64,000 nt of DNA, taken from positions 992,001 through 1,056,000 of the forward strand of contig NZ_CP130322.1 in the NCBI RefSeq assembly GCF_033025475.1. Direction: 5' to 3'. Position 1 is the stretch's first letter, and every line of letters starts with the position of its first letter. Under the pieces are notes generated by a model. The model had not been told where the DNA came from, did no database searches, and worked only from the letters and a program-made list of their open reading frames with translations. This stretch comes from Sphingomonas sp. C3-2. Lineage in GTDB: Bacteria; Pseudomonadota; Alphaproteobacteria; Sphingomonadales; Sphingomonadaceae. The position numbers and the translations under genes are program-made. Shown here in pieces: positions 1 to 64,000 of the stretch.

Positions 1-935
1 ATGCAGGCCAGCGCCTGCGAGGCGAAGGCTTCGTTCAGTTCGATCACATCGATCTGGCCGGCATCGACCCCGCCGCGCGCCAGCGCCTTGCGGGTGGCCT
101 CGACCGGGCCGATGCCCATGATTTCAGGCGCGCAGCCCGAAATGGCAACCGAACGGATGCGCGCGAGGATCGGCAGATTGTTGGCGCGCGCATAATCCTC
201 GCTGGTGACGAGGACCGCGCTTGCCCCGTCGGTGAGCGGCGAGGCGGTGCCGGCGGTGACTGTGCCGTTCTGGTCGAAGGCAGGCTTCAGCCCGGCCAGC
301 GCCTCGGCGGTGGTTTCGGGGCGGAGCGTGCCGTCCTTGTCGACCGTGCCCGCCTTGGTCGGGATCGCGACGATTTCAGCGTCGAGCTTGCCGGCGGCCT
401 GCGCGGCGGCGGCCTTTTGCTGGCTGGAGACCGCAAACGCTTCCTGTTCGGCGCGGGTGATCTGATAGCGGCTGGCGAGGTTTTCGGCGGTATCGCCCAT
501 GCCGATATAGGCCTGGCTGCGGGCCGCGAGTGCGGGGTTGGGCAGCGGGTTGAAACCCTGCATCGGCACGCGGCTCATCGATTCGACGCCGGCGCAGATA
601 AACGCCTCACCCGCGCCGAGCTGAATCTGGCCTGCAGCGATGTGCACCGAGCTCATCGACGAACCGCAGAAACGGTTCACCGTCATGCCGCCCACAGACA
701 GGGGAAGATCGGCCAGAAGCCCGATCAGACGCGCGACGTTCAGCCCCTGCTCCCCTTCGGGAAAGGCGCAACCAAGAACAATGTCTTCAATATCTTGCGG
801 CTTGACGCCGGTGCGCTCGATCAGCCCGCGAATGACCTGCGCGGCAAGATCATCGGGCCGCACCCGGGCAAGCGCGCCCTTGGTCGCCAGGTGGAAGGGG
901 GAGCGGGCGTAACCCGCGATTACCACGTTGCGCAT
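1..935 (-). CDS. thiolase (acetyl-CoA C-acyltransferase), 3' end outside window
   Basis: The first 311 residues of a thiolase-family enzyme are visible; the family is usually about 390 residues, so the C-terminal Cys/His region lies beyond the window edge. It catalyses CoA-dependent cleavage of 3-ketoacyl-CoA (or the reverse condensation) in the cytoplasm. The acylated active-site cysteine is C90 in the motif NRFCGSSMSSVH, and the thiolase motif NEAFA appears near the visible end. The ATG at 935 starts the recognisable family sequence MRNVVIAGYARSPF. It faces away from the DUF2147/FadL/acyl-CoA ligase genes, and the neighbourhood suggests beta-oxidation. Whether it acts on short or long chains cannot be read from this part. 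Confidence 0.93.
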   Translation of the reverse strand, partial: MRNVVIAGYARSPFHLATKGALARVRPDDLAAQVIRGLIERTGVKPQDIEDIVLGCAFPEGEQGLNVARLIGLLADLPLSVGGMTVNRFCGSSMSSVHIAAGQIQLGAGEAFICAGVESMSRVPMQGFNPLPNPALAARSQAYIGMGDTAENLASRYQITRAEQEAFAVSSQQKAAAAQAAGKLDAEIVAIPTKAGTVDKDGTLRPETTAEALAGLKPAFDQNGTVTAGTASPLTDGASAVLVTSEDYARANNLPILARIRSVAISGCAPEIMGIGPVEATRKALARGGVDAGQIDVIELNEAFASQALAC

Positions 936-1118
936 CTATCGAGTCTCTCCGTTTGACGGACCATTAGAGTAAATTTCTTCCCTAAGGGTGCTCAGATTTA
1001 CCTATACGTCAATCAATTTTTATCGCATGATGCCTGCATCCCGACGCTGCCAGAGAATGGCGCAAGGCAACAGAGACCCGGAAAAACGGGCGTAATTCAA
1101 CGTAGAAGAGGTTGCTGA
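936..1118. other. divergent intergenic region, thiolase / DUF2147
   Basis: These 183 bases separate two divergent genes and must hold both promoters. A purine-rich AGAAGAGG before 1119 is a plausible ribosome binding site for the rightward gene. I see no clear sigma-70 boxes or strong dyad. Confidence 0.5.
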
Positions 1119-1526
1119 ATGATGCTTTTCCTGCTGGCCGCAATGGCCGCATCGGGCGATTCGCCTGCCGACGCCGCTATCGGCCTGTGGCAGACAGAGG
1201 TGCGCCACGGCCTTGTCGAAATTTCGCGGTGCGGACAGTCGCTGTGCGGCAAGATCGTCGATTCCGACGGGCTGAAGGCGAACCCCGCCCTGCTCGACAC
1301 GAAGAACAAAGACCCCAAGCTGCGTGCCCGCCCGCTCAAAGACATGGTGATCCTGAAGGGCTTTTCGTGGCGCGGCAATGCGTGGTCGGGCGGAACGATC
1401 TACAACGCCGAAGATGGCGGGACGTACAATGCGACGATCACCATCGCCGATACCAAGCATCTGAAGCTCAAGGGCTGCGTCGTCTGGCCGCTGTGCAAGA
1501 CGCAGACCTGGACCCGCCTGCGCTGA
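1119..1526 (+). CDS. DUF2147 family protein
   Basis: A 135-residue protein of the DUF2147 type: short hydrophobic N-terminus (MLFLLAAMAA) consistent with export, then the typical pattern IGLWQTE, a CGQSLCGKIV segment, and a closing W-x-R (TWTRL). DUF2147 proteins are small predicted periplasmic beta-rich proteins with no established reaction. Four cysteines in two close pairs (CGQSLC and CVVWPLC) could form disulfides in the periplasm. Two consecutive ATG codons open the gene, so the start is uncertain by one residue. The next gene, a FadL-type channel, begins about 40 bases downstream, so the two may be co-transcribed. The function is unknown; the family call is by sequence style. Confidence 0.8.
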   Translation: MMLFLLAAMAASGDSPADAAIGLWQTEVRHGLVEISRCGQSLCGKIVDSDGLKANPALLDTKNKDPKLRARPLKDMVILKGFSWRGNAWSGGTIYNAEDGGTYNATITIADTKHLKLKGCVVWPLCKTQTWTRLR

Positions 1527-1565
1527 CCCTTCCCTCCCCAGAACCATAATCCGGAGTTGCGATAC

Positions 1566-2864
1566 ATGAAAGTTGCGTCGAAAGTTGCGTTGTTCACCAC
1601 GATCGCGGGTGCCGCGATGCTGATCCCCGGCATCGCCCATGCGGGTGGTTTCTATCTTCAGGAACAATCGGTCCGCGGCGCGGGCCGTGCCTTTTCGGGC
1701 GAAGTCGCCGATCAGGGCGCAGCATCGCTGTGGTGGAACCCGGCGGCAATTGGCGGCCTTGAAGGCGGCGATGCGCATATCGGTTTCAGCGCGATCCTGC
1801 CTAACGGCGATGTCGACAATTCGAGCACGGTGATCGTCCGCCCCGGCCAGCCAGCGGCCCCGATCGGCGGCGGCCAGCGTTCGAGCAACCCGATCGAAAA
1901 GGGCTATCTGCCGACGGGTGCGGTTGCCTATGGGCTTACGCCCGAAATTGCCGTCGGCCTTGCCATCTCCGCCCCCTACAGCTTCACCACCGATTATGCA
2001 GCCGACAGCTGGGTGCGCTACACCGCCGACAAGACCAAGCTGCGCACTTATGACATCCAGCCTTCCGTTGCGTGGAAGGTGGCGCCGGGCCTCAGCCTGG
2101 GCGCCGCGCTCAACATCGAATATGCCGACGCCATTTTCGGCAATTATCTGCCCAACCTTTCGGCGCTGCAGCCCGATGGCCATCAGAAGCTTTCCGGGGA
2201 CGGCTGGGATCTCGGCTGGTCGGTCGGCGCGCAATATATGACCGGACCGGTCAGCATCGGTGCCAGCTACAAATCGGCGATCGAGCACACGCTCTCGGGC
2301 TCGATGGAAACGACCGGCCTGCTCGGTGCGCTGGCAGGACTCAACGGCACGGTAGAAACATCGGCGAAGTTCAGCACGCCGTGGCAGGCGACGGTGGGCG
2401 CGCGCGTGAAGGCCAATGACGCGCTGACGATCAACGGCCAGATTTCGCGTTTCGGCTGGAGCGAGTTCGACTCGATCGATCTGGGCGCGCCGCTCAACGT
2501 TTCGATCCCCGAGGATTACCGCAACACCTGGAGCTTTGCGGGCGGCGTCGATTATCAGATCTCGCCGAAATGGACGGTGCGCGGCGGTATCCAGCACGAT
2601 CAGACCCCGACGCGTAACGGCCACCGCGATGCGCGCGTGCCCGACAGCAACCGCTGGAACTATGCGCTGGGCGCCAGCTATGCCCTGTCGCCCAACTTCA
2701 CGGTCGACGCGGCCGCGAACTATATCGACTTCAAGGACGCATCGATCGATCGCACCACCGCCGCCTATGCGGGCAGCGCGGTGCAGACGCCGATCCTCGT
2801 CAACGGACAGCTCAACAACGCCAGCGCGGTCGTGCTGTCGGTCGGCGGCCGGATGCGCTTCTGA
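1566..2864 (+). CDS. OmpP1/FadL-family outer-membrane transporter
   Basis: A 432-residue outer-membrane beta-barrel of the FadL family, which lets hydrophobic molecules such as long-chain fatty acids or aromatics cross the outer membrane. A signal peptide ends near AHA, and the mature protein starts GFYLQEQSVRGAG, followed by the family hallmark pattern ending in WWNPAAI. The C-terminus GGRMRF ends in the aromatic residue expected for barrel insertion. I chose ATG 1566 because CGGAG lies nine bases upstream; an upstream TTG at 1557 is in frame but poorly placed. The stop overlaps the start of the acyl-CoA ligase by one base (TGATG), so uptake and CoA activation are translationally coupled. 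The substrate is not readable. Confidence 0.93.
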   Translation: MKVASKVALFTTIAGAAMLIPGIAHAGGFYLQEQSVRGAGRAFSGEVADQGAASLWWNPAAIGGLEGGDAHIGFSAILPNGDVDNSSTVIVRPGQPAAPIGGGQRSSNPIEKGYLPTGAVAYGLTPEIAVGLAISAPYSFTTDYAADSWVRYTADKTKLRTYDIQPSVAWKVAPGLSLGAALNIEYADAIFGNYLPNLSALQPDGHQKLSGDGWDLGWSVGAQYMTGPVSIGASYKSAIEHTLSGSMETTGLLGALAGLNGTVETSAKFSTPWQATVGARVKANDALTINGQISRFGWSEFDSIDLGAPLNVSIPEDYRNTWSFAGGVDYQISPKWTVRGGIQHDQTPTRNGHRDARVPDSNRWNYALGASYALSPNFTVDAAANYIDFKDASIDRTTAAYAGSAVQTPILVNGQLNNASAVVLSVGGRMRF

Positions 2865-4546
2865 TGTCGTCGGCGCCCGCGACCAGCCAGCAGCAGACCG
2901 GCCAGGCGGACGGGGGCAGCCCCCTCATCCGCCCCCGGCTTCTCACCGAATTGCTCGACAAGGCGGTGGCCGAACATCCCAAGCGCCCCGCGCTCGACTT
3001 CATGGGTCGGCGCTGGCGCTATGAGGAAGTGGGCGCACTGGTCGACCGGGCGGCGCGCGGATTGCAGGATCTGGGGCTGAAGCCGGGCGACCGCTTCGGC
3101 CTCTGTCTGCCCAACACCCCCTATTTCGTCATCCTCTATTTCGCGGTGCTGCGCGCGGGCGGCATCGTCGTCAATTTCAACCCGCTTTATGTCGAACGCG
3201 AACTGGACCACCAGATCAGGGATTCGGGCACGCGGATGATGGCGGTGCCCGACCTCAAGATGATCCATGAGAAGGTGGCGGCCGTTGCCGATACTACGGG
3301 CCTTGAAAAGATCATCGTATGCCCGATGACGGACATATTGCCGCCGGTGCAGTCCTGGGGCTTTCGCCTGTTCAAGCGCGCCGATCATGCGGTGGTGCCG
3401 CGCGACACCCGCCATGTGAATTTCCGCAAGCTCGTGGCGCTGGATGCGGCGCCCCGCCCGGTCCCGCAAAACCCCGATGATATCGCGGTGCTGCAATATA
3501 CTGGCGGGACGACCGGGGTGCCCAAGGGCGCGATGCTGAGCCATGCCAATCTGGCCGCCAATAGCGCGCAGATGCTGGCGCATGTCGGTTCGCTGCGGCC
3601 GGTGCAGGAACGGACACTGGGCATCCTGCCGATGTTCCATGTGTTCGCACTGACGACCGTGCTCAACTATTCGATCGAGATCGCGGCGGAAATCGTCCTT
3701 CTGCCGCGTTTCGAGATGGATCAGGTGCTCGCCACCATCAAACGCACCCGGCCCACCCAGTTTTTCGGCGTGCCGACCATCTATGTCGCGTTCAACGGGC
3801 TGGCCGACGACAGGCTGCCTGACATGACCTCGATCCGCACCTGCATATCGGGCGGCGCACCGCTGCCGCTGGAAGTGCGCGAACTGTTCGAGCAGCGCAC
3901 GCATGTGCGCGTTGTCGAGGGATATGGCCTGTCCGAAGCCTCCCCGATCATCGCGTGCAACCCGCTGTTCGAAGGCGAGGTGAAGGAAAATAGCTGCGGA
4001 CCCCAATTCCCCGGCACCATCCTTGAAATCCGCGACCCGGCAGCGCCCGAGCATGTTCTGCCGCAGGGCGAACGCGGCGAGGTGTGTGTGCGCGGGCCAC
4101 AGGTGATGCACGGATATTGGCAGCGCCCCGAGGACAGCGCCGCGGTTTTCGTGGACGGCGCGCTGCGTACCGGGGACATCGGCTATCTCGACGAGGACGG
4201 CTATCTGTTCCTCGTCGACCGGATCAAGGATGTGATCCTGTGCGGCGGCTATAATGTCTATCCGCGCATGATCGAGGATGCCGCCTATCATCACCCCGCC
4301 GTGAAAGAGGCGATCGCGATCGGCATTCCGGACAAATATCGCGGCCAATCGCCCAAGCTGTTCGTCGCGCTTCATGACGGGCAATCGGTTTCGCCCGACG
4401 AACTGCGCGCCTTTCTGGGCGAGCGGCTGAGCAAGATCGAAATCCCGCGAGAGATCGAGATGCGCGCCGCCCTGCCCCGCACGCTGATCGGCAAGCTATC
4501 CAAAAAGGAACTGATCGAGGAAGAAGCCCTGAATCGGCAGGGCTGA
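2864..4546 (+). CDS. AMP-binding long-chain acyl-CoA ligase (FadD-like)
   Basis: A 560-residue adenylate-forming ligase that activates a carboxylic acid to its CoA thioester through an acyl-AMP intermediate. The ATP-binding loop is YTGGTTGVPKGAMLSH, the adenine motif is GYGLSEASP, the hinge region is RTGDIGYLDEDGYLFLVDRIKD, and the C-terminal catalytic lysine sits in IGKLSKKEL. The length matches medium- and long-chain acyl-CoA synthetases. It starts inside the stop of the FadL-like gene, so the pair forms an uptake-activation module, in line with vectorial acylation in FadL/FadD systems. MerR and AraC regulator genes follow on the same strand. The substrate could be a fatty acid or a steroid/terpenoid side-chain acid. 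Confidence 0.93.
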   Translation: MSSAPATSQQQTGQADGGSPLIRPRLLTELLDKAVAEHPKRPALDFMGRRWRYEEVGALVDRAARGLQDLGLKPGDRFGLCLPNTPYFVILYFAVLRAGGIVVNFNPLYVERELDHQIRDSGTRMMAVPDLKMIHEKVAAVADTTGLEKIIVCPMTDILPPVQSWGFRLFKRADHAVVPRDTRHVNFRKLVALDAAPRPVPQNPDDIAVLQYTGGTTGVPKGAMLSHANLAANSAQMLAHVGSLRPVQERTLGILPMFHVFALTTVLNYSIEIAAEIVLLPRFEMDQVLATIKRTRPTQFFGVPTIYVAFNGLADDRLPDMTSIRTCISGGAPLPLEVRELFEQRTHVRVVEGYGLSEASPIIACNPLFEGEVKENSCGPQFPGTILEIRDPAAPEHVLPQGERGEVCVRGPQVMHGYWQRPEDSAAVFVDGALRTGDIGYLDEDGYLFLVDRIKDVILCGGYNVYPRMIEDAAYHHPAVKEAIAIGIPDKYRGQSPKLFVALHDGQSVSPDELRAFLGERLSKIEIPREIEMRAALPRTLIGKLSKKELIEEEALNRQG

Positions 4547-4625
4547 ATACGACATGCAGAATGCTGGCGAGACGACGCGCCGACCTATAGAGCGCAGCCA
4601 GAACGGGTTGAGGGGAGGCAAGATC

Positions 4626-5024
4626 ATGGCTGAGACGGCGGAGGCCGATTTTCAGGGCATACAGGAAGTATCGGCGCTGCTGGGCATTACCCCCCGCACG
4701 CTGCGCTTTTATGAGGACAAGGGCCTGATCACGCCGCAGCGCGTGGGCAAGACGCGTATCTATACCCGCCGCGAGATTGGCCGGATGCAGTTGATCCTGC
4801 GTGGCAAGAAGCTGGGCTTTTCGATCCGCGAAATTCAGGAATTCCTCGATCTTTATGACGCGGACCCGACGCAGATCGAACAGATGCGGCGATTGCTCGA
4901 GCGCGTTCGCACACGCCTTGCCGATCTGGAACAACAGAAACTGGCGCTCGACGAGACAATCGACGAACTGCGCCTGATCGAAAATCAGGCGAGCGCGCAG
5001 ATCAGCCGGGTTGCCGGGGGCTAA
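4626..5024 (+). CDS. MerR-family transcriptional regulator
   Basis: A 132-residue regulator with an N-terminal MerR winged helix (ITPRTLRFYEDKGLITPQR) followed by a long helical coiled coil, roughly residues 75-125, that dimerises the protein. There is no cysteine cluster for metal sensing, so it probably senses an organic ligand or a CoA ester, or has no ligand pocket. The start at 4626 is preferred because GAGGGGAGG lies just upstream; an ATG at 4554 would add a 24-residue tail without similarity. It lies 79 bases after the acyl-CoA ligase and may control the FadL-ligase pair. Similar MerR proteins often accompany acyl-CoA metabolism genes. Confidence 0.88.
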   Translation: MAETAEADFQGIQEVSALLGITPRTLRFYEDKGLITPQRVGKTRIYTRREIGRMQLILRGKKLGFSIREIQEFLDLYDADPTQIEQMRRLLERVRTRLADLEQQKLALDETIDELRLIENQASAQISRVAGG

Positions 5025-5112
5025 ACACCTGGCCACCCCGGCGGCTTTGCGCTGGACAGCCCCTGCCCATATGGCAAGGAAGATCAGTCTTCATGGCTGA
5101 TCGGCGCACCCT

Positions 5113-6180
5113 ATGCCCAAACATGTTTCCCATCCCGTTCCCCGGCCACCCTCGGCAGGGGTCGCGCGCGAGCTGTTGCTGAAGGTGCGCGAACTGGGGG
5201 GTGATGCGGCGGCCACCGCGCACCGTGCCGGAATTGGCGCCGCGGCCGAGGAGATGCTCAAGCCCGCGTGGAACGGCACCGTTTCGCCTGCGCAGTTCAC
5301 CCGCCTGTACCGCGAATGCGTTGCGATGTTCGAGGCGCATGACAGCCGCCGCCAAGGCTGGCCGCCGATGACCAAGCGCGAAGTCGACATGCTCTGCTAT
5401 TGCATCATCACCTGCGCCACGCTGGATGAGGCGATCGCGCGGGCGACCGATTTCTGCACGATGCTGGGCGCGCGGGCGGCAGAGCTCTCGGTGCAGATCA
5501 ACGGCGAACAGGCGGCGTTCCGAATGCGCACCTTCCGCCGCAAGCGCGATGCAGCGGCCTTTCTGTCGGACCTGACCGGGCTATCGAGCTATCACCGGCT
5601 GTTCAGCTGGCTGATCGGCGAGGATATCGAGCTGTTGTCGGTCGAGGTCAGCTATCCGGAGCTGATCGAGGAGGAGGTGACCGGGCTGCTGATGCCGCAT
5701 CCGATCAGCTATGGCCGTGCCGACAATCTGCTGCTGTTTCCCGCGCACTATCTGCACCGGCCGGTGGTGCGTAGTTATGGCGAGTTGATCGACTTTCTGA
5801 AGGACTTTCCCTTCGATCTCGAGACCACCCATTCGAAACAGATGCCGCTTTCGGAAAAGGTGCGGATCGCGATCGGTGGCGCCTTGGCGCGGCGCGCACC
5901 GCTGCCGACGCTGGAGACGCTGGCGCGCCAGTTTGGCATCAGCGGGGCGACGCTGAAACGGCGATTGGCGCAGGAAGGCACATCGATGCAGTTATTGAAA
6001 GAACGCTGCCGCCACGATCTGGCGCGCAAGCTGCTCGCCGATCCCGCGCTGGCCTTCGGCGAGATCGCGCATCGGCTGAGCTTCAGTGACGCGACCACCT
6101 TCAGCCGCGCGTTCAAGGGCTGGTCGGGCCAGTCGCCCTCCGCCTATCGCGACGCGATGGCGCCCGCTGAGGCCGGTTAG
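5113..6180 (+). CDS. AraC-family regulator with arabinose-binding-type N-domain
   Basis: A 355-residue AraC/XylS-family regulator. The N-terminal ~240 residues match the style of the ligand-binding domain found in OruR/ArgR-like AraC proteins (FLSDLTGLSSYHRLFSWLIGEDI and the PISYGRADNLLLFPAHYL stretch). The C-terminal double HTH runs from about residue 265 (LETLARQFGISGATLKRRL) to the end (FSDATTFSRAFKGWSGQSP). Its stop at 6180 overlaps by four bases, tail to tail, with the end of the alcohol dehydrogenase gene on the other strand. The operon running leftward from 11.1 kb or the lipid genes at 1.5-4.5 kb are the obvious candidate targets, but nothing in the sequence decides between them. Confidence 0.9.
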   Translation: MPKHVSHPVPRPPSAGVARELLLKVRELGGDAAATAHRAGIGAAAEEMLKPAWNGTVSPAQFTRLYRECVAMFEAHDSRRQGWPPMTKREVDMLCYCIITCATLDEAIARATDFCTMLGARAAELSVQINGEQAAFRMRTFRRKRDAAAFLSDLTGLSSYHRLFSWLIGEDIELLSVEVSYPELIEEEVTGLLMPHPISYGRADNLLLFPAHYLHRPVVRSYGELIDFLKDFPFDLETTHSKQMPLSEKVRIAIGGALARRAPLPTLETLARQFGISGATLKRRLAQEGTSMQLLKERCRHDLARKLLADPALAFGEIAHRLSFSDATTFSRAFKGWSGQSPSAYRDAMAPAEAG

Positions 6181-7280
6181 AAGCTGACGACCGTCCGCAG
6201 CGTTTCACCACGTGCCATGAGATCGAAGCCCTCATTGATCCGCTCGATCGGCAACCGGTGCGTGACAAGATCGTCGAGGTTGATCCGCCCTTCGGCATAA
6301 AGATCGAGCAGGCCGGGCAATTCGCTGCGCGTCCGCACATTGCCGAGGAAAGAGCCCTTGAGCGTGCGGCCCAGTTGCAGGTCGAACGGCACCACGGGCA
6401 GCTTTTCACCATCCCCCGGCACGCCGAGCACGGTACACACGCCCCAGCCAACACGCGCCGCAGCAAAGGCCGTTTCCATCAGCCCGACATGGCCGACGCA
6501 TTCAAAGGTGAAATCCGCCCCGCCGCCGGTGAGCGCGCGCAGATGATCGAGCAGATCGCCCGCAATAGCAGCGGGATTGACGAAATGGGTGGCGCCGAAG
6601 CGCAGCGCGCGCGCTTCGCACGCCGGATTGATATCGACGCCGATGATCGTCGTCGCCCCGGCCAGCCGCGCGCCCTGCACGACGTTCAGCCCGATGCCGC
6701 CAAGCCCGAAGACGATGACGCTTGCGCCCGGCTCGACCCGCGCGGTGTGCAGCGCCGCGCCGATCCCTGTCGCCACCGCGCATCCGATGGTGCAGGCAAT
6801 GTCGAAGGGCACATCTGGCCGGATCTTCGCGACATTATGTTCGGGCATCACGATGAAGTTGGCGAAGGTGCCGTTGTTCGAATAGGCGGCGACCGGGGTG
6901 CCATCCTCGAGCGAAAAGCGCGCGGGCGGCGTGGCCATGCCGGCGAAGAATTCGTCGCACAAATTGGTACGGCCCGACCGGCAGCTTCCGCAGGTGCCGC
7001 ATTCGCCGATCGACAGCGGAACGACATGATCCCCGACGCGCACGCTTTCCACATCCGCGCCGCATTCGACGACCACCCCCGCCCCTTCATGCCCCAATAT
7101 CACTGGGAAGGGATAAGGCGTCGAGGCCCCGGTCATGTGATGATAATCGGAATGGCACAGCCCGCTGGCCTTGATCTCGACCAGCACCTCACCGGGGCCG
7201 GGCGGGCGGAGCCGGACGGTCTCTACGCTGAGCGGCTTGCCGATGCCGTGGCACACGGCGGCGCGGACCGACAGGCTCAT
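6177..7280 (-). CDS. zinc-dependent alcohol dehydrogenase (class III-like)
   Basis: A 367-residue medium-chain NAD(P)-dependent alcohol dehydrogenase. Catalytic-zinc residues are visible in GLCHSDYHH and GHEGAG, the structural-zinc set in CGTCGSCRSGRTNLC, and the Rossmann fold in GLGGIGLNVVQGARLAGA with an acidic residue (DIN) after beta-2 that points to NAD. I chose the start at 7280 because ATGA there overlaps the stop of the preceding gene; four extra upstream residues are possible. It is the last gene of a five-gene overlapping operon and would oxidise an alcohol released by, or feeding into, the other enzymes. The substrate is unknown. Confidence 0.92.
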   Translation of the reverse strand: MSLSVRAAVCHGIGKPLSVETVRLRPPGPGEVLVEIKASGLCHSDYHHMTGASTPYPFPVILGHEGAGVVVECGADVESVRVGDHVVPLSIGECGTCGSCRSGRTNLCDEFFAGMATPPARFSLEDGTPVAAYSNNGTFANFIVMPEHNVAKIRPDVPFDIACTIGCAVATGIGAALHTARVEPGASVIVFGLGGIGLNVVQGARLAGATTIIGVDINPACEARALRFGATHFVNPAAIAGDLLDHLRALTGGGADFTFECVGHVGLMETAFAAARVGWGVCTVLGVPGDGEKLPVVPFDLQLGRTLKGSFLGNVRTRSELPGLLDLYAEGRINLDDLVTHRLPIERINEGFDLMARGETLRTVVSF

Positions 7281-8137
7281 GCCACGACGCAATCGAACTG
7301 GGCACGCGCCGTATCGAAGCTGCGCCGGGCGACATCCCCGAGCGTCATGGCGCGGACTAGGTCGGACAGGATTTCTACGCCATAAGGGCCCTGATACCCC
7401 GCCTCGGTCATCCGGGCGATGAAGAGCGGCACATCAAGTTCCCCCTCCCCGCAGAATTTCCGGTGGCGCATCGTGTCTTCGTAAAGCGTGCCGCGCACTG
7501 CCCGATCGGCATCGTTGATCTCGGCACCGAGGATGAAGCGCGCGGGGATCTGCAATATCTCGTCATAATGTGCGCCCGAGCGTGCGACATGCCAGATATC
7601 GATGAGCAGACCGCCATTATCGGCATTGGCCTCCATCACCGGCGCAAGCGTCGTCTGCAGATCGGGCCAATCCGAAAAGGGCACCATTTCAAGCGCGACG
7701 AGCAGGCCATGGCACGCGGCCTCGCGGCAGAGCTCGCCGAAGCTGTCGACGATCTGTGCGTTGCTCCAGCCACCCTTACCAAAGGGCGGCATCGCCTTGA
7801 GGTGCCGCGCGCCGAGTTCGGCGCCGGTTTCGAAAAGCCGCTGACGCACCTTGTTCGAACGGGCGCGCGCCTCGCCCGTCGCAAACCAGTCGGACAGGTT
7901 CTCAAGCTCGATATGGCGCAAGCCCGCCTCAACGAGCAGGCGGCGCAGTTCGGCATAGCTGCCGGTTTCGAGCCAGCGGCGGACATCGCCGTGCCACAGG
8001 CCGATGCCGGTATAGCCGGCCGCGCCCGCCGCGGCGATCCGGTCTTCAAGCGAAAAGGGGCTGATGTTCTGCGCGGTATCGGCGCGCACATCGCCCGCAA
8101 TCGTCCAGCATGTCGCAAGCAGTTCAGGCGCAGCCAT
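7277..8137 (-). CDS. sugar phosphate isomerase/epimerase-like TIM-barrel protein
   Basis: A 286-residue protein of the AP-endonuclease-2-like TIM-barrel superfamily (xylose isomerase-like). Metal-binding positions are suggested by the conserved acidic strand ends: ELEN near residue 70, ALEMVPF near 150, LLIDIWHVARSG near 180, and GVEILSD near the C-terminus. Members isomerise or epimerise sugars and polyols, or act as dehydratases. The start at 8137 (MAAPELLATCW) overlaps the preceding gene by 14 bases; a further upstream start would add about 48 residues of unrelated sequence. It overlaps the alcohol dehydrogenase by ATGA. Its role beside a ketosteroid-isomerase-like gene is unclear. Confidence 0.85.
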   Translation of the reverse strand: MAAPELLATCWTIAGDVRADTAQNISPFSLEDRIAAAGAAGYTGIGLWHGDVRRWLETGSYAELRRLLVEAGLRHIELENLSDWFATGEARARSNKVRQRLFETGAELGARHLKAMPPFGKGGWSNAQIVDSFGELCREAACHGLLVALEMVPFSDWPDLQTTLAPVMEANADNGGLLIDIWHVARSGAHYDEILQIPARFILGAEINDADRAVRGTLYEDTMRHRKFCGEGELDVPLFIARMTEAGYQGPYGVEILSDLVRAMTLGDVARRSFDTARAQFDCVVA

Positions 8138-8501
8138 CAACGTCGTCCAATCCCCAATATCCCTTGAGTTCCGTGATACGCCCCTGATCGTCGAAAGTGC
8201 AGGTATCGAGCGAATGGATGCGCGTGACCTGCCCCTCCCAATCGGTTTGGACGATGAAGGCGATCGCGGCAGCATTGCCATGCGACCCGCGGATCGGGGC
8301 GACGGGCGTGAGATGCGCCTTCATCGCCACCGCCTGATGAAACCAGTCGACAATTTCCTGCCCACGCTTGGGCGGCGTGCCGACGGGATCCTCGATCACG
8401 GCATCGGGCGCGAACAGCGCGATCACCGCCGGAGCATCGCCCTTGTTGATATTGTCGACATAGGCCTGCAGCGCGGCCTTCATCACCATCTGATCGGGCA
8501 T
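8124..8501 (-). CDS. ketosteroid isomerase-like protein (SnoaL/NTF2 fold)
   Basis: A 125-residue protein of the NTF2/SnoaL fold. In its own numbering the residues at the three catalytic positions of Comamonas testosteroni delta5-3-ketosteroid isomerase, also 125 residues long, are all present: Y14, D38 (in IEDPVG) and D99 (in SLDT). The family motif DNINKGDAPAVIALFAPDAVIEDPVG is intact when read as consecutive pieces. That supports shifting of a double bond next to a keto group, as in steroid catabolism. The start at 8501 overlaps the stop of the GMC oxidoreductase by one base (TGATG), so the oxidised product could pass straight to this enzyme. Other NTF2-fold proteins keep some of these residues, so steroid use is inferred. 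Confidence 0.85.
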   Translation of the reverse strand: MPDQMVMKAALQAYVDNINKGDAPAVIALFAPDAVIEDPVGTPPKRGQEIVDWFHQAVAMKAHLTPVAPIRGSHGNAAAIAFIVQTDWEGQVTRIHSLDTCTFDDQGRITELKGYWGLDDVDGCA

Positions 8502-10129
8502 CAGGCGGCGACCTGCCGTTGGCATTCGGCGCGCGGCAGCGGTGCCAGCCCCAGGATCATGTCGGATGCCTTTTCGGCGACCATGATGACGGGAATGTTG
8601 GTGTTGCCGCTCGGGATGGTCGGCATGACGGAGGCGTCGACCACGCGCAGCCCCGCGATACCATGGACACGAAGCTGATCGTCCACGACCGCCATCGGAT
8701 CAGCCCCCATGCGCGCCGTGCCCACGCTGTGGTAATCGGCCTCTGCCTTGGCGCGGATGAACGCGTCGATATCGGCATCGGCGATCACACCAGCGCCCGG
8801 TGCAAGTTCATCGTCGCGGTAAGGATCGAATGCGCGCTGGCCGAACACCTCGCGCGCGATCTGCACCCCGCGACGCATCACATGCCGATCGCGTGGGCTC
8901 GACAGATAATTCTGGTCGATGATCGGCGCGGCGGACGGGTCGGCGGATGCCAGACGCAGCGTGCCTGTGCTTTCGGGACGCACGACGTTGATATGCGCGG
9001 CAAAACCATGCTCGGGCGTCAGATCCCGGCCGTTATTGCTGTAGAGCGCCATGACGAAATGGAATTTGAGATCGGGATCGGACAAAGCTTGGTCCGACTT
9101 GACGAAGGCGATCGCCTCCATGCCCGGATCCGCCAGCGGCCCTTTGCGGAACAGCATATATTGGCCGAGCGCCGCCGCGCCGCGCACCGGGCTGAAATAT
9201 TTGAACATCGAGATCGGTTGGCGCGACCGGTATTTGACCGAGATCGCCAGATGATCCTGCAGATTCTGGCCCACCCCCGAAAGATCTTGGACGACGGGAA
9301 TGCCATGTTCGGCCAGATGATCGGCGGGGCCGATGCCCGAGAGCATGAGTAATTGCGGGGAATTGATCGCCCCCGCAGAGAGGATCACTTCCTTATCTGC
9401 ATGGACCTGATGCTCACGGCCGCCCTTGGCATAGGCGATACCGGTGGCGCGCTTGCCCGCGAACAGCAGGCGGAGCACCTGCGCGTCCGAAATGACGGTG
9501 AGGTTCGTGCGACCGAGCACCGGGCGCAGATAGGCAGACGACGTGCTGACACGGCGCCCCCGGCTGACGGTGACGTCGGTGGGACCGAAGCCCTCGCGCA
9601 CCGCGCCGTTGCTGTCGTCATTATAGGGATAGCCCGCCTGCTGCCCCGCCTCGACAAAGGCGCGCGCCAGCGGATGCTTTACCATCGGGCGGCTGACATG
9701 GACCGGGCCATCGCTGCCGTGCCACTCATCAACGCCCGGTTCATAGGTTTCGGCGCAACGGAAATAGGGGAGCACATCGGCATAGGACCAGCCGCGGTTT
9801 CCCGATTGCGCCCAGCCGTCATAATCGCTGGCCGTGCCCCGGCAATAGACCATGCCGTTGATCGACGATCCGCCGCCCAGCACGCGCCCGCGCGGCAGGA
9901 ACAACACGCGGTCATCCAAGTGCCGCTGCGGCGCCGAGGCATAATGCCACTGATGCGCGCCCGACAGCATGATCGGCAGCAACCCGCCCGGCGCGCGGAT
10001 GAGCGGGCTGCGATCGCGCCCGCCCGCTTCGAGCAACAGCACGCGATTGGCCGGATCGGTCGAGAGCCGGTTGGCGAGCACACAGCCTGCCGATCCGCCC
10101 CCGACGATCACATAGTCAAAACGGCTCAC
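8501..10129 (-). CDS. GMC-family FAD-dependent oxidoreductase (choline dehydrogenase-like)
   Basis: A 542-residue glucose-methanol-choline oxidoreductase. The FAD dinucleotide fold is at the N-terminus (YVIVGGGSAGCVLANRLS), GMC signature 1 follows around residues 80-100 (LPRGRVLGGGSSINGM), signature 2 is GAINSPQLLMLSGIGP, and the C-terminal catalytic pair lies in YHSVGTARMG (His) and SGNTNIPVIM (Asn). It would oxidise an alcohol to the carbonyl, passing electrons to a quinone or carrier rather than NAD. The length is typical of the choline/alcohol dehydrogenase subgroup. The ATG at 10129 overlaps the aldo/keto reductase stop by four bases. Combined with the isomerase downstream it recalls a 3-hydroxysteroid oxidation/isomerisation pair. 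Confidence 0.93.
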   Translation of the reverse strand: MSRFDYVIVGGGSAGCVLANRLSTDPANRVLLLEAGGRDRSPLIRAPGGLLPIMLSGAHQWHYASAPQRHLDDRVLFLPRGRVLGGGSSINGMVYCRGTASDYDGWAQSGNRGWSYADVLPYFRCAETYEPGVDEWHGSDGPVHVSRPMVKHPLARAFVEAGQQAGYPYNDDSNGAVREGFGPTDVTVSRGRRVSTSSAYLRPVLGRTNLTVISDAQVLRLLFAGKRATGIAYAKGGREHQVHADKEVILSAGAINSPQLLMLSGIGPADHLAEHGIPVVQDLSGVGQNLQDHLAISVKYRSRQPISMFKYFSPVRGAAALGQYMLFRKGPLADPGMEAIAFVKSDQALSDPDLKFHFVMALYSNNGRDLTPEHGFAAHINVVRPESTGTLRLASADPSAAPIIDQNYLSSPRDRHVMRRGVQIAREVFGQRAFDPYRDDELAPGAGVIADADIDAFIRAKAEADYHSVGTARMGADPMAVVDDQLRVHGIAGLRVVDASVMPTIPSGNTNIPVIMVAEKASDMILGLAPLPRAECQRQVAA

Positions 10130-11073
10130 GCCACCTCGGCGCGCTGACCGGTGATCCGGTCCACCTCCGCAAGATCCGCCGCGCTCAGCTTCCAGCCGGC
10201 GGCCTTGGCGTTGCTTTCCACCTGTTCGACACGGCTGGCGCCCGCGATGACGCTGGCGACGCCGGGCTGGGCCGCAAGCCAGGAAAAGGCGAGTTCGAGC
10301 AGGCTGTGTCCACGCTCTGCGGCAAAGGCTTCAAGCTGCGCGGCGACTTCCCACTTTGCCTGATCCTTGTAACCATCGAAAAAGGCGGGCGCGGTAGCGA
10401 GGCGCGCATCGGCAGGCGCGGGCTGGCCGGGCTTGTACTTGCCGGTGAGCACGCCATTGGCGAGCGGGAAATAGGGCAACAGGCCAAGCCCCTGCTCGGC
10501 GATGACCGGCGCCAGATCCTTTTCGAGATCGCGGGCGAGCAGGCTATATTCGTTCTGCGTCGTGGCGAACGGCGTGATGCCCGCGCTGGCCGCTGCCGCC
10601 TGCGCTTCGCGCAGCTGATCGGCCGACAAGTTGGAACAGCCGATCGCGCGCACCTTGCCCTGCGCGATCAGATCCTGAAGCGCGCGCAGCGTTTCATCGA
10701 TCGGCGTATCGGGATTGGGGAAATGCAGCTGATAAAGATCGATCCAGTCGGTCTTGAGCCGCTTCAGGCTCGCTTCGGCGGCCTGCATCACATAGGCGCG
10801 CGCGCCGCGATGATCGGCCTCGATCGGATCCTGCGCGCTGCCGAACTTGGTGGCGACGACGAAATCCTTGCGGCGCCCTTCAAGCGCTTCGCCCAGAAAC
10901 TCTTCGGACGGGCCATAGCTGATCGCGGTATCGATGAAGTTGATGCCGACCTCGGCTGCCTTGTCGATGATCGCACGCGTGCCGGCTATATCGGCCTTCC
11001 AGCCAAAATTATTGCCGCCCAGACCGACGGCCGACACGCGCAGATCCGATTTACCCAGCTGACGCAGTTCCAC
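10126..11073 (-). CDS. aldo/keto reductase
   Basis: A 315-residue (alpha/beta)8 NADPH-dependent oxidoreductase. The catalytic tetrad is visible: Asp in NFIDTA, Tyr in ISYGPSEEFLG, Lys in VVATKFGS and His in YQLHFP. The cofactor region is IAGASRVEQVESN near the C-terminus. It reduces or oxidises a carbonyl/alcohol. It is the first gene of the minus-strand operon 11073-6177, in which every junction overlaps (4, 1, 14 and 4 bases), so the five proteins are probably made together. The promoter must lie in 11074-11321. Confidence 0.92.
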   Translation of the reverse strand: MELRQLGKSDLRVSAVGLGGNNFGWKADIAGTRAIIDKAAEVGINFIDTAISYGPSEEFLGEALEGRRKDFVVATKFGSAQDPIEADHRGARAYVMQAAEASLKRLKTDWIDLYQLHFPNPDTPIDETLRALQDLIAQGKVRAIGCSNLSADQLREAQAAAASAGITPFATTQNEYSLLARDLEKDLAPVIAEQGLGLLPYFPLANGVLTGKYKPGQPAPADARLATAPAFFDGYKDQAKWEVAAQLEAFAAERGHSLLELAFSWLAAQPGVASVIAGASRVEQVESNAKAAGWKLSAADLAEVDRITGQRAEVA

Positions 11074-11321
11074 GACATTCTCTCCCGAAACGATATGTGG
11101 GGCGGGCTAGGCGCCCGTCCCCGGATTCAGCGGCGATTTTCCGTGCGAAACGCGCCGAATTGAATTGCATAACGGATCAAAATTGATGGCTGAACAGATC
11201 ACGCATGCAATGTCGTATCTGGCGGCGGCGGCCATGCGGAGAAACCCCTGTGACATCCCCCGGCTATTCGGCCCGCCCCGCCGGGAGTAGCCTTGCTCCC
11301 CGCGGCAAGAGGAGGTCGGCG
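11074..11321. other. divergent intergenic region, five-gene operon / methyltransferase
   Basis: These 248 bases separate the aldo/keto-reductase operon (leftward) from a methyltransferase gene (rightward). An AT-richer patch around 11155-11190 is the likeliest promoter zone for the operon. I see no convincing inverted repeat, and the right half can be read as an N-terminal extension of the methyltransferase that lacks similarity. Confidence 0.5.
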
Positions 11322-12131
11322 ATGAATGCCAACAAGGCGCTCTGGGAAAAGGGCGATTTCACCCGCCTTGCCGCAACGATGCGCGAAAGCGGCGAGGAAG
11401 TGGTCGACTCGCTCGACCTCAAAGCGGGCATGGATGTGCTCGATCTGGGCTGCGGCGATGGGACGACCGCCCTGCCCGCCGCCAAGCGCGGCGCGCGCGT
11501 ACGCGGTGTCGACATTGCGAGCAATCTGGTGGCCGCGGGCAATGCCCGCGCCCGGGAGGCGGGCCTGTCCAACCTCAGCTTTCACGAAGGCGATGCAGCG
11601 GATCTGGGCGCCCTTGCCGACGCGCAATTCGACCTGACGCTCAGCATGTTCGGCGCGATGTTCGCCCCGCGGCCGGACGATGTCGCCCGTGAGATGGTGC
11701 GCGTGACGCGGCCGGGTGGACGCATCGTCATGGGCAACTGGATACCGGGCGATCCGACGCTGGTGGCCCAGATTCTCAAGACCAGCGCGGCCTATTCCCC
11801 GCCCCCGCCCGAAGGCTTTGTGAGCCCGATGACCTGGGGGAATGAGGAGTTGGTTCGCGACCGCTTTATCGGAGCGGGCATAGCGCCCGACAATATTCGG
11901 TGCGAACGCGCAACCTATGTTTTCCGGCACCCCGGCCCGCCATCCTCGTTCGTCGATATCTTCCGCGATTATTACGGCCCCACCATGAATGCCTATGACG
12001 CGGCGACCAAGGCGGGGCGGACGGCTGAACTGGATCAGGAGCTTCGCCAGTTGTTCGAAAGCCAAAATCGCGGCGGCCCTGATCGCGCCGAAATTCCGGC
12101 GACCTATCTGAAAGTTTCCGTGCGCCGATAA
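11322..12131 (+). CDS. class I SAM-dependent methyltransferase
   Basis: A 269-residue Rossmann-fold methyltransferase of the UbiE/SmtA style. Motif I is VLDLGCGDGTTALPAA, followed by the acidic residue at the end of beta-2 (VRGVDIA) and the post-I EGDAADL segment; the strand DLTLSMFGAMF and MVRVTRPGGRIVMGNW complete the fold. The start at 11322 is favoured by GAGGAGG ten bases upstream; the longer in-frame reading from 11205 has no similarity. The acceptor cannot be identified. It stands alone between the operon and a universal stress protein gene. Confidence 0.88.
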   Translation: MNANKALWEKGDFTRLAATMRESGEEVVDSLDLKAGMDVLDLGCGDGTTALPAAKRGARVRGVDIASNLVAAGNARAREAGLSNLSFHEGDAADLGALADAQFDLTLSMFGAMFAPRPDDVAREMVRVTRPGGRIVMGNWIPGDPTLVAQILKTSAAYSPPPPEGFVSPMTWGNEELVRDRFIGAGIAPDNIRCERATYVFRHPGPPSSFVDIFRDYYGPTMNAYDAATKAGRTAELDQELRQLFESQNRGGPDRAEIPATYLKVSVRR

Positions 12132-12212
12132 GCGTTCGCCCTTGTCCGTATGTTTACGGATCCGTGTTCGGGATATGCCATGCCAGAATATCTCCATAGC
12201 CGGAGATAGCTC

Positions 12213-13043
12213 ATGACCTTGCGCGACATTTTTCTGCAGGCGACCTCCCACCCCGAACCGACGCCCGATTGGGCGATAGACCGCGTGGCCGAGATGGCAG
12301 TGCGGCACGGGGCACGGCTGTCACTCGGGATTTGTCAGGTGCAATTGCCGCCCCTGTCCAACTGGCTCGCCAACAAGCTTTTGAGCGTCGACAGCATCAT
12401 TGCCGCCGAAAACCGCAAGAGCACGGCCAATGTCGAAGCGATCATCAGCCGCTTTACCAAGGCATTGCCGCCCGAATTGCTGGGCGAGATATCGGTGATC
12501 GACACCAACGGAATGGCCGGATCGCGCCAGCTGACAATCACCGCCCGGACGCATGACCTGATTATCGTGCCCGTGCACGAACACAGCCGCGCCGAACTGG
12601 TGGCAGAGGACCTTATCTTTGAAAGCGGACGCCCGGTCCTGCTGCTGCCCGAGACGCATCCGCCCGTGTTCGACAGCATCGCGATTGCCTGGGATGGCGG
12701 CCGCGCGGCCACGCGCGCGCTTGCCGATGCGCTACCACTATGCCGTCAGGCCAGTTCCGTCGCGGTCGTTCAGGTGACCGGCGAGAAGGATCTGTTCGAT
12801 ACCACGCCGGTATCGGCGGCCATCCGGCATCTGGCCGATCACGGGATCGACGCGGTGCCGATCGAAATCACGCTCGACGAAGAGGATGCCGCCAGAACGC
12901 TCCAATCCTTTGCGGTTCGCAATGGCCGCGATCTGCTGGTGATGGGCGGCTTTGGCCAGTCGCGGACGCGCGAGTTCATCCTTGGCGGGGTGACCCGTTC
13001 GGTGCTGGACAATCCAAAGCTGCCGACCCTCCTCTCGCACTAA
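12213..13043 (+). CDS. tandem universal stress protein (UspA family)
   Basis: A 276-residue protein with two UspA-like halves, about residues 1-145 and 150-276. The second half carries the nucleotide-binding signature in the form GGFGQSRTREFILGGVTRSVL (G-x2-G-x9-G-[ST]); the first half has VPVHEH in place of this loop and looks degenerate. Tandem Usp proteins usually bind ATP through one domain and act in stress adaptation. CGGAGATAG just before the ATG is a good ribosome binding site. Its stop overlaps the end of the convergent ABC permease gene by four bases. Confidence 0.88.
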   Translation: MTLRDIFLQATSHPEPTPDWAIDRVAEMAVRHGARLSLGICQVQLPPLSNWLANKLLSVDSIIAAENRKSTANVEAIISRFTKALPPELLGEISVIDTNGMAGSRQLTITARTHDLIIVPVHEHSRAELVAEDLIFESGRPVLLLPETHPPVFDSIAIAWDGGRAATRALADALPLCRQASSVAVVQVTGEKDLFDTTPVSAAIRHLADHGIDAVPIEITLDEEDAARTLQSFAVRNGRDLLVMGGFGQSRTREFILGGVTRSVLDNPKLPTLLSH

Positions 13044-15550
13044 AGCTGACGAAGCGCCTGCGCCGGGCGGACGGACATGAGCGGAAGCGATCCGGCAAGA
13101 CCGATGCCGAGCGTGAGCAATGCCCCGCCCGCGAGCGTAGCCAAAACCGTTCCCCAATCGGGCGCCCAGCCGAACTCGAAGACCTTGACGACGACATACC
13201 ATGCCGCGGCGCTGCCCAGCGCGAGCGAGACGAACGACAGGAGCGCCGCGAGCAGCCCATATTCGAGCGCCTGGGTTCCGAGCACCTGAAGCCGGGTGGC
13301 ACCAAGCGTTTTCAGGATAACGCTGTCATAGCTGCGCGCCTGGCGTGAGGCCGCGATCGCACCGATAAGGACCGCAATACCGGCAAGGATGGCGACCGAC
13401 GCCGCGGCGAGGATCGCGCTCGACATCTGTTCGAGCAGCCCGCCGACCTGCGCGATCACCTCACCCACCGCGATAACCGAAACACCCGGAAAGCCGCCGA
13501 GCAAAGCCTGCGTCACCTTTTCATCGCGCCCCTGATCCATGGTGATCGTGGCGGCCAGGCTGTGCGGTGCTGAAGTCAACGTGTTAGGCGAGAAAACGAG
13601 CACATAGTTGAAGCCCATCGTGTCCCAATTGACCTTGCGGAGCGAGGCGATCCGCGCCTCTATCTCGCGGCCCAGCACGCTTACCGTCAGCGTATCCCCC
13701 ACGCCGATATTGAGTATCTTTGCGGCCTCTTCGTCGAGCGAGATGAGCGGCGGACCGGCATAGTCCTCGGGCCACCATGTGCCGGCGACGAGATCGCTCC
13801 CTTCGGGAAGTTCAGCGCTGTACGTCACCCCGCGTTCGCCGCGCAAGAACCAGGCGCCGGCGGGCAGTTCCTTCAGTTCGGCCACGCGCTTGCCGGCATA
13901 GGCGACGATCGTGCCGCGCAGCGCGGGCACGATGTTCACCTGCGGATCGCGTGTCTCGGCAGCAACCAGATCGCGGAACCGGCTTTCCTCGGTGGACGGA
14001 ATATCGAGCACGAAAAGGTTGGGTGCGGTCTTGGGAACGGTTCGGCTGATTTCAGCCTGAAGACTTGTCTGGATTGCTGCCATCGCGACGAACAGCGTGA
14101 GCGCGAGCCCAAGCGCCACCACCAGCGCCGTCGTTTGCGCGCCGGGCCGGTAGAGGTTTGTGAGCGCCAGCCGCCAAAGCGGCCGACGCGGACGCGGCGC
14201 GCGTTGGGCAAGCTGCCGCACGAGCCAGCCGAGCACGAAGAGCAGGAAGAATATCGCGGCCACCGCGCCCAGAACGGCCGCCGAAAAAAATGGCTCATGC
14301 GCCGTCAGGATCGCCAGTGCGACCAGCGCGAAGCCGGCCAGACCGACCAGCGTGATGGTGCGACGATCGGAAAACCGGCGCGGATCGACCACTGAGCGGA
14401 ATATCGCGGCGGCGGGCTGGGTACGCGCCCGCGCGAGCGGCGGCAGCGTGAAGATCAGCGCGATGAGCAAGCCATAAGCCGCGCTGGTGGCGAGCGGCAG
14501 CGGATGCAGACGGAACCCCGGGCGTACGGGCAGCATATCGCCGCCAAGCGCGACGATGGCGGGCTGCAGAACGGCCCCCATCACAAGGCCGGAGGCGATG
14601 GCGAGCGCGGCAACGCAACCGACCTGAAGCAGATAGATGCGCTCGATATCGGCGGCGGTTGCGCCTAGCACCTTGAAGGTGGCGATGCCGCCACGCTTGA
14701 GCGCGAGATAGGAAGAGACGCCATTGCTGACGCCGATCCCCGCAATCACCAGCGCCGCGAGCCCGATCAGCGAGAGGAACTGCCCCATCTGCACGAAAAA
14801 GCGGTTGGCGCCCGGCGCCGCGCGGTCACGATCCTTGAGTTCCCAGCCATCGGAAACATGCGTTTTTTCAAGGCTTTTGCGCAGCGCCTGCGCATCCGCG
14901 CCGGGGGCAAGGCGAATGCGATATTTGCTGGTGAACAGGCTTCCCGGCTGAATGAGGCCGGTGCGGCGCAATCCGTCGATCGAGACCAGTGCGACCGGCC
15001 CGAGCGTGAAGCCCTCCCCCACCCGATCCGGCTCATCGGCGATGATATCGGCGATGGTGAACGACGCGGCGCCGTAACGCACAGGATCGCCGCGCCCGAC
15101 ATTCAGCCGTTCGGCAAGCGCGCGTCCGATCAGGATCTGATCGGGCCGGAGCGACCGTGCATAGGTGGACGCATCGAGTGTCAGCGATCCATATAGCGGA
15201 TAGGCGGTGTCGACGCCCTTCAACTCGGTGAGCACCGCCTGAGACGTACCTTCGCGCTGCGCCATGGCGCGCATCCGGATCGTCTCGCTCAATGTGCCCA
15301 AGCGGCGCAGTTCGGCCTTTTCGTCCGCGTTTGCCTCACGCTGGGTCATCGCCACTTCGATATCGCCGCCCAGGAGCGTCTGGCCGCGCGCGGCGATTTC
15401 ATCGGTGATTGATGCCGTCAGACTGCCAATGGCAGCAAGCGTCGCCACGCCCAGGAACAGGCAGATGAACAGCAACCGCAGCCCGCGAAAGCCCGCATGA
15501 AGATCGCGGCGTGCGATCCGCCAGCTCGTACGCCAGCCAAGCGAACTCAT
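13040..15550 (-). CDS. FtsX-family ABC transporter permease (YbbP-like)
   Basis: An 836-residue inner-membrane protein with duplicated FtsX-type permease domains: an N-terminal TM helix (LRLLFICLFLGVATLAAIG), a large periplasmic domain, a central block of several TM helices (about residues 245-500), a second periplasmic domain, and three TM helices at the end. The length and plan match YbbP-type permeases, which work with YbbA and usually sit beside TesA. ATG 15550 overlaps the ATPase stop (ATGA), so the start is well fixed; the longer reading to 15604 lies inside the ATPase. Such systems are thought to move or extract lipids or lipoproteins across the envelope, with no settled substrate. Confidence 0.9.
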   Translation of the reverse strand: MSSLGWRTSWRIARRDLHAGFRGLRLLFICLFLGVATLAAIGSLTASITDEIAARGQTLLGGDIEVAMTQREANADEKAELRRLGTLSETIRMRAMAQREGTSQAVLTELKGVDTAYPLYGSLTLDASTYARSLRPDQILIGRALAERLNVGRGDPVRYGAASFTIADIIADEPDRVGEGFTLGPVALVSIDGLRRTGLIQPGSLFTSKYRIRLAPGADAQALRKSLEKTHVSDGWELKDRDRAAPGANRFFVQMGQFLSLIGLAALVIAGIGVSNGVSSYLALKRGGIATFKVLGATAADIERIYLLQVGCVAALAIASGLVMGAVLQPAIVALGGDMLPVRPGFRLHPLPLATSAAYGLLIALIFTLPPLARARTQPAAAIFRSVVDPRRFSDRRTITLVGLAGFALVALAILTAHEPFFSAAVLGAVAAIFFLLFVLGWLVRQLAQRAPRPRRPLWRLALTNLYRPGAQTTALVVALGLALTLFVAMAAIQTSLQAEISRTVPKTAPNLFVLDIPSTEESRFRDLVAAETRDPQVNIVPALRGTIVAYAGKRVAELKELPAGAWFLRGERGVTYSAELPEGSDLVAGTWWPEDYAGPPLISLDEEAAKILNIGVGDTLTVSVLGREIEARIASLRKVNWDTMGFNYVLVFSPNTLTSAPHSLAATITMDQGRDEKVTQALLGGFPGVSVIAVGEVIAQVGGLLEQMSSAILAAASVAILAGIAVLIGAIAASRQARSYDSVILKTLGATRLQVLGTQALEYGLLAALLSFVSLALGSAAAWYVVVKVFEFGWAPDWGTVLATLAGGALLTLGIGLAGSLPLMSVRPAQALRQL

Positions 15551-16248
15551 GCGCGGCGCTCGGCTATGATCCGGCCGTCGCGCATCTCGACGATGCGATC
15601 GCATTTTTCGGCAAGCGAGGGATCGTGCGTGATGATGACAAGCGTCGCCCCGGTGGCCTCCTGCCGCGAAAAGAGTAGATCGATGATCGCCGAGCCGGTG
15701 GCGACATCGAGGTTGCCGGTCGGTTCATCGGCAAAGAGGATGGCGGGATTGGGCGCCATCGCGCGCGCGATCGCCACGCGCTGCTGTTCCCCGCCGGAAA
15801 GCTGGGCGGGATAATGCGCGATCCGGTGGCCAAGCCCGACGGCGATCAGTTCCTTTTCGGCGCGCGCAAAGGCATCCGCCTCCCCCGCCAGTTCGAGCGG
15901 AACGGCGACGTTTTCGAGCGCAGTCATCGTGCCGAGGAGATGGAAGGACTGAAGCACGATGCCGATGCGGCCGCGCCGCGCGCGCGCCAATGCATCCTCG
16001 TCAAGCGCCCCATAATCGACGCCGCCCACCGCGACGTGCCCGCCGCTCGCGCGTTCGAGCCCGGTAAGCACCGCCATGAGCGAGGATTTTCCCGAACCGG
16101 ACGCGCCGAGGATCGCAAGGCTTTCGCCATAAGGAATTTCCAGATCCACGCCCCGCAATATTTCGACAGGCGCCGTGGGGGACCCAAGCGATAGAGTGAC
16201 ATTGCGCGCCTGGATTGCCATAGCTGCGTGATCAACGGGTGCATGCAT
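15547..16248 (-). CDS. ABC transporter ATP-binding protein (YbbA-like)
   Basis: A 233-residue ATPase of the LolD/MacB/YbbA class. Walker A is GASGSGKSS, the Q-loop LQSFHLL, the signature LSGGEQQRVAIARA, Walker B AILFADEPTGNLD and the switch histidine ITHDPS. It energises the adjacent FtsX-type permease. The ATG at 16248 overlaps head to head with the ATG of the opposite esterase gene at 16247; a second ATG at 16221 (MAIQARN) would free the region and gives a more usual N-terminus, so the start is uncertain by nine residues. Confidence 0.92.
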   Translation of the reverse strand: MHAPVDHAAMAIQARNVTLSLGSPTAPVEILRGVDLEIPYGESLAILGASGSGKSSLMAVLTGLERASGGHVAVGGVDYGALDEDALARARRGRIGIVLQSFHLLGTMTALENVAVPLELAGEADAFARAEKELIAVGLGHRIAHYPAQLSGGEQQRVAIARAMAPNPAILFADEPTGNLDVATGSAIIDLLFSRQEATGATLVIITHDPSLAEKCDRIVEMRDGRIIAERRA

Positions 16249-16966
16249 GAAGAAAGGTCGCTCCTTGGGAGGCAGATATTTCCACTATGGGACAGCGTTG
16301 CTGATTGTCCAACTGCTTGCGGGCTGTTCGCAGGCGGCACCCGAGCAAAATGCCGTGACGAATAGCAGCGCCGCATCGGCGCCTGCGCCAAGCGCCGTCG
16401 CGCCCGATGCGAAGCTAATCGTTGCCTTTGGCGACAGCCTGTTCGCGGGCTATAATCTGGAACAGGATCAGGGCTTTGCCCCGGCGCTTGAGCGCGCTTT
16501 GAGCGCGCAGGGCATCAAGGCGCGCGTCTTCAACGCCGGCGTTTCGGGCGATACCAGCGCGGCGGGCCTTCAGCGGCTGGGCTTCATGCTCGACGGCCTC
16601 GATCGCAAGCCCGATCTCGTCATCGTCGGGCTGGGCGCCAACGACATGCTGCGCGGCCTGAGCCCCGAGGCAACCCGCGCCAATCTCGATGCCATTCTGG
16701 ATGCACTCGATAAACGCGGTATCCCGGCGATGCTGACCGGCATGCTCGCCGCGCCCAATATGGGGGCGGATTATGCCAGCGCCTTCAACCCGATCTATCC
16801 CGATCTCGCGAAGAAGCACGGCGCGAGGCTCTATCCCTTTTTCCTCGACGGCGTGATCGGCGAGCCCAAGCTGCTGCTGCCCGATGGCATCCACCCCAAT
16901 GACAAGGGCGTGGAACTGATCGTGGAGCGTGTCGTCCCCGCCGTGGTAGCCGATATCGCCAAGTGA
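16247..16966 (+). CDS. tesA: GDSL arylesterase / acyl-CoA thioesterase I (TesA-like), lipoprotein
   Basis: A 239-residue SGNH hydrolase. Block I is VAFGDSLFAGY (Ser nucleophile), block II GVSGDTSA, block III VGLGANDML, and block V DGIHPN with the catalytic Asp and His. Members hydrolyse thioesters, aryl esters or lysophospholipids in the periplasm. The N-terminus carries a lipobox, LLAGC, with the cysteine at about residue 27, so the protein is predicted to be lipid-anchored rather than soluble like E. coli TesA. It is divergent from YbbA/YbbP, the arrangement commonly seen for tesA-ybbA-ybbP. No ribosome binding site is obvious before 16247. Confidence 0.9.
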   Translation: MKKGRSLGGRYFHYGTALLIVQLLAGCSQAAPEQNAVTNSSAASAPAPSAVAPDAKLIVAFGDSLFAGYNLEQDQGFAPALERALSAQGIKARVFNAGVSGDTSAAGLQRLGFMLDGLDRKPDLVIVGLGANDMLRGLSPEATRANLDAILDALDKRGIPAMLTGMLAAPNMGADYASAFNPIYPDLAKKHGARLYPFFLDGVIGEPKLLLPDGIHPNDKGVELIVERVVPAVVADIAK

Positions 16967-16987
16967 TGCCGAGCGCGTGGTTCTGGC

Positions 16988-17395
16988 TCAGCCGCGAAAG
17001 TTGAGCTCGATCAGGATGCCGTTGGGATCGCGCACGAAAAGCTGACGGAGACCGAGCGCCTCGACATCGTTGCGCTGCACGGTAAGGCCCGCAGCGGCGA
17101 TGCGCCGATCCACATCGTTATAATCGACGCAGTCAAAGGCGATGTGGTGGATCCGGCCTGCGCCCGTTACATCCTGCGGCGGACGCGCTTCCCCCAGAAA
17201 ATCGGTGGCTGAGGTTACCGCGTTCAGGTGGATCGCCGGGCGCCCTTCCGCCGAATAAAGCCAAGCCCCTTCGACCAAAGACACCATGCCCGGCACCGGC
17301 TCCACCGTCATGCCCAGCACATCGCGGTAAAAGGCGATTGATGCATCCATGACAACCGTCTGGATATTGGCGTGATTGAGCGCTTGTACCGCCAT
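16988..17395 (-). CDS. VOC-family (glyoxalase/bleomycin resistance-like) protein
   Basis: A 135-residue vicinal-oxygen-chelate protein with two beta-alpha-beta-beta-beta modules. Likely metal ligands are the early His (LNHANIQT), a His in IHHIAFDCVD and a late Glu (ILIELNF). Family members include glyoxalase I, extradiol dioxygenases and resistance proteins; the single small domain here does not identify the reaction. It is convergent with the esterase gene to its left and downstream of a short-chain dehydrogenase on the same strand, separated by a strong hairpin, so it is probably its own unit. Confidence 0.82.
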   Translation of the reverse strand: MAVQALNHANIQTVVMDASIAFYRDVLGMTVEPVPGMVSLVEGAWLYSAEGRPAIHLNAVTSATDFLGEARPPQDVTGAGRIHHIAFDCVDYNDVDRRIAAAGLTVQRNDVEALGLRQLFVRDPNGILIELNFRG

Positions 17396-17475
17396 GGCAT
17401 CCTCTCCCGCAGCGCATCGAGCGTGCGCCTTGTGGTGGACCTTTCACTAAACACCGTGTCTAGTCAATTGCAATC

Positions 17476-17501
17476 GGGGCGCGGCATCGGTGCCGCGCCC
17501 C
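17476..17501 (-). terminator. perfect GC-rich hairpin after Tat-SDR gene
   Basis: An 11-bp perfect inverted repeat (GGGGCGCGGCA / TGCCGCGCCCC) with a four-base loop lies 25 bases beyond the stop of the SDR gene. There is no U-tract, so it may slow polymerase or protect the 3' end rather than act as a classic terminator. Confidence 0.6.
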
Positions 17502-17526
17502 TGATGATGTTCCTCAATCGACCCGA

Positions 17527-18561
17527 TCAGTAAGTGGTGTAACCGCCATCGGTTGCATAGACCGCGCCGGTCAGGTTCGATGCCTCGTCCGAAAGCAGGA
17601 ACAGCATGACCGCCACCTGCTCGGCGGGCGTGGCGTCGCGCTTGCGCGAATCCGCCGCCTGCAAAAGGCTGTCGGTCTTCATCATGCTCATGCTCGGCCC
17701 GCCGCCCGATTCCTTGCGCTTGGCCATGATAAGCTGCATCGCCCGCTCCACCATCGGGGTCGCGGTATTGGCCATGTTCACCGAATTGATGCGGATACCG
17801 TAATAGGCATAATCGATGGCGGCCGAGCGGGTGAGCCCCGTCACTGCATGCTTGCTGGCAACATAGGCGGGGGTGCCGCCAAAGCCGGTCAGACCGGTGA
17901 CCGATCCGACATTGACGATCGAGCCACCGGTATTCTGCTTCACCATGTGGCGCAGTTCGGCGCGCAGCGATTTGAACACGCCGGTCGCGTTGGTGCGGAT
18001 GACATTGTCCCAATATTCGTCGCTGGCTTCGTGCACCTGGTTGAATACGAGATGCTTCTGCTTGGCATAATCGATCGGCGCGCCCGAATAGACGCCGTCC
18101 ATCACCCCGGCATTGTTGAGTGCATGGTGGAGCCCGCCAAATTTTGTGACAGCAACCTGCACCATCTTGTCGCAGGTTTCGTTCTGGGCGACATCGCCGA
18201 ATACGAAATCCGCCTTGCCACCTTCGCGCACGATCGCGCCGATGGTTTCGGCGCCCAACTTCTCGATCCAGTCGACACCAACGACATTGGCGCCTTCGCG
18301 CGCCAGCCGACGCGCGGCCTGCGCCCCCATGCCGCGTGCACAGCCGGTGACGATCACGGTGCGGCCCTTGAAACGATCCGGAACGAAATAATCGGGGCTG
18401 AGCGGGGGAATATCATGGACGCCGATGCCCTTGCGCGCAGGCGCCGCGCCGCCGCCCTGCGCCGCATCAGCCGCCTCGGCATGCGCAACCGACAACAGGC
18501 CGGTCGTTGCCGACGCCGAAGCCGCCATAGCGATACCCTTCAACAATTCCCTGCGCTCCAT
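17527..18561 (-). CDS. short-chain dehydrogenase/reductase with Tat signal
   Basis: A 344-residue classical SDR: cofactor motif VTGCARGMGAQAARRLA, active-site strand NVGSVTGLTGFGGTPAYVASK with the catalytic Ser, Tyr and Lys, and a typical C-terminal DGGYTTY. Unusually for an SDR, it has an N-terminal extension starting MERRELLKG followed by a hydrophobic stretch and an alanine-rich cleavage region (AHAEAA), the form of a twin-arginine export signal. A folded NAD(P)-bound enzyme would then act in the periplasm, where cofactor would have to be carried along. An outer-membrane barrel gene lies just upstream on the same strand, 40 bases away, so the two may be co-transcribed. Confidence 0.88.
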   Translation of the reverse strand: MERRELLKGIAMAASASATTGLLSVAHAEAADAAQGGGAAPARKGIGVHDIPPLSPDYFVPDRFKGRTVIVTGCARGMGAQAARRLAREGANVVGVDWIEKLGAETIGAIVREGGKADFVFGDVAQNETCDKMVQVAVTKFGGLHHALNNAGVMDGVYSGAPIDYAKQKHLVFNQVHEASDEYWDNVIRTNATGVFKSLRAELRHMVKQNTGGSIVNVGSVTGLTGFGGTPAYVASKHAVTGLTRSAAIDYAYYGIRINSVNMANTATPMVERAMQLIMAKRKESGGGPSMSMMKTDSLLQAADSRKRDATPAEQVAVMLFLLSDEASNLTGAVYATDGGYTTY

Positions 18562-18601
18562 GGCTCGTTCCTTTCCTGTTGGTAGAACCGTCCAGAAAGG
18601 G

Positions 18602-20353
18602 TCAGTACGCGACCCTCACAAACAACATGGTACTCAGCCAGCTATGCTGGGGCCCGGCGATTGCCGCCTTGGCACCATCACCGGGAAAGGTGACCGCGAC
18701 ATGCCCCTGGACATAGATATTGCGCGATACGAACACCTTGCCCGTCAGATTGACCTCCGTGCCGAGATCGCGGGAGGGGAGGAAAGATAGCGCCGGATTG
18801 CCGCCAAGGTTGGTCAGGCTGTCGGCACGAAAGATCCAGAATTGCGGTACCAGTTCCAGCTTGGGGCTGGGCCGCGCGCGTAACTGGAACCGATGCGCGA
18901 TCATGTTGGAATTCTGGAATATCTTGAAATGGTTGATGCCCTGCACCCATTGCTCGCCATTGCCGCCCGAAAGCAGCGGATCCCAGCGTTCGAAGGTTGG
19001 CGTGTCTATGTCGTCGCCGGTGAAGCGCGCATAGCGATAGCTGATCGTCGGAGACCATGGCGCCTTGGCAAAGGCATAGCCGGCCTCGGCCGCCATCGCA
19101 GAGGCGCGCATCCGGAAATTGGAATTGCGCTGGATGCCATATTCGCCGGAGAAAAACGGCCCGGCGAGCCCGGCGGGATTGGGCTGCCAGCGAAAGCGCG
19201 CGTCATAAACACTGAGCCCTTCGCGCGTGAAACTTTGCGTCGGCGTGTAATAGCCGAATGTCGATTTGGGGACGTGCAGATAGGTCAGCCCGATATCCAG
19301 CCCGGGGGCGACGCGCGCATCGAAATTGACGCCGTTGATCTTCGTTCGTGAATCCACGACCGGCAGTTCGTCGGGATCGAGGTGAAACACCTCCAGTTGC
19401 ATATTATTGTAACGAAGCTGCGCTAGCGCGAGCATATCCACCGCCCAGCGCGGATTGCTCTGAAGCGCCGCACGGTCGCCGCCATTGGCCGATGTGTTGA
19501 TGATGAGAAAGCCATCGCCGATCTTGTAGCGCTGCCGCCCGATCGATGCGTTGAAGACGATGCGGTTACCCTTCCCCGTCGTCGTTCCCGTCACAAATCC
19601 GGCATAGGCATCCTCAACCGCTACATGGGCGCGCGTGCGATCGGTAAACAGTTCGCGCCCCGCCGATGCGCTCGCGAGAACGCTCACCCCGCCATAAAGA
19701 TGGAATGTATCGGTCACCGGTGTGATGCCGTAGATGCCCGCCTGAACGAACCCTTCAACCCATTGTTTATAGCCTTTGCCCGATGGCTTTCCGTCGACCA
19801 ACGGATTGCCCGCCAGCATCACATCCGGCCGGCCATACCAGGCATCGGCATTGCCGTAATGAATGCCCAGCGCCTCCGCCTTCAATTTGATGTAGGTGCC
19901 GTTGGAATCATAGAGCACCGGAAAATCCGCGGCTTTCCCGCCGGGCGCGAGCATTCCGCGCGGCGTCGCAACGGCGCCCACCTCGCCCAGCGTGACCGAT
20001 ACGGTGAGCACGACGCCGCCAGTGGAGCCGAAGGACGTTTCATAATCGAGACTGGCGACATTTGGCGTGCGCCGCGCCTTGGCCAGCACCAGTTCGAAGC
20101 TGGCAGGGACAAAGGTGCTTGAGGGGAAAACCCCCAGCGCGCGGCGCACCGCATCCTCCACGCGTGCGTTGCGCTGCGCATCGGGGCCCGGGTTGACAAC
20201 GGTGATGCGCACCGCCTCGATTCTCGCATTTTCGATCGGATCGACGCTCTGCGCCACGGCGGCATCGATCCAGAGCAGGCCAAGCAGCATAGCCGCGACC
20301 GCCCAGCCACATGATCGTCGATTCTGCGTTCGTCTGCGCTGCATGAGAGTCAC
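18602..20353 (-). CDS. outer-membrane beta-barrel protein (alginate-export-like)
   Basis: A 583-residue exported protein. The signal peptide spans about residues 13-35 (VAAMLLGLLWIDAAVA-QS). The first ~110 mature residues form a small domain (VRITVVNPGPDAQRNARVEDAVRRALG) resembling a POTRA-like or periplasmic module, and the rest is a run of amphipathic strands ending LFVRVAY, as in outer-membrane barrels. The overall style resembles alginate-export/AlgE-like porins. I prefer the GTG at 20353 because GGAGG lies seven bases upstream; an ATG at 20344 would be too far from it. It is followed by the Tat-SDR gene. The transported substrate is unknown. Confidence 0.65.
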   Translation of the reverse strand: MTLMQRRRTQNRRSCGWAVAAMLLGLLWIDAAVAQSVDPIENARIEAVRITVVNPGPDAQRNARVEDAVRRALGVFPSSTFVPASFELVLAKARRTPNVASLDYETSFGSTGGVVLTVSVTLGEVGAVATPRGMLAPGGKAADFPVLYDSNGTYIKLKAEALGIHYGNADAWYGRPDVMLAGNPLVDGKPSGKGYKQWVEGFVQAGIYGITPVTDTFHLYGGVSVLASASAGRELFTDRTRAHVAVEDAYAGFVTGTTTGKGNRIVFNASIGRQRYKIGDGFLIINTSANGGDRAALQSNPRWAVDMLALAQLRYNNMQLEVFHLDPDELPVVDSRTKINGVNFDARVAPGLDIGLTYLHVPKSTFGYYTPTQSFTREGLSVYDARFRWQPNPAGLAGPFFSGEYGIQRNSNFRMRASAMAAEAGYAFAKAPWSPTISYRYARFTGDDIDTPTFERWDPLLSGGNGEQWVQGINHFKIFQNSNMIAHRFQLRARPSPKLELVPQFWIFRADSLTNLGGNPALSFLPSRDLGTEVNLTGKVFVSRNIYVQGHVAVTFPGDGAKAAIAGPQHSWLSTMLFVRVAY

Positions 20354-20599
20354 GAGCGACCTCCGGGCGAAAACCTACGGCCGGGCCACTATCCACCCAT
20401 AAATATGCTAGTTGAATGCGTAATATTTCCAGCGATGCGCCAGAGGCGGGGTCGCGGCATCGGTTTGAACCGCGGCGCTGATCAGACTGTACAGCCCCTT
20501 TTCGAGAAGAGATCATCGCGCCCGAATGCAGCGCCCCGCTTGATTTTGGCGTCCCAATCGGCATAGCGGCTGGCAAACCCATATCCGGAAGGTGAGAAG
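20354..20599. other. divergent intergenic region, barrel protein / ferredoxin
   Basis: These 246 bases lie between divergent genes. GGAAGGTGAGAAG before 20600 is a plausible ribosome binding site for the ferredoxin. I see no clear operator or riboswitch-like fold. Confidence 0.45.
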
Positions 20600-20917
20600 A
20601 TGCCGAAGCTGATTGTCGTGACCCGCGACGGAAATGAACATGAGATCGAAGGCGAAGCGGGCCTGTCCGTCATGGAAGTGATCCGCGACGCCGGCTTCGA
20701 CGAACTGCTCGCGCTGTGCGGTGGCTGCTGCTCATGCGCTACCTGCCATATCCATGTCGCGCCCGAATTCGCCGACAAGGTCGCACCGATGAGCGAAGAC
20801 GAGAACGACCTGCTCGACAGCTCGGATCATCGCAACGAATTCTCGCGCCTGTCGTGCCAGGTTCCGTTCGACGACAGCATGGACGGTCTGCGCGTGATGA
20901 TCGCTCAGGAAGACTGA
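20600..20917 (+). CDS. adrenodoxin-type [2Fe-2S] ferredoxin
   Basis: A 105-residue ferredoxin with cluster ligands C40, C46, C49 and C86 (C-x5-C-x2-C ... C), the adrenodoxin/putidaredoxin spacing. C43 and C44 are additional cysteines near the cluster. Acidic residues around SEDENDLLD form the usual partner-binding helix. Such proteins carry electrons to cytochromes P450 or to Fe-S assembly and oxygenases in the cytoplasm. It is a single gene closed by a strong terminator; the P450 at 50 kb is a possible partner, in competition with the second ferredoxin at 55.7 kb. Confidence 0.93.
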
Positions 20918-20944
20918 GCCTCAACCACTGCCTGTTCAGGCATT

Positions 20945-20978
20945 AAAAAAGGCGGGGCCCATGGGCTCCGCCTTTTTT
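20945..20978. terminator. bidirectional intrinsic terminator
   Basis: A-tract, GC stem and T-tract: AAAAAAGGCGG on the left pairs with CCGCCTTTTTT on the right, with a short inner GGGCCCATGGGC fold. It ends the ferredoxin gene and, read leftward, the lipoprotein gene whose stop is at 21001. Confidence 0.92.
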
Positions 20979-21000
20979 GTATTCGCGGTCTGGTCAGCGC

Positions 21001-21750
21001 TCAGCGAAAGCGGAGCACCGCCATCGGCGCCGATTTGCTGAGCGGCGTCGCCGTCCAGCGGATCACGCGCCGCGCGCCGTTCTCGGTGGCGCCATCCTCA
21101 TTATTCTGGCTGACGATCTCGGCATCGGTATCGAGCGTGAAGCTGCCGTCCAGCTGGCTTGCCGCCTCACTGCGGCCGGGAACAGCATCATCGCTCGATT
21201 CTTTGCCGAACGCGGGCGCCTTCACCCGAACCGTGTTGTTGTTGCGCACTTCGATCGCGATGAAGGGGAAGATGATCTCGGCATCGATATTATACGGATA
21301 GACGAAGCTGCGATCGAGCCGCCCGCTAATCGCATAGTCGATCAGGAACTTGCCCTGGCCGACATATTCGACCGAGCGATACCCCTGCTCGCGCGAAAGC
21401 GCCTCGGCCATTGCGCGATATTTGCGCTCATCGTCTTCGCTCTCCGCAGGTGCGGCGGGTTGCTTGTCCACGTTCTTGGCGTGATCAGCAGCCCAGGCGA
21501 TGGGTGTTTCCACCGCCGCGCCCTGTTCACCGTCACCATCCGCCCCGTCTTCATCGGCGCCTTCGGTCATACCCTGCTTCAGATCCTTGCCCGGATCCAT
21601 CGCGATCACCTCGCCCTTATAGGCAAAGTCGAAGCTGCGGTCGGCGTTGATCCGCAGCGTCGAGGCGAACTTTCCAGGGGTCAGCAGGCACCCCGTCAGC
21701 AGCAACGGGGCGGCCAGGGCCAGAAGCGCGCGCGCGCCGAACATCAGCAT
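21001..21750 (-). CDS. hypothetical lipoprotein
   Basis: A 249-residue predicted lipoprotein: signal peptide with lipobox LLTGC, cysteine at residue 21, then a protein rich in acidic residues (GADEDGADGDGEQ around residues 65-80) and a C-terminal beta-rich part (ISGRLDRSFVYPYNIDAEIIFPFIAIEVRNNNTVRVKAPAF). I do not recognise a named family. The start at 21750 is supported by GGAGG just upstream; the longer reading lies inside rlmB. It follows rlmB by 16 bases and is probably co-transcribed with it. Confidence 0.85.
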   Translation of the reverse strand: MLMFGARALLALAAPLLLTGCLLTPGKFASTLRINADRSFDFAYKGEVIAMDPGKDLKQGMTEGADEDGADGDGEQGAAVETPIAWAADHAKNVDKQPAAPAESEDDERKYRAMAEALSREQGYRSVEYVGQGKFLIDYAISGRLDRSFVYPYNIDAEIIFPFIAIEVRNNNTVRVKAPAFGKESSDDAVPGRSEAASQLDGSFTLDTDAEIVSQNNEDGATENGARRVIRWTATPLSKSAPMAVLRFR

Positions 21751-21766
21751 ATGGGCCTCCTTCCCT

Positions 21767-22507
21767 TTAGCGGGCCGCTGCCGCGTACAGCGCAATGGCC
21801 GCGGCATTGGACACGTTGAGGCTCTCCACCTGACCGCTGATCGGCAGCTTGGCGAGTTCGTCGCAATGCGCCTCGGTATTCTGGCGCATGCCCTCGCCCT
21901 CGGCGCCCAGCACCAGCGCAACGCGCGCGGTGCCCATCACATCAGCAAGCGTCCGGTCGGCCGCCCCCGTCATTCCGATACGCCAGAACCCCGCTTCGGC
22001 GATTTCATCAAGCGCGCGCGCTAGGTTGACGACGCGGACCCAGGGAACAACTTCGAGCGCGCCCGAAGCCGCACGCGCAATCACGCCGGATTCAGGCGGC
22101 GCGTGCCGATCCTGCGTCACCAGCCCCAAGGCGTTGAACGCCGCCGCCGACCGCAGCACTGCACCCACATTATGCGGATCGGTGACCTGATCGAGCACGA
22201 TCAGCGGCCGGTTGTCGTCACGCCCCTGATCCAAGAGGTCGCCCAGCCAGATATTGTCGAGCGGATCGACCTCGGCGACGATGCCCTGGTGCGGCGCATC
22301 GGACGGCACCAGCCGGCCAAGATCAGCGGGATCGCAAAAAGTCACCGGGATCGACGTCGGAATGTCGATGCGGGAGAGCGTTTCGCGCGTGCCCCAGATC
22401 TTGCGGACGGTGCGCTCCGGATTGTCGAGCGCGGCGAAAACGGCATGGCGGCCCCAGAAACGGGGTTTGCCAGCGGCGGATTGCGAGGGGCGATGGCCTT
22501 TTTTCAT
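21767..22507 (-). CDS. rlmB: 23S rRNA 2'-O-ribose methyltransferase, TrmH/SpoU family
   Basis: A 246-residue SPOUT methyltransferase. The N-terminal substrate-binding domain (WGRHAVFAALDNPERTVRKIWGT) is followed by the knotted catalytic domain with motif 1 LDQVTDPHNVGAVLRSAAAF, motif 2 VALVLGAEGEGM and motif 3 LPISGQVESLNVSNAAAIALYAA. This is the form of RlmB, which methylates G2251 of 23S rRNA; TrmH-like relatives act on tRNA. It is an ordinary core gene next to a tRNA gene, and the lipoprotein gene follows it closely. Confidence 0.9.
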   Translation of the reverse strand: MKKGHRPSQSAAGKPRFWGRHAVFAALDNPERTVRKIWGTRETLSRIDIPTSIPVTFCDPADLGRLVPSDAPHQGIVAEVDPLDNIWLGDLLDQGRDDNRPLIVLDQVTDPHNVGAVLRSAAAFNALGLVTQDRHAPPESGVIARAASGALEVVPWVRVVNLARALDEIAEAGFWRIGMTGAADRTLADVMGTARVALVLGAEGEGMRQNTEAHCDELAKLPISGQVESLNVSNAAAIALYAAAAR

Positions 22508-22704
22508 GATGTCGCTGCTTTCCCACCCCCTGCCCCGCGCGGCAAGTGCGCAAACGCCCTAATTCACCCGCCTCCCCCCATGGATTGACGCTTTTTTGCG
22601 GGTTTCACGAAAAAATTTTCATTTTAGGCACCTATCGGCGCTCTCCCCCGTTGACAGCCCCGTCGCCATTCGCCATTGGGGCGCCTCCTGATAACAGGCA
22701 CCCT

Positions 22705-22790
22705 GGACAGGTGGCCGAGTGGTTAAAGGCAGCAGACTGTAAATCTGCCCGCGTGAGCGTACGCTGGTTCGAATCCAGCCCTGTCCACCA
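22705..22790 (+). tRNA. tRNA-Tyr (anticodon GTA)
   Basis: An 86-base class II tRNA. The acceptor stem GGACAGG pairs with CCTGTCC, the D-arm region is GGCCGAGTGGTTAAAGGC, the anticodon loop CTGTAAA contains GTA, a long variable arm follows, the T-arm is GGTTCGAATCC, and CCA is encoded at the 3' end. The long variable arm with GUA is normal for bacterial tRNA-Tyr. Confidence 0.97.
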
Positions 22791-23167
22791 TCTCCCTCGA
22801 TGAGGTTGAGATACGCAGAAATCCTTAGATTTCCTCTGATGTTGCTACACAAAGGGAATGTCTGAGGTGTTCAAACTCTCCCGCCGAAATGCGTCCGCGA
22901 AATGACAAGCCCGTAAGCGCTGCGCGAGCGGACGGGCTGCTGCCGAAACCGATCTCACCGGGAGACGCAAGCGCAACCTGTCCCGGACTACGGGGCATCC
23001 GGAGCTGGCTGATGGCGGCAGGATCGCTACGGAATGCGGGTCTCGAAATCACGACCTGAACTTGCATCCAAATGCGTCGTTGAATCGTGTCGCCAAAGTG
23101 AATTTGAGAGAGCCGTGTTCTGACGACGAACACGGACCCTAACCTGAAAAAGATGCTTCAAAACGCG
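22791..23167. other. 377-base region without a supported gene, after tRNA-Tyr
   Basis: No reading frame here resembles a known protein. A minus-strand frame at 22825-23133 (102 codons) and a plus-strand frame starting around 22890 are both open but lack a family match or a good ribosome binding site. GC is lower than in the core genes around it. Such stretches next to a tRNA 3' end are often relics of integrated elements, but no integrase or repeated tRNA end is visible. Confidence 0.5.
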
Positions 23168-23845
23168 TTAATACAATAGGATAGGGAACAGGACTTCAGC
23201 TCCCTCAATGTTGAAAAACTCCCCGGTCGGTTTTGCTTCTGCCGAGCACAGAGTGAAAACATCACCCTGGCTTTCAATGGAAAGAGCAACACCAAGACGA
23301 CGTAGTCTCAAAGGGTGTGTGGCACCTGTGTCAGGCGTAAGAATCAGATCATCTGCGTTTTGAATGACACTGCCATCGATTTTACAAAAAACCCGTTTGC
23401 TGTCTTTGTCCCTACCCATGCTAACAAGCCTTGCTCGAACGGGAGTGTCAGATGTTTTTTCAGCGAGATCTATGAGGATTTCCGTAAATCCGTTGCTCCA
23501 CCCTCCTCTTATCCGGAGAGGGGCTTTCGCCTGAATATCTGAAATAAAACCAATCCGCTGATGGCTCCACTCCCCGCGTATTTTATCGGCTTTTGCCGGG
23601 GTTATACTTTTATCCGCCAGCAAAGCAGACAGTTGCTCTTCCAAATGCTGCCGTTTCTCAATCCATAATTTCTGGTTGTTTTCAAGAACCTGCCACGAAA
23701 CCACATCAAGCCTTGCCTTGGCTTGATCCAATGCAGCCTCATAACTCTGCAGCCGTTCTGCTTGATCACCCTCACCATTGGCAAGAGCCGGCGTCGCGAG
23801 AAGCAAAGCTGTCGCCAAAATCCCGCTTCTGAATATGCACTTCAT
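23168..23845 (-). CDS. secreted coiled-coil protein of unknown function
   Basis: A 225-residue protein with a signal peptide (MKCIFRSGILATALLLATPALA), a helical coiled-coil part at about residues 25-90 (QAERLQSYEAALDQAKARL and KRQHLEEQLSALLADK), and a beta-rich C-terminal half with two cysteines (RVFCKIDG and LCSAEAK) that could pair in the periplasm. I do not recognise the family. ATG 23845 is preferred because it starts a clean signal peptide. Its codon use and GC are lower than those of the neighbouring core genes. It lies downstream of the tandem TetR gene on the same strand, about 70 bases away. Confidence 0.7.
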   Translation of the reverse strand: MKCIFRSGILATALLLATPALANGEGDQAERLQSYEAALDQAKARLDVVSWQVLENNQKLWIEKRQHLEEQLSALLADKSITPAKADKIRGEWSHQRIGFISDIQAKAPLRIRGGWSNGFTEILIDLAEKTSDTPVRARLVSMGRDKDSKRVFCKIDGSVIQNADDLILTPDTGATHPLRLRRLGVALSIESQGDVFTLCSAEAKPTGEFFNIEGAEVLFPILLY

Positions 23846-23915
23846 CGGTACGCCCCTACTTCCTCTAGCTCCCGGAAGAGCTTCAGCGCCGTAAAAACTT
23901 TGCGGCCACAAACGA

Positions 23916-25169
23916 TTACGCCTTAGCGACACCGCGCGTAAACACGGTCATCGCCTCGCAAATGATCGCGGTTCTAACTTCCGCCGCAGGGGCGGGAAGT
24001 GTCATCAGGAAGCGCGAGCCGAAGGTGACGAGCACATAGAATAAGCGCACAAAAATCTCTGTGGGCTCGCGTTTTCCATAGTGCCTGCACAACTGCGTCA
24101 GCGCATGCTTCGCATTGCCAAGCTGCGTATCGTAAAAGGCGCAGGCAAGTTGTGGGAAGATCGATGCTTCCTCCACCAACATGCGCTGAAGAGCCAGCAT
24201 TTCAGGCCTGACATGCGCTTCCAGCATCGCATGCATGAGAGCCTTGAGGTCTTGCTCAAAGGCTTCGCCTGAAGGTGTATGATCGCGCCAAGCCACCTGC
24301 TGCAACGCGATGATCGCATCGGACGCGAGATAGGAAAACACGCCCTCCTTGTTGACGAACTGGCGGTAGACGGTCGCCTTGCTGACCCCGGCCGAAGCTG
24401 CAGCCCTACCCATATTGGCGCGCGGATAGCCATTGGTCAGAAACTCGTTCCACAATGCCTCGCGCAGCGCAGTGAACCGCTCGGCTGGCATCCGCATTGT
24501 CGGCAACGGCATGATTTCGTCGGGCAAATCGACGGCCACCGGCAGCCGAAGCTCGGGCGCGATACTATCCTGTCCGAGCGCCTTTTGCGCACTTTCCCAA
24601 CCGTTGAAAAACAAATGGACCACCGCATGGGCATATTGCCTGCGTGCTGGCGCGGATGGAGGTGAAGAGCCGAACAGGAACCGGGCGCCTTCCACCGCAA
24701 GGCTGCCGAACCGAAGCGCCATTTTCGCAGCATCGGGCGCATCGATTATCCCAGCGGCGCCAAGCTGTTCGAAGCAGGCGCCATAGCCCGCCCAGGCGGT
24801 TGTACGCCGTTGATGCATTTCAGAGATGAGATCGGGAAAGTGACGCGTGGCTGCAATGCTGGTGCGGAAGAAGCTGCGATTACGATCAGCGACGAAGATG
24901 TCGAGCAGTTGCAGGGCCAGTTGCTCAAGCATCGGCTCAGCATTCGCCCCGCCGTCAAGCGCGATCGGCGCGACCTCGATTTCCGGAAAGGTGCGCAGCG
25001 CCACTGCGGCGAAGAGATCGCTCTTGCTGGGCCAATCACGGTAGATCTCGCGCTTGCTCACGCGTGCGTCGGCAGCGATGGCATCGACGCTGGAACGCTC
25101 GAACCCGTCGACGAGAAAGCGTTGTTCGGCCGCATCAAGAATGCGGTTGCGCCGCATTTCCTCACTCAT
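23916..25169 (-). CDS. transcriptional regulator made of two fused TetR units
   Basis: A 417-residue regulator about twice the usual TetR length. The first HTH domain covers about residues 8-55 (AIAADARVSKREIYRDWPSK), followed by a ligand-domain-like helical part to about residue 200. A second complete TetR HTH follows at about residues 228-280 (GRAAASAGVSKATVYRQFVNK) with its own C-terminal helices. The start at 25169 (MSEEMRRNRI) begins the first HTH; a longer reading to 25286 has no similarity. It is divergent from the arylsulfatase operon, and a perfect 6-9-6 inverted repeat lies between them, so it most likely controls that operon and itself. A pseudo-dimer from a single chain is one possible consequence. 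Confidence 0.9.
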   Translation of the reverse strand: MSEEMRRNRILDAAEQRFLVDGFERSSVDAIAADARVSKREIYRDWPSKSDLFAAVALRTFPEIEVAPIALDGGANAEPMLEQLALQLLDIFVADRNRSFFRTSIAATRHFPDLISEMHQRRTTAWAGYGACFEQLGAAGIIDAPDAAKMALRFGSLAVEGARFLFGSSPPSAPARRQYAHAVVHLFFNGWESAQKALGQDSIAPELRLPVAVDLPDEIMPLPTMRMPAERFTALREALWNEFLTNGYPRANMGRAAASAGVSKATVYRQFVNKEGVFSYLASDAIIALQQVAWRDHTPSGEAFEQDLKALMHAMLEAHVRPEMLALQRMLVEEASIFPQLACAFYDTQLGNAKHALTQLCRHYGKREPTEIFVRLFYVLVTFGSRFLMTLPAPAAEVRTAIICEAMTVFTRGVAKA

Positions 25170-25267
25170 CGACAATCCTCTCACATCGCTTGCAAATTCC
25201 GCCCAGGCACCGGTTCGGCGGCGTGCAGCCTTCGCATATGCCCGCTCCCCGAAGCAAAGTCTCCCCC

Positions 25268-25296
25268 TTGACTGGTACGAAACCAATCCGTACCGA
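25268..25296 (+). promoter_or_regulatory. probable promoter of the sulfatase operon, with TetR-type operator
   Basis: A TTGACT (-35-like) at 25268-25273 and a weak TACCGA (-10-like) at 25291-25296 are 17 bases apart. The spacer is occupied by the perfect dyad GGTACG (25274-25279), nine bases, CGTACC (25289-25294). A repressor bound there would block polymerase directly. It lies about 50 bases upstream of the sulfatase start. Confidence 0.65.
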
Positions 25297-25343
25297 ACGA
25301 GTCAACGGCAGATAGCCGATTCAGAAAAAGGGGAGAGACGCGG

Positions 25344-27653
25344 GTGAAATCCATTTCCAGACTATTGGCATCCGCGAGCCTGTTGGCCGCGCTGGGACAC
25401 CCGGTTGCGCGCGCGCAGGTGATGGAGCAGGTCAGCAGCGCAGACGCCCGCATCGCAGTTTCCGGCAGCAAGGAAAACTGGGTCAAGGCGCCGGTCGCGC
25501 CGAAGGGGGCGCCCAACGTCGTCGTCATCCTGCTCGACGATGTCGGCTTTGCCGCTGGCAGCACCTTTGGCGGCGCGGTGCCGACACCGGGGATGGACCG
25601 GGTGGCGGCTGACGGGCTGCGCTACAACAACTTCCACGTCACCGCGCTCTGCTCACCCACCCGCGCCGCGCTTTTGACGGGACGCAATGATCACCGTGTC
25701 GGCTTTGGCACCGTCACCGAATCGTCGAGCCCCTACCCCGGCTATGACGGCGTCCTGCGCGATAATGCCGCGACCTTCGCGCGCGTGCTCAAGGGCAATG
25801 GCTACAGCACCGCCGCGATCGGCAAATGGCACAACACCCCCTATTTCGAGGTGAACCCAGCGGGGCCCTTCGATCGCTGGCCGACCGGTGTGGGCTTTGA
25901 TTATTTCTACGGCTTCATGGCAGGCGCCATGGACCATTTCAGCCCCTATCTCTTCCGTAACACCACTGCGGTAGAGCAACCGCGCTCTGCCGAGCAGGGC
26001 TTTAATCTCGCCGCGGACCTCACCGATGATGCGATCCGCTGGGTCGATACGCACAATGCGCTGTCGCCGGAAAAACCCTATCTCCTCTATTATGCGACCG
26101 GCGCCACGCATGAGCCGCATCAGCCGCCGCGCGATTGGATCGCACGTTTCAAGGGCAGGTTCGACCAGGGCTGGGACAAGTTCCGTAGCGAAACCTTCGC
26201 GCGCCAGAAGAAACTGGGTTTCATTCCCGCCCATGCCAAGCTGACGCCGCGCCCTGCCGAGCTCCCAGCCTGGGACACGCTCTCGGCCGATCAAAAGCGC
26301 GTCTATGCGCGCCAGATGGAAGTGTTCGCGGCCTTCCTCGCCTATACCGATCATGAGGTCGATCGTTTGCTGCGCCATGTGCGGGCACAGCCCGGCGGCG
26401 ACAACACGCTGGTCGTCTATGTCGTCAGCGATAACGGTGCGAGCGCCGAAGGCGGGCCTGACGGCCGCGACATTTCCGGGGCCGATGGCCGTGCGGCGCC
26501 GATCGCGGAGCGTGTCGCGCGCCTCGACGAACTGGGACAGCCGCAGCATCCCGCGCAATATTCGGCGGGTTGGGCCTGGGCCACATCCTCGCCTTTCCAA
26601 TGGACAAAGCAAGTCGCCTCGCATCTCGGCGGGGCGACGAGCCCGCTCATCATCAGTTGGCCCGAACGGATCAAGGACAAGGGTGGCCTGCGGGAACAAT
26701 TCACGCATGTGAACAGTATTGCGGCGACCTTGTACGAGGTGATCGGCATCACGCCGCCCACAGAAGTGAACGGCGTGAAGCAATTGCCGCTCGACGGCGT
26801 CAGCTTCGCCTATAGCTTCACCCAGCCCAAGGCCCCCTCGCGCCACGGTGTCCAGATCTTCGAGCAGATGGGCAATCGGGCGATCTACAAGGATGGCTGG
26901 TGGGCAGGCGCGCTGCATTCGGTGCCATGGAATTATCAGCGCAGCGAGGATTTCTCGGCCGACCGATGGGAATTGTACAACCTCTCCAAGGATTACAGCC
27001 AGGCGACCGATCTTGCCATGAAACACCCCGAAAAGCTGCGCGAGATGCAGGCGCTTTTCGATCGCGAGGCCAAGGCGAACAACGTCTATCCGCTCAACAA
27101 TTCATTCGGGAAAAATGGCTTTGGCGGCGAACAGCCCCGTCTGCTCGATGGCAGGAAGGATTTCGTTTTCCGTCCCGGCTTCCCCGGCATGCCAGCCGCG
27201 CAAGCCCCCGATTTCAGCCTGTCGCACCGCATTGCGGCGCGGATCATGGTTGAGGATCGCTCCCCCGAAGGCGTGCTCCTTGCCAATGGTGGCAATCAGG
27301 GCGGCTTCCTCCTCTACGTGCAGGATGGCCATGTCGTGTTTGAAAACAATTATCGCGGCGGCGCGCACCGCCAGAAGCTGATTTCGACCCGCGCGCTTCC
27401 CAAGGGCATGGTGGACGTCGTCTATGAATATGACGCCGATCCCAAGGCGCGTGAACAGGGCGAAGCACGTATCCTGATCAATGGCGAACTCGCCGGAAAT
27501 GCGCGGATCACCCATTTCTCGCCGCCGACCTTCACCAGCGAATATGACACGCTGACGATCGGCCGCGCGCCGAACGCAAAAATTGGCGAAACCATTGCCG
27601 GACCTTCGGAATTTAGCGGGACGCTGGAATCCGTTCGGGTCTCGCTGAAATAA
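25344..27653 (+). CDS. arylsulfatase (type I, formylglycine-dependent), exported
   Basis: A 769-residue sulfatase that hydrolyses sulfate esters. The signature CSPTRAALLTGR holds C103, the residue converted to formylglycine; D65 and D66 in VILLDDVGF bind calcium, IGKWHN and THEPHQPP are active-site segments, and VYVVSDNGAS supplies the later metal-binding Asp and Asn. The C-terminal ~170 residues look like a beta-rich lectin-type domain, as in long mycobacterial AtsA-type enzymes. A signal peptide (LLASASLLAALGHPVARA) puts it in the periplasm. The start is GTG at 25344 with GGGGAGAG upstream. No formylglycine-generating enzyme gene is present in the window. It leads an apparent operon with an SDR, a TonB receptor and a second sulfatase. 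Confidence 0.95.
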   Translation: MKSISRLLASASLLAALGHPVARAQVMEQVSSADARIAVSGSKENWVKAPVAPKGAPNVVVILLDDVGFAAGSTFGGAVPTPGMDRVAADGLRYNNFHVTALCSPTRAALLTGRNDHRVGFGTVTESSSPYPGYDGVLRDNAATFARVLKGNGYSTAAIGKWHNTPYFEVNPAGPFDRWPTGVGFDYFYGFMAGAMDHFSPYLFRNTTAVEQPRSAEQGFNLAADLTDDAIRWVDTHNALSPEKPYLLYYATGATHEPHQPPRDWIARFKGRFDQGWDKFRSETFARQKKLGFIPAHAKLTPRPAELPAWDTLSADQKRVYARQMEVFAAFLAYTDHEVDRLLRHVRAQPGGDNTLVVYVVSDNGASAEGGPDGRDISGADGRAAPIAERVARLDELGQPQHPAQYSAGWAWATSSPFQWTKQVASHLGGATSPLIISWPERIKDKGGLREQFTHVNSIAATLYEVIGITPPTEVNGVKQLPLDGVSFAYSFTQPKAPSRHGVQIFEQMGNRAIYKDGWWAGALHSVPWNYQRSEDFSADRWELYNLSKDYSQATDLAMKHPEKLREMQALFDREAKANNVYPLNNSFGKNGFGGEQPRLLDGRKDFVFRPGFPGMPAAQAPDFSLSHRIAARIMVEDRSPEGVLLANGGNQGGFLLYVQDGHVVFENNYRGGAHRQKLISTRALPKGMVDVVYEYDADPKAREQGEARILINGELAGNARITHFSPPTFTSEYDTLTIGRAPNAKIGETIAGPSEFSGTLESVRVSLK

Positions 27654-27665
27654 GGAGCCTTTGGG

Positions 27666-28424
27666 ATGTCTGATTTCATCGATAAGGTCGTTCTCGTTAC
27701 CGGCGCATCGACCGGTATTGGCCGCCGCGCTGCCCTTGATTTCGCGCGCGCCGGCGCCCGGGTTGCGGTGGCGGATATCGCCGCTGATGCTGGGGAGGAA
27801 CTCACCCATGAAATTGCAAAGGCCGGCGGCCAGGCGATTTTCGTGCGCACCGATGTGTCGCAGCCCGACGAGGTTGCCCGGCTGGTCGAACAGACCGTTG
27901 CTCATTTCGGTCGTCTGGACTGCGCGTTCAACAATGCCGGCGTCGCGCCGCGCGGTGCGGCGGTGGCGGAGATGACCGAAGAGGATTGGGATCGTACGAT
28001 CGCGATCAACCTGAAGGGCGTCTGGGCCTGCCTGAAATATGAATGCGCGCAGATGCTCGCGCAGGGCACGGGTGGCGCGATCGTCAACACATCGTCGATC
28101 ATGGGCGTGGTCAGCGGCCCCGGCCTTGCGGCCTATTCCGCATCCAAATTCGGCGTGGTCGGCCTCACCAAGGCGGTGGCGCTCGATTATGCGCGCAGCG
28201 GAATCCGGGTAAACGCCATCTGTCCCGGAGGGATCGGCAACACCGCGATCACCAGCGCGCCCGAAAACCATCAGGATATGGATCAGCTCGCGCAGATGAC
28301 CCCGGCCGGCCATCTGGGCGAACCGCGCGACATTGCCGAAGCGGCTTTGTGGCTGTGTTCGCCGCGCTCAGGCTTCATCACGGGCCAGGCGCTGTCGGTC
28401 GATGGCGGTTTTACCAGTTGGTAG
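27666..28424 (+). CDS. short-chain dehydrogenase/reductase
   Basis: A 252-residue classical SDR: TGASTGIGRRAA cofactor loop, NNAGVAP, catalytic Ser in NTSSIMG, Tyr/Lys in YSASKFG, and the usual C-terminal GQALSVDGGFTSW. The basic residues after the glycine loop are compatible with NADP, while the Asp in VADIA points to NAD. It follows the first sulfatase by 12 bases with an AGGAG site, so it probably oxidises the alcohol set free by desulfation. That link is inference from position. Confidence 0.93.
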   Translation: MSDFIDKVVLVTGASTGIGRRAALDFARAGARVAVADIAADAGEELTHEIAKAGGQAIFVRTDVSQPDEVARLVEQTVAHFGRLDCAFNNAGVAPRGAAVAEMTEEDWDRTIAINLKGVWACLKYECAQMLAQGTGGAIVNTSSIMGVVSGPGLAAYSASKFGVVGLTKAVALDYARSGIRVNAICPGGIGNTAITSAPENHQDMDQLAQMTPAGHLGEPRDIAEAALWLCSPRSGFITGQALSVDGGFTSW

Positions 28425-28563
28425 GGTGAGCGGTTGAGGGCCCTGAGCCCTCACCGCCGCCAGAATTTTCATTTCGTCACGCCCGGCGCGCGTCCGGGGA
28501 GGGCCCGCCTGTCCGTCGGACACGCGGTTCCGGGCGCGTGCCGGTTTTCCAGGAGAGAAGTTT

Positions 28564-30807
28564 ATGAAGACCCGGTTTTGGATTTCGGCGAGCGTGCTCG
28601 CCTTAGTCGCCGCACCGCCCGCGACCGCGCAGGACCAAGCGGCACCGGCCGAACACGCAGCGGCCAGTGAAGCTACGGTAATCGACGATATCGTCGTTAC
28701 CGCCCGCCGGCGTGAGGAATCGCTGCAGAGCGTTCCGGTCTCGATTACCGCAGTCTCTGCAGCCGCGCTCGAGCAGATGGGCGTGCGCTCCACAGACGAT
28801 CTTCAGCGTGCGCTTCCCGGCGTCAACGTCTCGGGTCAGCGGCGCGACGACGCCAGCTTCTATGTCCGTGGCCAGGGGCCGGGCATCTTCAGCTTCGGGC
28901 AGCGCAACTTCACCAGCGTCGCGACCTATTTCGCCGAAGTGCCGGCGCTCGTCAGCGGCCCGGGCGTGTTCTTCGATCTCGGCAATGTGCAGATCCTGAA
29001 AGGACCGCAAGGCACATTGTTCGGCCGCAACACAACGGGCGGCGCGGTGCTGTTCGAGCCGCAGCGTCCGACGCAGGAAATCGGCGGCTATGCCAAGGTC
29101 TCGGCCGGCAATTACGACTACCGTGAATTGGAGGCAGTGCTCAACCTGCCGGTAGTGCCTGATATCCTCTCGATCCGCTTGGCCGGCAATGTTGCCCGGC
29201 GCGATGGCTTCACGACCAGCGTGATCAGTGGCCAGAAGCTCGATGGCCGCGACTATCAGGCGTACCGGGCCTCGGTGCTGTTCACCCCGGCACCGGGCTT
29301 TGAGAATCTGACGATCGTCGATGGCCGCACCAAGGAACAGAGCGGCACCTCGGCCGTGCTACGCCAGATCAACCCCGATGTACCGCTCGGCGCCGCCTTC
29401 GCACCCTATCTGGCGCAGCAACAGGCGCTTGGCATCCGCAAGACGCTGCTGCCGATCCCCCTCCATGATCACCAATCGGGTTTCGGCATCACCAACAAGA
29501 CCAGTTGGGACGTGTCGGATGCAATCACGCTCAAGAATATCGTCTCCTTCCGCCGCAATCGCGTCGATCAAGCGAGCGATTTCGACGGGACACCGATCAA
29601 CACCTTCCTGATTCAGAACGTCCCCGCCGGTCGCCGCTGGCAGATCGGGCAGGATCAGTTCACCGAGGAATTCCAGGTTCAGGGCAAGGCGGAATCGATC
29701 GGCCTCAACTATATTCTCGGCTTCTATCATGAGACCACGAAGCCCGGCTTCCCGCAGGAAGTGCGCCAGAGCCTGTTCGGCAATGTCTCCGTCCGCGACC
29801 TCGGTTATCGCGACGAAAGCAACGCCCTGTTCGCGCACGCGGAAATCGAGCTGAACGATCAGTTCCAGTTGAGCGGCGGCTTCCGCTATACATGGGACAA
29901 GCGCGAAGCGAGCATCGGCGTGTTCAATCTGGCCGGCCAGTGCACGCAGCAGGTGCCTCAGGGCAGCGGTAACATTCTGTGCCCCTTTGCCGCCAGCGGT
30001 AAATTCAAGGCGCCGTCCTACAATGTGACGCTCCAATATACGCCGACTGACCGGGTCCTTGTGTTCGGATCCTATCGGCGTGGCTATAAGAGCGGTGGCC
30101 TCAACCTGCCCTCGCCCGCACCCGAATTTACGAGCTTCGATCCCGAATATGTCGACAGCTTCGAACTCGGCCTGAAGGCAGACTGGAACATCGGCATGCC
30201 GCTGCGCACCAACATGTCAGTCTTCCTCGACAAATATGAGGACATCCAGATTTCGCAGCCGGTGGTGATCCCCGGCGTCGCGATCACCTCGCTGGTCCAG
30301 AATGTCGGCAAGGCAACCAACAAGGGCTTCGAATTCGAAGCGACGGCCAAGCCGGCCGAATGGCTCTCCCTCGGCGGCTTCGTTTCCTATCTCGATGCGC
30401 ATAGCGATGTCACTGTTCCCGGCACCGCTGCCGTCAAGGGACGCCAGACCGCGTTCCAGCCGCGCTGGAAATACGGGTTGAACGGTCGTGTCGAACTGCC
30501 TGCCAGCGATACGCTTGGCACGCTCAGCCTCAGCGCCGATTATAGCTGGCAGTCGGTGGTGAACACCAATGAGACCGATGATCGCTTCGTCACCACCTAT
30601 CCGAGCTATGGGCTGCTCGGCGCGCGGATCGAGCTGGCGGATGTCGCGTCTTCGGGCATCGATCTCGCGCTGTTCGGCAGCAACCTGACCAACAAGAAAT
30701 ATATTCTTGGCGGTTTCCCGCTCACCAGCTCGCTCGGTTTCGAGGCCGCCTATTATGGCGAGCCGCGCATGTACGGCGTCTCGGCGCGCGTTCGGTTCGG
30801 CAACTGA
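28564..30807 (+). CDS. TonB-dependent outer-membrane receptor
   Basis: A 747-residue receptor: signal peptide (LALVAAPPATAQ), a plug starting at DDIVVTARRREESLQSVPVSITAVS, the plug motif VQILKGPQGTLFGRNTTGG, then a 22-strand-type barrel ending YGVSARVRFGN. It imports a bulky substrate across the outer membrane using TonB energy. AGGAGAGAAG precedes the start. Its place between two sulfatases and an SDR suggests it imports a sulfated or desulfated compound. The stop overlaps the first possible start of the downstream sulfatase frame, but a hairpin separates it from the preferred start. Confidence 0.95.
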   Translation: MKTRFWISASVLALVAAPPATAQDQAAPAEHAAASEATVIDDIVVTARRREESLQSVPVSITAVSAAALEQMGVRSTDDLQRALPGVNVSGQRRDDASFYVRGQGPGIFSFGQRNFTSVATYFAEVPALVSGPGVFFDLGNVQILKGPQGTLFGRNTTGGAVLFEPQRPTQEIGGYAKVSAGNYDYRELEAVLNLPVVPDILSIRLAGNVARRDGFTTSVISGQKLDGRDYQAYRASVLFTPAPGFENLTIVDGRTKEQSGTSAVLRQINPDVPLGAAFAPYLAQQQALGIRKTLLPIPLHDHQSGFGITNKTSWDVSDAITLKNIVSFRRNRVDQASDFDGTPINTFLIQNVPAGRRWQIGQDQFTEEFQVQGKAESIGLNYILGFYHETTKPGFPQEVRQSLFGNVSVRDLGYRDESNALFAHAEIELNDQFQLSGGFRYTWDKREASIGVFNLAGQCTQQVPQGSGNILCPFAASGKFKAPSYNVTLQYTPTDRVLVFGSYRRGYKSGGLNLPSPAPEFTSFDPEYVDSFELGLKADWNIGMPLRTNMSVFLDKYEDIQISQPVVIPGVAITSLVQNVGKATNKGFEFEATAKPAEWLSLGGFVSYLDAHSDVTVPGTAAVKGRQTAFQPRWKYGLNGRVELPASDTLGTLSLSADYSWQSVVNTNETDDRFVTTYPSYGLLGARIELADVASSGIDLALFGSNLTNKKYILGGFPLTSSLGFEAAYYGEPRMYGVSARVRFGN

Positions 30808-30816
30808 TGCCGGGCA

Positions 30817-30851
30817 GCACCGGCCCCCAATCCTTCCCGGGGGGCCGGTGC
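30817..30851 (+). terminator. strong hairpin between TonB receptor and second sulfatase
   Basis: GCACCGGCCCCC pairs perfectly with GGGGGCCGGTGC across an 11-base loop. There is no following T-tract, so it may attenuate, protect the upstream mRNA, or partly terminate before the second sulfatase gene. Confidence 0.55.
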
Positions 30852-30896
30852 CATCGGCCTGTGCCGCCTTGTTCTTTGCTGATCAGGAGTTCCTCT

Positions 30897-33206
30897 ATGC
30901 CCATCGTGCCCGCATCCGTACGTCCCCTCGCAATCGGCGTCCGCTTGGCGACCATGTTGTTCGCGGCGAGCGCGCTTACTGCGCCGGCCATGGCACCGGC
31001 GGCTTCGGTGCCATCAACCGCTCCTGCCCGCGCGGATCGGCAGGCCGAACGCCGCCCGAACATCGTGATCGTCCTGCTCGACGATGTCGGCTTCGGTGCC
31101 AGCTCGGCCTTTGGCGGAGCGGTGCACACTCCCGCGCTCGAAAAGCTCGCGGGGTCTGGGCTCACCTATAACCGCTTCCACACCACCTCGGTCTGCTCGC
31201 CGACGCGCGCGGCGCTCCTCACCGGCCGCAATGCGCACCGGGTGGCGGCTGGCGGGGTGATCGAATTTCCGCACCGTGGCTATGACTGGTCCTGGCCGGA
31301 TAATTCGGCCACCGTCGCGCAGGTGCTTCGGAAGGAAGGCTATGCCACCGCCGCCTTTGGCAAGTGGCACAACACCCCCGCCGCCGAGATCGGCCCCGCC
31401 GGCCCGTTCGATCGCTGGCCCACCGGCCTTGGATTTCAGCATTTCTACGGCTTCATGCAGGGGCAGGACAGCCAATGGGAACCACTGCTCTACCGCGATA
31501 CGACCCCTGTCGATCCCCCCGCACCGGCCAACCAGCCCTATCATTTCAGCGAGGATATTGCCGACCAGGCGATCCGCTGGCTGAAGACGCGCGAAGCGGT
31601 TGATCCGGGCAGGCCCTATTTCCTCTATTTCGCACCCGGCGGCGCGCACGCCCCGCATCATGTGGCACCCGAATGGAGCGACAAATATCGCGGGCGGTTC
31701 GATCAGGGATGGGATCGCCTGCGCGAGGAGGTTTTCACGCGCCAGAAGAAGATGGGCATCATCCCCGCCGATGCGGAACTGACGCCCCGGCCAGACGAAT
31801 TGCCGGCATGGGACAGCCTCTCCCCCGACCAGAAACGCCTTTACGCCCGGCAGATGGAAATCTTTGCCGGTTTTCTCGAGCATACCGATCACGAGGTCGG
31901 CCGTATGCTCGACGCCGTGCGCGCCGCGCCGGGTGGCGAAAACACGATGGTTCTCTATGTCGTCGGCGACAATGGCGGCAGTGGCGAGGGGGCGCCCGAT
32001 GGCTCGGACATTGGTCTCGCCAACATCATCTACCGGCTCCCCTCCACCGTCGACGAGCAGTTGTCGCATCTCGATCGACTGGGCACGCGCGACTATGATA
32101 ACCATTTCAGCGCGGCCTGGGCTTGGGCAACCACCACGCCCTTCCATTGGATGAAGCGCGTCGCCTCATCCTTTGGCGGCACGCGCAATCCGCTCATCGT
32201 TTCCTGGCCAGCGCGTATCGGCGCGCGCGGAGAGGTGCGCAGCCAGTTCACCGCCGCGAACGACCTGGTTCCGACCATCTATGAAGCGGTGGGCATCACG
32301 CCTCCCCGCATGGTCAACGGCGTCGAGCAGACCGGGTTTGACGGTGTCAGCTTCGCCTACAGCTTCAACGCGCCGGCCGCGCCGTCGCGTCACCGCATCC
32401 AATATTTCGAGGAAACCGGCAATCGCGCAATCTACCAGGATGGCTGGATGGCTGCCGCGCGGCGGTCGCTGCCCTGGACGCTCAGTTGCAACCCCGATTT
32501 CGCCGGGGATCGCTGGGCGCTCTACAATGTCGACAAGGATTTCAGCCAAGCGCGCGATCTATCTGCGGAATACCCTGAAAAGCTGAAGACACTGCAGGCG
32601 TTGTTCGAACGCGAGGCCAAGGCGAACCACGTCTATCCGATGCAGGATGGCTGCATCATCAAGACCGCGGGCAGTCAGACGATCACCGGCGGCAAGGCAG
32701 CGGAGGGAGCGCCGTCTGAGCCTCGGAAGATCGTTTATCCAGCGGGCATGGATCGCCTGCCCGTCGCCAAGGCCCCGGACTTTTCGGGCTCGCACGAAAT
32801 CAGCGTGCCCGTGGACTTGAACGACGGTCGCGCCGAAGGCGTCATCCTCACCAACGGCAGCCGCTATGGCGGCTTTACGCTCTATGTCCGGAGCGGAAAG
32901 CTCGTCTACGAGGCCAATTTCTTCGGCAAGGAACGGATATCGCTCAAAGCTCCTCTGCCGTCAGCGGCCACGACGATCGGCTATCGCTTCACCCGCGAAC
33001 AGCCCGGCCGGTTTGGCGGTGGAACCGGGCAATTGCTTGTCAATGGCAAGGTGGTCGCCACCCGCCGGTTCGAACATATTGGTCCCCCGGCGCAGTTCGG
33101 CAGCTTCGGCGTCGGCCGCTCGCACGGCGGCGCGGTCAGCAACGCCTATGACGGCGCCTATGCCTTCACCGGCATGTTGGGGCCAGTGACAATCACCTTG
33201 CGTTGA
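30897..33206 (+). CDS. arylsulfatase (type I), paralogue of the 25.3 kb enzyme
   Basis: A 769-residue sulfatase, the same length as the first one and clearly its paralogue. The CSPTRAALLTGRN motif contains C100 for formylglycine; D62 and D63 lie in VLLDDVGFG, and VVGDNGGSGEG carries the later metal ligands. The N-terminus (ATMLFAASALTAPAMAPAA) is an export signal. I chose ATG 30897 because AGGAG lies upstream and the signal peptide starts cleanly; an in-frame start at 30807 would add 30 residues. Differences from the first copy cluster in the substrate-facing loops (for example APGGAHAPHHVAPEW against ATGATHEPHQPPRDW), so the two may act on different positions or substrates. Confidence 0.94.
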   Translation: MPIVPASVRPLAIGVRLATMLFAASALTAPAMAPAASVPSTAPARADRQAERRPNIVIVLLDDVGFGASSAFGGAVHTPALEKLAGSGLTYNRFHTTSVCSPTRAALLTGRNAHRVAAGGVIEFPHRGYDWSWPDNSATVAQVLRKEGYATAAFGKWHNTPAAEIGPAGPFDRWPTGLGFQHFYGFMQGQDSQWEPLLYRDTTPVDPPAPANQPYHFSEDIADQAIRWLKTREAVDPGRPYFLYFAPGGAHAPHHVAPEWSDKYRGRFDQGWDRLREEVFTRQKKMGIIPADAELTPRPDELPAWDSLSPDQKRLYARQMEIFAGFLEHTDHEVGRMLDAVRAAPGGENTMVLYVVGDNGGSGEGAPDGSDIGLANIIYRLPSTVDEQLSHLDRLGTRDYDNHFSAAWAWATTTPFHWMKRVASSFGGTRNPLIVSWPARIGARGEVRSQFTAANDLVPTIYEAVGITPPRMVNGVEQTGFDGVSFAYSFNAPAAPSRHRIQYFEETGNRAIYQDGWMAAARRSLPWTLSCNPDFAGDRWALYNVDKDFSQARDLSAEYPEKLKTLQALFEREAKANHVYPMQDGCIIKTAGSQTITGGKAAEGAPSEPRKIVYPAGMDRLPVAKAPDFSGSHEISVPVDLNDGRAEGVILTNGSRYGGFTLYVRSGKLVYEANFFGKERISLKAPLPSAATTIGYRFTREQPGRFGGGTGQLLVNGKVVATRRFEHIGPPAQFGSFGVGRSHGGAVSNAYDGAYAFTGMLGPVTITLR

Positions 33207-33208
33207 AG

Positions 33209-33238
33209 CAGGAGGGGGCGGATCGCCGCCCCCTCCTG
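33209..33238. terminator. 13-bp perfect hairpin between convergent genes
   Basis: CAGGAGGGGGCGG, a four-base ATCG loop, and CCGCCCCCTCCTG. It begins three bases after the sulfatase stop and precedes the convergent XRE-cupin stop at 33268. No U-tract is present on either strand. Confidence 0.65.
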
Positions 33239-33267
33239 AACCCAGGACCGCAGCAACCACCCAACTG

Positions 33268-33852
33268 TTACTTACGCGTTTGGATCACAAACTCGCTTGG
33301 GCTTCCGACGAAGAGCAGAAGGGCTGCCTGGTCGGAGACATTGCGCGCGCAGTGGGGTAGCCGTGAATCGAAATGCATGCTGTCACCAGGCTTGAGGACA
33401 GCCTTGGTCTGCCCAACCGTAACGTGAAGCTCGCCTTCCAGCAGGTAATAGACAGCCTCACCATTACGTCGCCCCACAGGGAAGACATGGCCAGGCGGGA
33501 TACGGATGTGCATCACATCCAGCCGGCGATTTTCAAGCTGTGAGGAAAGATCATGGTAGACCACAGGGGAATCAACCGCGATCACCTTTGGGTTGGCAGC
33601 GCGATGCACAATCTGCGTGTCTTCGGGAATGGTCATGAAGTAGCTCAGGTCGACATCGAGCGCTTTGGCGAGCGCGAGAAGCGAAATGAGCGAGGGCGTT
33701 GTGAGATCGCGCTCGGCCTGGGAGATGAACGGCGCGGATAACCCCGACGTCTCGGAAAGTTCGCGTAGCGTGAGGCCGAGTTCCTTGCGGCGCGCCCTGA
33801 TGCGTTCCCCCAACGGCAATTGCGGTCGCTTTTCGGACTTGGTTCCCAGCAA
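33268..33852 (-). CDS. XRE-family regulator with C-terminal cupin domain
   Basis: A 194-residue regulator: an HTH_3 domain at about residues 14-68 (IRARRKELGLTLRELSETSG and PFISQAERDLTTPSL) joined to a cupin sensor domain (RIPPGHVFPVGRRNGEAVYYLLEGELHVTVG, HFDSRLPHCARN). This is the PuuR/SutR-type arrangement, in which the cupin binds a small metabolite. It lies downstream of, and on the same strand as, the peptidase gene, separated by only 57 bases. It is a candidate regulator for the peptidase/TonB receptor genes to its right. Confidence 0.92.
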   Translation of the reverse strand: MLGTKSEKRPQLPLGERIRARRKELGLTLRELSETSGLSAPFISQAERDLTTPSLISLLALAKALDVDLSYFMTIPEDTQIVHRAANPKVIAVDSPVVYHDLSSQLENRRLDVMHIRIPPGHVFPVGRRNGEAVYYLLEGELHVTVGQTKAVLKPGDSMHFDSRLPHCARNVSDQAALLLFVGSPSEFVIQTRK

Positions 33853-33909
33853 TTGACTATGGCTCCACGACGTTATGCTGCCCGATGAGCAGAAGCGATA
33901 CGCACTGCC

Positions 33910-36033
33910 TCATTGATCAGCAAGCCTTACGCTCGCATAGACATATTCGAGAGCCATCCGCCGAGCGGTTTCGGCGAGATTGGACGCTGCGCTATGTCCA
34001 CCATCGATGTTCTCGTAGTAAAAATAAGGTTGCCCCAACGCTGCGAGCCTGGCTGCGGCCTTGCGGGCATGCGCTGGATGGACCCGGTCATCCTTGGTTG
34101 AACTCAGGATCAGCGGCGACGGATAACGCTTGTCGGCAACGAGGTTGTGATAGGGGGAATAAGCCTCCAGCCACTTGCGCTGTGTGGGGTTTTCAGGGTC
34201 ACCATATTCTCCGACATAGGATGCCCCTGCCCCAAGCTTCGTGAAACGAAGCATATCGAACAATGGAACCTGCACGATTGCAGCATTGAACAAATCCGGG
34301 CGCTGCGTCATGGCGGCGCCGACCAACAATCCCCCCTGACTTCCGCCGACGACCCCAAGGTGGCTGGGGGACGACATTTTTCGATCGATCAGGTCCTGTG
34401 CGACAGCGATAAAGTCATCCCATGTCCGTTGCTTGTTCGCGCCCTGGCCCGCTTCATGCCAGCTCGGCCCGAATTCACCTCCACCGCGCAGATTAGCGAC
34501 AACATAGGCATTGCCCTGTTCGAGCCACAGCCGCCCCATCGCACCTGCATAGGCGGGCAATTGCGAAATCTGGAATCCGCCATAACCATATAGAAGCGTG
34601 GGCGTTGAGCCGTCCATTCTGGCGTTTTTCGGTCGGACAAGAAAATATGGGATGCGAACGCCATCGCGCGAGACGGCGAAAAACTGTTCGACGACATGCT
34701 GTGATGCGTCAAAACGCTCCGGCGAACTCTTGAGAACCTCAATTTTTCCGTTGGCGGCGTCGTAATACCAAAGCGAGGTGGGTGTGAGGTAGTTCGTGAC
34801 AGTGAACATGACCTCGTCGCTGTCGCTTGAGGCAGAAGCGAAACCGATAGCCGCATTTGCCGGCAGCTCGATCGGCGTCGAATGCCATGCCTTCCCGTCA
34901 TGGTGATAGGACAATGCCTTCCCCTGAACATTGTCGAGTATCGTTAGAAACAGCCGGTTCTTCGTTATGCGATAGCTGTTGATCGCCTGACGGGAGCTCG
35001 GTTCGAACACCAGCGATGGCTGAGCGCCAAGGGGATCACGCTTCCACTCTTCGAGGTCGTAGGACAGGAGGGAACCGGACTTGAAGTGCGCCCCACTCGC
35101 GGCGGTCCAATCTTCGCCCAACGAGAGAAGCAGGCGACCACTCACAATCCCGCCAAGGGCGGCCTTTTTGGGCAAAGGCAGTTGCACGGGCCCCTTTGGC
35201 CCGAACAACACATATTCATACTCGAAATAGCTGAGGCCCCGGGCCACCCCAACGGCGTGGACCCTGCCTGCCGCATCGCGGAGAACCATGGGGGAGACGC
35301 CGACATCGTCCACCGTGCCACGATACACTTCACGCGCGCTGGAAAGCGGTTGCCCGCGCTTCAATTCCTTGACGACAAACGGATAACCGGCCTTGGTTAC
35401 ACTTGCGTCATCCCATGGGCGCGCGACAAGCAGCGTGTCCGCATCAACCCAGACAATATTCTGCTTGCCTTCCGGCAGATCAAATCCGCCCTCAACGAAG
35501 GCTTTGTCTTTGACATCGAATTCGCGGAGCGCGGTTGCATCCTTGCCGCCGTCTGACAGGCTTAGCAGGCAGAGGCGCTCATCCGGCGGAAGGCAGTCCC
35601 CACCGGCATATACCCAGTTCCGCTTCTCCGCTGCGGCAAGCGCATCGAAATCAAGGATCGTCTCCCAAGCGGGCGTCGCAGTGCGGTAACTTGCAAGGGT
35701 CGTGCTGCGCCAGATCCCGCGGACATGCGTCTCATCCTGCCAGAAATTGTCGAGGCCATTGGCAGTGAAGTTCACATAAGGGATACGATCCTGCGCCTGG
35801 AGGATCGCCAAGGCCTGATCCCGAAATTGATTATAGCGAGGATCCGATTGCAGCACGCGAAGGGTTTTCTCGTTTTCTGCGCGCACCCATGCCAGGGCGC
35901 GCGTGCCTTCGATGTCTTCAAGCCAAAGATAGGGGTCATCGGAACCGGTGGCGGACGGCGCTGGATCCTGCGCGACCGCTGGGGCGACGAGCAATGCCAT
36001 CGGAAGAAGTGCGGCGAGAAATTGTTTTTTCAT
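33910..36033 (-). CDS. prolyl oligopeptidase-family serine peptidase, exported
   Basis: A 707-residue S9A-type peptidase: signal peptide (LAALLPMALLVAPAVAQ), an N-terminal seven-bladed propeller, and a C-terminal alpha/beta-hydrolase with the nucleophile in GVVGGSQGG, the Asp in STKDDRVHP and the His in IDGGHSA. These enzymes cut short peptides after proline or related residues. The start at 36033 gives a clean signal peptide; an upstream extension of 19 codons is unsupported. It follows the TonB receptor gene on the same strand and probably processes peptides brought in through it. Confidence 0.94.
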   Translation of the reverse strand: MKKQFLAALLPMALLVAPAVAQDPAPSATGSDDPYLWLEDIEGTRALAWVRAENEKTLRVLQSDPRYNQFRDQALAILQAQDRIPYVNFTANGLDNFWQDETHVRGIWRSTTLASYRTATPAWETILDFDALAAAEKRNWVYAGGDCLPPDERLCLLSLSDGGKDATALREFDVKDKAFVEGGFDLPEGKQNIVWVDADTLLVARPWDDASVTKAGYPFVVKELKRGQPLSSAREVYRGTVDDVGVSPMVLRDAAGRVHAVGVARGLSYFEYEYVLFGPKGPVQLPLPKKAALGGIVSGRLLLSLGEDWTAASGAHFKSGSLLSYDLEEWKRDPLGAQPSLVFEPSSRQAINSYRITKNRLFLTILDNVQGKALSYHHDGKAWHSTPIELPANAAIGFASASSDSDEVMFTVTNYLTPTSLWYYDAANGKIEVLKSSPERFDASQHVVEQFFAVSRDGVRIPYFLVRPKNARMDGSTPTLLYGYGGFQISQLPAYAGAMGRLWLEQGNAYVVANLRGGGEFGPSWHEAGQGANKQRTWDDFIAVAQDLIDRKMSSPSHLGVVGGSQGGLLVGAAMTQRPDLFNAAIVQVPLFDMLRFTKLGAGASYVGEYGDPENPTQRKWLEAYSPYHNLVADKRYPSPLILSSTKDDRVHPAHARKAAARLAALGQPYFYYENIDGGHSAASNLAETARRMALEYVYASVRLADQ

Positions 36034-36137
36034 CCGGCATACCCTGGGGCCTCCTCCAACTCGCCAAGTGCAGCCAAGCACCTTGTCCAAGGGAGTTTGT
36101 GAGGTGAGTTGAACGCGATAGTTAGTTTGGCGGCAGG

Positions 36138-36165
36138 CAAGGAGCGGCGCTTACGCCGCCCCTTG
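36138..36165 (-). terminator. hairpin after TonB receptor gene
   Basis: CAAGGAGCGGCG pairs with CGCCGCCCCTTG with one mismatch and a four-base loop, eight bases beyond the receptor stop. It lacks a U-tract and may only weaken read-through into the peptidase gene. Confidence 0.5.
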
Positions 36166-36172
36166 GTCCTTT

Positions 36173-39073
36173 TCAGCGGCGCAGCCTTACGCCGACATAA
36201 ACAGTCCGGCCAATCACATCGTAAAGACCGGAAGTCGCACCATATTCGAAATTGGCGCCCCCCGATTCAGCGCCGGGGAGACGCGGCGGTGCGCGATCAA
36301 AGGCATTGTTTACGCCCGCGAACAGCGTGAACTTCTGGTTCACGTCGACCGACCCGTAAAAGTCATGATAGAAAACGTCTCCGGTGTGCACCACGTCATA
36401 AAGGTCTGACGTGATGGATTCGCTGGGACGCATCGACGACAGGTATCGCATATTCCAGTTCAGCGTGAACGGGCCGTTGGCATAATTCGTGCGCACAACC
36501 CCCTTCCATTTGGGTGCCCCGAATACACCTGCTGTTTCATTGATGGTGTTGGCGTCGGTCGGATCATAGGTGAACTTGCGGGAAATCAGGCGGGTGAAGG
36601 CGGCATTAAACGAAAGCCGTCCGGCGTTGCGCCCAAGATCAAACCAGATATCTGCTTCGATATCGACACCCTTGGTTCGATATTCTGAAAGATTCAGCTG
36701 CTTCGTTACCACGGACACAAGGTCGTTGTTTGCATCACGCGTCACGAAATCACAGAAGATGTTATCCAGCGTGGGTGCATCCACACACTTGTTCAGGATC
36801 TGCTGAGCACCAAAGGAATCGATTGCACCACGAAGCTTAATGTCAAAATAATCAACGCTCACCGTCAGATTGGGCAAGAAGCGCGGCTTTACAACCGCCC
36901 CTGCGGTTAGGGTCTTGGCCGTCTCTACGCCAAGATCCGTATTGCCAGTGGAGATCACGTCACGAAACTGCCAATAGGTATTGACGTTTTGCGGCGAAAT
37001 AATTGCACAGTTTGCCGCTGTATATTGCGTACGGGTGGATCGGTTTACGACATCCCAATAGTTGCAGGGATCCGCCAACCATTCACCTCCGACGCGGGTC
37101 GATGTGAAGAGCTCACTGATATTCGGCGCACGCACGGCCTTGCCATAGGTCGTGCGAAAACGGATGTCTCTGACCGGAGCCCATTCGCCGGCAAGTTTGT
37201 ACGCGGTCGTGCCGCCGGCCGTGCTGTAGTCGGAATAGCGGACAGCGCCTTCGATGGCGAGCGAGTGGAAGAAAGGCTTTTCCTTGAGCAGCGGAACACG
37301 AAGTTCGCCAAATATTTCCGTTACGTCATATTTGCCCACCAGCGCCGTTTCGGTGACACCGATGGTCGGATCGAACAGCGGGCTAGTCGGGTCGAATTCG
37401 GGCGTAGCCCCGATATTGTTGCTCTCGCTGCGATACTCGCCACCAAGCACGACCTGAACCTCGCCTGCGGGGAGCGCAAAGAGTGACCCCGTCAAATAAC
37501 CCGACAGCACATGTTGCCGCAGCGTTTGCCGTGATGGGTTCGTATCATACTGAAGATAATCGATAACCTGCGGTGTCAGTTGCTGGAACGGGTTTAGAGG
37601 AACGCAGCCATTGGTCGGATCGGTGAGCGTGCTGCGACAGATCGCGTTGCCCATTCCATCGCTCGTCGTGTCGAGCGCGAGATAATAGCGATCCGTCGCC
37701 GTACCGTTTCGCGATTCAACCTCTTGGCGGGTCTGGCCGAAGGAATAGGACGCCGTCCATTTCCATTCATACCCGAAGAGGTTTGGGATAGTGCCTTCCA
37801 AGCCGGCGGTCGCCTGCACCGTGGAGCGGCGATACAGCGCCTCTCCCCTTCCGAGTTCCGAATAACGCCGAGTGAAGGGTATATCGTACAGAATTGGCCC
37901 GCCATTCGCGGCGATCATCTCGGATGTAATAAAGGGGCTGTCGGCGGGTACATAGTCGTAGCCATAAGCGGCATGTGCCTGGTATCCGGCGCGCGAATGG
38001 GTCCGCGAATATCCGGCATCGGCGAAGAAGCTGATGCGGTCGCTGAATTCATAATTGAACGTCCCGAAGGTCGACCAGCGCTCAGACGGCACCTGCAACA
38101 GCCAGTCGTCGTAGCGCCCCAGAAACTCGCCGCCATCAGTCAGATAGCTGCTCAGGTCTGAAATCGTTCCAGGGCTGTTCAGATTGAGGATACCACCCGG
38201 GCCCAATTGCGGACGCCGAAGGGCGCCTTGCGGCGTGAACGTGTAAAGATTGCCGCGTCCGCCAAGCTCCACGATCGCTTCAGCATGATCGTAGATCGAG
38301 CGATTGCCGTCCGTGAGTTTGAATGTGCCGTCGGCCTGACGGGCATAAAGCGGCGTACCATTCGCCGTCCACGGACGATCCTGCCCCCGAACCTGATCCG
38401 GGCTGTTGCTATACGCCCCGAACAGCGTGAAATTGCCGCGCCCGCCCGCAAAATTTTGCCCGTAAATCAGATCGAGATCATAGCTACCAAGGTCGCCGCG
38501 GGTCGATACGCCATAACGGGCATTGGCCTCGAGACCTTCAAAATCCTTCTTGAGGATGAAGTTGGCGACGCCGGCGACCGCATCCGCACCATAAAGTGCA
38601 GATGCACCACCGGTAATGACGTCAACGCGTTCGACGAGGTTGGTCGGAAGCGTGCTGATGTCGACAGCCGATGATCCAGGCATCGAGGCGACACGGCGAC
38701 GCCCATTGACCAGAACCAGCGTCCGCTCGGTGCCGAGACCGCGCAGGTCGAGCGCGTTCACGCCGGCATTGCCTGATTGGTTTGAAGTCTGGTTCGTCTG
38801 TGTGACAAAGAGGCTGGGCAGCTGATTGACCAGATCGGCAATCTCGGTCACCCCCGATTGCCGAATAGTCTCCGCGTTGAGCACCGTAGTGGGTGTGGGG
38901 TTATCCGCCCCGGTTCGAATGATGCGACTGCCGGTGACGACGATATCCTCGCTGCTCCCCCCGTGCGTCGCGTCTTCGCCCTGTGACGTTTGTGCAATCG
39001 CGTGCGGCATCGTCGCCGCCATGGTCGCGCCCACAATCGCAGTCCCCGCCAACAGCCTTTTCAAAATGTCCAC
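36173..39073 (-). CDS. TonB-dependent outer-membrane receptor
   Basis: A 966-residue receptor. The signal peptide reads DILKRLLAGTAIVGATMAA, the plug begins SEDIVVTGSRIIRTGADNPTP, and the barrel ends VYVGVRLRR. The plug carries LVLVNGRRRVA and VDVITGGASALYGADAVAGV, typical of the large sphingomonad/xanthomonad receptors for oligosaccharides or peptides. The start is taken as GTG 39073 because no ATG precedes the signal peptide closely; the reading to 39238 adds 55 residues across the regulatory region. Divergent from a DUF885 peptidase, with a shared palindrome near each start. Confidence 0.92.
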   Translation of the reverse strand: MDILKRLLAGTAIVGATMAATMPHAIAQTSQGEDATHGGSSEDIVVTGSRIIRTGADNPTPTTVLNAETIRQSGVTEIADLVNQLPSLFVTQTNQTSNQSGNAGVNALDLRGLGTERTLVLVNGRRRVASMPGSSAVDISTLPTNLVERVDVITGGASALYGADAVAGVANFILKKDFEGLEANARYGVSTRGDLGSYDLDLIYGQNFAGGRGNFTLFGAYSNSPDQVRGQDRPWTANGTPLYARQADGTFKLTDGNRSIYDHAEAIVELGGRGNLYTFTPQGALRRPQLGPGGILNLNSPGTISDLSSYLTDGGEFLGRYDDWLLQVPSERWSTFGTFNYEFSDRISFFADAGYSRTHSRAGYQAHAAYGYDYVPADSPFITSEMIAANGGPILYDIPFTRRYSELGRGEALYRRSTVQATAGLEGTIPNLFGYEWKWTASYSFGQTRQEVESRNGTATDRYYLALDTTSDGMGNAICRSTLTDPTNGCVPLNPFQQLTPQVIDYLQYDTNPSRQTLRQHVLSGYLTGSLFALPAGEVQVVLGGEYRSESNNIGATPEFDPTSPLFDPTIGVTETALVGKYDVTEIFGELRVPLLKEKPFFHSLAIEGAVRYSDYSTAGGTTAYKLAGEWAPVRDIRFRTTYGKAVRAPNISELFTSTRVGGEWLADPCNYWDVVNRSTRTQYTAANCAIISPQNVNTYWQFRDVISTGNTDLGVETAKTLTAGAVVKPRFLPNLTVSVDYFDIKLRGAIDSFGAQQILNKCVDAPTLDNIFCDFVTRDANNDLVSVVTKQLNLSEYRTKGVDIEADIWFDLGRNAGRLSFNAAFTRLISRKFTYDPTDANTINETAGVFGAPKWKGVVRTNYANGPFTLNWNMRYLSSMRPSESITSDLYDVVHTGDVFYHDFYGSVDVNQKFTLFAGVNNAFDRAPPRLPGAESGGANFEYGATSGLYDVIGRTVYVGVRLRR

Positions 39074-39148
39074 GTCCGGTCCCCTCGAGTCAAAAGTCAC
39101 CTTCGTTGGTGTCGGATCGGAATTATCTCGGCAACGATTTTTTATGTG

Positions 39149-39165
39149 TATCAAATTTTTTGATA
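39149..39165. promoter_or_regulatory. palindrome, copy A, upstream of TonB receptor
   Basis: TATCAAA, three T, TTTGATA: a perfect dyad, 76 bases upstream of the receptor's GTG. The core ATCAAATTTTTTGAT is identical to that of copy B at 39423-39445, so a shared repressor or activator is likely. Confidence 0.7.
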
Positions 39166-39422
39166 AGCATGTGTCGTTATTGCAACGATCGACATGTCTG
39201 CGTAATTTTGATGCCCAAAGGGGGCTACAATGCTCCATTGGTTACGATAGCGGGGGTGGGGCACGCGATAAGCGCGCGCAGATCTGATGCGCCGCTCTCT
39301 ACGCGGCAACCGTACAATCCGGGCTCTTCACGCAGCGCGTTTCGGTGGCCTCGCGTATAAATTCGGCGATTTCGCTTGGCCGATGGCGCGTTGCCGCACG
39401 CGGCGTAACCTTCCAAAGTACG

Positions 39423-39445
39423 ATTCATCAAATTTTTTGATGAAT
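39423..39445. promoter_or_regulatory. palindrome, copy B, upstream of DUF885 peptidase
   Basis: ATTCATCAAA, three T, TTTGATGAAT: a perfect 10-3-10 dyad, 190 bases upstream of the DUF885 gene. It shares its 15-base core with copy A. The rest of the 560-base divergent region (39074-39635) shows no other gene. Confidence 0.72.
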
Positions 39446-39635
39446 ATGATATTCCATTGATGCATGATTTCGGCATTGATCATGATCGGCCTCAGCGCTG
39501 TTGTGCACTTTCTGCTCCATCGCAGAGCACTGAGGCCAATGCCTGGTCGGAGCAGACGCTCCTCGCCGGGTACTATTTTCGACCTTCACGGATGGCTTCC
39601 CCGCCATCGGCTTTTATTTCCGGAGTGCTATTCGC

Positions 39636-41414
39636 GTGGATTTCAGCCTCATCGCCCTCCCTTTCATCGCCATCGCAACGCTCGGAGGCGTGCCGACAGC
39701 ACAGGCTGCGGCCAGCGAGAAAATGCCAGCCGCATCGATAGCATCGACAGCGAACCAGCAACTCAAGGCTTTATATGAGGCCGACTGGGCCTGGCGCATG
39801 GCCGAGACTGGGATGATCGAAGGGGAAGAGGGAGAACTTTTGCCCGGAAATCGGCTCCCACGCGTCGATGTCGCGTCCCAACTCCGGCGGCTGGACCATG
39901 ACCGCAAAACATTGATCGCCCTCGATGCCATCCCCGCAGCGCAGTTGTCGGATGAAGAACGGATCAATGCAGAGGTGCTGCGAACCAACCTGCAGACGGC
40001 CATTGACGACGGCGCGTTTCGCGAATGGGAAATGCCATTTAACAGCGACAGTTCGTTCTGGACCTATCTCGATTCCCCCAGGGGTTTTCGCACCGCGGAT
40101 GATTATCGGCGCTACATTGCACGGATGCGCGACGTACCGCGCTTCTTTGCCGAAAATATCGTCAATATGCGCGCCGGCCTCGCCCGTGGGTTCAGCGTGC
40201 CGCAGGCGACGCTGGTCGGCCGTGAAAAGTCCTTGCTGCCCTTCACCAGTCAGGATCTTGCGGCAAATCCTTTCTACATCGCCTTTGGCGACATGCCCGC
40301 GACCATCCCTGCCGCCGAACAGCAGGCGCTGCGCAACGAAGGGGAAAAGGCAATCCGCGAGGCGGTCGCCCCGGCCTACGCCGAACTTCTGATCTTCCTG
40401 CGCGATGAATATCTGCCGCGGGCACGCAAAACTCTTGCCGCCACGGCAATGCCCAATGGCAAGGCGTATTATGCGGCGCAGATCCGTGAATATGCCACGC
40501 TCGATCTCACGCCCGAGCAGATCCACGAAAAGGGGCTGGCCGAAGTTGCCCGCATCGAAGCCGAAATGCGCAAGACAATGGTTGATAGCGGCTTCAAGGG
40601 GGATTTCGCAGCCTATCTGCATTTCCTGCGTACCGATCCGCAATTCTATGCCAAGACTCCGGAAGAATTGCTGATGACATCGGCCTGGGTCGCCAAGCGG
40701 GTTGACGCGAAGATCGGCCAGGTCATTGGTTTTCTGCCGCGCCGCCGCTTCACCATTCTACCGGTGCCTGACGCGATCGCGCCCTTCTACACCGCAGGTC
40801 GCGGCGGGCTCGAAAGCTGCCTGATGAACACCTATGATCTGCCGAGCCGACCGCTCTACAATATCCCCGCGCTCACGCTGCATGAATGCTCGCCGGGGCA
40901 CAGCCTGCAGGCAGCTCTTGCCGAAGAGCAGAAGGAAAAGGCCGCGTTCCGGCGCAATACCTATTTTTCGGGCTATGGCGAAGGCTGGGGCCTCTACACC
41001 GAGTGGCTGGGCGAAGGCATGGGTATCTACCGCACGCCCTATGAACGTTTCGGTCGGTTGAGCTATGAGATGTGGCGCGCGGCGCGGCTGGTAATCGATA
41101 CCGGTATTCATCGCTATGGCTGGTCGCGCGACAAGGCGATCGCGTATCTGGCCAATCACACCGCGCTCTCGGAACACGAAGTCGCTACCGAGGTCGATCG
41201 CTATATCAGCTGGCCGGGCCAGGCTGTTGCCTACAAGCTGGGCGAAATGACGATCAGGCGCTTGCGCGGTGAAGCCGAGGCCGCGCTTGGTCGCGATTTC
41301 GACCAGCGCCGCTTCCACGACACAATCCTTGCACTCGGCTCAGTGCCACTCTCTACGCTCGAGCGTCGGTTGAACGAGTTCGTCGACGAAGAAAAGCATC
41401 GTCTCACCAAATGA
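39636..41414 (+). CDS. DUF885-family metallopeptidase-like protein, exported
   Basis: A 592-residue DUF885 protein, predicted periplasmic. The signal peptide reads LIALPFIAIATLGGVPTAQAA. The zinc-site motif HECSPGH (HExxPGH) and the downstream YGEGWGLYTEWLGEGMG helix with conserved glutamates are the marks of this gluzincin-like family. Members are thought to be carboxypeptidases or other peptidases. The start is GTG 39636 with CGGAG upstream, and no ATG fits better. It is divergent from a TonB receptor and shares an operator with it, so peptide uptake and digestion are probably co-regulated. Confidence 0.92.
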   Translation: MDFSLIALPFIAIATLGGVPTAQAAASEKMPAASIASTANQQLKALYEADWAWRMAETGMIEGEEGELLPGNRLPRVDVASQLRRLDHDRKTLIALDAIPAAQLSDEERINAEVLRTNLQTAIDDGAFREWEMPFNSDSSFWTYLDSPRGFRTADDYRRYIARMRDVPRFFAENIVNMRAGLARGFSVPQATLVGREKSLLPFTSQDLAANPFYIAFGDMPATIPAAEQQALRNEGEKAIREAVAPAYAELLIFLRDEYLPRARKTLAATAMPNGKAYYAAQIREYATLDLTPEQIHEKGLAEVARIEAEMRKTMVDSGFKGDFAAYLHFLRTDPQFYAKTPEELLMTSAWVAKRVDAKIGQVIGFLPRRRFTILPVPDAIAPFYTAGRGGLESCLMNTYDLPSRPLYNIPALTLHECSPGHSLQAALAEEQKEKAAFRRNTYFSGYGEGWGLYTEWLGEGMGIYRTPYERFGRLSYEMWRAARLVIDTGIHRYGWSRDKAIAYLANHTALSEHEVATEVDRYISWPGQAVAYKLGEMTIRRLRGEAEAALGRDFDQRRFHDTILALGSVPLSTLERRLNEFVDEEKHRLTK

Positions 41415-41561
41415 CGTTTGACGGCATTGGTGCTCGATCCGGCGACAGTTCACCCATTATCCGACAGCGGTCGGGTTTGCGGTAAATATGAGCCTGATCC
41501 GCGAGCGCCATGCCCAGCGTGTTGGTGACGCCCTCGGCCCGCATCGTGCTGCACAGCCGCA

Positions 41562-41598
41562 TCAAAAGAAAACGGGCCCCATTTCATGGGGCCCAAAA
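41562..41598 (-). terminator. intrinsic terminator of the small secreted-protein gene
   Basis: Perfect GGGCCCC / GGGGCCC stem with a seven-base loop (41574-41594). Read on the minus strand it is followed by GTTTTCTTTT, a good U-tract. Confidence 0.88.
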
Positions 41599-41631
41599 GT
41601 TTAGAGAGGCGATTAGGTTGTCGTTTTACGA

Positions 41632-42168
41632 TTACGGCGTCGCGTCGATATCGAATTCGCCGGCATTCTGCGCGGTCAGGGTACCCGTGAACTTGCACGC
41701 GCCGACCGTCTGATTGACGAACTGCACCGCGTTCTTAGCCGGATCGTTGTGCTTGTACGCACCGCTGATCGAGCCCTGGCACTTGATCAGACCGCCAATC
41801 GCGGTTGCATCAATGTTCGAAATCGTAACGGTGGTGCCATCGGTTGAAATGGTCGGCGTGCCGTGAAGCGTTGCCATCCCGCAGGCCGCCGAACCGCTCA
41901 TGGTGAAACCCGTCAGCGTGATCGAGTGACCATGCGAAGCATCGGTGGAAAGCGGATGCGCAAAGCTGGTGTGGCCATCGGGATTGGCTTCGGTAACGTC
42001 ATAGGTTGCCGTCACGGTGCAAGGCGTCGTGATGGTCCCGATCGTCGTGTTCATCACGCCCGAAAGCACCATGCCAGTGCCGGCCTTGCGAATGGTGACG
42101 GCATTCGCCGCAGTACTCATCCCGGCCAGAACCATTGCAGCCGAACAAAGAATAGCCAATTTCTTCAT
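41632..42168 (-). CDS. small secreted protein of unknown function
   Basis: A 178-residue exported protein: signal peptide KKLAILCSAAMVLAGMSTAANA, then a threonine/glycine-rich beta-type sequence with four spaced cysteines (TPCTV, AACGM, IKCQG, GACKF) that could form two disulfides. I do not recognise a family. ATG 42168 follows AAGGAGACGGAT; upstream in-frame codons lie in the spacer and the neighbouring gene. It lies downstream of a TonB receptor on the same strand but has its own terminator and probably its own promoter. A pilus- or surface-type protein is possible but unproven. Confidence 0.82.
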   Translation of the reverse strand: MKKLAILCSAAMVLAGMSTAANAVTIRKAGTGMVLSGVMNTTIGTITTPCTVTATYDVTEANPDGHTSFAHPLSTDASHGHSITLTGFTMSGSAACGMATLHGTPTISTDGTTVTISNIDATAIGGLIKCQGSISGAYKHNDPAKNAVQFVNQTVGACKFTGTLTAQNAGEFDIDATP

Positions 42169-42218
42169 ATCCGTCTCCTTCATTGTTTTTGAACGAAGTT
42201 TACGCGAAATACTGGCAC

Positions 42219-42241
42219 CGAGGGGGGAGCCCCCCCCCTCG
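42219..42241 (-). terminator. G/C-run hairpin after TonB receptor gene
   Basis: CGAGGGGGG pairs with CCCCCCTCG across a five-base loop, eight bases beyond the receptor's stop. No T-tract follows on the minus strand. Confidence 0.55.
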
Positions 42242-42248
42242 ATTCTTG

Positions 42249-45242
<2,994 letters not shown>

Positions 45243-45775
45243 CTTAATCCCCTCCGCTCCTCTGCCAGTCGCCTCGGCGGACTGGCTATCGCCGCAATTT
45301 TTTGCGGTCTTACCTACAGGGACGCACCAGACCGAAAATCCCTCATATTTTTTTGGAAATTTTTTTCGAATCTATTTCGGTAACTGCCCCGATCAGCCTT
45401 TTCATATGATTATGGCTTTGTTCTAAATTGAAAAACTGGATTTGCTCCAATTTGGAAATAAGCGCCCCCTGCATGCATGTCAGTGAGGCGCCTGCCACCG
45501 GAGAACTGCGCAGCATCGAGCCGCTCTGACGTGGGGAAAGGACCGGAAAAACGACCAGAAAACGCTATCGCGCGGCGTTCAAATCAGGTGCCGTCGTCCA
45601 GCATGACATCCATCACATGATGGCCGGATCTTGAAGACACAGACAATCACGGCAAGGGCTGCGAGCTTGTTGGGCGCGGACGAAACAGCCGGCGCGGGCG
45701 CAACCAAATTTCACCACAAAACTCTGCGCCGCCATGGCATTGTTGCGTCAGAAAATTCTAAAATTTGAAATAGAT
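45243..45775. other. 533-base intergenic region upstream of the TonB receptor
   Basis: No gene is supported. The part nearest the receptor (45345-45400) is AT-rich and contains the TetR-type dyad; a short CCATCA-CA-TGATGG repeat lies at 45611-45624. The left-running receptor promoter must be here. The remainder shows nothing I can name. Confidence 0.55.
45365..45380. promoter_or_regulatory. TTCGAA-type dyad, copy 1 (TonB receptor)
   Basis: TTCGAATCTATTTCGG, 123 bases upstream of the receptor start. It matches copies 2 (54167-54185) and 3 (54751-54769) at nearly every position; consensus TTCGAATYTATTTCGRAA, in effect TTCGAA-N5-TTCGAA. Confidence 0.65.
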
Positions 45776-48328
45776 CTAAAATCTTTTCTGAATACTGAAA
45801 CGGATCAACCGACCTACAGGGTCTATTTCATCCCGGCCATATCCATATGGAACGCTTCCATCGTTCAATTGAACTCGACGAAATTCATTAAAAATATTCT
45901 GAACATCAAAGGATATTCTCAAATTTTTAAAGACTGAATCTTCATTTCCACTCCCAATCAACCTGTGCGGTTCAAAAAATGTTGAAAAATTGAACTTCAA
46001 AGAAGATTTGAAGTGAAACACCTCATCAGCACCGTCCAAGCGAGCGGGCCCAACCCAATTTCCGCTCAGCGTAGCACCCAATCCTTTTTTTCCAGCCGTC
46101 AGTTGCAACGAAGCATGGTGGCGGGGCTGCCCCGCACCGTTCAGTTGATCAAGCACGGCTATGCCATTTCGGATCAATAATTCATTCTTGAGTTGCCACA
46201 CATGATTCAATGACATGTTCAATCGCAATGGATTTTGCGGCACCGCTGCCGCTGGCTGGCGCTCAGAAAGGAGGCGCACGACAAGGGATGTCGTCAACGC
46301 CTCCAAAGAATTCCGCGCGATATTGATGGGACGGGCGTCAACCATGATCAGGCGACCGGCATCGTCTCGTGTGAAGCGCTCTGGAAACACGGCCTCTACC
46401 GAGGGTGCCGATGTTGGCAGCGCCCCACTCCCTCGCCTTCCTATCACGCGCTGATATGAGACGTTGAGCGTGGGTCCCTCCTTGCTCAGCGGATAGAATG
46501 TACCATTCAGCGTAAAGGCGTGACGAGTTCCTCGGCGCAGCGCAGGATTGCCCCCGGTAATCCAAACCGGCTCAGCCACCTCCTGCCTGATGAAATCATA
46601 TACCCGATTGATTGTTTCGACACGCGGCCCTTCCAACAGAACAACCGCCGGCACATCCTCGGTGTAAGATATTGAGCCGCGCAACTGCACAGACGGCCAA
46701 GGGGTCCAATTCACCCTGCCATCGAACGCCCTCTGCACCTCCCTCTCACCCCCAATGTCCAAGCTGCCTAGAACATCAATCGAGAGATCTCCCAACACTG
46801 CCCTCTCATCGGCGATTCTACTGGAAATAGGGATAGTGAAAGATTGCTGAACCTTGAATCGCATATTGCGCGCATGGCTATTTTCAAATGAACTATGATT
46901 ACTTTTAATTAATTTATTTGATGAGAAATTTCTATTTGCGGAAGCCGTAAAATTAGAAAAAACAGATCCACTTTTCATTTCAAAAATTGAATTAGATACA
47001 TTAATCTGAGCATCCCAATTTTCGTATATAGAATAAATTTCATCAGTAAGGAATATTTCCGTTGGAAGACGGCCATAAGGATTTTTCAGAACATCCCCGG
47101 ATGCAACGATCTTCTGAAATTCCGTAATATCGATTCCACGATCCAGCGAGGAACGAGACGATCCACGCATGTAATTTGCGAGAAGGTTCAATTGCCAGGA
47201 ACCGATCGCTCCACTTAAGGAAGTCGAAACACCCCAGGATCTGGACTGAAGACGGCTGCGCAACGGACGGTCTCCGTCATAACTGCGCACAAGCACCACA
47301 TCCTGGTGAAAAGGTGACCAGAGGCTTGTCGCAGGAAGAACCGCAGAGGCACGCGGCAATCCCAGCAACCTTTCAGTGTGGTTTGTTCCGCCATTGACAC
47401 TGATCGAGCCACTGAACGCCCCTATGGGGCGCATGAGATTGGCGCTGAGTGACAGCGTCTCATTACCGGGCAAAAGCGTCTCATAGGCATGTGGGTCACC
47501 CAGTTGAACGACACCAGCAGTTTGCACGAAATCGCTCAACTCAGGGGGATCAGATTCAGCACCGCGCGGCACCCCCGCGATCGTCACAGCCTTGCCCGCC
47601 AACGCACTTAATTGCGGATCGATTTCACCCAGTCCAAGGCCTTCAATATGGCCGGCCAAGTCAACCGCCGCGACCGGTCGTGGAATATGTCTCTGATTTT
47701 TCAACAAGGCGCTTTCCCGTGAAAGCTGGGCATTGACGCCCCAGTTCGTCTGCCCCGAAATTGCTGTATATCCAGCGGATAGTCGCTGACCATCCCGCCC
47801 CCCCGCCGTTGCGAACGACGCCCCGGCATCGATGCTTAAACTGCTGAATTTACGCTTCAACACTAGGTTGACCACCCGCCGCCCCGGCGGATAGCCATAA
47901 CGCGCCGCCGCATCAGGAGGCAGAATGGCAAGACGCGACAGCGCCTCGGGCGGGAAGCCGGAAACACCCACCGCCCCGCCGCGCTTTCCATTAACAAGCA
48001 GCTCAAGCTCTTCGCCTGATCCGTCGATGGATGGCTTCAATGATTGAAGGAGCTCCGCAATGCTGCTCGCGCCGTGAATGGCGATATCTTCTTCATCAAG
48101 TTCTGTTTCAGGCGCCACATTCGCGTCGCCATAGCGAGCCGTAACAACAATTTCGGTATCATCGGTCACAGTCGCAGCATCGGGCGCTGCAGCATCGCGC
48201 TCAGCCGCCCGATCATTACGCTGCGCAAACGCCTCTTCAACGCGCGCAAAATCCAAAATAATCAGAAGCAGGACCACGCGCACGCAGTGCGTCCAAAAGG
48301 TGCTTCGCATCATAGCGCCGCGCAACAT
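45776..48328 (-). CDS. TonB-dependent receptor-like outer-membrane protein, divergent
   Basis: An 850-residue protein: signal peptide-like start (VVLLLIILDFARVEEAFAQ), a plug-like domain (DTEIVVTARYGDANVAPETEL, ASSIAELLQSLKPSIDGSG, PPDAAARYGYPPGRRVVNLVLKRKF) and a barrel ending GRLIRFSIQKRF. The plug lacks the usual LRGPQGTLYGRN segment and has the short VNGKRGGAVGVSGFPPEAL version seen in a divergent sphingomonad receptor group. The middle part (about 46.9-47.2 kb) is strongly AT-rich compared with its flanks. No good ribosome binding site precedes 48328; ATG codons at 48313 and 48310 are alternatives. The substrate is unknown. Confidence 0.85.
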   Translation of the reverse strand: MLRGAMMRSTFWTHCVRVVLLLIILDFARVEEAFAQRNDRAAERDAAAPDAATVTDDTEIVVTARYGDANVAPETELDEEDIAIHGASSIAELLQSLKPSIDGSGEELELLVNGKRGGAVGVSGFPPEALSRLAILPPDAAARYGYPPGRRVVNLVLKRKFSSLSIDAGASFATAGGRDGQRLSAGYTAISGQTNWGVNAQLSRESALLKNQRHIPRPVAAVDLAGHIEGLGLGEIDPQLSALAGKAVTIAGVPRGAESDPPELSDFVQTAGVVQLGDPHAYETLLPGNETLSLSANLMRPIGAFSGSISVNGGTNHTERLLGLPRASAVLPATSLWSPFHQDVVLVRSYDGDRPLRSRLQSRSWGVSTSLSGAIGSWQLNLLANYMRGSSRSSLDRGIDITEFQKIVASGDVLKNPYGRLPTEIFLTDEIYSIYENWDAQINVSNSIFEMKSGSVFSNFTASANRNFSSNKLIKSNHSSFENSHARNMRFKVQQSFTIPISSRIADERAVLGDLSIDVLGSLDIGGEREVQRAFDGRVNWTPWPSVQLRGSISYTEDVPAVVLLEGPRVETINRVYDFIRQEVAEPVWITGGNPALRRGTRHAFTLNGTFYPLSKEGPTLNVSYQRVIGRRGSGALPTSAPSVEAVFPERFTRDDAGRLIMVDARPINIARNSLEALTTSLVVRLLSERQPAAAVPQNPLRLNMSLNHVWQLKNELLIRNGIAVLDQLNGAGQPRHHASLQLTAGKKGLGATLSGNWVGPARLDGADEVFHFKSSLKFNFSTFFEPHRLIGSGNEDSVFKNLRISFDVQNIFNEFRRVQLNDGSVPYGYGRDEIDPVGRLIRFSIQKRF

Positions 48329-48534
48329 CTTGCACAGAAAGATCTAAATGGAATTTTTCTGGTTACCAGATGAACAGCGAAAGGCACTTTGGGGAGGAGG
48401 CGGCATATTGCGCCGCAATACTCTCGGGCATCGCTGACACTCAGCACACCACCCTCCCCAAATTCTCATTTCAAAAACATACTCATAATTTCAACAACAG
48501 AAAAATTATTTGATCCAATTTGAATGCGTTATTC

Positions 48535-49524
48535 TTATTCCACATAATATTGGCTGAACCAGCGGCGCCACAGCAAGATCGGGCCGTCGCCGTCGCAGAG
48601 CAGCGGTTGCGGACGATATTTCTTGTTGTTCCAGACGATGAGATCGACCGATTCAAAGCCCGCCGAATCCTCGTCTTCAGTTTCGCCGATCGAATGCTCG
48701 TACAGCTTGTGCGCAATCTTGCGCTCAACCGAGCCTTCCTCGTAATTGCGATAGGTGAACTGCATCATGGTGCGCGTATTTTCGCGGTCGATGGGCAGCG
48801 AGCTCGAGAACATCGTCATGGTGACGCCGTTCTGGCTGTGCCGCACGACAGCGATACCGGGACCATGGTTTTCGCCGACGATATATCCGTTGCCGATGTC
48901 GAAGTGAAAGACATTGCCTTCGACGCGCGCGGTGCCCGGCGGGATGATCGGCGCACCGTGCAGATAATGAAGATGCGCAAAGTCGACCGCATTTTCGCCG
49001 ATTTCCTGTATCGCGGTTCCGATGTCCCAGGCGCCGCGCGGCAGCGTGACATAATCGTCGCTTTCAAATTCGGGCACTTCGGGCAGCTCAAACATCGGCT
49101 CGGCGCCCTCAGGGTGATACCAGGCGTAGATCGCGCCATAACGCTCAATGATCGGCAGCGAGCGGAGAATGGGCTTCTTGCGCGCGATCGGCGGCATCAC
49201 CTTTGCGTACGGGATCTTGGTGCACCAGCCTTGGGTGTCATATTCCCAGTGGTGGAACGGGCAACGAATGCTGTCGCCGACCACCACCCCGCCCTCGCCG
49301 AGATGCGCGCCCAGATGCGGGCAGAAGGGATCCGAGATGCCAACCTTGCCGCTTTCCCCCCGGAACATCACCCATTGCTGGTCGAACGCCTGAATCTGCC
49401 GGATTTCACCCGGCGCGATGCTCGCGGACTCATCGATCATGAACCATCCATAGGGGATGGGAAACGGACAGCGCTCCAGCTCTTTCGAAGTCTGGATATG
49501 TTCGATCGGCGATAATTCGTTCAT
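48535..49524 (-). CDS. KshA-like Rieske non-heme iron oxygenase
   Basis: A 329-residue terminal oxygenase. The Rieske cluster ligands are C68, H70, C88 and H91 (CPH ... CPFHH); the mononuclear iron site is N178-x2-D181-x2-H184-x4-H189 in ENAVDFAHLHYLHG. The C-terminal stretch VDLIVWNNKKYRPQPLL then DGPI and RRWFSQYYVE closely recalls 3-ketosteroid 9alpha-hydroxylase KshA and the cholesterol desaturase DAF-36/Neverland group. It would hydroxylate or desaturate a sterol-like or other polycyclic substrate, with electrons from a separate reductase. ATG 49524 overlaps the P450 stop by four bases, so the two oxygenases are made together. No KshB-type reductase gene is in the window. Confidence 0.93.
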   Translation of the reverse strand: MNELSPIEHIQTSKELERCPFPIPYGWFMIDESASIAPGEIRQIQAFDQQWVMFRGESGKVGISDPFCPHLGAHLGEGGVVVGDSIRCPFHHWEYDTQGWCTKIPYAKVMPPIARKKPILRSLPIIERYGAIYAWYHPEGAEPMFELPEVPEFESDDYVTLPRGAWDIGTAIQEIGENAVDFAHLHYLHGAPIIPPGTARVEGNVFHFDIGNGYIVGENHGPGIAVVRHSQNGVTMTMFSSSLPIDRENTRTMMQFTYRNYEEGSVERKIAHKLYEHSIGETEDEDSAGFESVDLIVWNNKKYRPQPLLCDGDGPILLWRRWFSQYYVE

Positions 49525-50912
49525 TTTCCCTCTCCTCGATATGGCGGATGCCGCTCGGCCACGACGCGCACGGAGAAGCTCAGTGCCGGTCCGGGTGTGG
49601 GCGCGGTCTTGGTTTTGAGAACATAATCGGGCGATGGCAGCGCCAGTTCGAACCGATGGAAAAGCTGTGCCATCGCAATCGCCATCTGGATTTCGGCCAG
49701 CCCCTGGCCAAGGCAGCTATGCGGCCCCCGCCCGAACGGCGAATACGCCCCTTTCTGCAGATGCTCGCCGCGCGGCCGCTGATAGCGATCGATATCGTAC
49801 CGCTCCGGCTCGGGGTAGAATTCCTCCATGAAGTGCGGGACGCTGGTGCCCACATAGATCATCTCATTTTCCGGAATGATGTGCCCGGCAAATTCGAAGT
49901 CGCGCGTGGCTGTGCGCATTTGCGCAACCGCGATCGGCCAGAGCCGCATCGCTTCCATGATCGCGCCATTCACCGCCGTCATGTTGCGGACAGCTGCCTC
50001 ATCGATGACCTTCCCTGAGAAGAGTTCATCAGCTTCGGCCTGAACGCGCTTGAGCACGTCAGGATGTTTGAGGATTCCGTAAATGCAGGCCGCGAGCGTG
50101 TTGGCGACGGTATCAAGCCCGGCCACATAGGGACCGGTTACCGACAGGATGAGATTCTGATCGGGCATCAGATCCGAGCCATCACGATTGGCCTGGATGA
50201 TATCGGTGATAAGGTTCTTGGGCGCGGTGCCATCATCAAGGCGCGTCCGGAAATCCGCGATCATGGCTTCGCCAAGTTCGCGAATGCGCTGATGCGCCCG
50301 GCTGTAGCGCGGGTCTTTCAGCATGATCCGCGGGCGCTGCTTGGTCACCAGCACGTTGAGGATGGTAAGGATCGCGAAACGGATATCTTTGACATATTCG
50401 AGCGGCGCCTGCCCGGTCAGGAGCATGCCGAGCTGCTCGACCACCAGATATTGCATCGCCTCGAGCACGGGGATTTTTGCGCCCGGCGTCCACCGGCGGC
50501 CAAGGGCGCGGTCAGTCGCCTCGACGAGATCCTCATAATGCCCTTCGACCGCCTCGCGCGAGAAACCGCTGCGCAACAGCGTGCGCAACCGCATATGCCG
50601 CTCGCCATCAAGGCCGGTCAGGGTTTCGGTCGCGCCATATTCCTCGATGAGGCCGTGCCAGAATTCCTTCGAACGCAGGCAATCGCGTCCTTCGCGCGTC
50701 GTCATGAAGGTGGCCGCCTCCGGCCCCGCAATCACGATGCTTTCGCGTCCAAAGACATGAATACGGTAAACCGGACCATGCGCACGGTAGGAGCGCAGAA
50801 AGAATGCGGCCGGATCCTTGGCCATATCGAGCGTGTTGCCGAGCAAAGGGAGCCCGGGCACCAGCGGGATGCTCGTTTCGGCCAGTCTCGGTTTTTCCAG
50901 AACAGCGGCCAT
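49521..50912 (-). CDS. cytochrome P450
   Basis: A 463-residue soluble P450. The haem cysteine is C400 in FGRGPHSCLGQGLAEIQ, the K-helix ExxR is EAMR in EAMRLWPIA, and the I-helix oxygen-binding groove is AGLDTVAN. It lacks an N-terminal membrane anchor, like other bacterial P450s that take electrons from a [2Fe-2S] ferredoxin; two such ferredoxins lie at 20.6 and 55.7 kb. ATG 50912 is preferred because AAGGAG lies 11 bases upstream, against an unsupported longer reading to 51008. Operon order is TetR, SDR, aldehyde dehydrogenase, P450, Rieske. The subfamily cannot be assigned by eye. Confidence 0.95.
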   Translation of the reverse strand: MAAVLEKPRLAETSIPLVPGLPLLGNTLDMAKDPAAFFLRSYRAHGPVYRIHVFGRESIVIAGPEAATFMTTREGRDCLRSKEFWHGLIEEYGATETLTGLDGERHMRLRTLLRSGFSREAVEGHYEDLVEATDRALGRRWTPGAKIPVLEAMQYLVVEQLGMLLTGQAPLEYVKDIRFAILTILNVLVTKQRPRIMLKDPRYSRAHQRIRELGEAMIADFRTRLDDGTAPKNLITDIIQANRDGSDLMPDQNLILSVTGPYVAGLDTVANTLAACIYGILKHPDVLKRVQAEADELFSGKVIDEAAVRNMTAVNGAIMEAMRLWPIAVAQMRTATRDFEFAGHIIPENEMIYVGTSVPHFMEEFYPEPERYDIDRYQRPRGEHLQKGAYSPFGRGPHSCLGQGLAEIQMAIAMAQLFHRFELALPSPDYVLKTKTAPTPGPALSFSVRVVAERHPPYRGEGK

Positions 50913-51077
50913 ATCGACTATCTCCTTTTGACGATCCGGCCGGCACGCCCCGCACAGCCTCTTGCCGCAAGAACCGGGGACACAGCTAGCCTTTGTCCGG
51001 ACGGTCATGCCGTCCGGACGGGTTTCAAAATTGCACTTTGGTAGTCATCGTCGCGCCTGAGGGCGCGACAGTTTCGT

Positions 51078-52472
51078 TCAGGGCGTCAGCATCTGATCCA
51101 CAAACATTGCTGCCTCCTTGGGAAAGGGTGGATAGAACATCGGCGCGCTGTCCTTGGCATCCAGCGCATCCTCAACCACGCCGCGCGGATTGGAGAATTC
51201 CACGAAACCGGCACGGCCGCCGAGGCGACCGATACCGCTATGATTGGCGCCACCAAAGGGTAGCGTCGCGATATTGGCCTGAACCACCGCGTTGTTCACG
51301 GCGCTCGTGCCTGCGCGCGTATGATCGATATACCAGTCGGCCGAAGCCCGGTCGGCGGTGAAGATGTAGATGCCGAGCGGTTTCGGGCGCCGCGCGATTT
51401 CCGCAACGGCGTTCTCGCGCGTGTCGAAGCCCTGGACAACGAGCACAGGCCCGAACACCTCTTCGTCATAGATCGCCATGTCCGACGTCACATCGGTCAG
51501 GATCGTCGGCGAGACAAAGCGGGCGTCCACATCCACCTCGCCGCCCATCACCAACGTCGCGCCCTTTTCGAGCGCATCCTCGATAAGGCTCTGGATACGC
51601 CGGGTATGATGCACGCTGATGATCCGTGACAGATCCTGCGACACGGTGAAACCTTCGCCGGCGGGATCGTAGAATTCCCGCACCTTTTGCTGAAGCGCGT
51701 CGAGGAACGCGTCCTTGACGCTGTTGCTGACCAGCACATAGTCGGGCGCCAGGCAGACCTGTCCCGCAATGAGGTGGCGGCCAAAGGCGAGCTTGGCCGC
51801 CGCATCGGCGATATCGGCGTCCGCTTCGACGATCGCGGGGTTCTTGCCGCCCATTTCCAGCGTTACGCCGGCAAAGTTGCGCGCAGCCGCCTCCATGACA
51901 AGCCGCCCGATGCGATTATTGCCGACATAACAGATATGATCGAAGGGCAGCGCAAGCAGGCCCTGTGCGACCTCCGGACCACCAGTGACCACGGCAACAT
52001 CCTCGGTCAGCCCTGCCCGTTCGATCACCTTCACCACCATTTCGGCCGAATGAGGCGCGATTTCGGATGGCTTCAGCACAACAGCATTGCCGGCGGCGAT
52101 CATGCTGACGACCGGCGACAGGCTGATGAGCACGGGCGCATTCCAGGTCGCCAGATGCAGGACGACCCCCTTCGGCTCATAATGGACATAGGCCTGGCGC
52201 CCCATCATGCTGGGCAGCGCCTCGACATGCTCGCGCTCCATCCATCCCGCCAGGCGGTCACAGACAAAGCCGATTTCTTCCTTGAGCGGAAGGAGCATCA
52301 TCCGGCCGTCCATCGCCACTTCGCGCATGCTGGCTTCGCCAATTTCCGCGCGCAGATCATAGACCGCCTGATAGAGCCGCCGAAGCTTTTCGATCCGTTC
52401 GGCCGCAGTGGACCGGGCAATCTGCGGCGCCCGCGCGCGCAACTGGCCGTATATTGTCGCTAGATCAGTCAT
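51078..52472 (-). CDS. aldehyde dehydrogenase
   Basis: A 464-residue NAD(P)-dependent aldehyde dehydrogenase. Conserved sites are the Asn in TWNAPVLISL, the general-base Glu in VTLEMGGKNPAIV, the nucleophilic Cys in AGQVCLAPDYV, and FGGANHSGIGRLGGRAG near the C-terminus. The length and motifs are closest to the coniferyl-aldehyde/fatty-aldehyde group. I chose the ATG at 52472; a GTG at 52487 that overlaps the SDR stop is an alternative and would add five residues. It would oxidise an aldehyde formed after P450 or SDR action to the acid. Confidence 0.92.
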   Translation of the reverse strand: MTDLATIYGQLRARAPQIARSTAAERIEKLRRLYQAVYDLRAEIGEASMREVAMDGRMMLLPLKEEIGFVCDRLAGWMEREHVEALPSMMGRQAYVHYEPKGVVLHLATWNAPVLISLSPVVSMIAAGNAVVLKPSEIAPHSAEMVVKVIERAGLTEDVAVVTGGPEVAQGLLALPFDHICYVGNNRIGRLVMEAAARNFAGVTLEMGGKNPAIVEADADIADAAAKLAFGRHLIAGQVCLAPDYVLVSNSVKDAFLDALQQKVREFYDPAGEGFTVSQDLSRIISVHHTRRIQSLIEDALEKGATLVMGGEVDVDARFVSPTILTDVTSDMAIYDEEVFGPVLVVQGFDTRENAVAEIARRPKPLGIYIFTADRASADWYIDHTRAGTSAVNNAVVQANIATLPFGGANHSGIGRLGGRAGFVEFSNPRGVVEDALDAKDSAPMFYPPFPKEAAMFVDQMLTP

Positions 52473-52483
52473 GGGCCTGAACC

Positions 52484-53362
52484 TCACATCATGTCGGGAA
52501 TGGCGGGCTGGCGGCGTTCGAGCATATCCTCATAGCGCTTGCGCACAGCAGCCTTGGTCTGATCGGTCAGCGGCAGGATGTAGAACTCGTCACGGAGAAG
52601 CGACTGGAACACCTCCTCGGCGAAATCGGCCGGATTGGTGATGTCGACTTCCCGGCCGAGGAACATCTTCATGACAGCCTGGAACGAGGCGATGTCGTTG
52701 ATGCCCGTGCCCTCGCGCACGAGCGGATCGTCATAATCGGACTGAAGATTGCGGTGCGACCCGAAGAGCCCGGTATCGACCACATGCGGTCCCGGGAAAA
52801 GAAGCGCCGCCTTGATCGGCGATTGCGCCATCTGAAGCTGATAAGCGAGAACTTCCCAAAGCGCGATCAGTGCCGCCTTCGAGGACGAATAAGCCGGCGA
52901 GCTTGGCGGAAACACAATGCCAGCACCAGACGAGGTTGCCGCGATCAGCGCTTCGCCACCTTGCGCGATCAGGCGCGGCATAAACGTCAGCACCCCATTG
53001 AGCGGACCGAAATAATTGACGTCCATCGCCCAGCGAAATGCCTTTTCCGGGCTTTCCCAGATGGTCGGCCCGCCGCCGCCGCCAACGCCGGCATTGTTGA
53101 AGACCATATGGACGGCGCCCCACTCCGCGAATGCCCGGTCGGCCAGCGCCTCAACTTCTTCGCGACGCACGACGTCGGTCTTTTGACCGATCGCCTTGGC
53201 ACCCGTTGCACGCAGGCCCTCGACAGCAGCGTCAAGCGCTTCCTGCTCGATATCCGCGAGCACCACATTGGCACCTTCGCGCGCCAGACGGTGTGCAAGG
53301 GCAAGTCCAACCCCACTCGCGCCCCCCGTGATTACGGCGACCTTATTCCGGAACTCCTTCAT
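52484..53362 (-). CDS. short-chain dehydrogenase/reductase
   Basis: A 292-residue classical SDR. The cofactor loop is TGGASGVGLALAHRLA with the NAD-type Asp in VLADIE; catalytic residues are the Ser in ATSSGAG and the Tyr/Lys in YSSSKAAL. The C-terminal part is longer than the SDR norm of about 250 residues and ends QPAIPDMM. Its start lies 20 bases inside the upstream TetR gene, so the regulator and enzymes are co-translated. It probably interconverts a hydroxyl and keto group of the pathway substrate. Confidence 0.92.
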   Translation of the reverse strand: MKEFRNKVAVITGGASGVGLALAHRLAREGANVVLADIEQEALDAAVEGLRATGAKAIGQKTDVVRREEVEALADRAFAEWGAVHMVFNNAGVGGGGGPTIWESPEKAFRWAMDVNYFGPLNGVLTFMPRLIAQGGEALIAATSSGAGIVFPPSSPAYSSSKAALIALWEVLAYQLQMAQSPIKAALLFPGPHVVDTGLFGSHRNLQSDYDDPLVREGTGINDIASFQAVMKMFLGREVDITNPADFAEEVFQSLLRDEFYILPLTDQTKAAVRKRYEDMLERRQPAIPDMM

Positions 53363-54155
53363 CTTCTTCGCCCTCTCCAGCTAAGGCGACCGCCTTTCGC
53401 GCCGCCTGTTTTTTACGGGTTTTCTTCACTTCCACGGGGCTGGTCGGACGCGGTGCCGTCCCATTGTCCCAGGGCATCACCTCCCCACGTCGGCGCCCAA
53501 TGGATTCCACGATCGGCAACAACATTTCCCCAACCAGATCGACCGGCTTGGCATAGGCCTTCTGGCCTTTGCGCATCAGCGGCAGCTGATCGGGTTCGAA
53601 ATGCGCAAATGCCTGACGCAGCATCCGTGCACTCGATCCACTACGCGCCTCGGCCGCACGATCACGGCAAATCGCAATCGCCGCCCCCAAGGTGATGGCC
53701 CCAATGGTACGCCAAACGCCCACCGCCTCGTCGATCGCAAACCCCCGCGCGACAAGAACCTCGACAAAACGCTCGGTCACGGCGAGCTCGCGCTCAATAC
53801 CGCCACCCCCGTCCATGACCTGAAGAATTAGGTGCGGCTCCGATGCCAGCGCATCCTTCAGGCTGGTCGCGTATTCGATCACATATTCCGACCAGTGCTG
53901 TTCGCAATCGCCAGGCAGATCCACCGTTTCCAGCTGCCGCTCAATTGCGAGCCTGAGCAACTCGTCCCGATTTTTCACATATTGGTACAGCGTCGCAATT
54001 CCGACACCCAGATGTTCGGCCACCCGCTTCATGCTGAAGCGGTCGAGCCCCAGCGTGACAGCCGCATCAATGACGGCATCCCGCTCGAGACTTCTGGGAC
54101 GCCCCACCCCGTTCGGCGTTTTCGACAACCAATTCACATTTCGTTCCCGCACCAT
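53343..54155 (-). CDS. TetR/AcrR-family regulator, first gene of the P450 operon
   Basis: A 270-residue TetR protein with an N-terminal HTH at about residues 25-62 (SMKRVAEHLGVGIATLYQYVKNRDE), a helical ligand-binding domain, and an unusual basic/acidic C-terminal tail (VKKTRKKQAARKAVALAGEGEEDEG). It heads the operon that continues with SDR, aldehyde dehydrogenase, P450 and Rieske genes. The dyad 54167-54185 lies 12 bases upstream of its start, so autoregulation is likely. No Shine-Dalgarno sequence is clear before 54155, so the mRNA may be nearly leaderless. Confidence 0.92.
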   Translation of the reverse strand: MVRERNVNWLSKTPNGVGRPRSLERDAVIDAAVTLGLDRFSMKRVAEHLGVGIATLYQYVKNRDELLRLAIERQLETVDLPGDCEQHWSEYVIEYATSLKDALASEPHLILQVMDGGGGIERELAVTERFVEVLVARGFAIDEAVGVWRTIGAITLGAAIAICRDRAAEARSGSSARMLRQAFAHFEPDQLPLMRKGQKAYAKPVDLVGEMLLPIVESIGRRRGEVMPWDNGTAPRPTSPVEVKKTRKKQAARKAVALAGEGEEDEGVPE

Positions 54156-54166
54156 GACACACCATT

Positions 54167-54185
54167 TACGAATTTATTTCGGAAA
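54167..54185. promoter_or_regulatory. TTCGAA-type dyad, copy 2 (TetR/P450 operon)
   Basis: TACGAATTTATTTCGGAAA, immediately upstream of the TetR start. It is the least symmetric of the three copies but aligns base for base with the other two through the core GAATNTATTTCG. Confidence 0.65.
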
Positions 54186-54421
54186 TGTGCGTAAGGCGTT
54201 TCCCTGCTGCTGTCGAGCCGATATGGGCCCGCGCCGGACAGATAGCCTGATGCGGAGCCAATTTCGGTTCTGATTTCAGCAGCCCAGTTCACATGCCTCC
54301 CCAGCTAGCTCACCAAAACATCGTGCCGTTAAAATGCCCTGCTGCGTATTCCAGAGGCACGCCGGCGCCCAACCGACATGCGCTCCATTCCTCGCTCATC
54401 CCTTACGCTTACAATTCCTGA
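54186..54421. other. intergenic region, TetR / small gene
   Basis: These 236 bases hold the upstream part of the TetR operon promoter and the 3' side of the next minus-strand gene. I see no gene, terminator stem or other repeat. Confidence 0.45.
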
Positions 54422-54724
54422 TTAGCTGCGGCGCGTGCCAGTGAGCGGCGACGTGCCGAACATGCCCGCCTTGACGCCGCCACTAAGGGTATCACCCGAG
54501 ACGGTCGCGGTTGCTTCGAGCGTCATCTTCATCGGCTGGGTCAGTTGCATCTTCCAGCTGACCGTATCGCCCACGATCTTGCCCTCGAGCAGTTCCATGG
54601 TGCCCATCTGGCCTTCGCTGGTGCCGGTGAAGCTGTCACCGTTCGACTGGAAATGGATGATCGAGGTCTGCTCGCCAACCGGCGTCTTGGTCATGCATTC
54701 CCAGCTTCCGTCAATTGCTGCCAC
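54422..54724 (-). CDS. small conserved-looking protein of unknown function
   Basis: A 100-residue protein, beta-rich, without a signal peptide, starting at GTG 54724 with GGAGAG eight bases upstream. The sequence pattern (GSWECMTKTPVGEQTSIIH, GDSFTGTSEGQMG, GTMELLEGKIVGDTVSWKMQ, SGDTLSGGVKAGMFG) looks like a small calycin- or DUF-type antiparallel barrel that might bind a hydrophobic ligand. I do not recognise the family. The dyad 54751-54769 lies 27 bases upstream, the same as at the P450 operon and the 45.2 kb receptor, so it is probably part of that regulon. Confidence 0.75.
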   Translation of the reverse strand: MAAIDGSWECMTKTPVGEQTSIIHFQSNGDSFTGTSEGQMGTMELLEGKIVGDTVSWKMQLTQPMKMTLEATATVSGDTLSGGVKAGMFGTSPLTGTRRS

Positions 54725-54750
54725 TGCCGCTCTCCTTTTTGATACTCTTT

Positions 54751-54769
54751 TTCGAATCTATTTCGAAAA
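54751..54769. promoter_or_regulatory. TTCGAA-type dyad, copy 3 (small gene 54.7 kb)
   Basis: TTCGAATCTATTTCGAAAA, the most symmetric copy: TTCGAA, five bases, TTCGAA. It lies between the start of the small gene and any plausible -35 box, as expected of a repressor site. Confidence 0.68.
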
Positions 54770-54889
54770 TTGATATCGAATGTTTGTCGGCTTATTCCAC
54801 CGCTGTCAATAGCGCGCACGCAAAGAAGCGCGACGGGAATGCCCCGCTGCGTGAAAATTACTGATAGTTGAAAAGCTTATTATGCGGCG

Positions 54890-55513
54890 TCAGCGCTTCT
54901 CGGGAGCGGTGTAGGCGATACCGGATGTCAGCATTTCGGTCAGTTGCGCTGCGATATTTTCGAAAGCTATCCCTGCGCCGGATGCCAGCGCATTCCAGGC
55001 CAGATGCTCCATCCCACCGAAGAGAAAGTCTCGCAGCAAGCGAACATCGAGATCGGGCCGAACATCGCCCGCAGCGATGCCATCGCGGACAACGGCGCTC
55101 AACAACTCAGTATAGCGCCGCATAAGCCCATGTATCGGCGAGCCACGATAGTCGCTCGCATCGCGCTGTTCCCGGATGAATAGGGCGCACATTTCCGGAT
55201 CCTGCGCATAAACCTGCAAATTGGTCCGAATAATGGCCTCAAGCTTGGCGCGGAAACCCTCCGCTTCGTCGACCGCGCTTTCCGCCTGCGCGATCAGCCC
55301 TTCCAGAAAATCTTCCAGCACCGCAGCGAGCATCGCACGCTTATCGGAAAAATAGCGATAGATGAGCCCGTCAGAGACTTGCGCGGTTTTTGCGATCTCG
55401 CTGATCGACGCGGCCGCATAACCCTTGGCCTGGAAAATCACCCGCGCGGCCTCAAGGAGATTTTGATGGCGATCACGTCGGCGGGTTTCGGTCAGTCGCG
55501 GCAAGGGGAACAA
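54890..55513 (-). CDS. TetR/AcrR-family transcriptional regulator
   Basis: A 207-residue TetR regulator: HTH at about residues 20-60 (ARVIFQAKGYAAASISEIAK and VSDGLIYRYFSDKRAML), then a C-terminal ligand domain (FLFGGMEHLAWNALASGAG), the form seen in FadR-like TetR regulators of acyl-CoA metabolism. It is divergent from the ferredoxin/enoyl-CoA hydratase/Kor genes, so it most likely controls them. The start ATG 55513 gives the standard family N-terminus. Confidence 0.92.
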   Translation of the reverse strand: MFPLPRLTETRRRDRHQNLLEAARVIFQAKGYAAASISEIAKTAQVSDGLIYRYFSDKRAMLAAVLEDFLEGLIAQAESAVDEAEGFRAKLEAIIRTNLQVYAQDPEMCALFIREQRDASDYRGSPIHGLMRRYTELLSAVVRDGIAAGDVRPDLDVRLLRDFLFGGMEHLAWNALASGAGIAFENIAAQLTEMLTSGIAYTAPEKR

Positions 55514-55668
55514 CTCCTCATTTCAGGCTTCACAGCCCGGGGCGAGATCCATATAGTGAATCCCGCCCAGTTTGCATAATCCTATCCTCCTCGCTCATTT
55601 CTGCGCCCCGCCCACCTGCAAGCACATGCTTGAAGCCATGCTCATGCGAGCGACAGGGAATGAGTCAG

Positions 55669-55986
55669 ATGACACGAATTAATGTGATTGATCGCAACGG
55701 CAGCCCCCACACACTGGAAAGCAATGGGCACGCCACCCTTATGGAAGTGCTCCGTGATGAGGGACTCGGAACCGAAGGCACCTGCGGCGGAATCTGCGCG
55801 TGCGGCACGTGTCATGTCTATATTCGGAACACAACCACGCTGCCCGCTGCGGACGAGGATGAACAAGACATGCTCGCAGCGCTTTCCGATGTGGTTGCGG
55901 TGACCGATGCCTCCCGCCTGGCGTGCCAGATCCGGTTCGATACGCTCGGCGACAGTCTCGACGTCGAAGTCGCCCCCCAGCTTTGA
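55669..55986 (+). CDS. adrenodoxin-type [2Fe-2S] ferredoxin
   Basis: A 105-residue ferredoxin with ligands C39, C45, C48 and C86 (C-x5-C-x2-C ... C), related to the one at 20.6 kb but clearly distinct. The acidic helix is AADEDEQDMLA. ATG 55669 is preferred with AGGGA upstream; ATG 55660 is an alternative three codons earlier. It lies 22 bases before the enoyl-CoA hydratase gene and 4.8 kb from the P450, and is the nearer candidate electron donor for the P450 or Rieske enzyme. Confidence 0.9.
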   Translation: MTRINVIDRNGSPHTLESNGHATLMEVLRDEGLGTEGTCGGICACGTCHVYIRNTTTLPAADEDEQDMLAALSDVVAVTDASRLACQIRFDTLGDSLDVEVAPQL

Positions 55987-56008
55987 AACCATACTGACGC
56001 CCGCCGCG

Positions 56009-56995
56009 ATGACGCTTCATATCGTCCCATCGACTGCGCTCGCGGAAATGGTCGCGTGCGATCCATGCGGCGAGCGTTTTGGCCCCATGGGGCCCTGTTC
56101 TTACCTCGCGGTCGAGGTTCAGGGGCAGATCTCCGCGCATATCGAAGAATGGATGAAGGCCCTGCCCTGCCCGGTCATCGCAATCGGCGGGCCGCCCCGG
56201 CAGGCATGGGCAGATCTCGTCCTGACAGTTCGGGACGCGCTTTCTTCGATCGCCCGAAATATCGAACAGGCCCCCTTTGCAGCAATGATCCTTGTCCAGC
56301 AATTGCGGCTTGCCGAGCATCTGCCCTTGCCGGATGCGCTGATCTGCGAAAGCCTTGCATATGCCACCGCGCAGCGCAGCCCCGATTTCGAGGCATGGAA
56401 ACAAAGCGCGCCATCGCTTGCTCCACAGCCGCCCATTGCTGCCCCGCTCAATGTTTCGCGGGATCGCGACAGGCTAAATCTTACGCTCAATATGCCGGAC
56501 AGGCGCAACGCCATCGATATCGCCATGCGCGATGCTCTGTGCGAAGCGCTCGACCTCGCGATCCTCGACACCTCCATCGAGCGGATAACCCTCAATGCCG
56601 CCGGGCGCTGTTTCTCGACCGGTGGCGCGGTCGAGGAATTCGGATCGGTCACCGATCCCGCCACGGCACATGCGATCCGCATGGCGCGGCTCCCGGCGAG
56701 GCGCCTCGCAAAGCTCAGAGACCGGCTATGCGTCCACGCGCAGGGGGCAACCATCGGAGCTGGCCTTGAAATGGGCGCCTTTGCGGCCCGCTTCACCTGC
56801 AGCGCCGACGCCTGGTTCCAGCTTCCCGAACTGCGCTACGGGCTCATCCCCGGTGCGGGTGGAACGGTCAGCATTTCACGGCGAATCGGCCGCCACCGCA
56901 CCGCGCTTCTGGCGCTATCGATGCGCCGGATATCCGCAAGCGACGCGCTCGCCTGGGGGCTTGTCGATGCAATCATCCCCGAAATGGAGCCATAA
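56009..56995 (+). CDS. enoyl-CoA hydratase/isomerase family protein with extra N-terminal domain
   Basis: A 328-residue protein. Residues ~147-328 are a crotonase domain with oxyanion-hole segments CFSTGG and GATIGAGLEMGA, and glutamates E254 and E274 at the positions of the two catalytic glutamates of enoyl-CoA hydratase (GLEMG and LPELRYGLIPGAGGT). The first ~140 residues are not part of the usual domain; segments such as LPCPVIAIGG and LPLPDALICESLAYATAQRSPDFEAW look like a decayed crotonase half. ATG 56009 is chosen because an earlier in-frame start lies within the ferredoxin gene. It probably hydrates an enoyl-CoA in the same pathway as the KorAB enzyme. Confidence 0.85.
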   Translation: MTLHIVPSTALAEMVACDPCGERFGPMGPCSYLAVEVQGQISAHIEEWMKALPCPVIAIGGPPRQAWADLVLTVRDALSSIARNIEQAPFAAMILVQQLRLAEHLPLPDALICESLAYATAQRSPDFEAWKQSAPSLAPQPPIAAPLNVSRDRDRLNLTLNMPDRRNAIDIAMRDALCEALDLAILDTSIERITLNAAGRCFSTGGAVEEFGSVTDPATAHAIRMARLPARRLAKLRDRLCVHAQGATIGAGLEMGAFAARFTCSADAWFQLPELRYGLIPGAGGTVSISRRIGRHRTALLALSMRRISASDALAWGLVDAIIPEMEP

Positions 56996-57019
56996 GCGAA
57001 GAGATCGACAATTTACATA

Positions 57020-57047
57020 TTGAACATGATTCATTTTAATCTATAAT
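57020..57047 (+). promoter_or_regulatory. sigma-70-like promoter upstream of korAB
   Basis: TTGAAC at 57020-57025 and TATAAT at 57042-57047 with a 16-base spacer, in an AT-rich island. The ~240-base untranslated stretch to korA (57048-57288) contains no supported gene. Confidence 0.65.
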
Positions 57048-57288
57048 ATGACTGTTCGATCTTCCCCCACCTGCCACGGCACGGTGGAAAAGCATTCGAC
57101 CACGGACTGAGGCGGTCGCCGCCACGGCCGACATAGCCCGACCCAGGTTCGCGATCCGAGAGCGCCCGACCTCGTTTCGCAAATGAACATGCGGTCCGGT
57201 GGCCATGTCGCGACCGCCTTTCTTTTGCCCCTGCTGCCCCTTCCTCTGCCCATGCCCCTTGCCACCATGACCAATGGAGCAGGAAATC

Positions 57289-59169
57289 ATGGCGACAGCC
57301 GCTAGAGTCAGCGAATATCCTCAGGTCGAACCACCTGAAGAAAATCCATGCCTGATCGTACGCTTTGCAGGCGACAGCGGTGATGGGATGCAACTGACCG
57401 GGGGACAGTTCACCCTGTCCACCGCGCTTGCCGGCAATGACCTTGCCACCTTCCCGGATTTTCCAGCCGAGATACGCGCGCCGCAGGGATCGACCTTCGG
57501 GGTTTCGGCATTCCAGATCAATTTCGGGTCGACGCGCGTCGATACGGCCGGGGACCAGCCCGACATCCTCGTGGCGATGAACCCGGCGGCGCTGCGCACC
57601 AATATCGCGGAACTGAAACCCGGCGGCCTCATCATCGCGGATATGGGCGAATTCACGACGCGCAACCTGACGCGGGCCGGCTATACGGCCTCCCCACTCG
57701 ACGACGGCAGCCTTGCCGCGTGGCAGGTGCAGACGATCGACATCAGTCAGTTGACACGCGAAGCGGTCAAGCCCTGGGGCTTGAGCAACAAGGATGCCTT
57801 GCGCTGCAAGAATATGTGGACGCTTGGTCTTTGCCTGTGGATGTTCGATCGCCCCCGTGACCCCGTCATCGATCGCTTGAAACGCAAATTCGGCGCGGAT
57901 TCCAAACTTGGCGGAGCCAATATCGCCGCGATCAATGCGGGTCACGCCTTTGGCGAGACGGCCGAACTGAGTGCAGGGTTGCGGCAGCACCACCTGCCCC
58001 CCGCGCCGAGCGCGCCGGGGATCTACCGAACCATCACCGGCGCCGAGGCGATATCGCTTGGCCTTGTTGCCGGGGCGCAGATGATCGATCGCCCCTTGTT
58101 CTTTGGCGGCTATCCGATCACGCCGGCTTCGGCGATCCTCCACAATCTCGCCCGGCTGCAGGATTTCGACGTCACCACATTCCAGGCCGAAGACGAGATT
58201 GCAGCGATTTGCGCGGCGCTTGGGGCATCCTTTGCCGGCAATCTGGGTGTCACCTCCTCATCGGGCCCCGGAATCGCGCTCAAGACCGAGGCACTGGGCC
58301 TTGCGGTGATGACCGAGCTTCCGCTCGTCATCATCAATTCGCAGCGTGGCGGGCCGTCGACGGGGCTGCCAACCAAGACCGAACAGTCCGATCTCTATCA
58401 GGCCGTCTATGGCCGCAATGGCGATACACCGCTCCCGGTCCTTGCCGTGCGCTCGCCCGGCGACGCCTTTGCGGTCGCGATCGAGGCCTGTCGTATCGCC
58501 GTGCAGTTCATGACGCCGGTGATGCTCCTGACCGATGGCTATATCGCCAATGCGTCCGAGCCCTGGCGGATTCCGGATACAGACGCCCTGCAACCGCACC
58601 CCACCCCGATTGCTGAAGCGCCCGGGCCAGACGAAAGCATGGTCCTGCCCTATGCGCGTAATGCGCTCAACGTACGACCCTGGATCACGCCGGGCATGCC
58701 GGGCCTTGCGCACCGGATCGGCGGGATCGAGAAGCAAAATGGAACGGGCAATCTCGACTATAGCCCGGCAAACCATCAGGCGATGACCGACATTCGCCGC
58801 GCCAAGGTCAACGCGGTCGCATGCACAATACCCGATCAGGAGATCGATCAGGGAGCAGCGGGCGGACGGCTGGCATTGGTCGGATGGGGATCAAGCTATG
58901 GCCCCATCTCGCAGGCCGTGCGCCGACAGCGCGCGCTGGGGCGTGACGTCAACCATATCCATATCCGCCACCTCTGGCCAATGCCCCAAAATCTGGGCGC
59001 ACTGCTCAAGAGCTATGACCGGATCATCGTTCCCGAAATGAACACCGGCCAGTTGAAGACGCTGCTCCGGGATCAGTTCCTTGTCGACGCGGCACCGCTC
59101 AACAAGGTCTGCGGGCAACCCTTCACGATCCGGGAGATCGAGGCGGCTATCGTCGAAGCCCATGGCTGA
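57289..59169 (+). CDS. korA: 2-oxoacid:ferredoxin oxidoreductase, fused gamma-alpha subunit
   Basis: A 626-residue KorA: an N-terminal gamma-type domain (VRFAGDSGDGMQLTGGQFT, residues about 25-210) followed by the alpha subunit with FFGGYPITPASAIL, the QAEDEIAAICAALGASFAGN segment and SSGPGIALKTEALGLAV. It pairs with KorB to oxidise a 2-oxoacid such as 2-oxoglutarate to the acyl-CoA, reducing ferredoxin, without lipoate. The start at 57289 has GGAGCAGGAA just before it; an ATG at 57274 is an alternative. KorB follows after 45 bases and FdxA after that. Confidence 0.95.
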   Translation: MATAARVSEYPQVEPPEENPCLIVRFAGDSGDGMQLTGGQFTLSTALAGNDLATFPDFPAEIRAPQGSTFGVSAFQINFGSTRVDTAGDQPDILVAMNPAALRTNIAELKPGGLIIADMGEFTTRNLTRAGYTASPLDDGSLAAWQVQTIDISQLTREAVKPWGLSNKDALRCKNMWTLGLCLWMFDRPRDPVIDRLKRKFGADSKLGGANIAAINAGHAFGETAELSAGLRQHHLPPAPSAPGIYRTITGAEAISLGLVAGAQMIDRPLFFGGYPITPASAILHNLARLQDFDVTTFQAEDEIAAICAALGASFAGNLGVTSSSGPGIALKTEALGLAVMTELPLVIINSQRGGPSTGLPTKTEQSDLYQAVYGRNGDTPLPVLAVRSPGDAFAVAIEACRIAVQFMTPVMLLTDGYIANASEPWRIPDTDALQPHPTPIAEAPGPDESMVLPYARNALNVRPWITPGMPGLAHRIGGIEKQNGTGNLDYSPANHQAMTDIRRAKVNAVACTIPDQEIDQGAAGGRLALVGWGSSYGPISQAVRRQRALGRDVNHIHIRHLWPMPQNLGALLKSYDRIIVPEMNTGQLKTLLRDQFLVDAAPLNKVCGQPFTIREIEAAIVEAHG

Positions 59170-59214
59170 GCCGCGCGTCGCGACCTGTTCCCCTTATCGG
59201 ATGACAGCAAGACC

Positions 59215-60222
59215 ATGACCGAGAAAAAAACTTATGATGCAGCGGATTATGCCAGCGATCAGGAAGTGCGCTGGTGCCCCGGCTGCGGCGACTATGCCAT
59301 CCTCAAGGCCGTTCAGCGCAGTCTGGCGCAGTTGCAGGCCGATCCCGACCAGACGGTGTTCGTAAGCGGTATCGGCTGCTCGAGCCGGCTACCTTATTAT
59401 ATGTCGACCTATGGTTTCCACACGATTCACGGCCGCGCGCCGGCGGTCGCCACCGGGATCAAGCTCGCCAACCCCGCGCTCGATCTCTGGATCGTGACGG
59501 GCGATGGCGACGGGTTGTCGATCGGCGGAAACCACCTGTTTCATATCCTCAGACGCAACGTCGATTGCCAACTGCTCCTGCTCAACAACGAGATTTACGG
59601 GCTCACCAAGGGCCAATATTCGCCGACCTCGCGCGTCGGCGCGCGGACGCCCTCGACGCCCTTTGGCTCGCTGGACCGGCCCGCCAACCCATGCAGCTTC
59701 GTCCTCGGCGCAGGCGGCCGCTTCATTGCGCGATCGTTCGACACTCATAAGGGCCTGTCCGATCTGCTGGTGCGCGCGCGCCAGAGCACGGGGACATCCT
59801 TTGTCGAGATTTATCAGAACTGCATCGTCTATAACGCCGATGCCTTTGCGCCCTTCACCGACAAAGCCACTGCTGCCGAACGCCAGATTTGGCTCGAACA
59901 TGGGCACCCCATGCTCTTTGCAGACGGCAGCAAGGGGTTGAAGGCTTCCTCAAACGGCCGCGGCCTCGAAATCGTCTCGCTTGCCGACGGAAACTGGCAG
60001 GATGCGGGTGTCCTCATCCATGATGAAACCGACCGCATCCTGGCCCAGATGCTCGTCGACATGCCCTTTCCCGATTTCCCGATCGCGCTCGGGATTCTCT
60101 ACCACGATCCGGCGCCCAGCTTCGACAGCATCGCGGCGCGCAGCGCGCCTCCGCGCCGCGCCGGCACGGCCGAACTCGCGAAGCTGCTAGCCAACGCCCA
60201 AACCTGGTCGGTCAACGCCTGA
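59215..60222 (+). CDS. korB: 2-oxoacid:ferredoxin oxidoreductase, beta subunit
   Basis: A 335-residue TPP-binding subunit. Cluster and cofactor motifs are CPGCGDYAILKAVQ, GIGCSSRLPYYM, the TPP motif VTGDGDGLSIGGNHLFH and the following LLLNNEIYGLTKGQYSPTS. It completes the KorAB enzyme with the upstream gene. The gene follows korA by 45 bases and precedes the 7Fe ferredoxin by 30, so all three are probably one transcript. Confidence 0.96.
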   Translation: MTEKKTYDAADYASDQEVRWCPGCGDYAILKAVQRSLAQLQADPDQTVFVSGIGCSSRLPYYMSTYGFHTIHGRAPAVATGIKLANPALDLWIVTGDGDGLSIGGNHLFHILRRNVDCQLLLLNNEIYGLTKGQYSPTSRVGARTPSTPFGSLDRPANPCSFVLGAGGRFIARSFDTHKGLSDLLVRARQSTGTSFVEIYQNCIVYNADAFAPFTDKATAAERQIWLEHGHPMLFADGSKGLKASSNGRGLEIVSLADGNWQDAGVLIHDETDRILAQMLVDMPFPDFPIALGILYHDPAPSFDSIAARSAPPRRAGTAELAKLLANAQTWSVNA

Positions 60223-60252
60223 TCGCCCAAATCTATCTGCGGAAACAACATC

Positions 60253-60591
60253 ATGACCTATGTCGTTACGGACGCCTGCATCAAATGCAAATATATGGAC
60301 TGCGTCGAGGTTTGCCCCGTCGACTGCTTCTATGAAGGCGAGAATATGGTGGTAATCGACCCGAGCCAGTGCATCGATTGCGGCGTGTGCGAACCCGAAT
60401 GCCCCGCCTCCGCCATTCTACCTGACAGTGAACCGGGCCTAGACCAGTGGCTCGCGCTCAACGCCGCCTGGGCCGACAAATGGCCCAATGTAACGGTCAA
60501 GCGAGCGCCCGCTGATGATGCGGACAAGTTTCAGGGAGAAACGGGCAAGTTCGAGAAATATTTCTCTCCCGAGCCCGGCAAAGGCGATTGA
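60253..60591 (+). CDS. fdxA: 7Fe ferredoxin (FdxA type)
   Basis: A 112-residue ferredoxin with the FdxA pattern [17 protein letters not shown] and [12 protein letters not shown], holding one [3Fe-4S] and one [4Fe-4S] cluster, and the typical C-terminal extension ([16 protein letters not shown]). It is placed to accept electrons from KorAB. The genes to its left form one apparent transcript, and 60649-60680 carries a hairpin downstream. Confidence 0.95.
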
Positions 60592-60648
60592 TGCATGTGA
60601 TACCCAAGTCGGCCCAAAGACGGAGCTTTGCCGCTCGCGCTTTAAGGT

Positions 60649-60680
60649 GGCCCAGCGGCTTTCTAATTGCTCGCTGGGCC
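60649..60680. terminator. hairpin between fdxA and convergent membrane-protein gene
   Basis: GGCCCAGCG pairs with CGCTGGGCC across a 14-base loop, between two convergent genes. No T-tract. Confidence 0.45.
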
Positions 60681-60754
60681 GCCGCCGGGACTTGGCTCAG
60701 GCCCCAACTCCCGAAGTTCGCTTGCGACGCGGCCGCTGGGCTGCGCGGACGAGA

Positions 60755-61123
60755 TCAGTTCTTCTTGGCAGAGGGCCCGCGGCTGTGATGCCAGTAGAGC
60801 CATGCCAGCCCGAGCGGCGCAATAATGATCGACATGGTCCAGCACATCAGCATCGTGATAATCTTCATGCCCAGCAACAGGAGCGCAGGCACGAAGAAGA
60901 CGTTCTGCCCGAACAGAAAGCCGACGATGCCTTCCCACACGAAACGCGCATAGGGATAAAGGAGGGTATTCAGACCGAGCCAGGCAATCAGACCGGCCGA
61001 AGGCGGGCGTGTGGCCGTTTGAAACCAAAAGACAGCGGCGGCAATCGCGCAACCGAAAACAATTTGCCGGAGATAATATTTCCGATCCAAGCCGCCAAAG
61101 GTCTTGCTAATAAATTCTGCCAT
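60755..61123 (-). CDS. small integral membrane protein of unknown function
   Basis: A 122-residue protein with hydrophobic segments at about residues 21-35 (QIVFGCAIAAAVFWF), 43-57 (AGLIAWLGLNTLLYP), 62-88 and 90-110, so three or four membrane helices. The ends are basic (HSRGPSAKKN). I do not recognise a named family. It is convergent with fdxA and has no close partner on its own strand. Confidence 0.8.
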   Translation of the reverse strand: MAEFISKTFGGLDRKYYLRQIVFGCAIAAAVFWFQTATRPPSAGLIAWLGLNTLLYPYARFVWEGIVGFLFGQNVFFVPALLLLGMKIITMLMCWTMSIIIAPLGLAWLYWHHSRGPSAKKN

Positions 61124-61527
61124 GCCGCCACCCGCTTTCGTAAGGCGCCCTTAACGAAAATTGCGTATCTCTGCACTGAACAGGATCGGTAAACGTGGGT
61201 TAACCCAATACCGCGCATGGCCAAGGCGCGCGGGATAACCCACGCACCCGCAGCGCTTCGCCCCCAAGGCGGAAAGACACTACCCAGCCATTTTAGGAAA
61301 TCTCGACTATTTAAGTCGTGGCGGTGGGAGAGAGCCTACGGACGAACTCTCTCGTAGCAGCCTATCGTATGGAACTGACGAAGCATCGAATTGCTGCGTA
61401 GACCCCATTTGCACACCGGCTCACGATGTGAGGCTTCCGCCTCAGAATGCGGCGGATTGCTTTTCCCGCTGGCTATTTTGAAGATTCCTGAATATTTTAC
61501 CGCATGGTAACGCGCGGGGTCCAACGA
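61124..61527. other. 404-base region before the defence-like genes
   Basis: No gene is supported. It contains a GAGAGAG / CTCTCTC hairpin near 61330-61355 and, at 61497-61510, a perfect TTACC-GCAT-GGTAA dyad 17 bases before the HTH gene. Base composition falls across this stretch, making it the likely left edge of an acquired segment. I found no tRNA remnant or repeated end. Confidence 0.5.
61497..61510. promoter_or_regulatory. dyad upstream of the excisionase-like HTH gene
   Basis: TTACC, GCAT, GGTAA: a perfect 14-base palindrome, positioned as an operator for the small HTH protein or another regulator. Confidence 0.5.
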
Positions 61528-61740
61528 ATGCCCGAAGAAATCTTGACCGTCCGTGAGGTTGCCGAGTTCCTAAAGGTAACCGAACGAACGATTTATCGGC
61601 TTGCGACGGAGGGGCAGATACCTTCGTTCAAGGTCGGAGGGTCGTGGCGTTTCCAGCGCTCTGACCTCATTCAGTGGATGAATGAGCAGGCAAAGGGGCA
61701 AGCTGAACGCGGTGACCAACCGAAGGGGGAGAATGACTGA
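61528..61740 (+). CDS. small excisionase-type helix-turn-helix protein
   Basis: A 70-residue DNA-binding protein of the MerR/excisionase-like class: EILTVREVAEFLKVTERTIYRLATEG, then the wing IPSFKVGGSWRF and QRSDLIQWMNEQ. ATG 61528 is the natural family start. Its stop is two bases before the start of the large ATPase gene, so the two are co-translated. Proteins of this size commonly head defence or mobile operons; here it may regulate the operon. Confidence 0.88.
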   Translation: MPEEILTVREVAEFLKVTERTIYRLATEGQIPSFKVGGSWRFQRSDLIQWMNEQAKGQAERGDQPKGEND

Positions 61741-61742
61741 TC

Positions 61743-64000
61743 ATGTTGGGCCTAACGCTTAGAGAAGAATTCCGGAGCAAGCGCCTCAAGGGCACCGCGA
61801 TCGAGCTCTCGAACGATTCCAATACCGGCGCGACCCAAATCGCTGCGCAGGAATTTCTCAATATCACATACCCCACTCACGATTTGCTCAAGGGTATTGA
61901 GGCGGTTGGACCCGGCCAGGGACGCCCAGTGGTTGTTATTGGTGAGCGCGGGCTTGGTAAGTCACACTTGATGGCGGCGCTATTTCACGCGGTGAATGAT
62001 GCCGCGTCGACTGGCGCTTGGCTAAACTCTTGGGCAACCACACTGGGCGATCCAAAGATTGCCAACATCGCGTTGCGAGACGGGATGCAGGTGATTGGTG
62101 AAAGCCTGCACCGCCAACGATACAAGTTTTTGTGGGATCTGCTATTTGATCGCCATCCTCACGGGACTTACATCAAGGGCAAGTGGGAAGGCATGGGTGC
62201 GGCGAAGACCGATATCCCTTCCGACAAGCTGATTATGGAGATGCTCGAAGCCGCACCGACGATGCTGCTTCTAGACGAATTTCAGACTTGGTACGACGGC
62301 CTCACGAATACCAAGCAATACCCATGGAAAAATTGGGCATTCAATTTCATCCAGATTCTGTCTGAGATTGCCAAAGATCGGCCTGACCTTCTGGTTCTCG
62401 TGATCTCCGTCCGCAACGGCGGCAGCGACGCATACCAGCAGGTGCATCGCGTCAACCCGGTTGCGATCGACTTTAAGGCCGGCGGTAATGCCGAGCGGAT
62501 CCAACAAGACCGCCGCCGAATGCTGCTGCATCGCCTTTTTGACAACCGCTTGCAGATTGCAAATGGGACGATTGAAGCGCTGGTTGCTCAGCATGTCGCA
62601 GAATATTTCCGGCTGCAGGACATCCCGCCGTCCGAACAAGACCGCAAGCGCACTGAATTCACCGAGTCATGGCCCTATGCGCCGCACCTCCTGCGACTGC
62701 TTGAAGAGCAAGTTCTGATTGCTACCGACGCGCAGGAAACGCGTGACATGATCCGCATTCTGGCGAATTTGTATAAGAGCCGCGGGGAAGCCTCGCCAGT
62801 TCTCACGGCCGCGGATTTTCGCCTCGACGACGATGCTTCAGGCATCGGCGCTCTATTGGATTCGGTATCCAATGAGCATCATCGCACGCTACGGGCCAAG
62901 GCCCAGCAGAACATCATTTCAGTAACTGAGGCGGTGTCGAACCACGCCACTCTCGCTCCGCATCTTCAAGAGATTGTGGGCGCGTTGTGGCTCCGATCCA
63001 TCGCGGTCGGCAATTTGGCCGGCGCGGAGCCTGCAACACTGCAGGTCGATATCACGCGCGACAATGCCGTCGATGACAATGCGTTTCAGGTGGAGCTATC
63101 GACCATCGTCGAGAACAGCTTTAACATCCACCAAGATGGGCCTCGGCTTGTCTTTCGCGAGGAAGAGAACCCTCGTGCAAAATTGATGGCCTGCGCTCGG
63201 AATGACAAACTGTTCACCGACGGGTCCGATCAAGCCCAGCTATCCAAACAAGTGCGCTATGTGATCGGCGGCACGGATGAGGTTGCAAAGCTTTTCCGCG
63301 TTATCGCGTTGCCGAAATCTTGGCAGACCGATCCATGGTCCGCTCTCGATGAAACAGAACAACCAGATCGCTGGGATGACCGCCTGCCGATACTGGTGCT
63401 GCCTGAAGAACCAGAGAATATCGCTCCCGCCCTCGGCCGTTGGCTCAAGGATCATCTGCAGAAGCGGCGCAACACGATTCGGTTTCTCCTCCCGCGTTCT
63501 GGTTCACTCAACGCCTACCAAGATCGCGACCTCTTGATCCTGGCTCGTGCCGAAATGAAGGCGCAGGAATGGAGCGGTCAGAGCCCGGAATACAAAAAGC
63601 TCCATACCGAATACCAAAGCGCGCTCCGGGACATGCTCAAGAAGCGCTTTGATCGCTTCGCTGTTCTGCATCGCTGGAATTTTGCGGACCCGAGCCAATG
63701 CGTGTTCAGCGTTGAGAGCTTGAAGAAGCAAGGCGCCCAGATTCCCGAGGGCATTGAAGAAGCCTTGGTCAACGATCTGTTCGTGCCCGAAGATTTCGAA
63801 GATCTGGTCCTGGAGGCCGCGGCGGATAATTCGGCCGTTGGCAAGCTGCTTCGTGAATTGCAGGAACCCCGGCCTGCGGGTCAGGATTGCATACCTTGGC
63901 TCGGTGAGACGGCCATGAAGGAGCGCATCCTTCGTCTGTGCGCAAAGGGCAAGATCGCCATCAATCTGCGCGGCATGGAATATTTGCAAACACAGCCAGG
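61743..64000 (+). CDS. large P-loop ATPase, DUF499-like, 3' end outside window
   Basis: The first 752 residues of an open gene that runs off the window. The N-terminal ATPase has Walker A GERGLGKSH (residues 67-75), a Walker B LLLDEF (175-180) followed by QTWYDGL, and NITYPTHDLLKGI before Walker A, a layout like DUF499 ATPases that sit in defence islands with DNA methyltransferases and helicases. BrxC/PglY ATPases of BREX share the GxxGxGKSH style, so they are the alternative. The GC content is lower than in the neighbouring chromosome genes. The start ATG 61743 is two bases after the HTH gene. Confidence 0.75.
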   Translation, partial: MLGLTLREEFRSKRLKGTAIELSNDSNTGATQIAAQEFLNITYPTHDLLKGIEAVGPGQGRPVVVIGERGLGKSHLMAALFHAVNDAASTGAWLNSWATTLGDPKIANIALRDGMQVIGESLHRQRYKFLWDLLFDRHPHGTYIKGKWEGMGAAKTDIPSDKLIMEMLEAAPTMLLLDEFQTWYDGLTNTKQYPWKNWAFNFIQILSEIAKDRPDLLVLVISVRNGGSDAYQQVHRVNPVAIDFKAGGNAERIQQDRRRMLLHRLFDNRLQIANGTIEALVAQHVAEYFRLQDIPPSEQDRKRTEFTESWPYAPHLLRLLEEQVLIATDAQETRDMIRILANLYKSRGEASPVLTAADFRLDDDASGIGALLDSVSNEHHRTLRAKAQQNIISVTEAVSNHATLAPHLQEIVGALWLRSIAVGNLAGAEPATLQVDITRDNAVDDNAFQVELSTIVENSFNIHQDGPRLVFREEENPRAKLMACARNDKLFTDGSDQAQLSKQVRYVIGGTDEVAKLFRVIALPKSWQTDPWSALDETEQPDRWDDRLPILVLPEEPENIAPALGRWLKDHLQKRRNTIRFLLPRSGSLNAYQDRDLLILARAEMKAQEWSGQSPEYKKLHTEYQSALRDMLKKRFDRFAVLHRWNFADPSQCVFSVESLKKQGAQIPEGIEEALVNDLFVPEDFEDLVLEAAADNSAVGKLLRELQEPRPAGQDCIPWLGETAMKERILRLCAKGKIAINLRGMEYLQTQP

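Follow-up and report, generated by a model that had tools for sequence, protein, structure and literature searches.

Three copies of a 21-bp dyad (pattern TTNNCGAANNNNNTTCGNNAA) in Sphingomonas sp. C3-2 are very probably operators of a single TetR-family regulator, here called TetR-A, which would act as an inducer-released repressor that controls its own operon together with the gene of a 100-residue protein and a TonB-dependent receptor gene. A fourth site elsewhere in the genome would add a fused CoA-transferase gene and a DUF2147 gene to this set. The DNA analyzed, referred to as the window, is a stretch of 64,000 nucleotides (NZ_CP130322.1, positions 992,001 to 1,056,000). The features concerned are collected in Table 1.

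Table 1. Genes and predicted sites considered in this study (window positions unless a contig is given)
Feature	Position	Strand	Remarks
ORF with small, apparently exported protein 3′ of receptor	41632..42444	-	protein about residues 93-270
TonB-dependent receptor	42249..45242	-	PF00593, PF07715
Second conserved element TGCGTCCCTGTAG	45314..45326	-	between operator 1 and receptor gene; conserved in three receptor promoters
Operator copy 1 (predicted)	45363..45383	-	120 bp 5′ of TonB receptor ATG
Rieske oxygenase with KshA-type C-terminal domain	48535..49524	-	PF00355, PF19298; overlaps P450 by 4 bp
Cytochrome P450	49521..51008	-	PF00067
Aldehyde dehydrogenase (ALDH)	51078..52487	-	PF00171; overlaps SDR by 4 bp
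Short-chain dehydrogenase (SDR)	52484..53362	-	PF00106; start overlaps TetR end by 20 bp
TetR-family regulator (TetR-A)	53343..54155	-	first operon gene; PF00440, PF02909
Operator copy 2 (predicted)	54165..54185	-	9 bp 5′ of TetR ATG; 11 bp counted from 17-bp core
Putative -35 hexamer TCGACA of TetR operon	54211..54216	-	17 bp ahead of weak -10-like hexamer at -38
100-residue protein	54422..54724	-	family common in sphingomonads
Operator copy 3 (predicted)	54749..54769	-	24 bp 5′ of 100-residue protein GTG
Second TetR-family gene	54890-55513		PF00440; FadR-like by NCBIfam, below cut-off
Candidate fourth site	C1:153686-153706		5′ of a fused CoA-transferase gene and a DUF2147 gene

Dyad copies in the window and in the genome

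The motif given in a preliminary description of this DNA was matched at 45365-45382, 54167-54184, and 54751-54768 with 1, 1, and 0 mismatches, respectively, and no other place in the window came within 3 mismatches of that consensus. When 100 shuffled windows were searched, the mean was 0.08 matches, and none of the 100 reached three. All three copies of the preliminary description are thus present, far above chance, although its end coordinates were off by 1-2 bases; each copy lies 5′ of a minus-strand transcription unit, as had been claimed, and the copy said to adjoin the TetR start ends 9 bp ahead of the TetR ATG. The absence of a fourth copy also stood within the window, but a strong candidate was found elsewhere, at C1:153686-153706. 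For the whole genome, a slightly wider pattern, TWCGAATYTATTTCGRWA, was searched at ≤3 mismatches. This yielded eight matches, of which the three in the window were exact, one had 2 mismatches, and four had 3, compared with two matches for a reversed-pattern control. On the 3.53-Mb chromosome, no place outside the window fits the motif of the preliminary description equally well, and the genome-wide search for unrelated matches that it had proposed found good matches not to be spread over the genome.

Sites were also scored with a matrix trained solely on four sites from two relatives, G071 and G139, which belong to the same genus as each other (one of the two is Sphingomonas laterariae LNB2). 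The TetR copy scored 30.9, the small-gene copy 29.9, and the receptor copy, the weakest of the three, 24.4; the maxima in five simulated genomes of equal size were 20.6-23.7, which places the receptor copy only narrowly above the best of them. The candidate fourth site scored 28.6, and the DUF2147 protein encoded there is 68 and 64% identical to dyad-adjoining genes in G071 and G139. This site falls inside a 250-codon reverse-strand ORF that matched no Pfam family. Eleven sites outside the window in the own genome had 0 or 1 arm mismatch; the surroundings of eight were inspected (excluding 440889, 2330412, and 2901428), and 153686 alone was taken as a site. Two others, 436617 and 3166933, lie between listed ORFs, yet their scores of 16.4 and 19.5 are below the simulated maxima. 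The remaining five are inside ORFs, among them 2136909, which has full arms but a G+C-rich centre. The 2-mismatch genome match, C1:514066, was not counted: it is inside an ORF, its score is 13, and the outer A/T positions are missing. In 178 kb of own DNA scanned, L138:14460 reached 22.8 without proper arms, ahead of an unrelated ORF, and looks like a chance match.

Conservation of the dyad alongside TetR-A

TetR-A has an N-terminal HTH (PF00440, 26.3 bits, cut-off 24) and a TetR C-terminal domain (PF02909, 22.1 bits, cut-off 21). Close orthologues were found in two relatives only, G071 (74% identical) and G139 (72% identical); the four remaining genomes of the genus to which the window belongs gave none. 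In the window genome, G071, and G139 alike, the dyad core lies 11 bp from the first ATG of TetR-A, and when the three upstream regions were aligned, 17/21 dyad columns were identical, compared with 53/207 other upstream columns. The dyad lies near the regulator's own gene and is conserved among its orthologues, as expected of a TetR-family regulator. In the comparison of orthologous loci that the preliminary description had proposed, both relatives with a close TetR orthologue retain the dyad at the TetR gene and at a related receptor.

Among 23 further TetR homologue loci, six had an upstream dyad with at least 11/12 arm positions, two of these being the near-identical TetR-B pair; such a dyad was present in 0.34% of 1469 control windows and in none of the controls of those six loci. 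No upstream dyad of 11 positions was seen at the other 17, including the same-clade L012 and L016. The residue adjoining YV of the presumed recognition helix was Q, G, or T in all nine dyad-bearing TetRs. The dyad was present in 9/11 TetRs with one of these residues versus 0/15 others (Fisher test, 1.8e-5, for a split picked after the data were viewed and with kinship uncorrected).

When receptor homologue loci were compared, a dyad was found upstream of 3/27, every one in a TetR-A-bearing genome, and the other 24 had none in the 900 bp examined (best ≤9/12 arm positions). By this distribution, the dyad accompanies TetR-A, not the receptor family. A second G139 receptor (C71), the closest to that of the window by score, is without a dyad; the tree leaves the order of the four receptors unsettled. 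In the three-way alignment of receptor promoters, 13/20 dyad columns were conserved and other windows reached up to 14/21, so that conservation does not peak at the dyad. The ORF 3′ of the receptor overlaps the receptor gene with its first part, in a different frame; its protein matched no Pfam family, and a related small protein (31-34% identical) follows the receptor in G139 and G071. The 100-residue protein, for which no Pfam or NCBIfam family was matched, has homologues in 273/397 genomes, and at 29 other homologue loci no dyad with at least 11 arm positions was seen.

Promoter context and mode of regulation

A strict consensus scan for a sigma-70 promoter found none. TCGACA occurs at an identical position (-61) in the window genome, G071, and G139, and, given this hexamer as the -35, operator 2 would cover the putative transcription start of the TetR operon. 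In front of the TetR gene, the CoA-transferase gene, and the small gene, the hexamers that most resemble a promoter (weak matches) either overlap the dyad or precede it; this is the position of a repressor. This placement stands against a reading that we regard as unlikely, in which TetR-A is an activator at the receptor promoter, where the dyad, at a constant spacing 5′ of the second conserved element, might stimulate a downstream promoter. In its favor, the start-to-start offset from the dyad to the TGAGG/TGCGTCCCTGT element is 36-37 bp in three genomes, and FecI and FecR genes adjoin the G139 receptor. However, the pattern TGCGTCCCTGTNG was found once in G000 and once in G071, in each at this promoter only, and its exact form is absent from G139; these counts do not establish the TGCGTCCCTGT element as a general FecI promoter. 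The TGCGTCCCTGTAG element is a possible promoter or leader element. No STN signalling domain, the mark of FecA-type receptors, was found in the window receptor; one is present in the related G139 receptor.

It is less probable still that the dyads are operators of a different regulator, such as the second TetR, a paralogue encoded at another locus, or some unrelated factor. The second TetR gene does end 120 bp from operator 3, but the 20-kb G071 and G139 loci that retain the dyads gave no homologue of it at E up to 1e-3. At C1:2152635 there is a TetR-A paralogue (38% identity), but the best match upstream of it (L032) was just 8/12; a search for plasmid copies gave one distant TetR match, at 35%. 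Moreover, the fixed distance of the dyad ahead of TetR-A in three genomes argues for TetR-A itself. A role as RNA hairpins (attenuators or terminators), or as mere DNA repeats that no protein recognizes, is highly improbable. Two copies did fold better than most of their shuffled versions (z -3.2 and -2.3), but the third has z 0.0 and folding is inconsistent across copies; the region 54100-54900 yielded no terminator, and the sole one in 45200-45780 (45275-45294) is away from the dyad. Dyad conservation also tracks the TetR gene.

We infer that TetR-A, as a dimer, recognizes TTNNCGAANNNNNTTCGNNAA at three promoters, those of its own operon, the small-protein gene, and the TonB receptor gene, and that the bound protein would keep them off as a classical, autoregulated repressor rather than an activator. 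The inducer is probably a hydrophobic substrate or its product, upon which TetR-A would leave the DNA; synthesis of the uptake channel would then coincide with that of the SDR-ALDH-P450-Rieske enzymes, and the fourth site would bring a fused CoA-transferase and a DUF2147 protein into the same regulon. The gene content suggests the order uptake, hydroxylation (by the P450 and/or the Rieske enzyme), alcohol, aldehyde, acid, and CoA ester. At 1e-120, the P450 has matches in only 3/397 family genomes, and the Rieske oxygenase at 1e-90 in 5/397, the own genome included in both counts. The nearest solved sequence to the latter is KshA 4qdc, and the protein combines the Rieske and KshA_C domains expected of KshA, a likeness by sequence similarity.

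Regulon composition in relatives and in known systems

The dyad is shared by the receptor and the enzyme operon within one genome, the arrangement expected of coordinated uptake and catabolism. The proposal that one TetR joins uptake with oxidation thus seems to hold in this genome, where good matches are rare, and the dyad is kept in relatives. The receptor-enzyme link is not conserved in G071 and G139, where the receptor has the TetR-A dyad and the P450 operon follows TetR-B, a regulator 42-44% identical to TetR-A with its own similar but weaker dyad. The SDR homologues (about 70% identical) and ALDH homologues (69-70%) are also behind TetR-B there, and the window-type TetR-A heads an efflux operon. 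By this comparison, the P450 operon appears to be in the TetR-A regulon in this lineage only. Since the P450 operon of the relatives is behind TetR-B and TetR-A heads an efflux operon, targets or regulators have been exchanged. It is about evenly balanced whether TetR-A replaced TetR-B ahead of the SDR-ALDH-P450 operon and lost its own efflux operon, thereby uniting uptake, oxidation, and CoA activation (via the 153-kb site) under one operator. The operator architecture that TetR-A and TetR-B have in common would ease such a swap; the reverse direction, in which one regulon was split up in the relatives, might also have been taken.

Autoregulated TetR-family repressors with small regulons, such as TetR/tetO and PA3973, have a palindrome beside or over their own promoter (PMC9736018) and share with TetR-A the HTH, the TetR C-terminal domain, and the promoter-adjacent palindrome. 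The operator sequence differs here, as does the gene set of receptor and oxidation genes, and the operator role is predicted from sequence. In the edc estrogen-degradation cluster of Novosphingobium tardaugens, a P450 hydroxylase, the TonB-dependent receptor EdcT (91-fold induced), and a putative TetR are likewise grouped, but the receptor is inside an operon of the cluster and the portion of that paper available to us (PMC7793797) mentions no operator, whereas the window receptor forms a unit by itself, preceded by its own dyad. Uptake and oxidation are also jointly controlled in the PheR regulon of Sphingobium sp. SHPJ-2, where removal of the repressor raises oxidation genes and TonB receptors; PheR, however, is an IclR-family protein with a GCAACG core, and in the accessible text the receptor effect comes from transcriptomes and no shared operator is reported (PMC13273656).

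A literature search turned up no paper on TetR-A or its operator, though such a paper may still exist. The parts themselves are ordinary, and in the relatives the same regulator heads different genes. Sphingomonads carry many TonB receptors whose substrate awaits assignment. The shared operator would link one such receptor to one particular oxidation pathway, and it offers both a sensor and a class of substrates to test. Moreover, the comparison with the two relatives, in which the same regulator has different cargo, would be a modest example from nature of how regulons are rewired between paralogous TetRs.

The dyad in the window and the own genome

The preliminary description had reported three copies of one dyad in the window and no further copy. 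Both statements were borne out by a search with TTCGAATYTATTTCGRAA at up to 3 mismatches, which returned only the matches at positions 45365, 54167, and 54751, compared with a mean of 0.08 matches in the shuffled window. A genome-wide motif search had also been proposed. When the whole own genome (a single contig of 3.53 Mb, on which the window spans C1:992001-1056000) was searched with a widened pattern at up to 3 mismatches, 8 matches were obtained, of which the three window copies alone had 0 mismatches, one had 2, and four had 3; the reversed-pattern control gave 2 matches. The symmetric arms TTNNCGAANNNNNTTCGNNAA occurred exactly at the three window sites and at one G+C-rich site within a long ORF, and with up to 1 mismatch at 14 sites versus 5 in the control.

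A position matrix was trained on four sites from G071 and G139 alone, with the window sites excluded; these are the two relatives with a close orthologue of TetR-A, the regulator encoded at 53343..54155 (minus strand). The window sites scored 24.4, 30.9, and 29.9, compared with maxima of 20.6-23.7 in five simulated 3.53-Mb genomes of the window's dinucleotide content. Within the part of the own genome that was scanned (178 kb), one additional place exceeded the simulated range (C1:153686-153706, score 28.6). The next-best place there (22.8) lacked proper arms and was rejected.

Operators, associated genes, and neighboring features (window coordinates unless marked C1 or L)
Feature	Coordinates	Description	Basis
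Operator 1	45363-45383	Precedes TonB-dependent receptor	
Operator 2	54165-54185	Precedes TetR (PF00440, PF02909), SDR, aldehyde dehydrogenase, P450, and Rieske oxygenase with KshA_C domain	Domain search
Operator 3	54749-54769	Precedes 100-residue protein	No named family
Fourth operator candidate and genes	C1:153686-156709 (L132:3687-6710), own genome	Fused double-domain CoA-transferase, then DUF2147 gene	
TGCGTCCCTGTAG element	45314-45326	Shared by three receptor promoters, with constant spacing to the dyad	
850-residue protein	45776-48328	Like a TonB-receptor-type outer-membrane protein	By reading; no Pfam or NCBIfam match at 0.001
2Fe-2S ferredoxin	55630-55986	Homologues (47-50%) near Rieske genes of family genomes G133 and G011	
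2-Oxoacid:ferredoxin oxidoreductase-like genes (two subunits), then ferredoxin	57274-60591, plus strand		By reading
DUF2147-like gene	1119-1526	Shares 37% identity with the C1:156 kb gene; precedes outer-membrane-type protein and acyl-CoA-ligase-like ORF; no dyad seen	ORFs by reading

Neighboring genes behind operator 2 overlap by 20, 4, and 4 bp, with a single gap of 69 bp, which points to the SDR, aldehyde dehydrogenase, P450, and Rieske genes forming one operon with TetR-A. By nearest solved sequence, the Rieske oxygenase is KshA-like; the sequences nearest the P450 were a putative P450, CYP51, and others. As judged from these families, the two enzymes would fit a bulky hydrophobic substrate, without naming one. 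The 2Fe-2S ferredoxin, which has no dyad of its own, is the likely electron donor. Homologues of the 100-residue protein were found in 273 of 397 family genomes.

Conserved dyads and differing putative targets in relatives

Among 298 family genomes (own included), TetR-A matches at 1e-20 occurred at 26 places in 18 genomes, with close orthologues only in G071 (74% identical) and G139 (Sphingomonas laterariae LNB2; 72%); the four remaining genomes from the window's genus gave no match at 1e-40. Comparison of orthologous loci, as previously suggested, revealed that the dyad is kept in both relatives before TetR-A and, roughly 8 kb from there, before a related TonB receptor. The distance from the 17-bp core to the first ATG of TetR-A was 11 bp in G071, G139, and the window alike. 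When the receptor homologues were surveyed (27 loci, from 20 of 397 genomes), the dyad was found at the window receptor and at the two receptors adjoining TetR-A in G071 and G139, that is, at 3/5 loci in genomes with TetR-A versus 0/22 elsewhere (p 0.003). The window receptor and three G071/G139 receptors form one tree group (100/100), with the order among the four not resolved; one member, G139:C71, has no dyad.

The genes behind TetR-A were found to differ. In G139, Pfam domains place an ABC transporter, a MacB-type permease, and HlyD behind TetR-A, and FecI, FecR, and a receptor with an STN domain come next; by reading, the ORF order in G071 looks the same. The closest MacB permease homologue in the own genome reached only 30%. 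SDR, aldehyde dehydrogenase, and P450 homologues (69-73%) sit elsewhere in both relatives, behind the paralogue TetR-B, which is 42-44% identical to TetR-A and has its own dyad of like architecture, TTCTCGAATCACATTCGGATA. Their Rieske homologues lie at a third place. P450 homologues this close were found in 3 of 397 genomes only. The own TetR paralogue at C1:2152635 was ruled out as TetR-B, as it groups with another clade. TetR-A therefore leads different genes in two genera. Of the proposed regulon joining uptake and oxidation, the dyad at both receptor and P450/Rieske operon stands for this genome, but the link to P450 was seen here only. Near the FecI gene of both relatives lies a third dyad (11/12 arm positions; L056:8675 and L055:15542), and TetR may therefore also control the receptor's FecI/FecR pair.

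With the three orthologues left out, 6 of 23 TetR homologue loci carried a dyad of at least 11/12 arm positions within 250 bp upstream (two being a near-identical TetR-B pair), and the control windows of those six contained none; 17 loci, including same-clade L012 and L016, had no such dyad. The residue beside YV of the presumed recognition helix was Q, G, or T in 9/9 dyad-bearing TetRs. A dyad accompanied 9/11 TetRs with these residues versus 0/15 others (Fisher p 1.8e-5, for a split chosen after viewing the alignment and uncorrected for kinship). This operator type thus appears to be a feature of the wider TetR subfamily.

A candidate fourth regulon member

Downstream of the site at C1:153686-153706, a gene for a fused CoA-transferase (family III, 800 residues) starts 129 bp from the end of the site, and the DUF2147 gene begins 27 bp after that gene. 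A 250-codon reverse ORF enclosing the site gave no Pfam match and is taken as spurious. The own DUF2147 protein shares 68% identity with its counterpart in G071 and 64% with that in G139; the G139 gene is divergent from TetR-A across one common dyad, and the G071 gene lies behind the dyad at L055:15542. The fused CoA-transferase is 60% identical to a G011 counterpart that lies some 4 kb past a Rieske gene; this Rieske gene has a weaker dyad at most 90 bp upstream (L122:3171; 11/12 arm positions, matrix score only 18.4). These sequence data are good evidence for a fourth regulon member. A second CoA-transferase gene, divergent and about 0.9 kb away from the site, has a 53% homologue in a Rieske/TetR cluster of G133.

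Predicted control and relation to known systems

The three TetR promoters share a hexamer TCGACA at -61 and a TA-beginning hexamer 17 bp further on; with the operator located from -30 to -10, the transcription start would be covered. At the CoA-transferase gene, the best promoter-like pair was TTTACA, 18, TATCAT, with the second hexamer inside the dyad. Strict promoter scans detected no promoter. The operator positions at these promoters would be those of a repressor. Activation by TetR-A is conceivable at the receptor, because there the dyad lies ahead of a second conserved element, TGCGTCCCTGTAG, with their starts a constant 36-37 bp apart; this element has one exact match in the own genome and one in G071. 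Under repression by TetR-A, an inducer would free uptake and oxidation genes together; the gene families suggest an order of uptake, hydroxylation, alcohol to acid, and CoA ester.

For TetR-type regulators, control of their own gene through a palindrome is standard (PMC9736018). The IclR repressor PheR of Sphingobium jointly controls uptake and oxidation (PMC13273656), and the edc estrogen cluster holds a P450, a TonB receptor, and a putative TetR together (PMC7793797); in outline, both are precedents for control of uptake jointly with oxidation. Our literature search found no paper on this operator. The predicted regulon is therefore well supported, of a known type and itself new, and shows an interesting change of targets.
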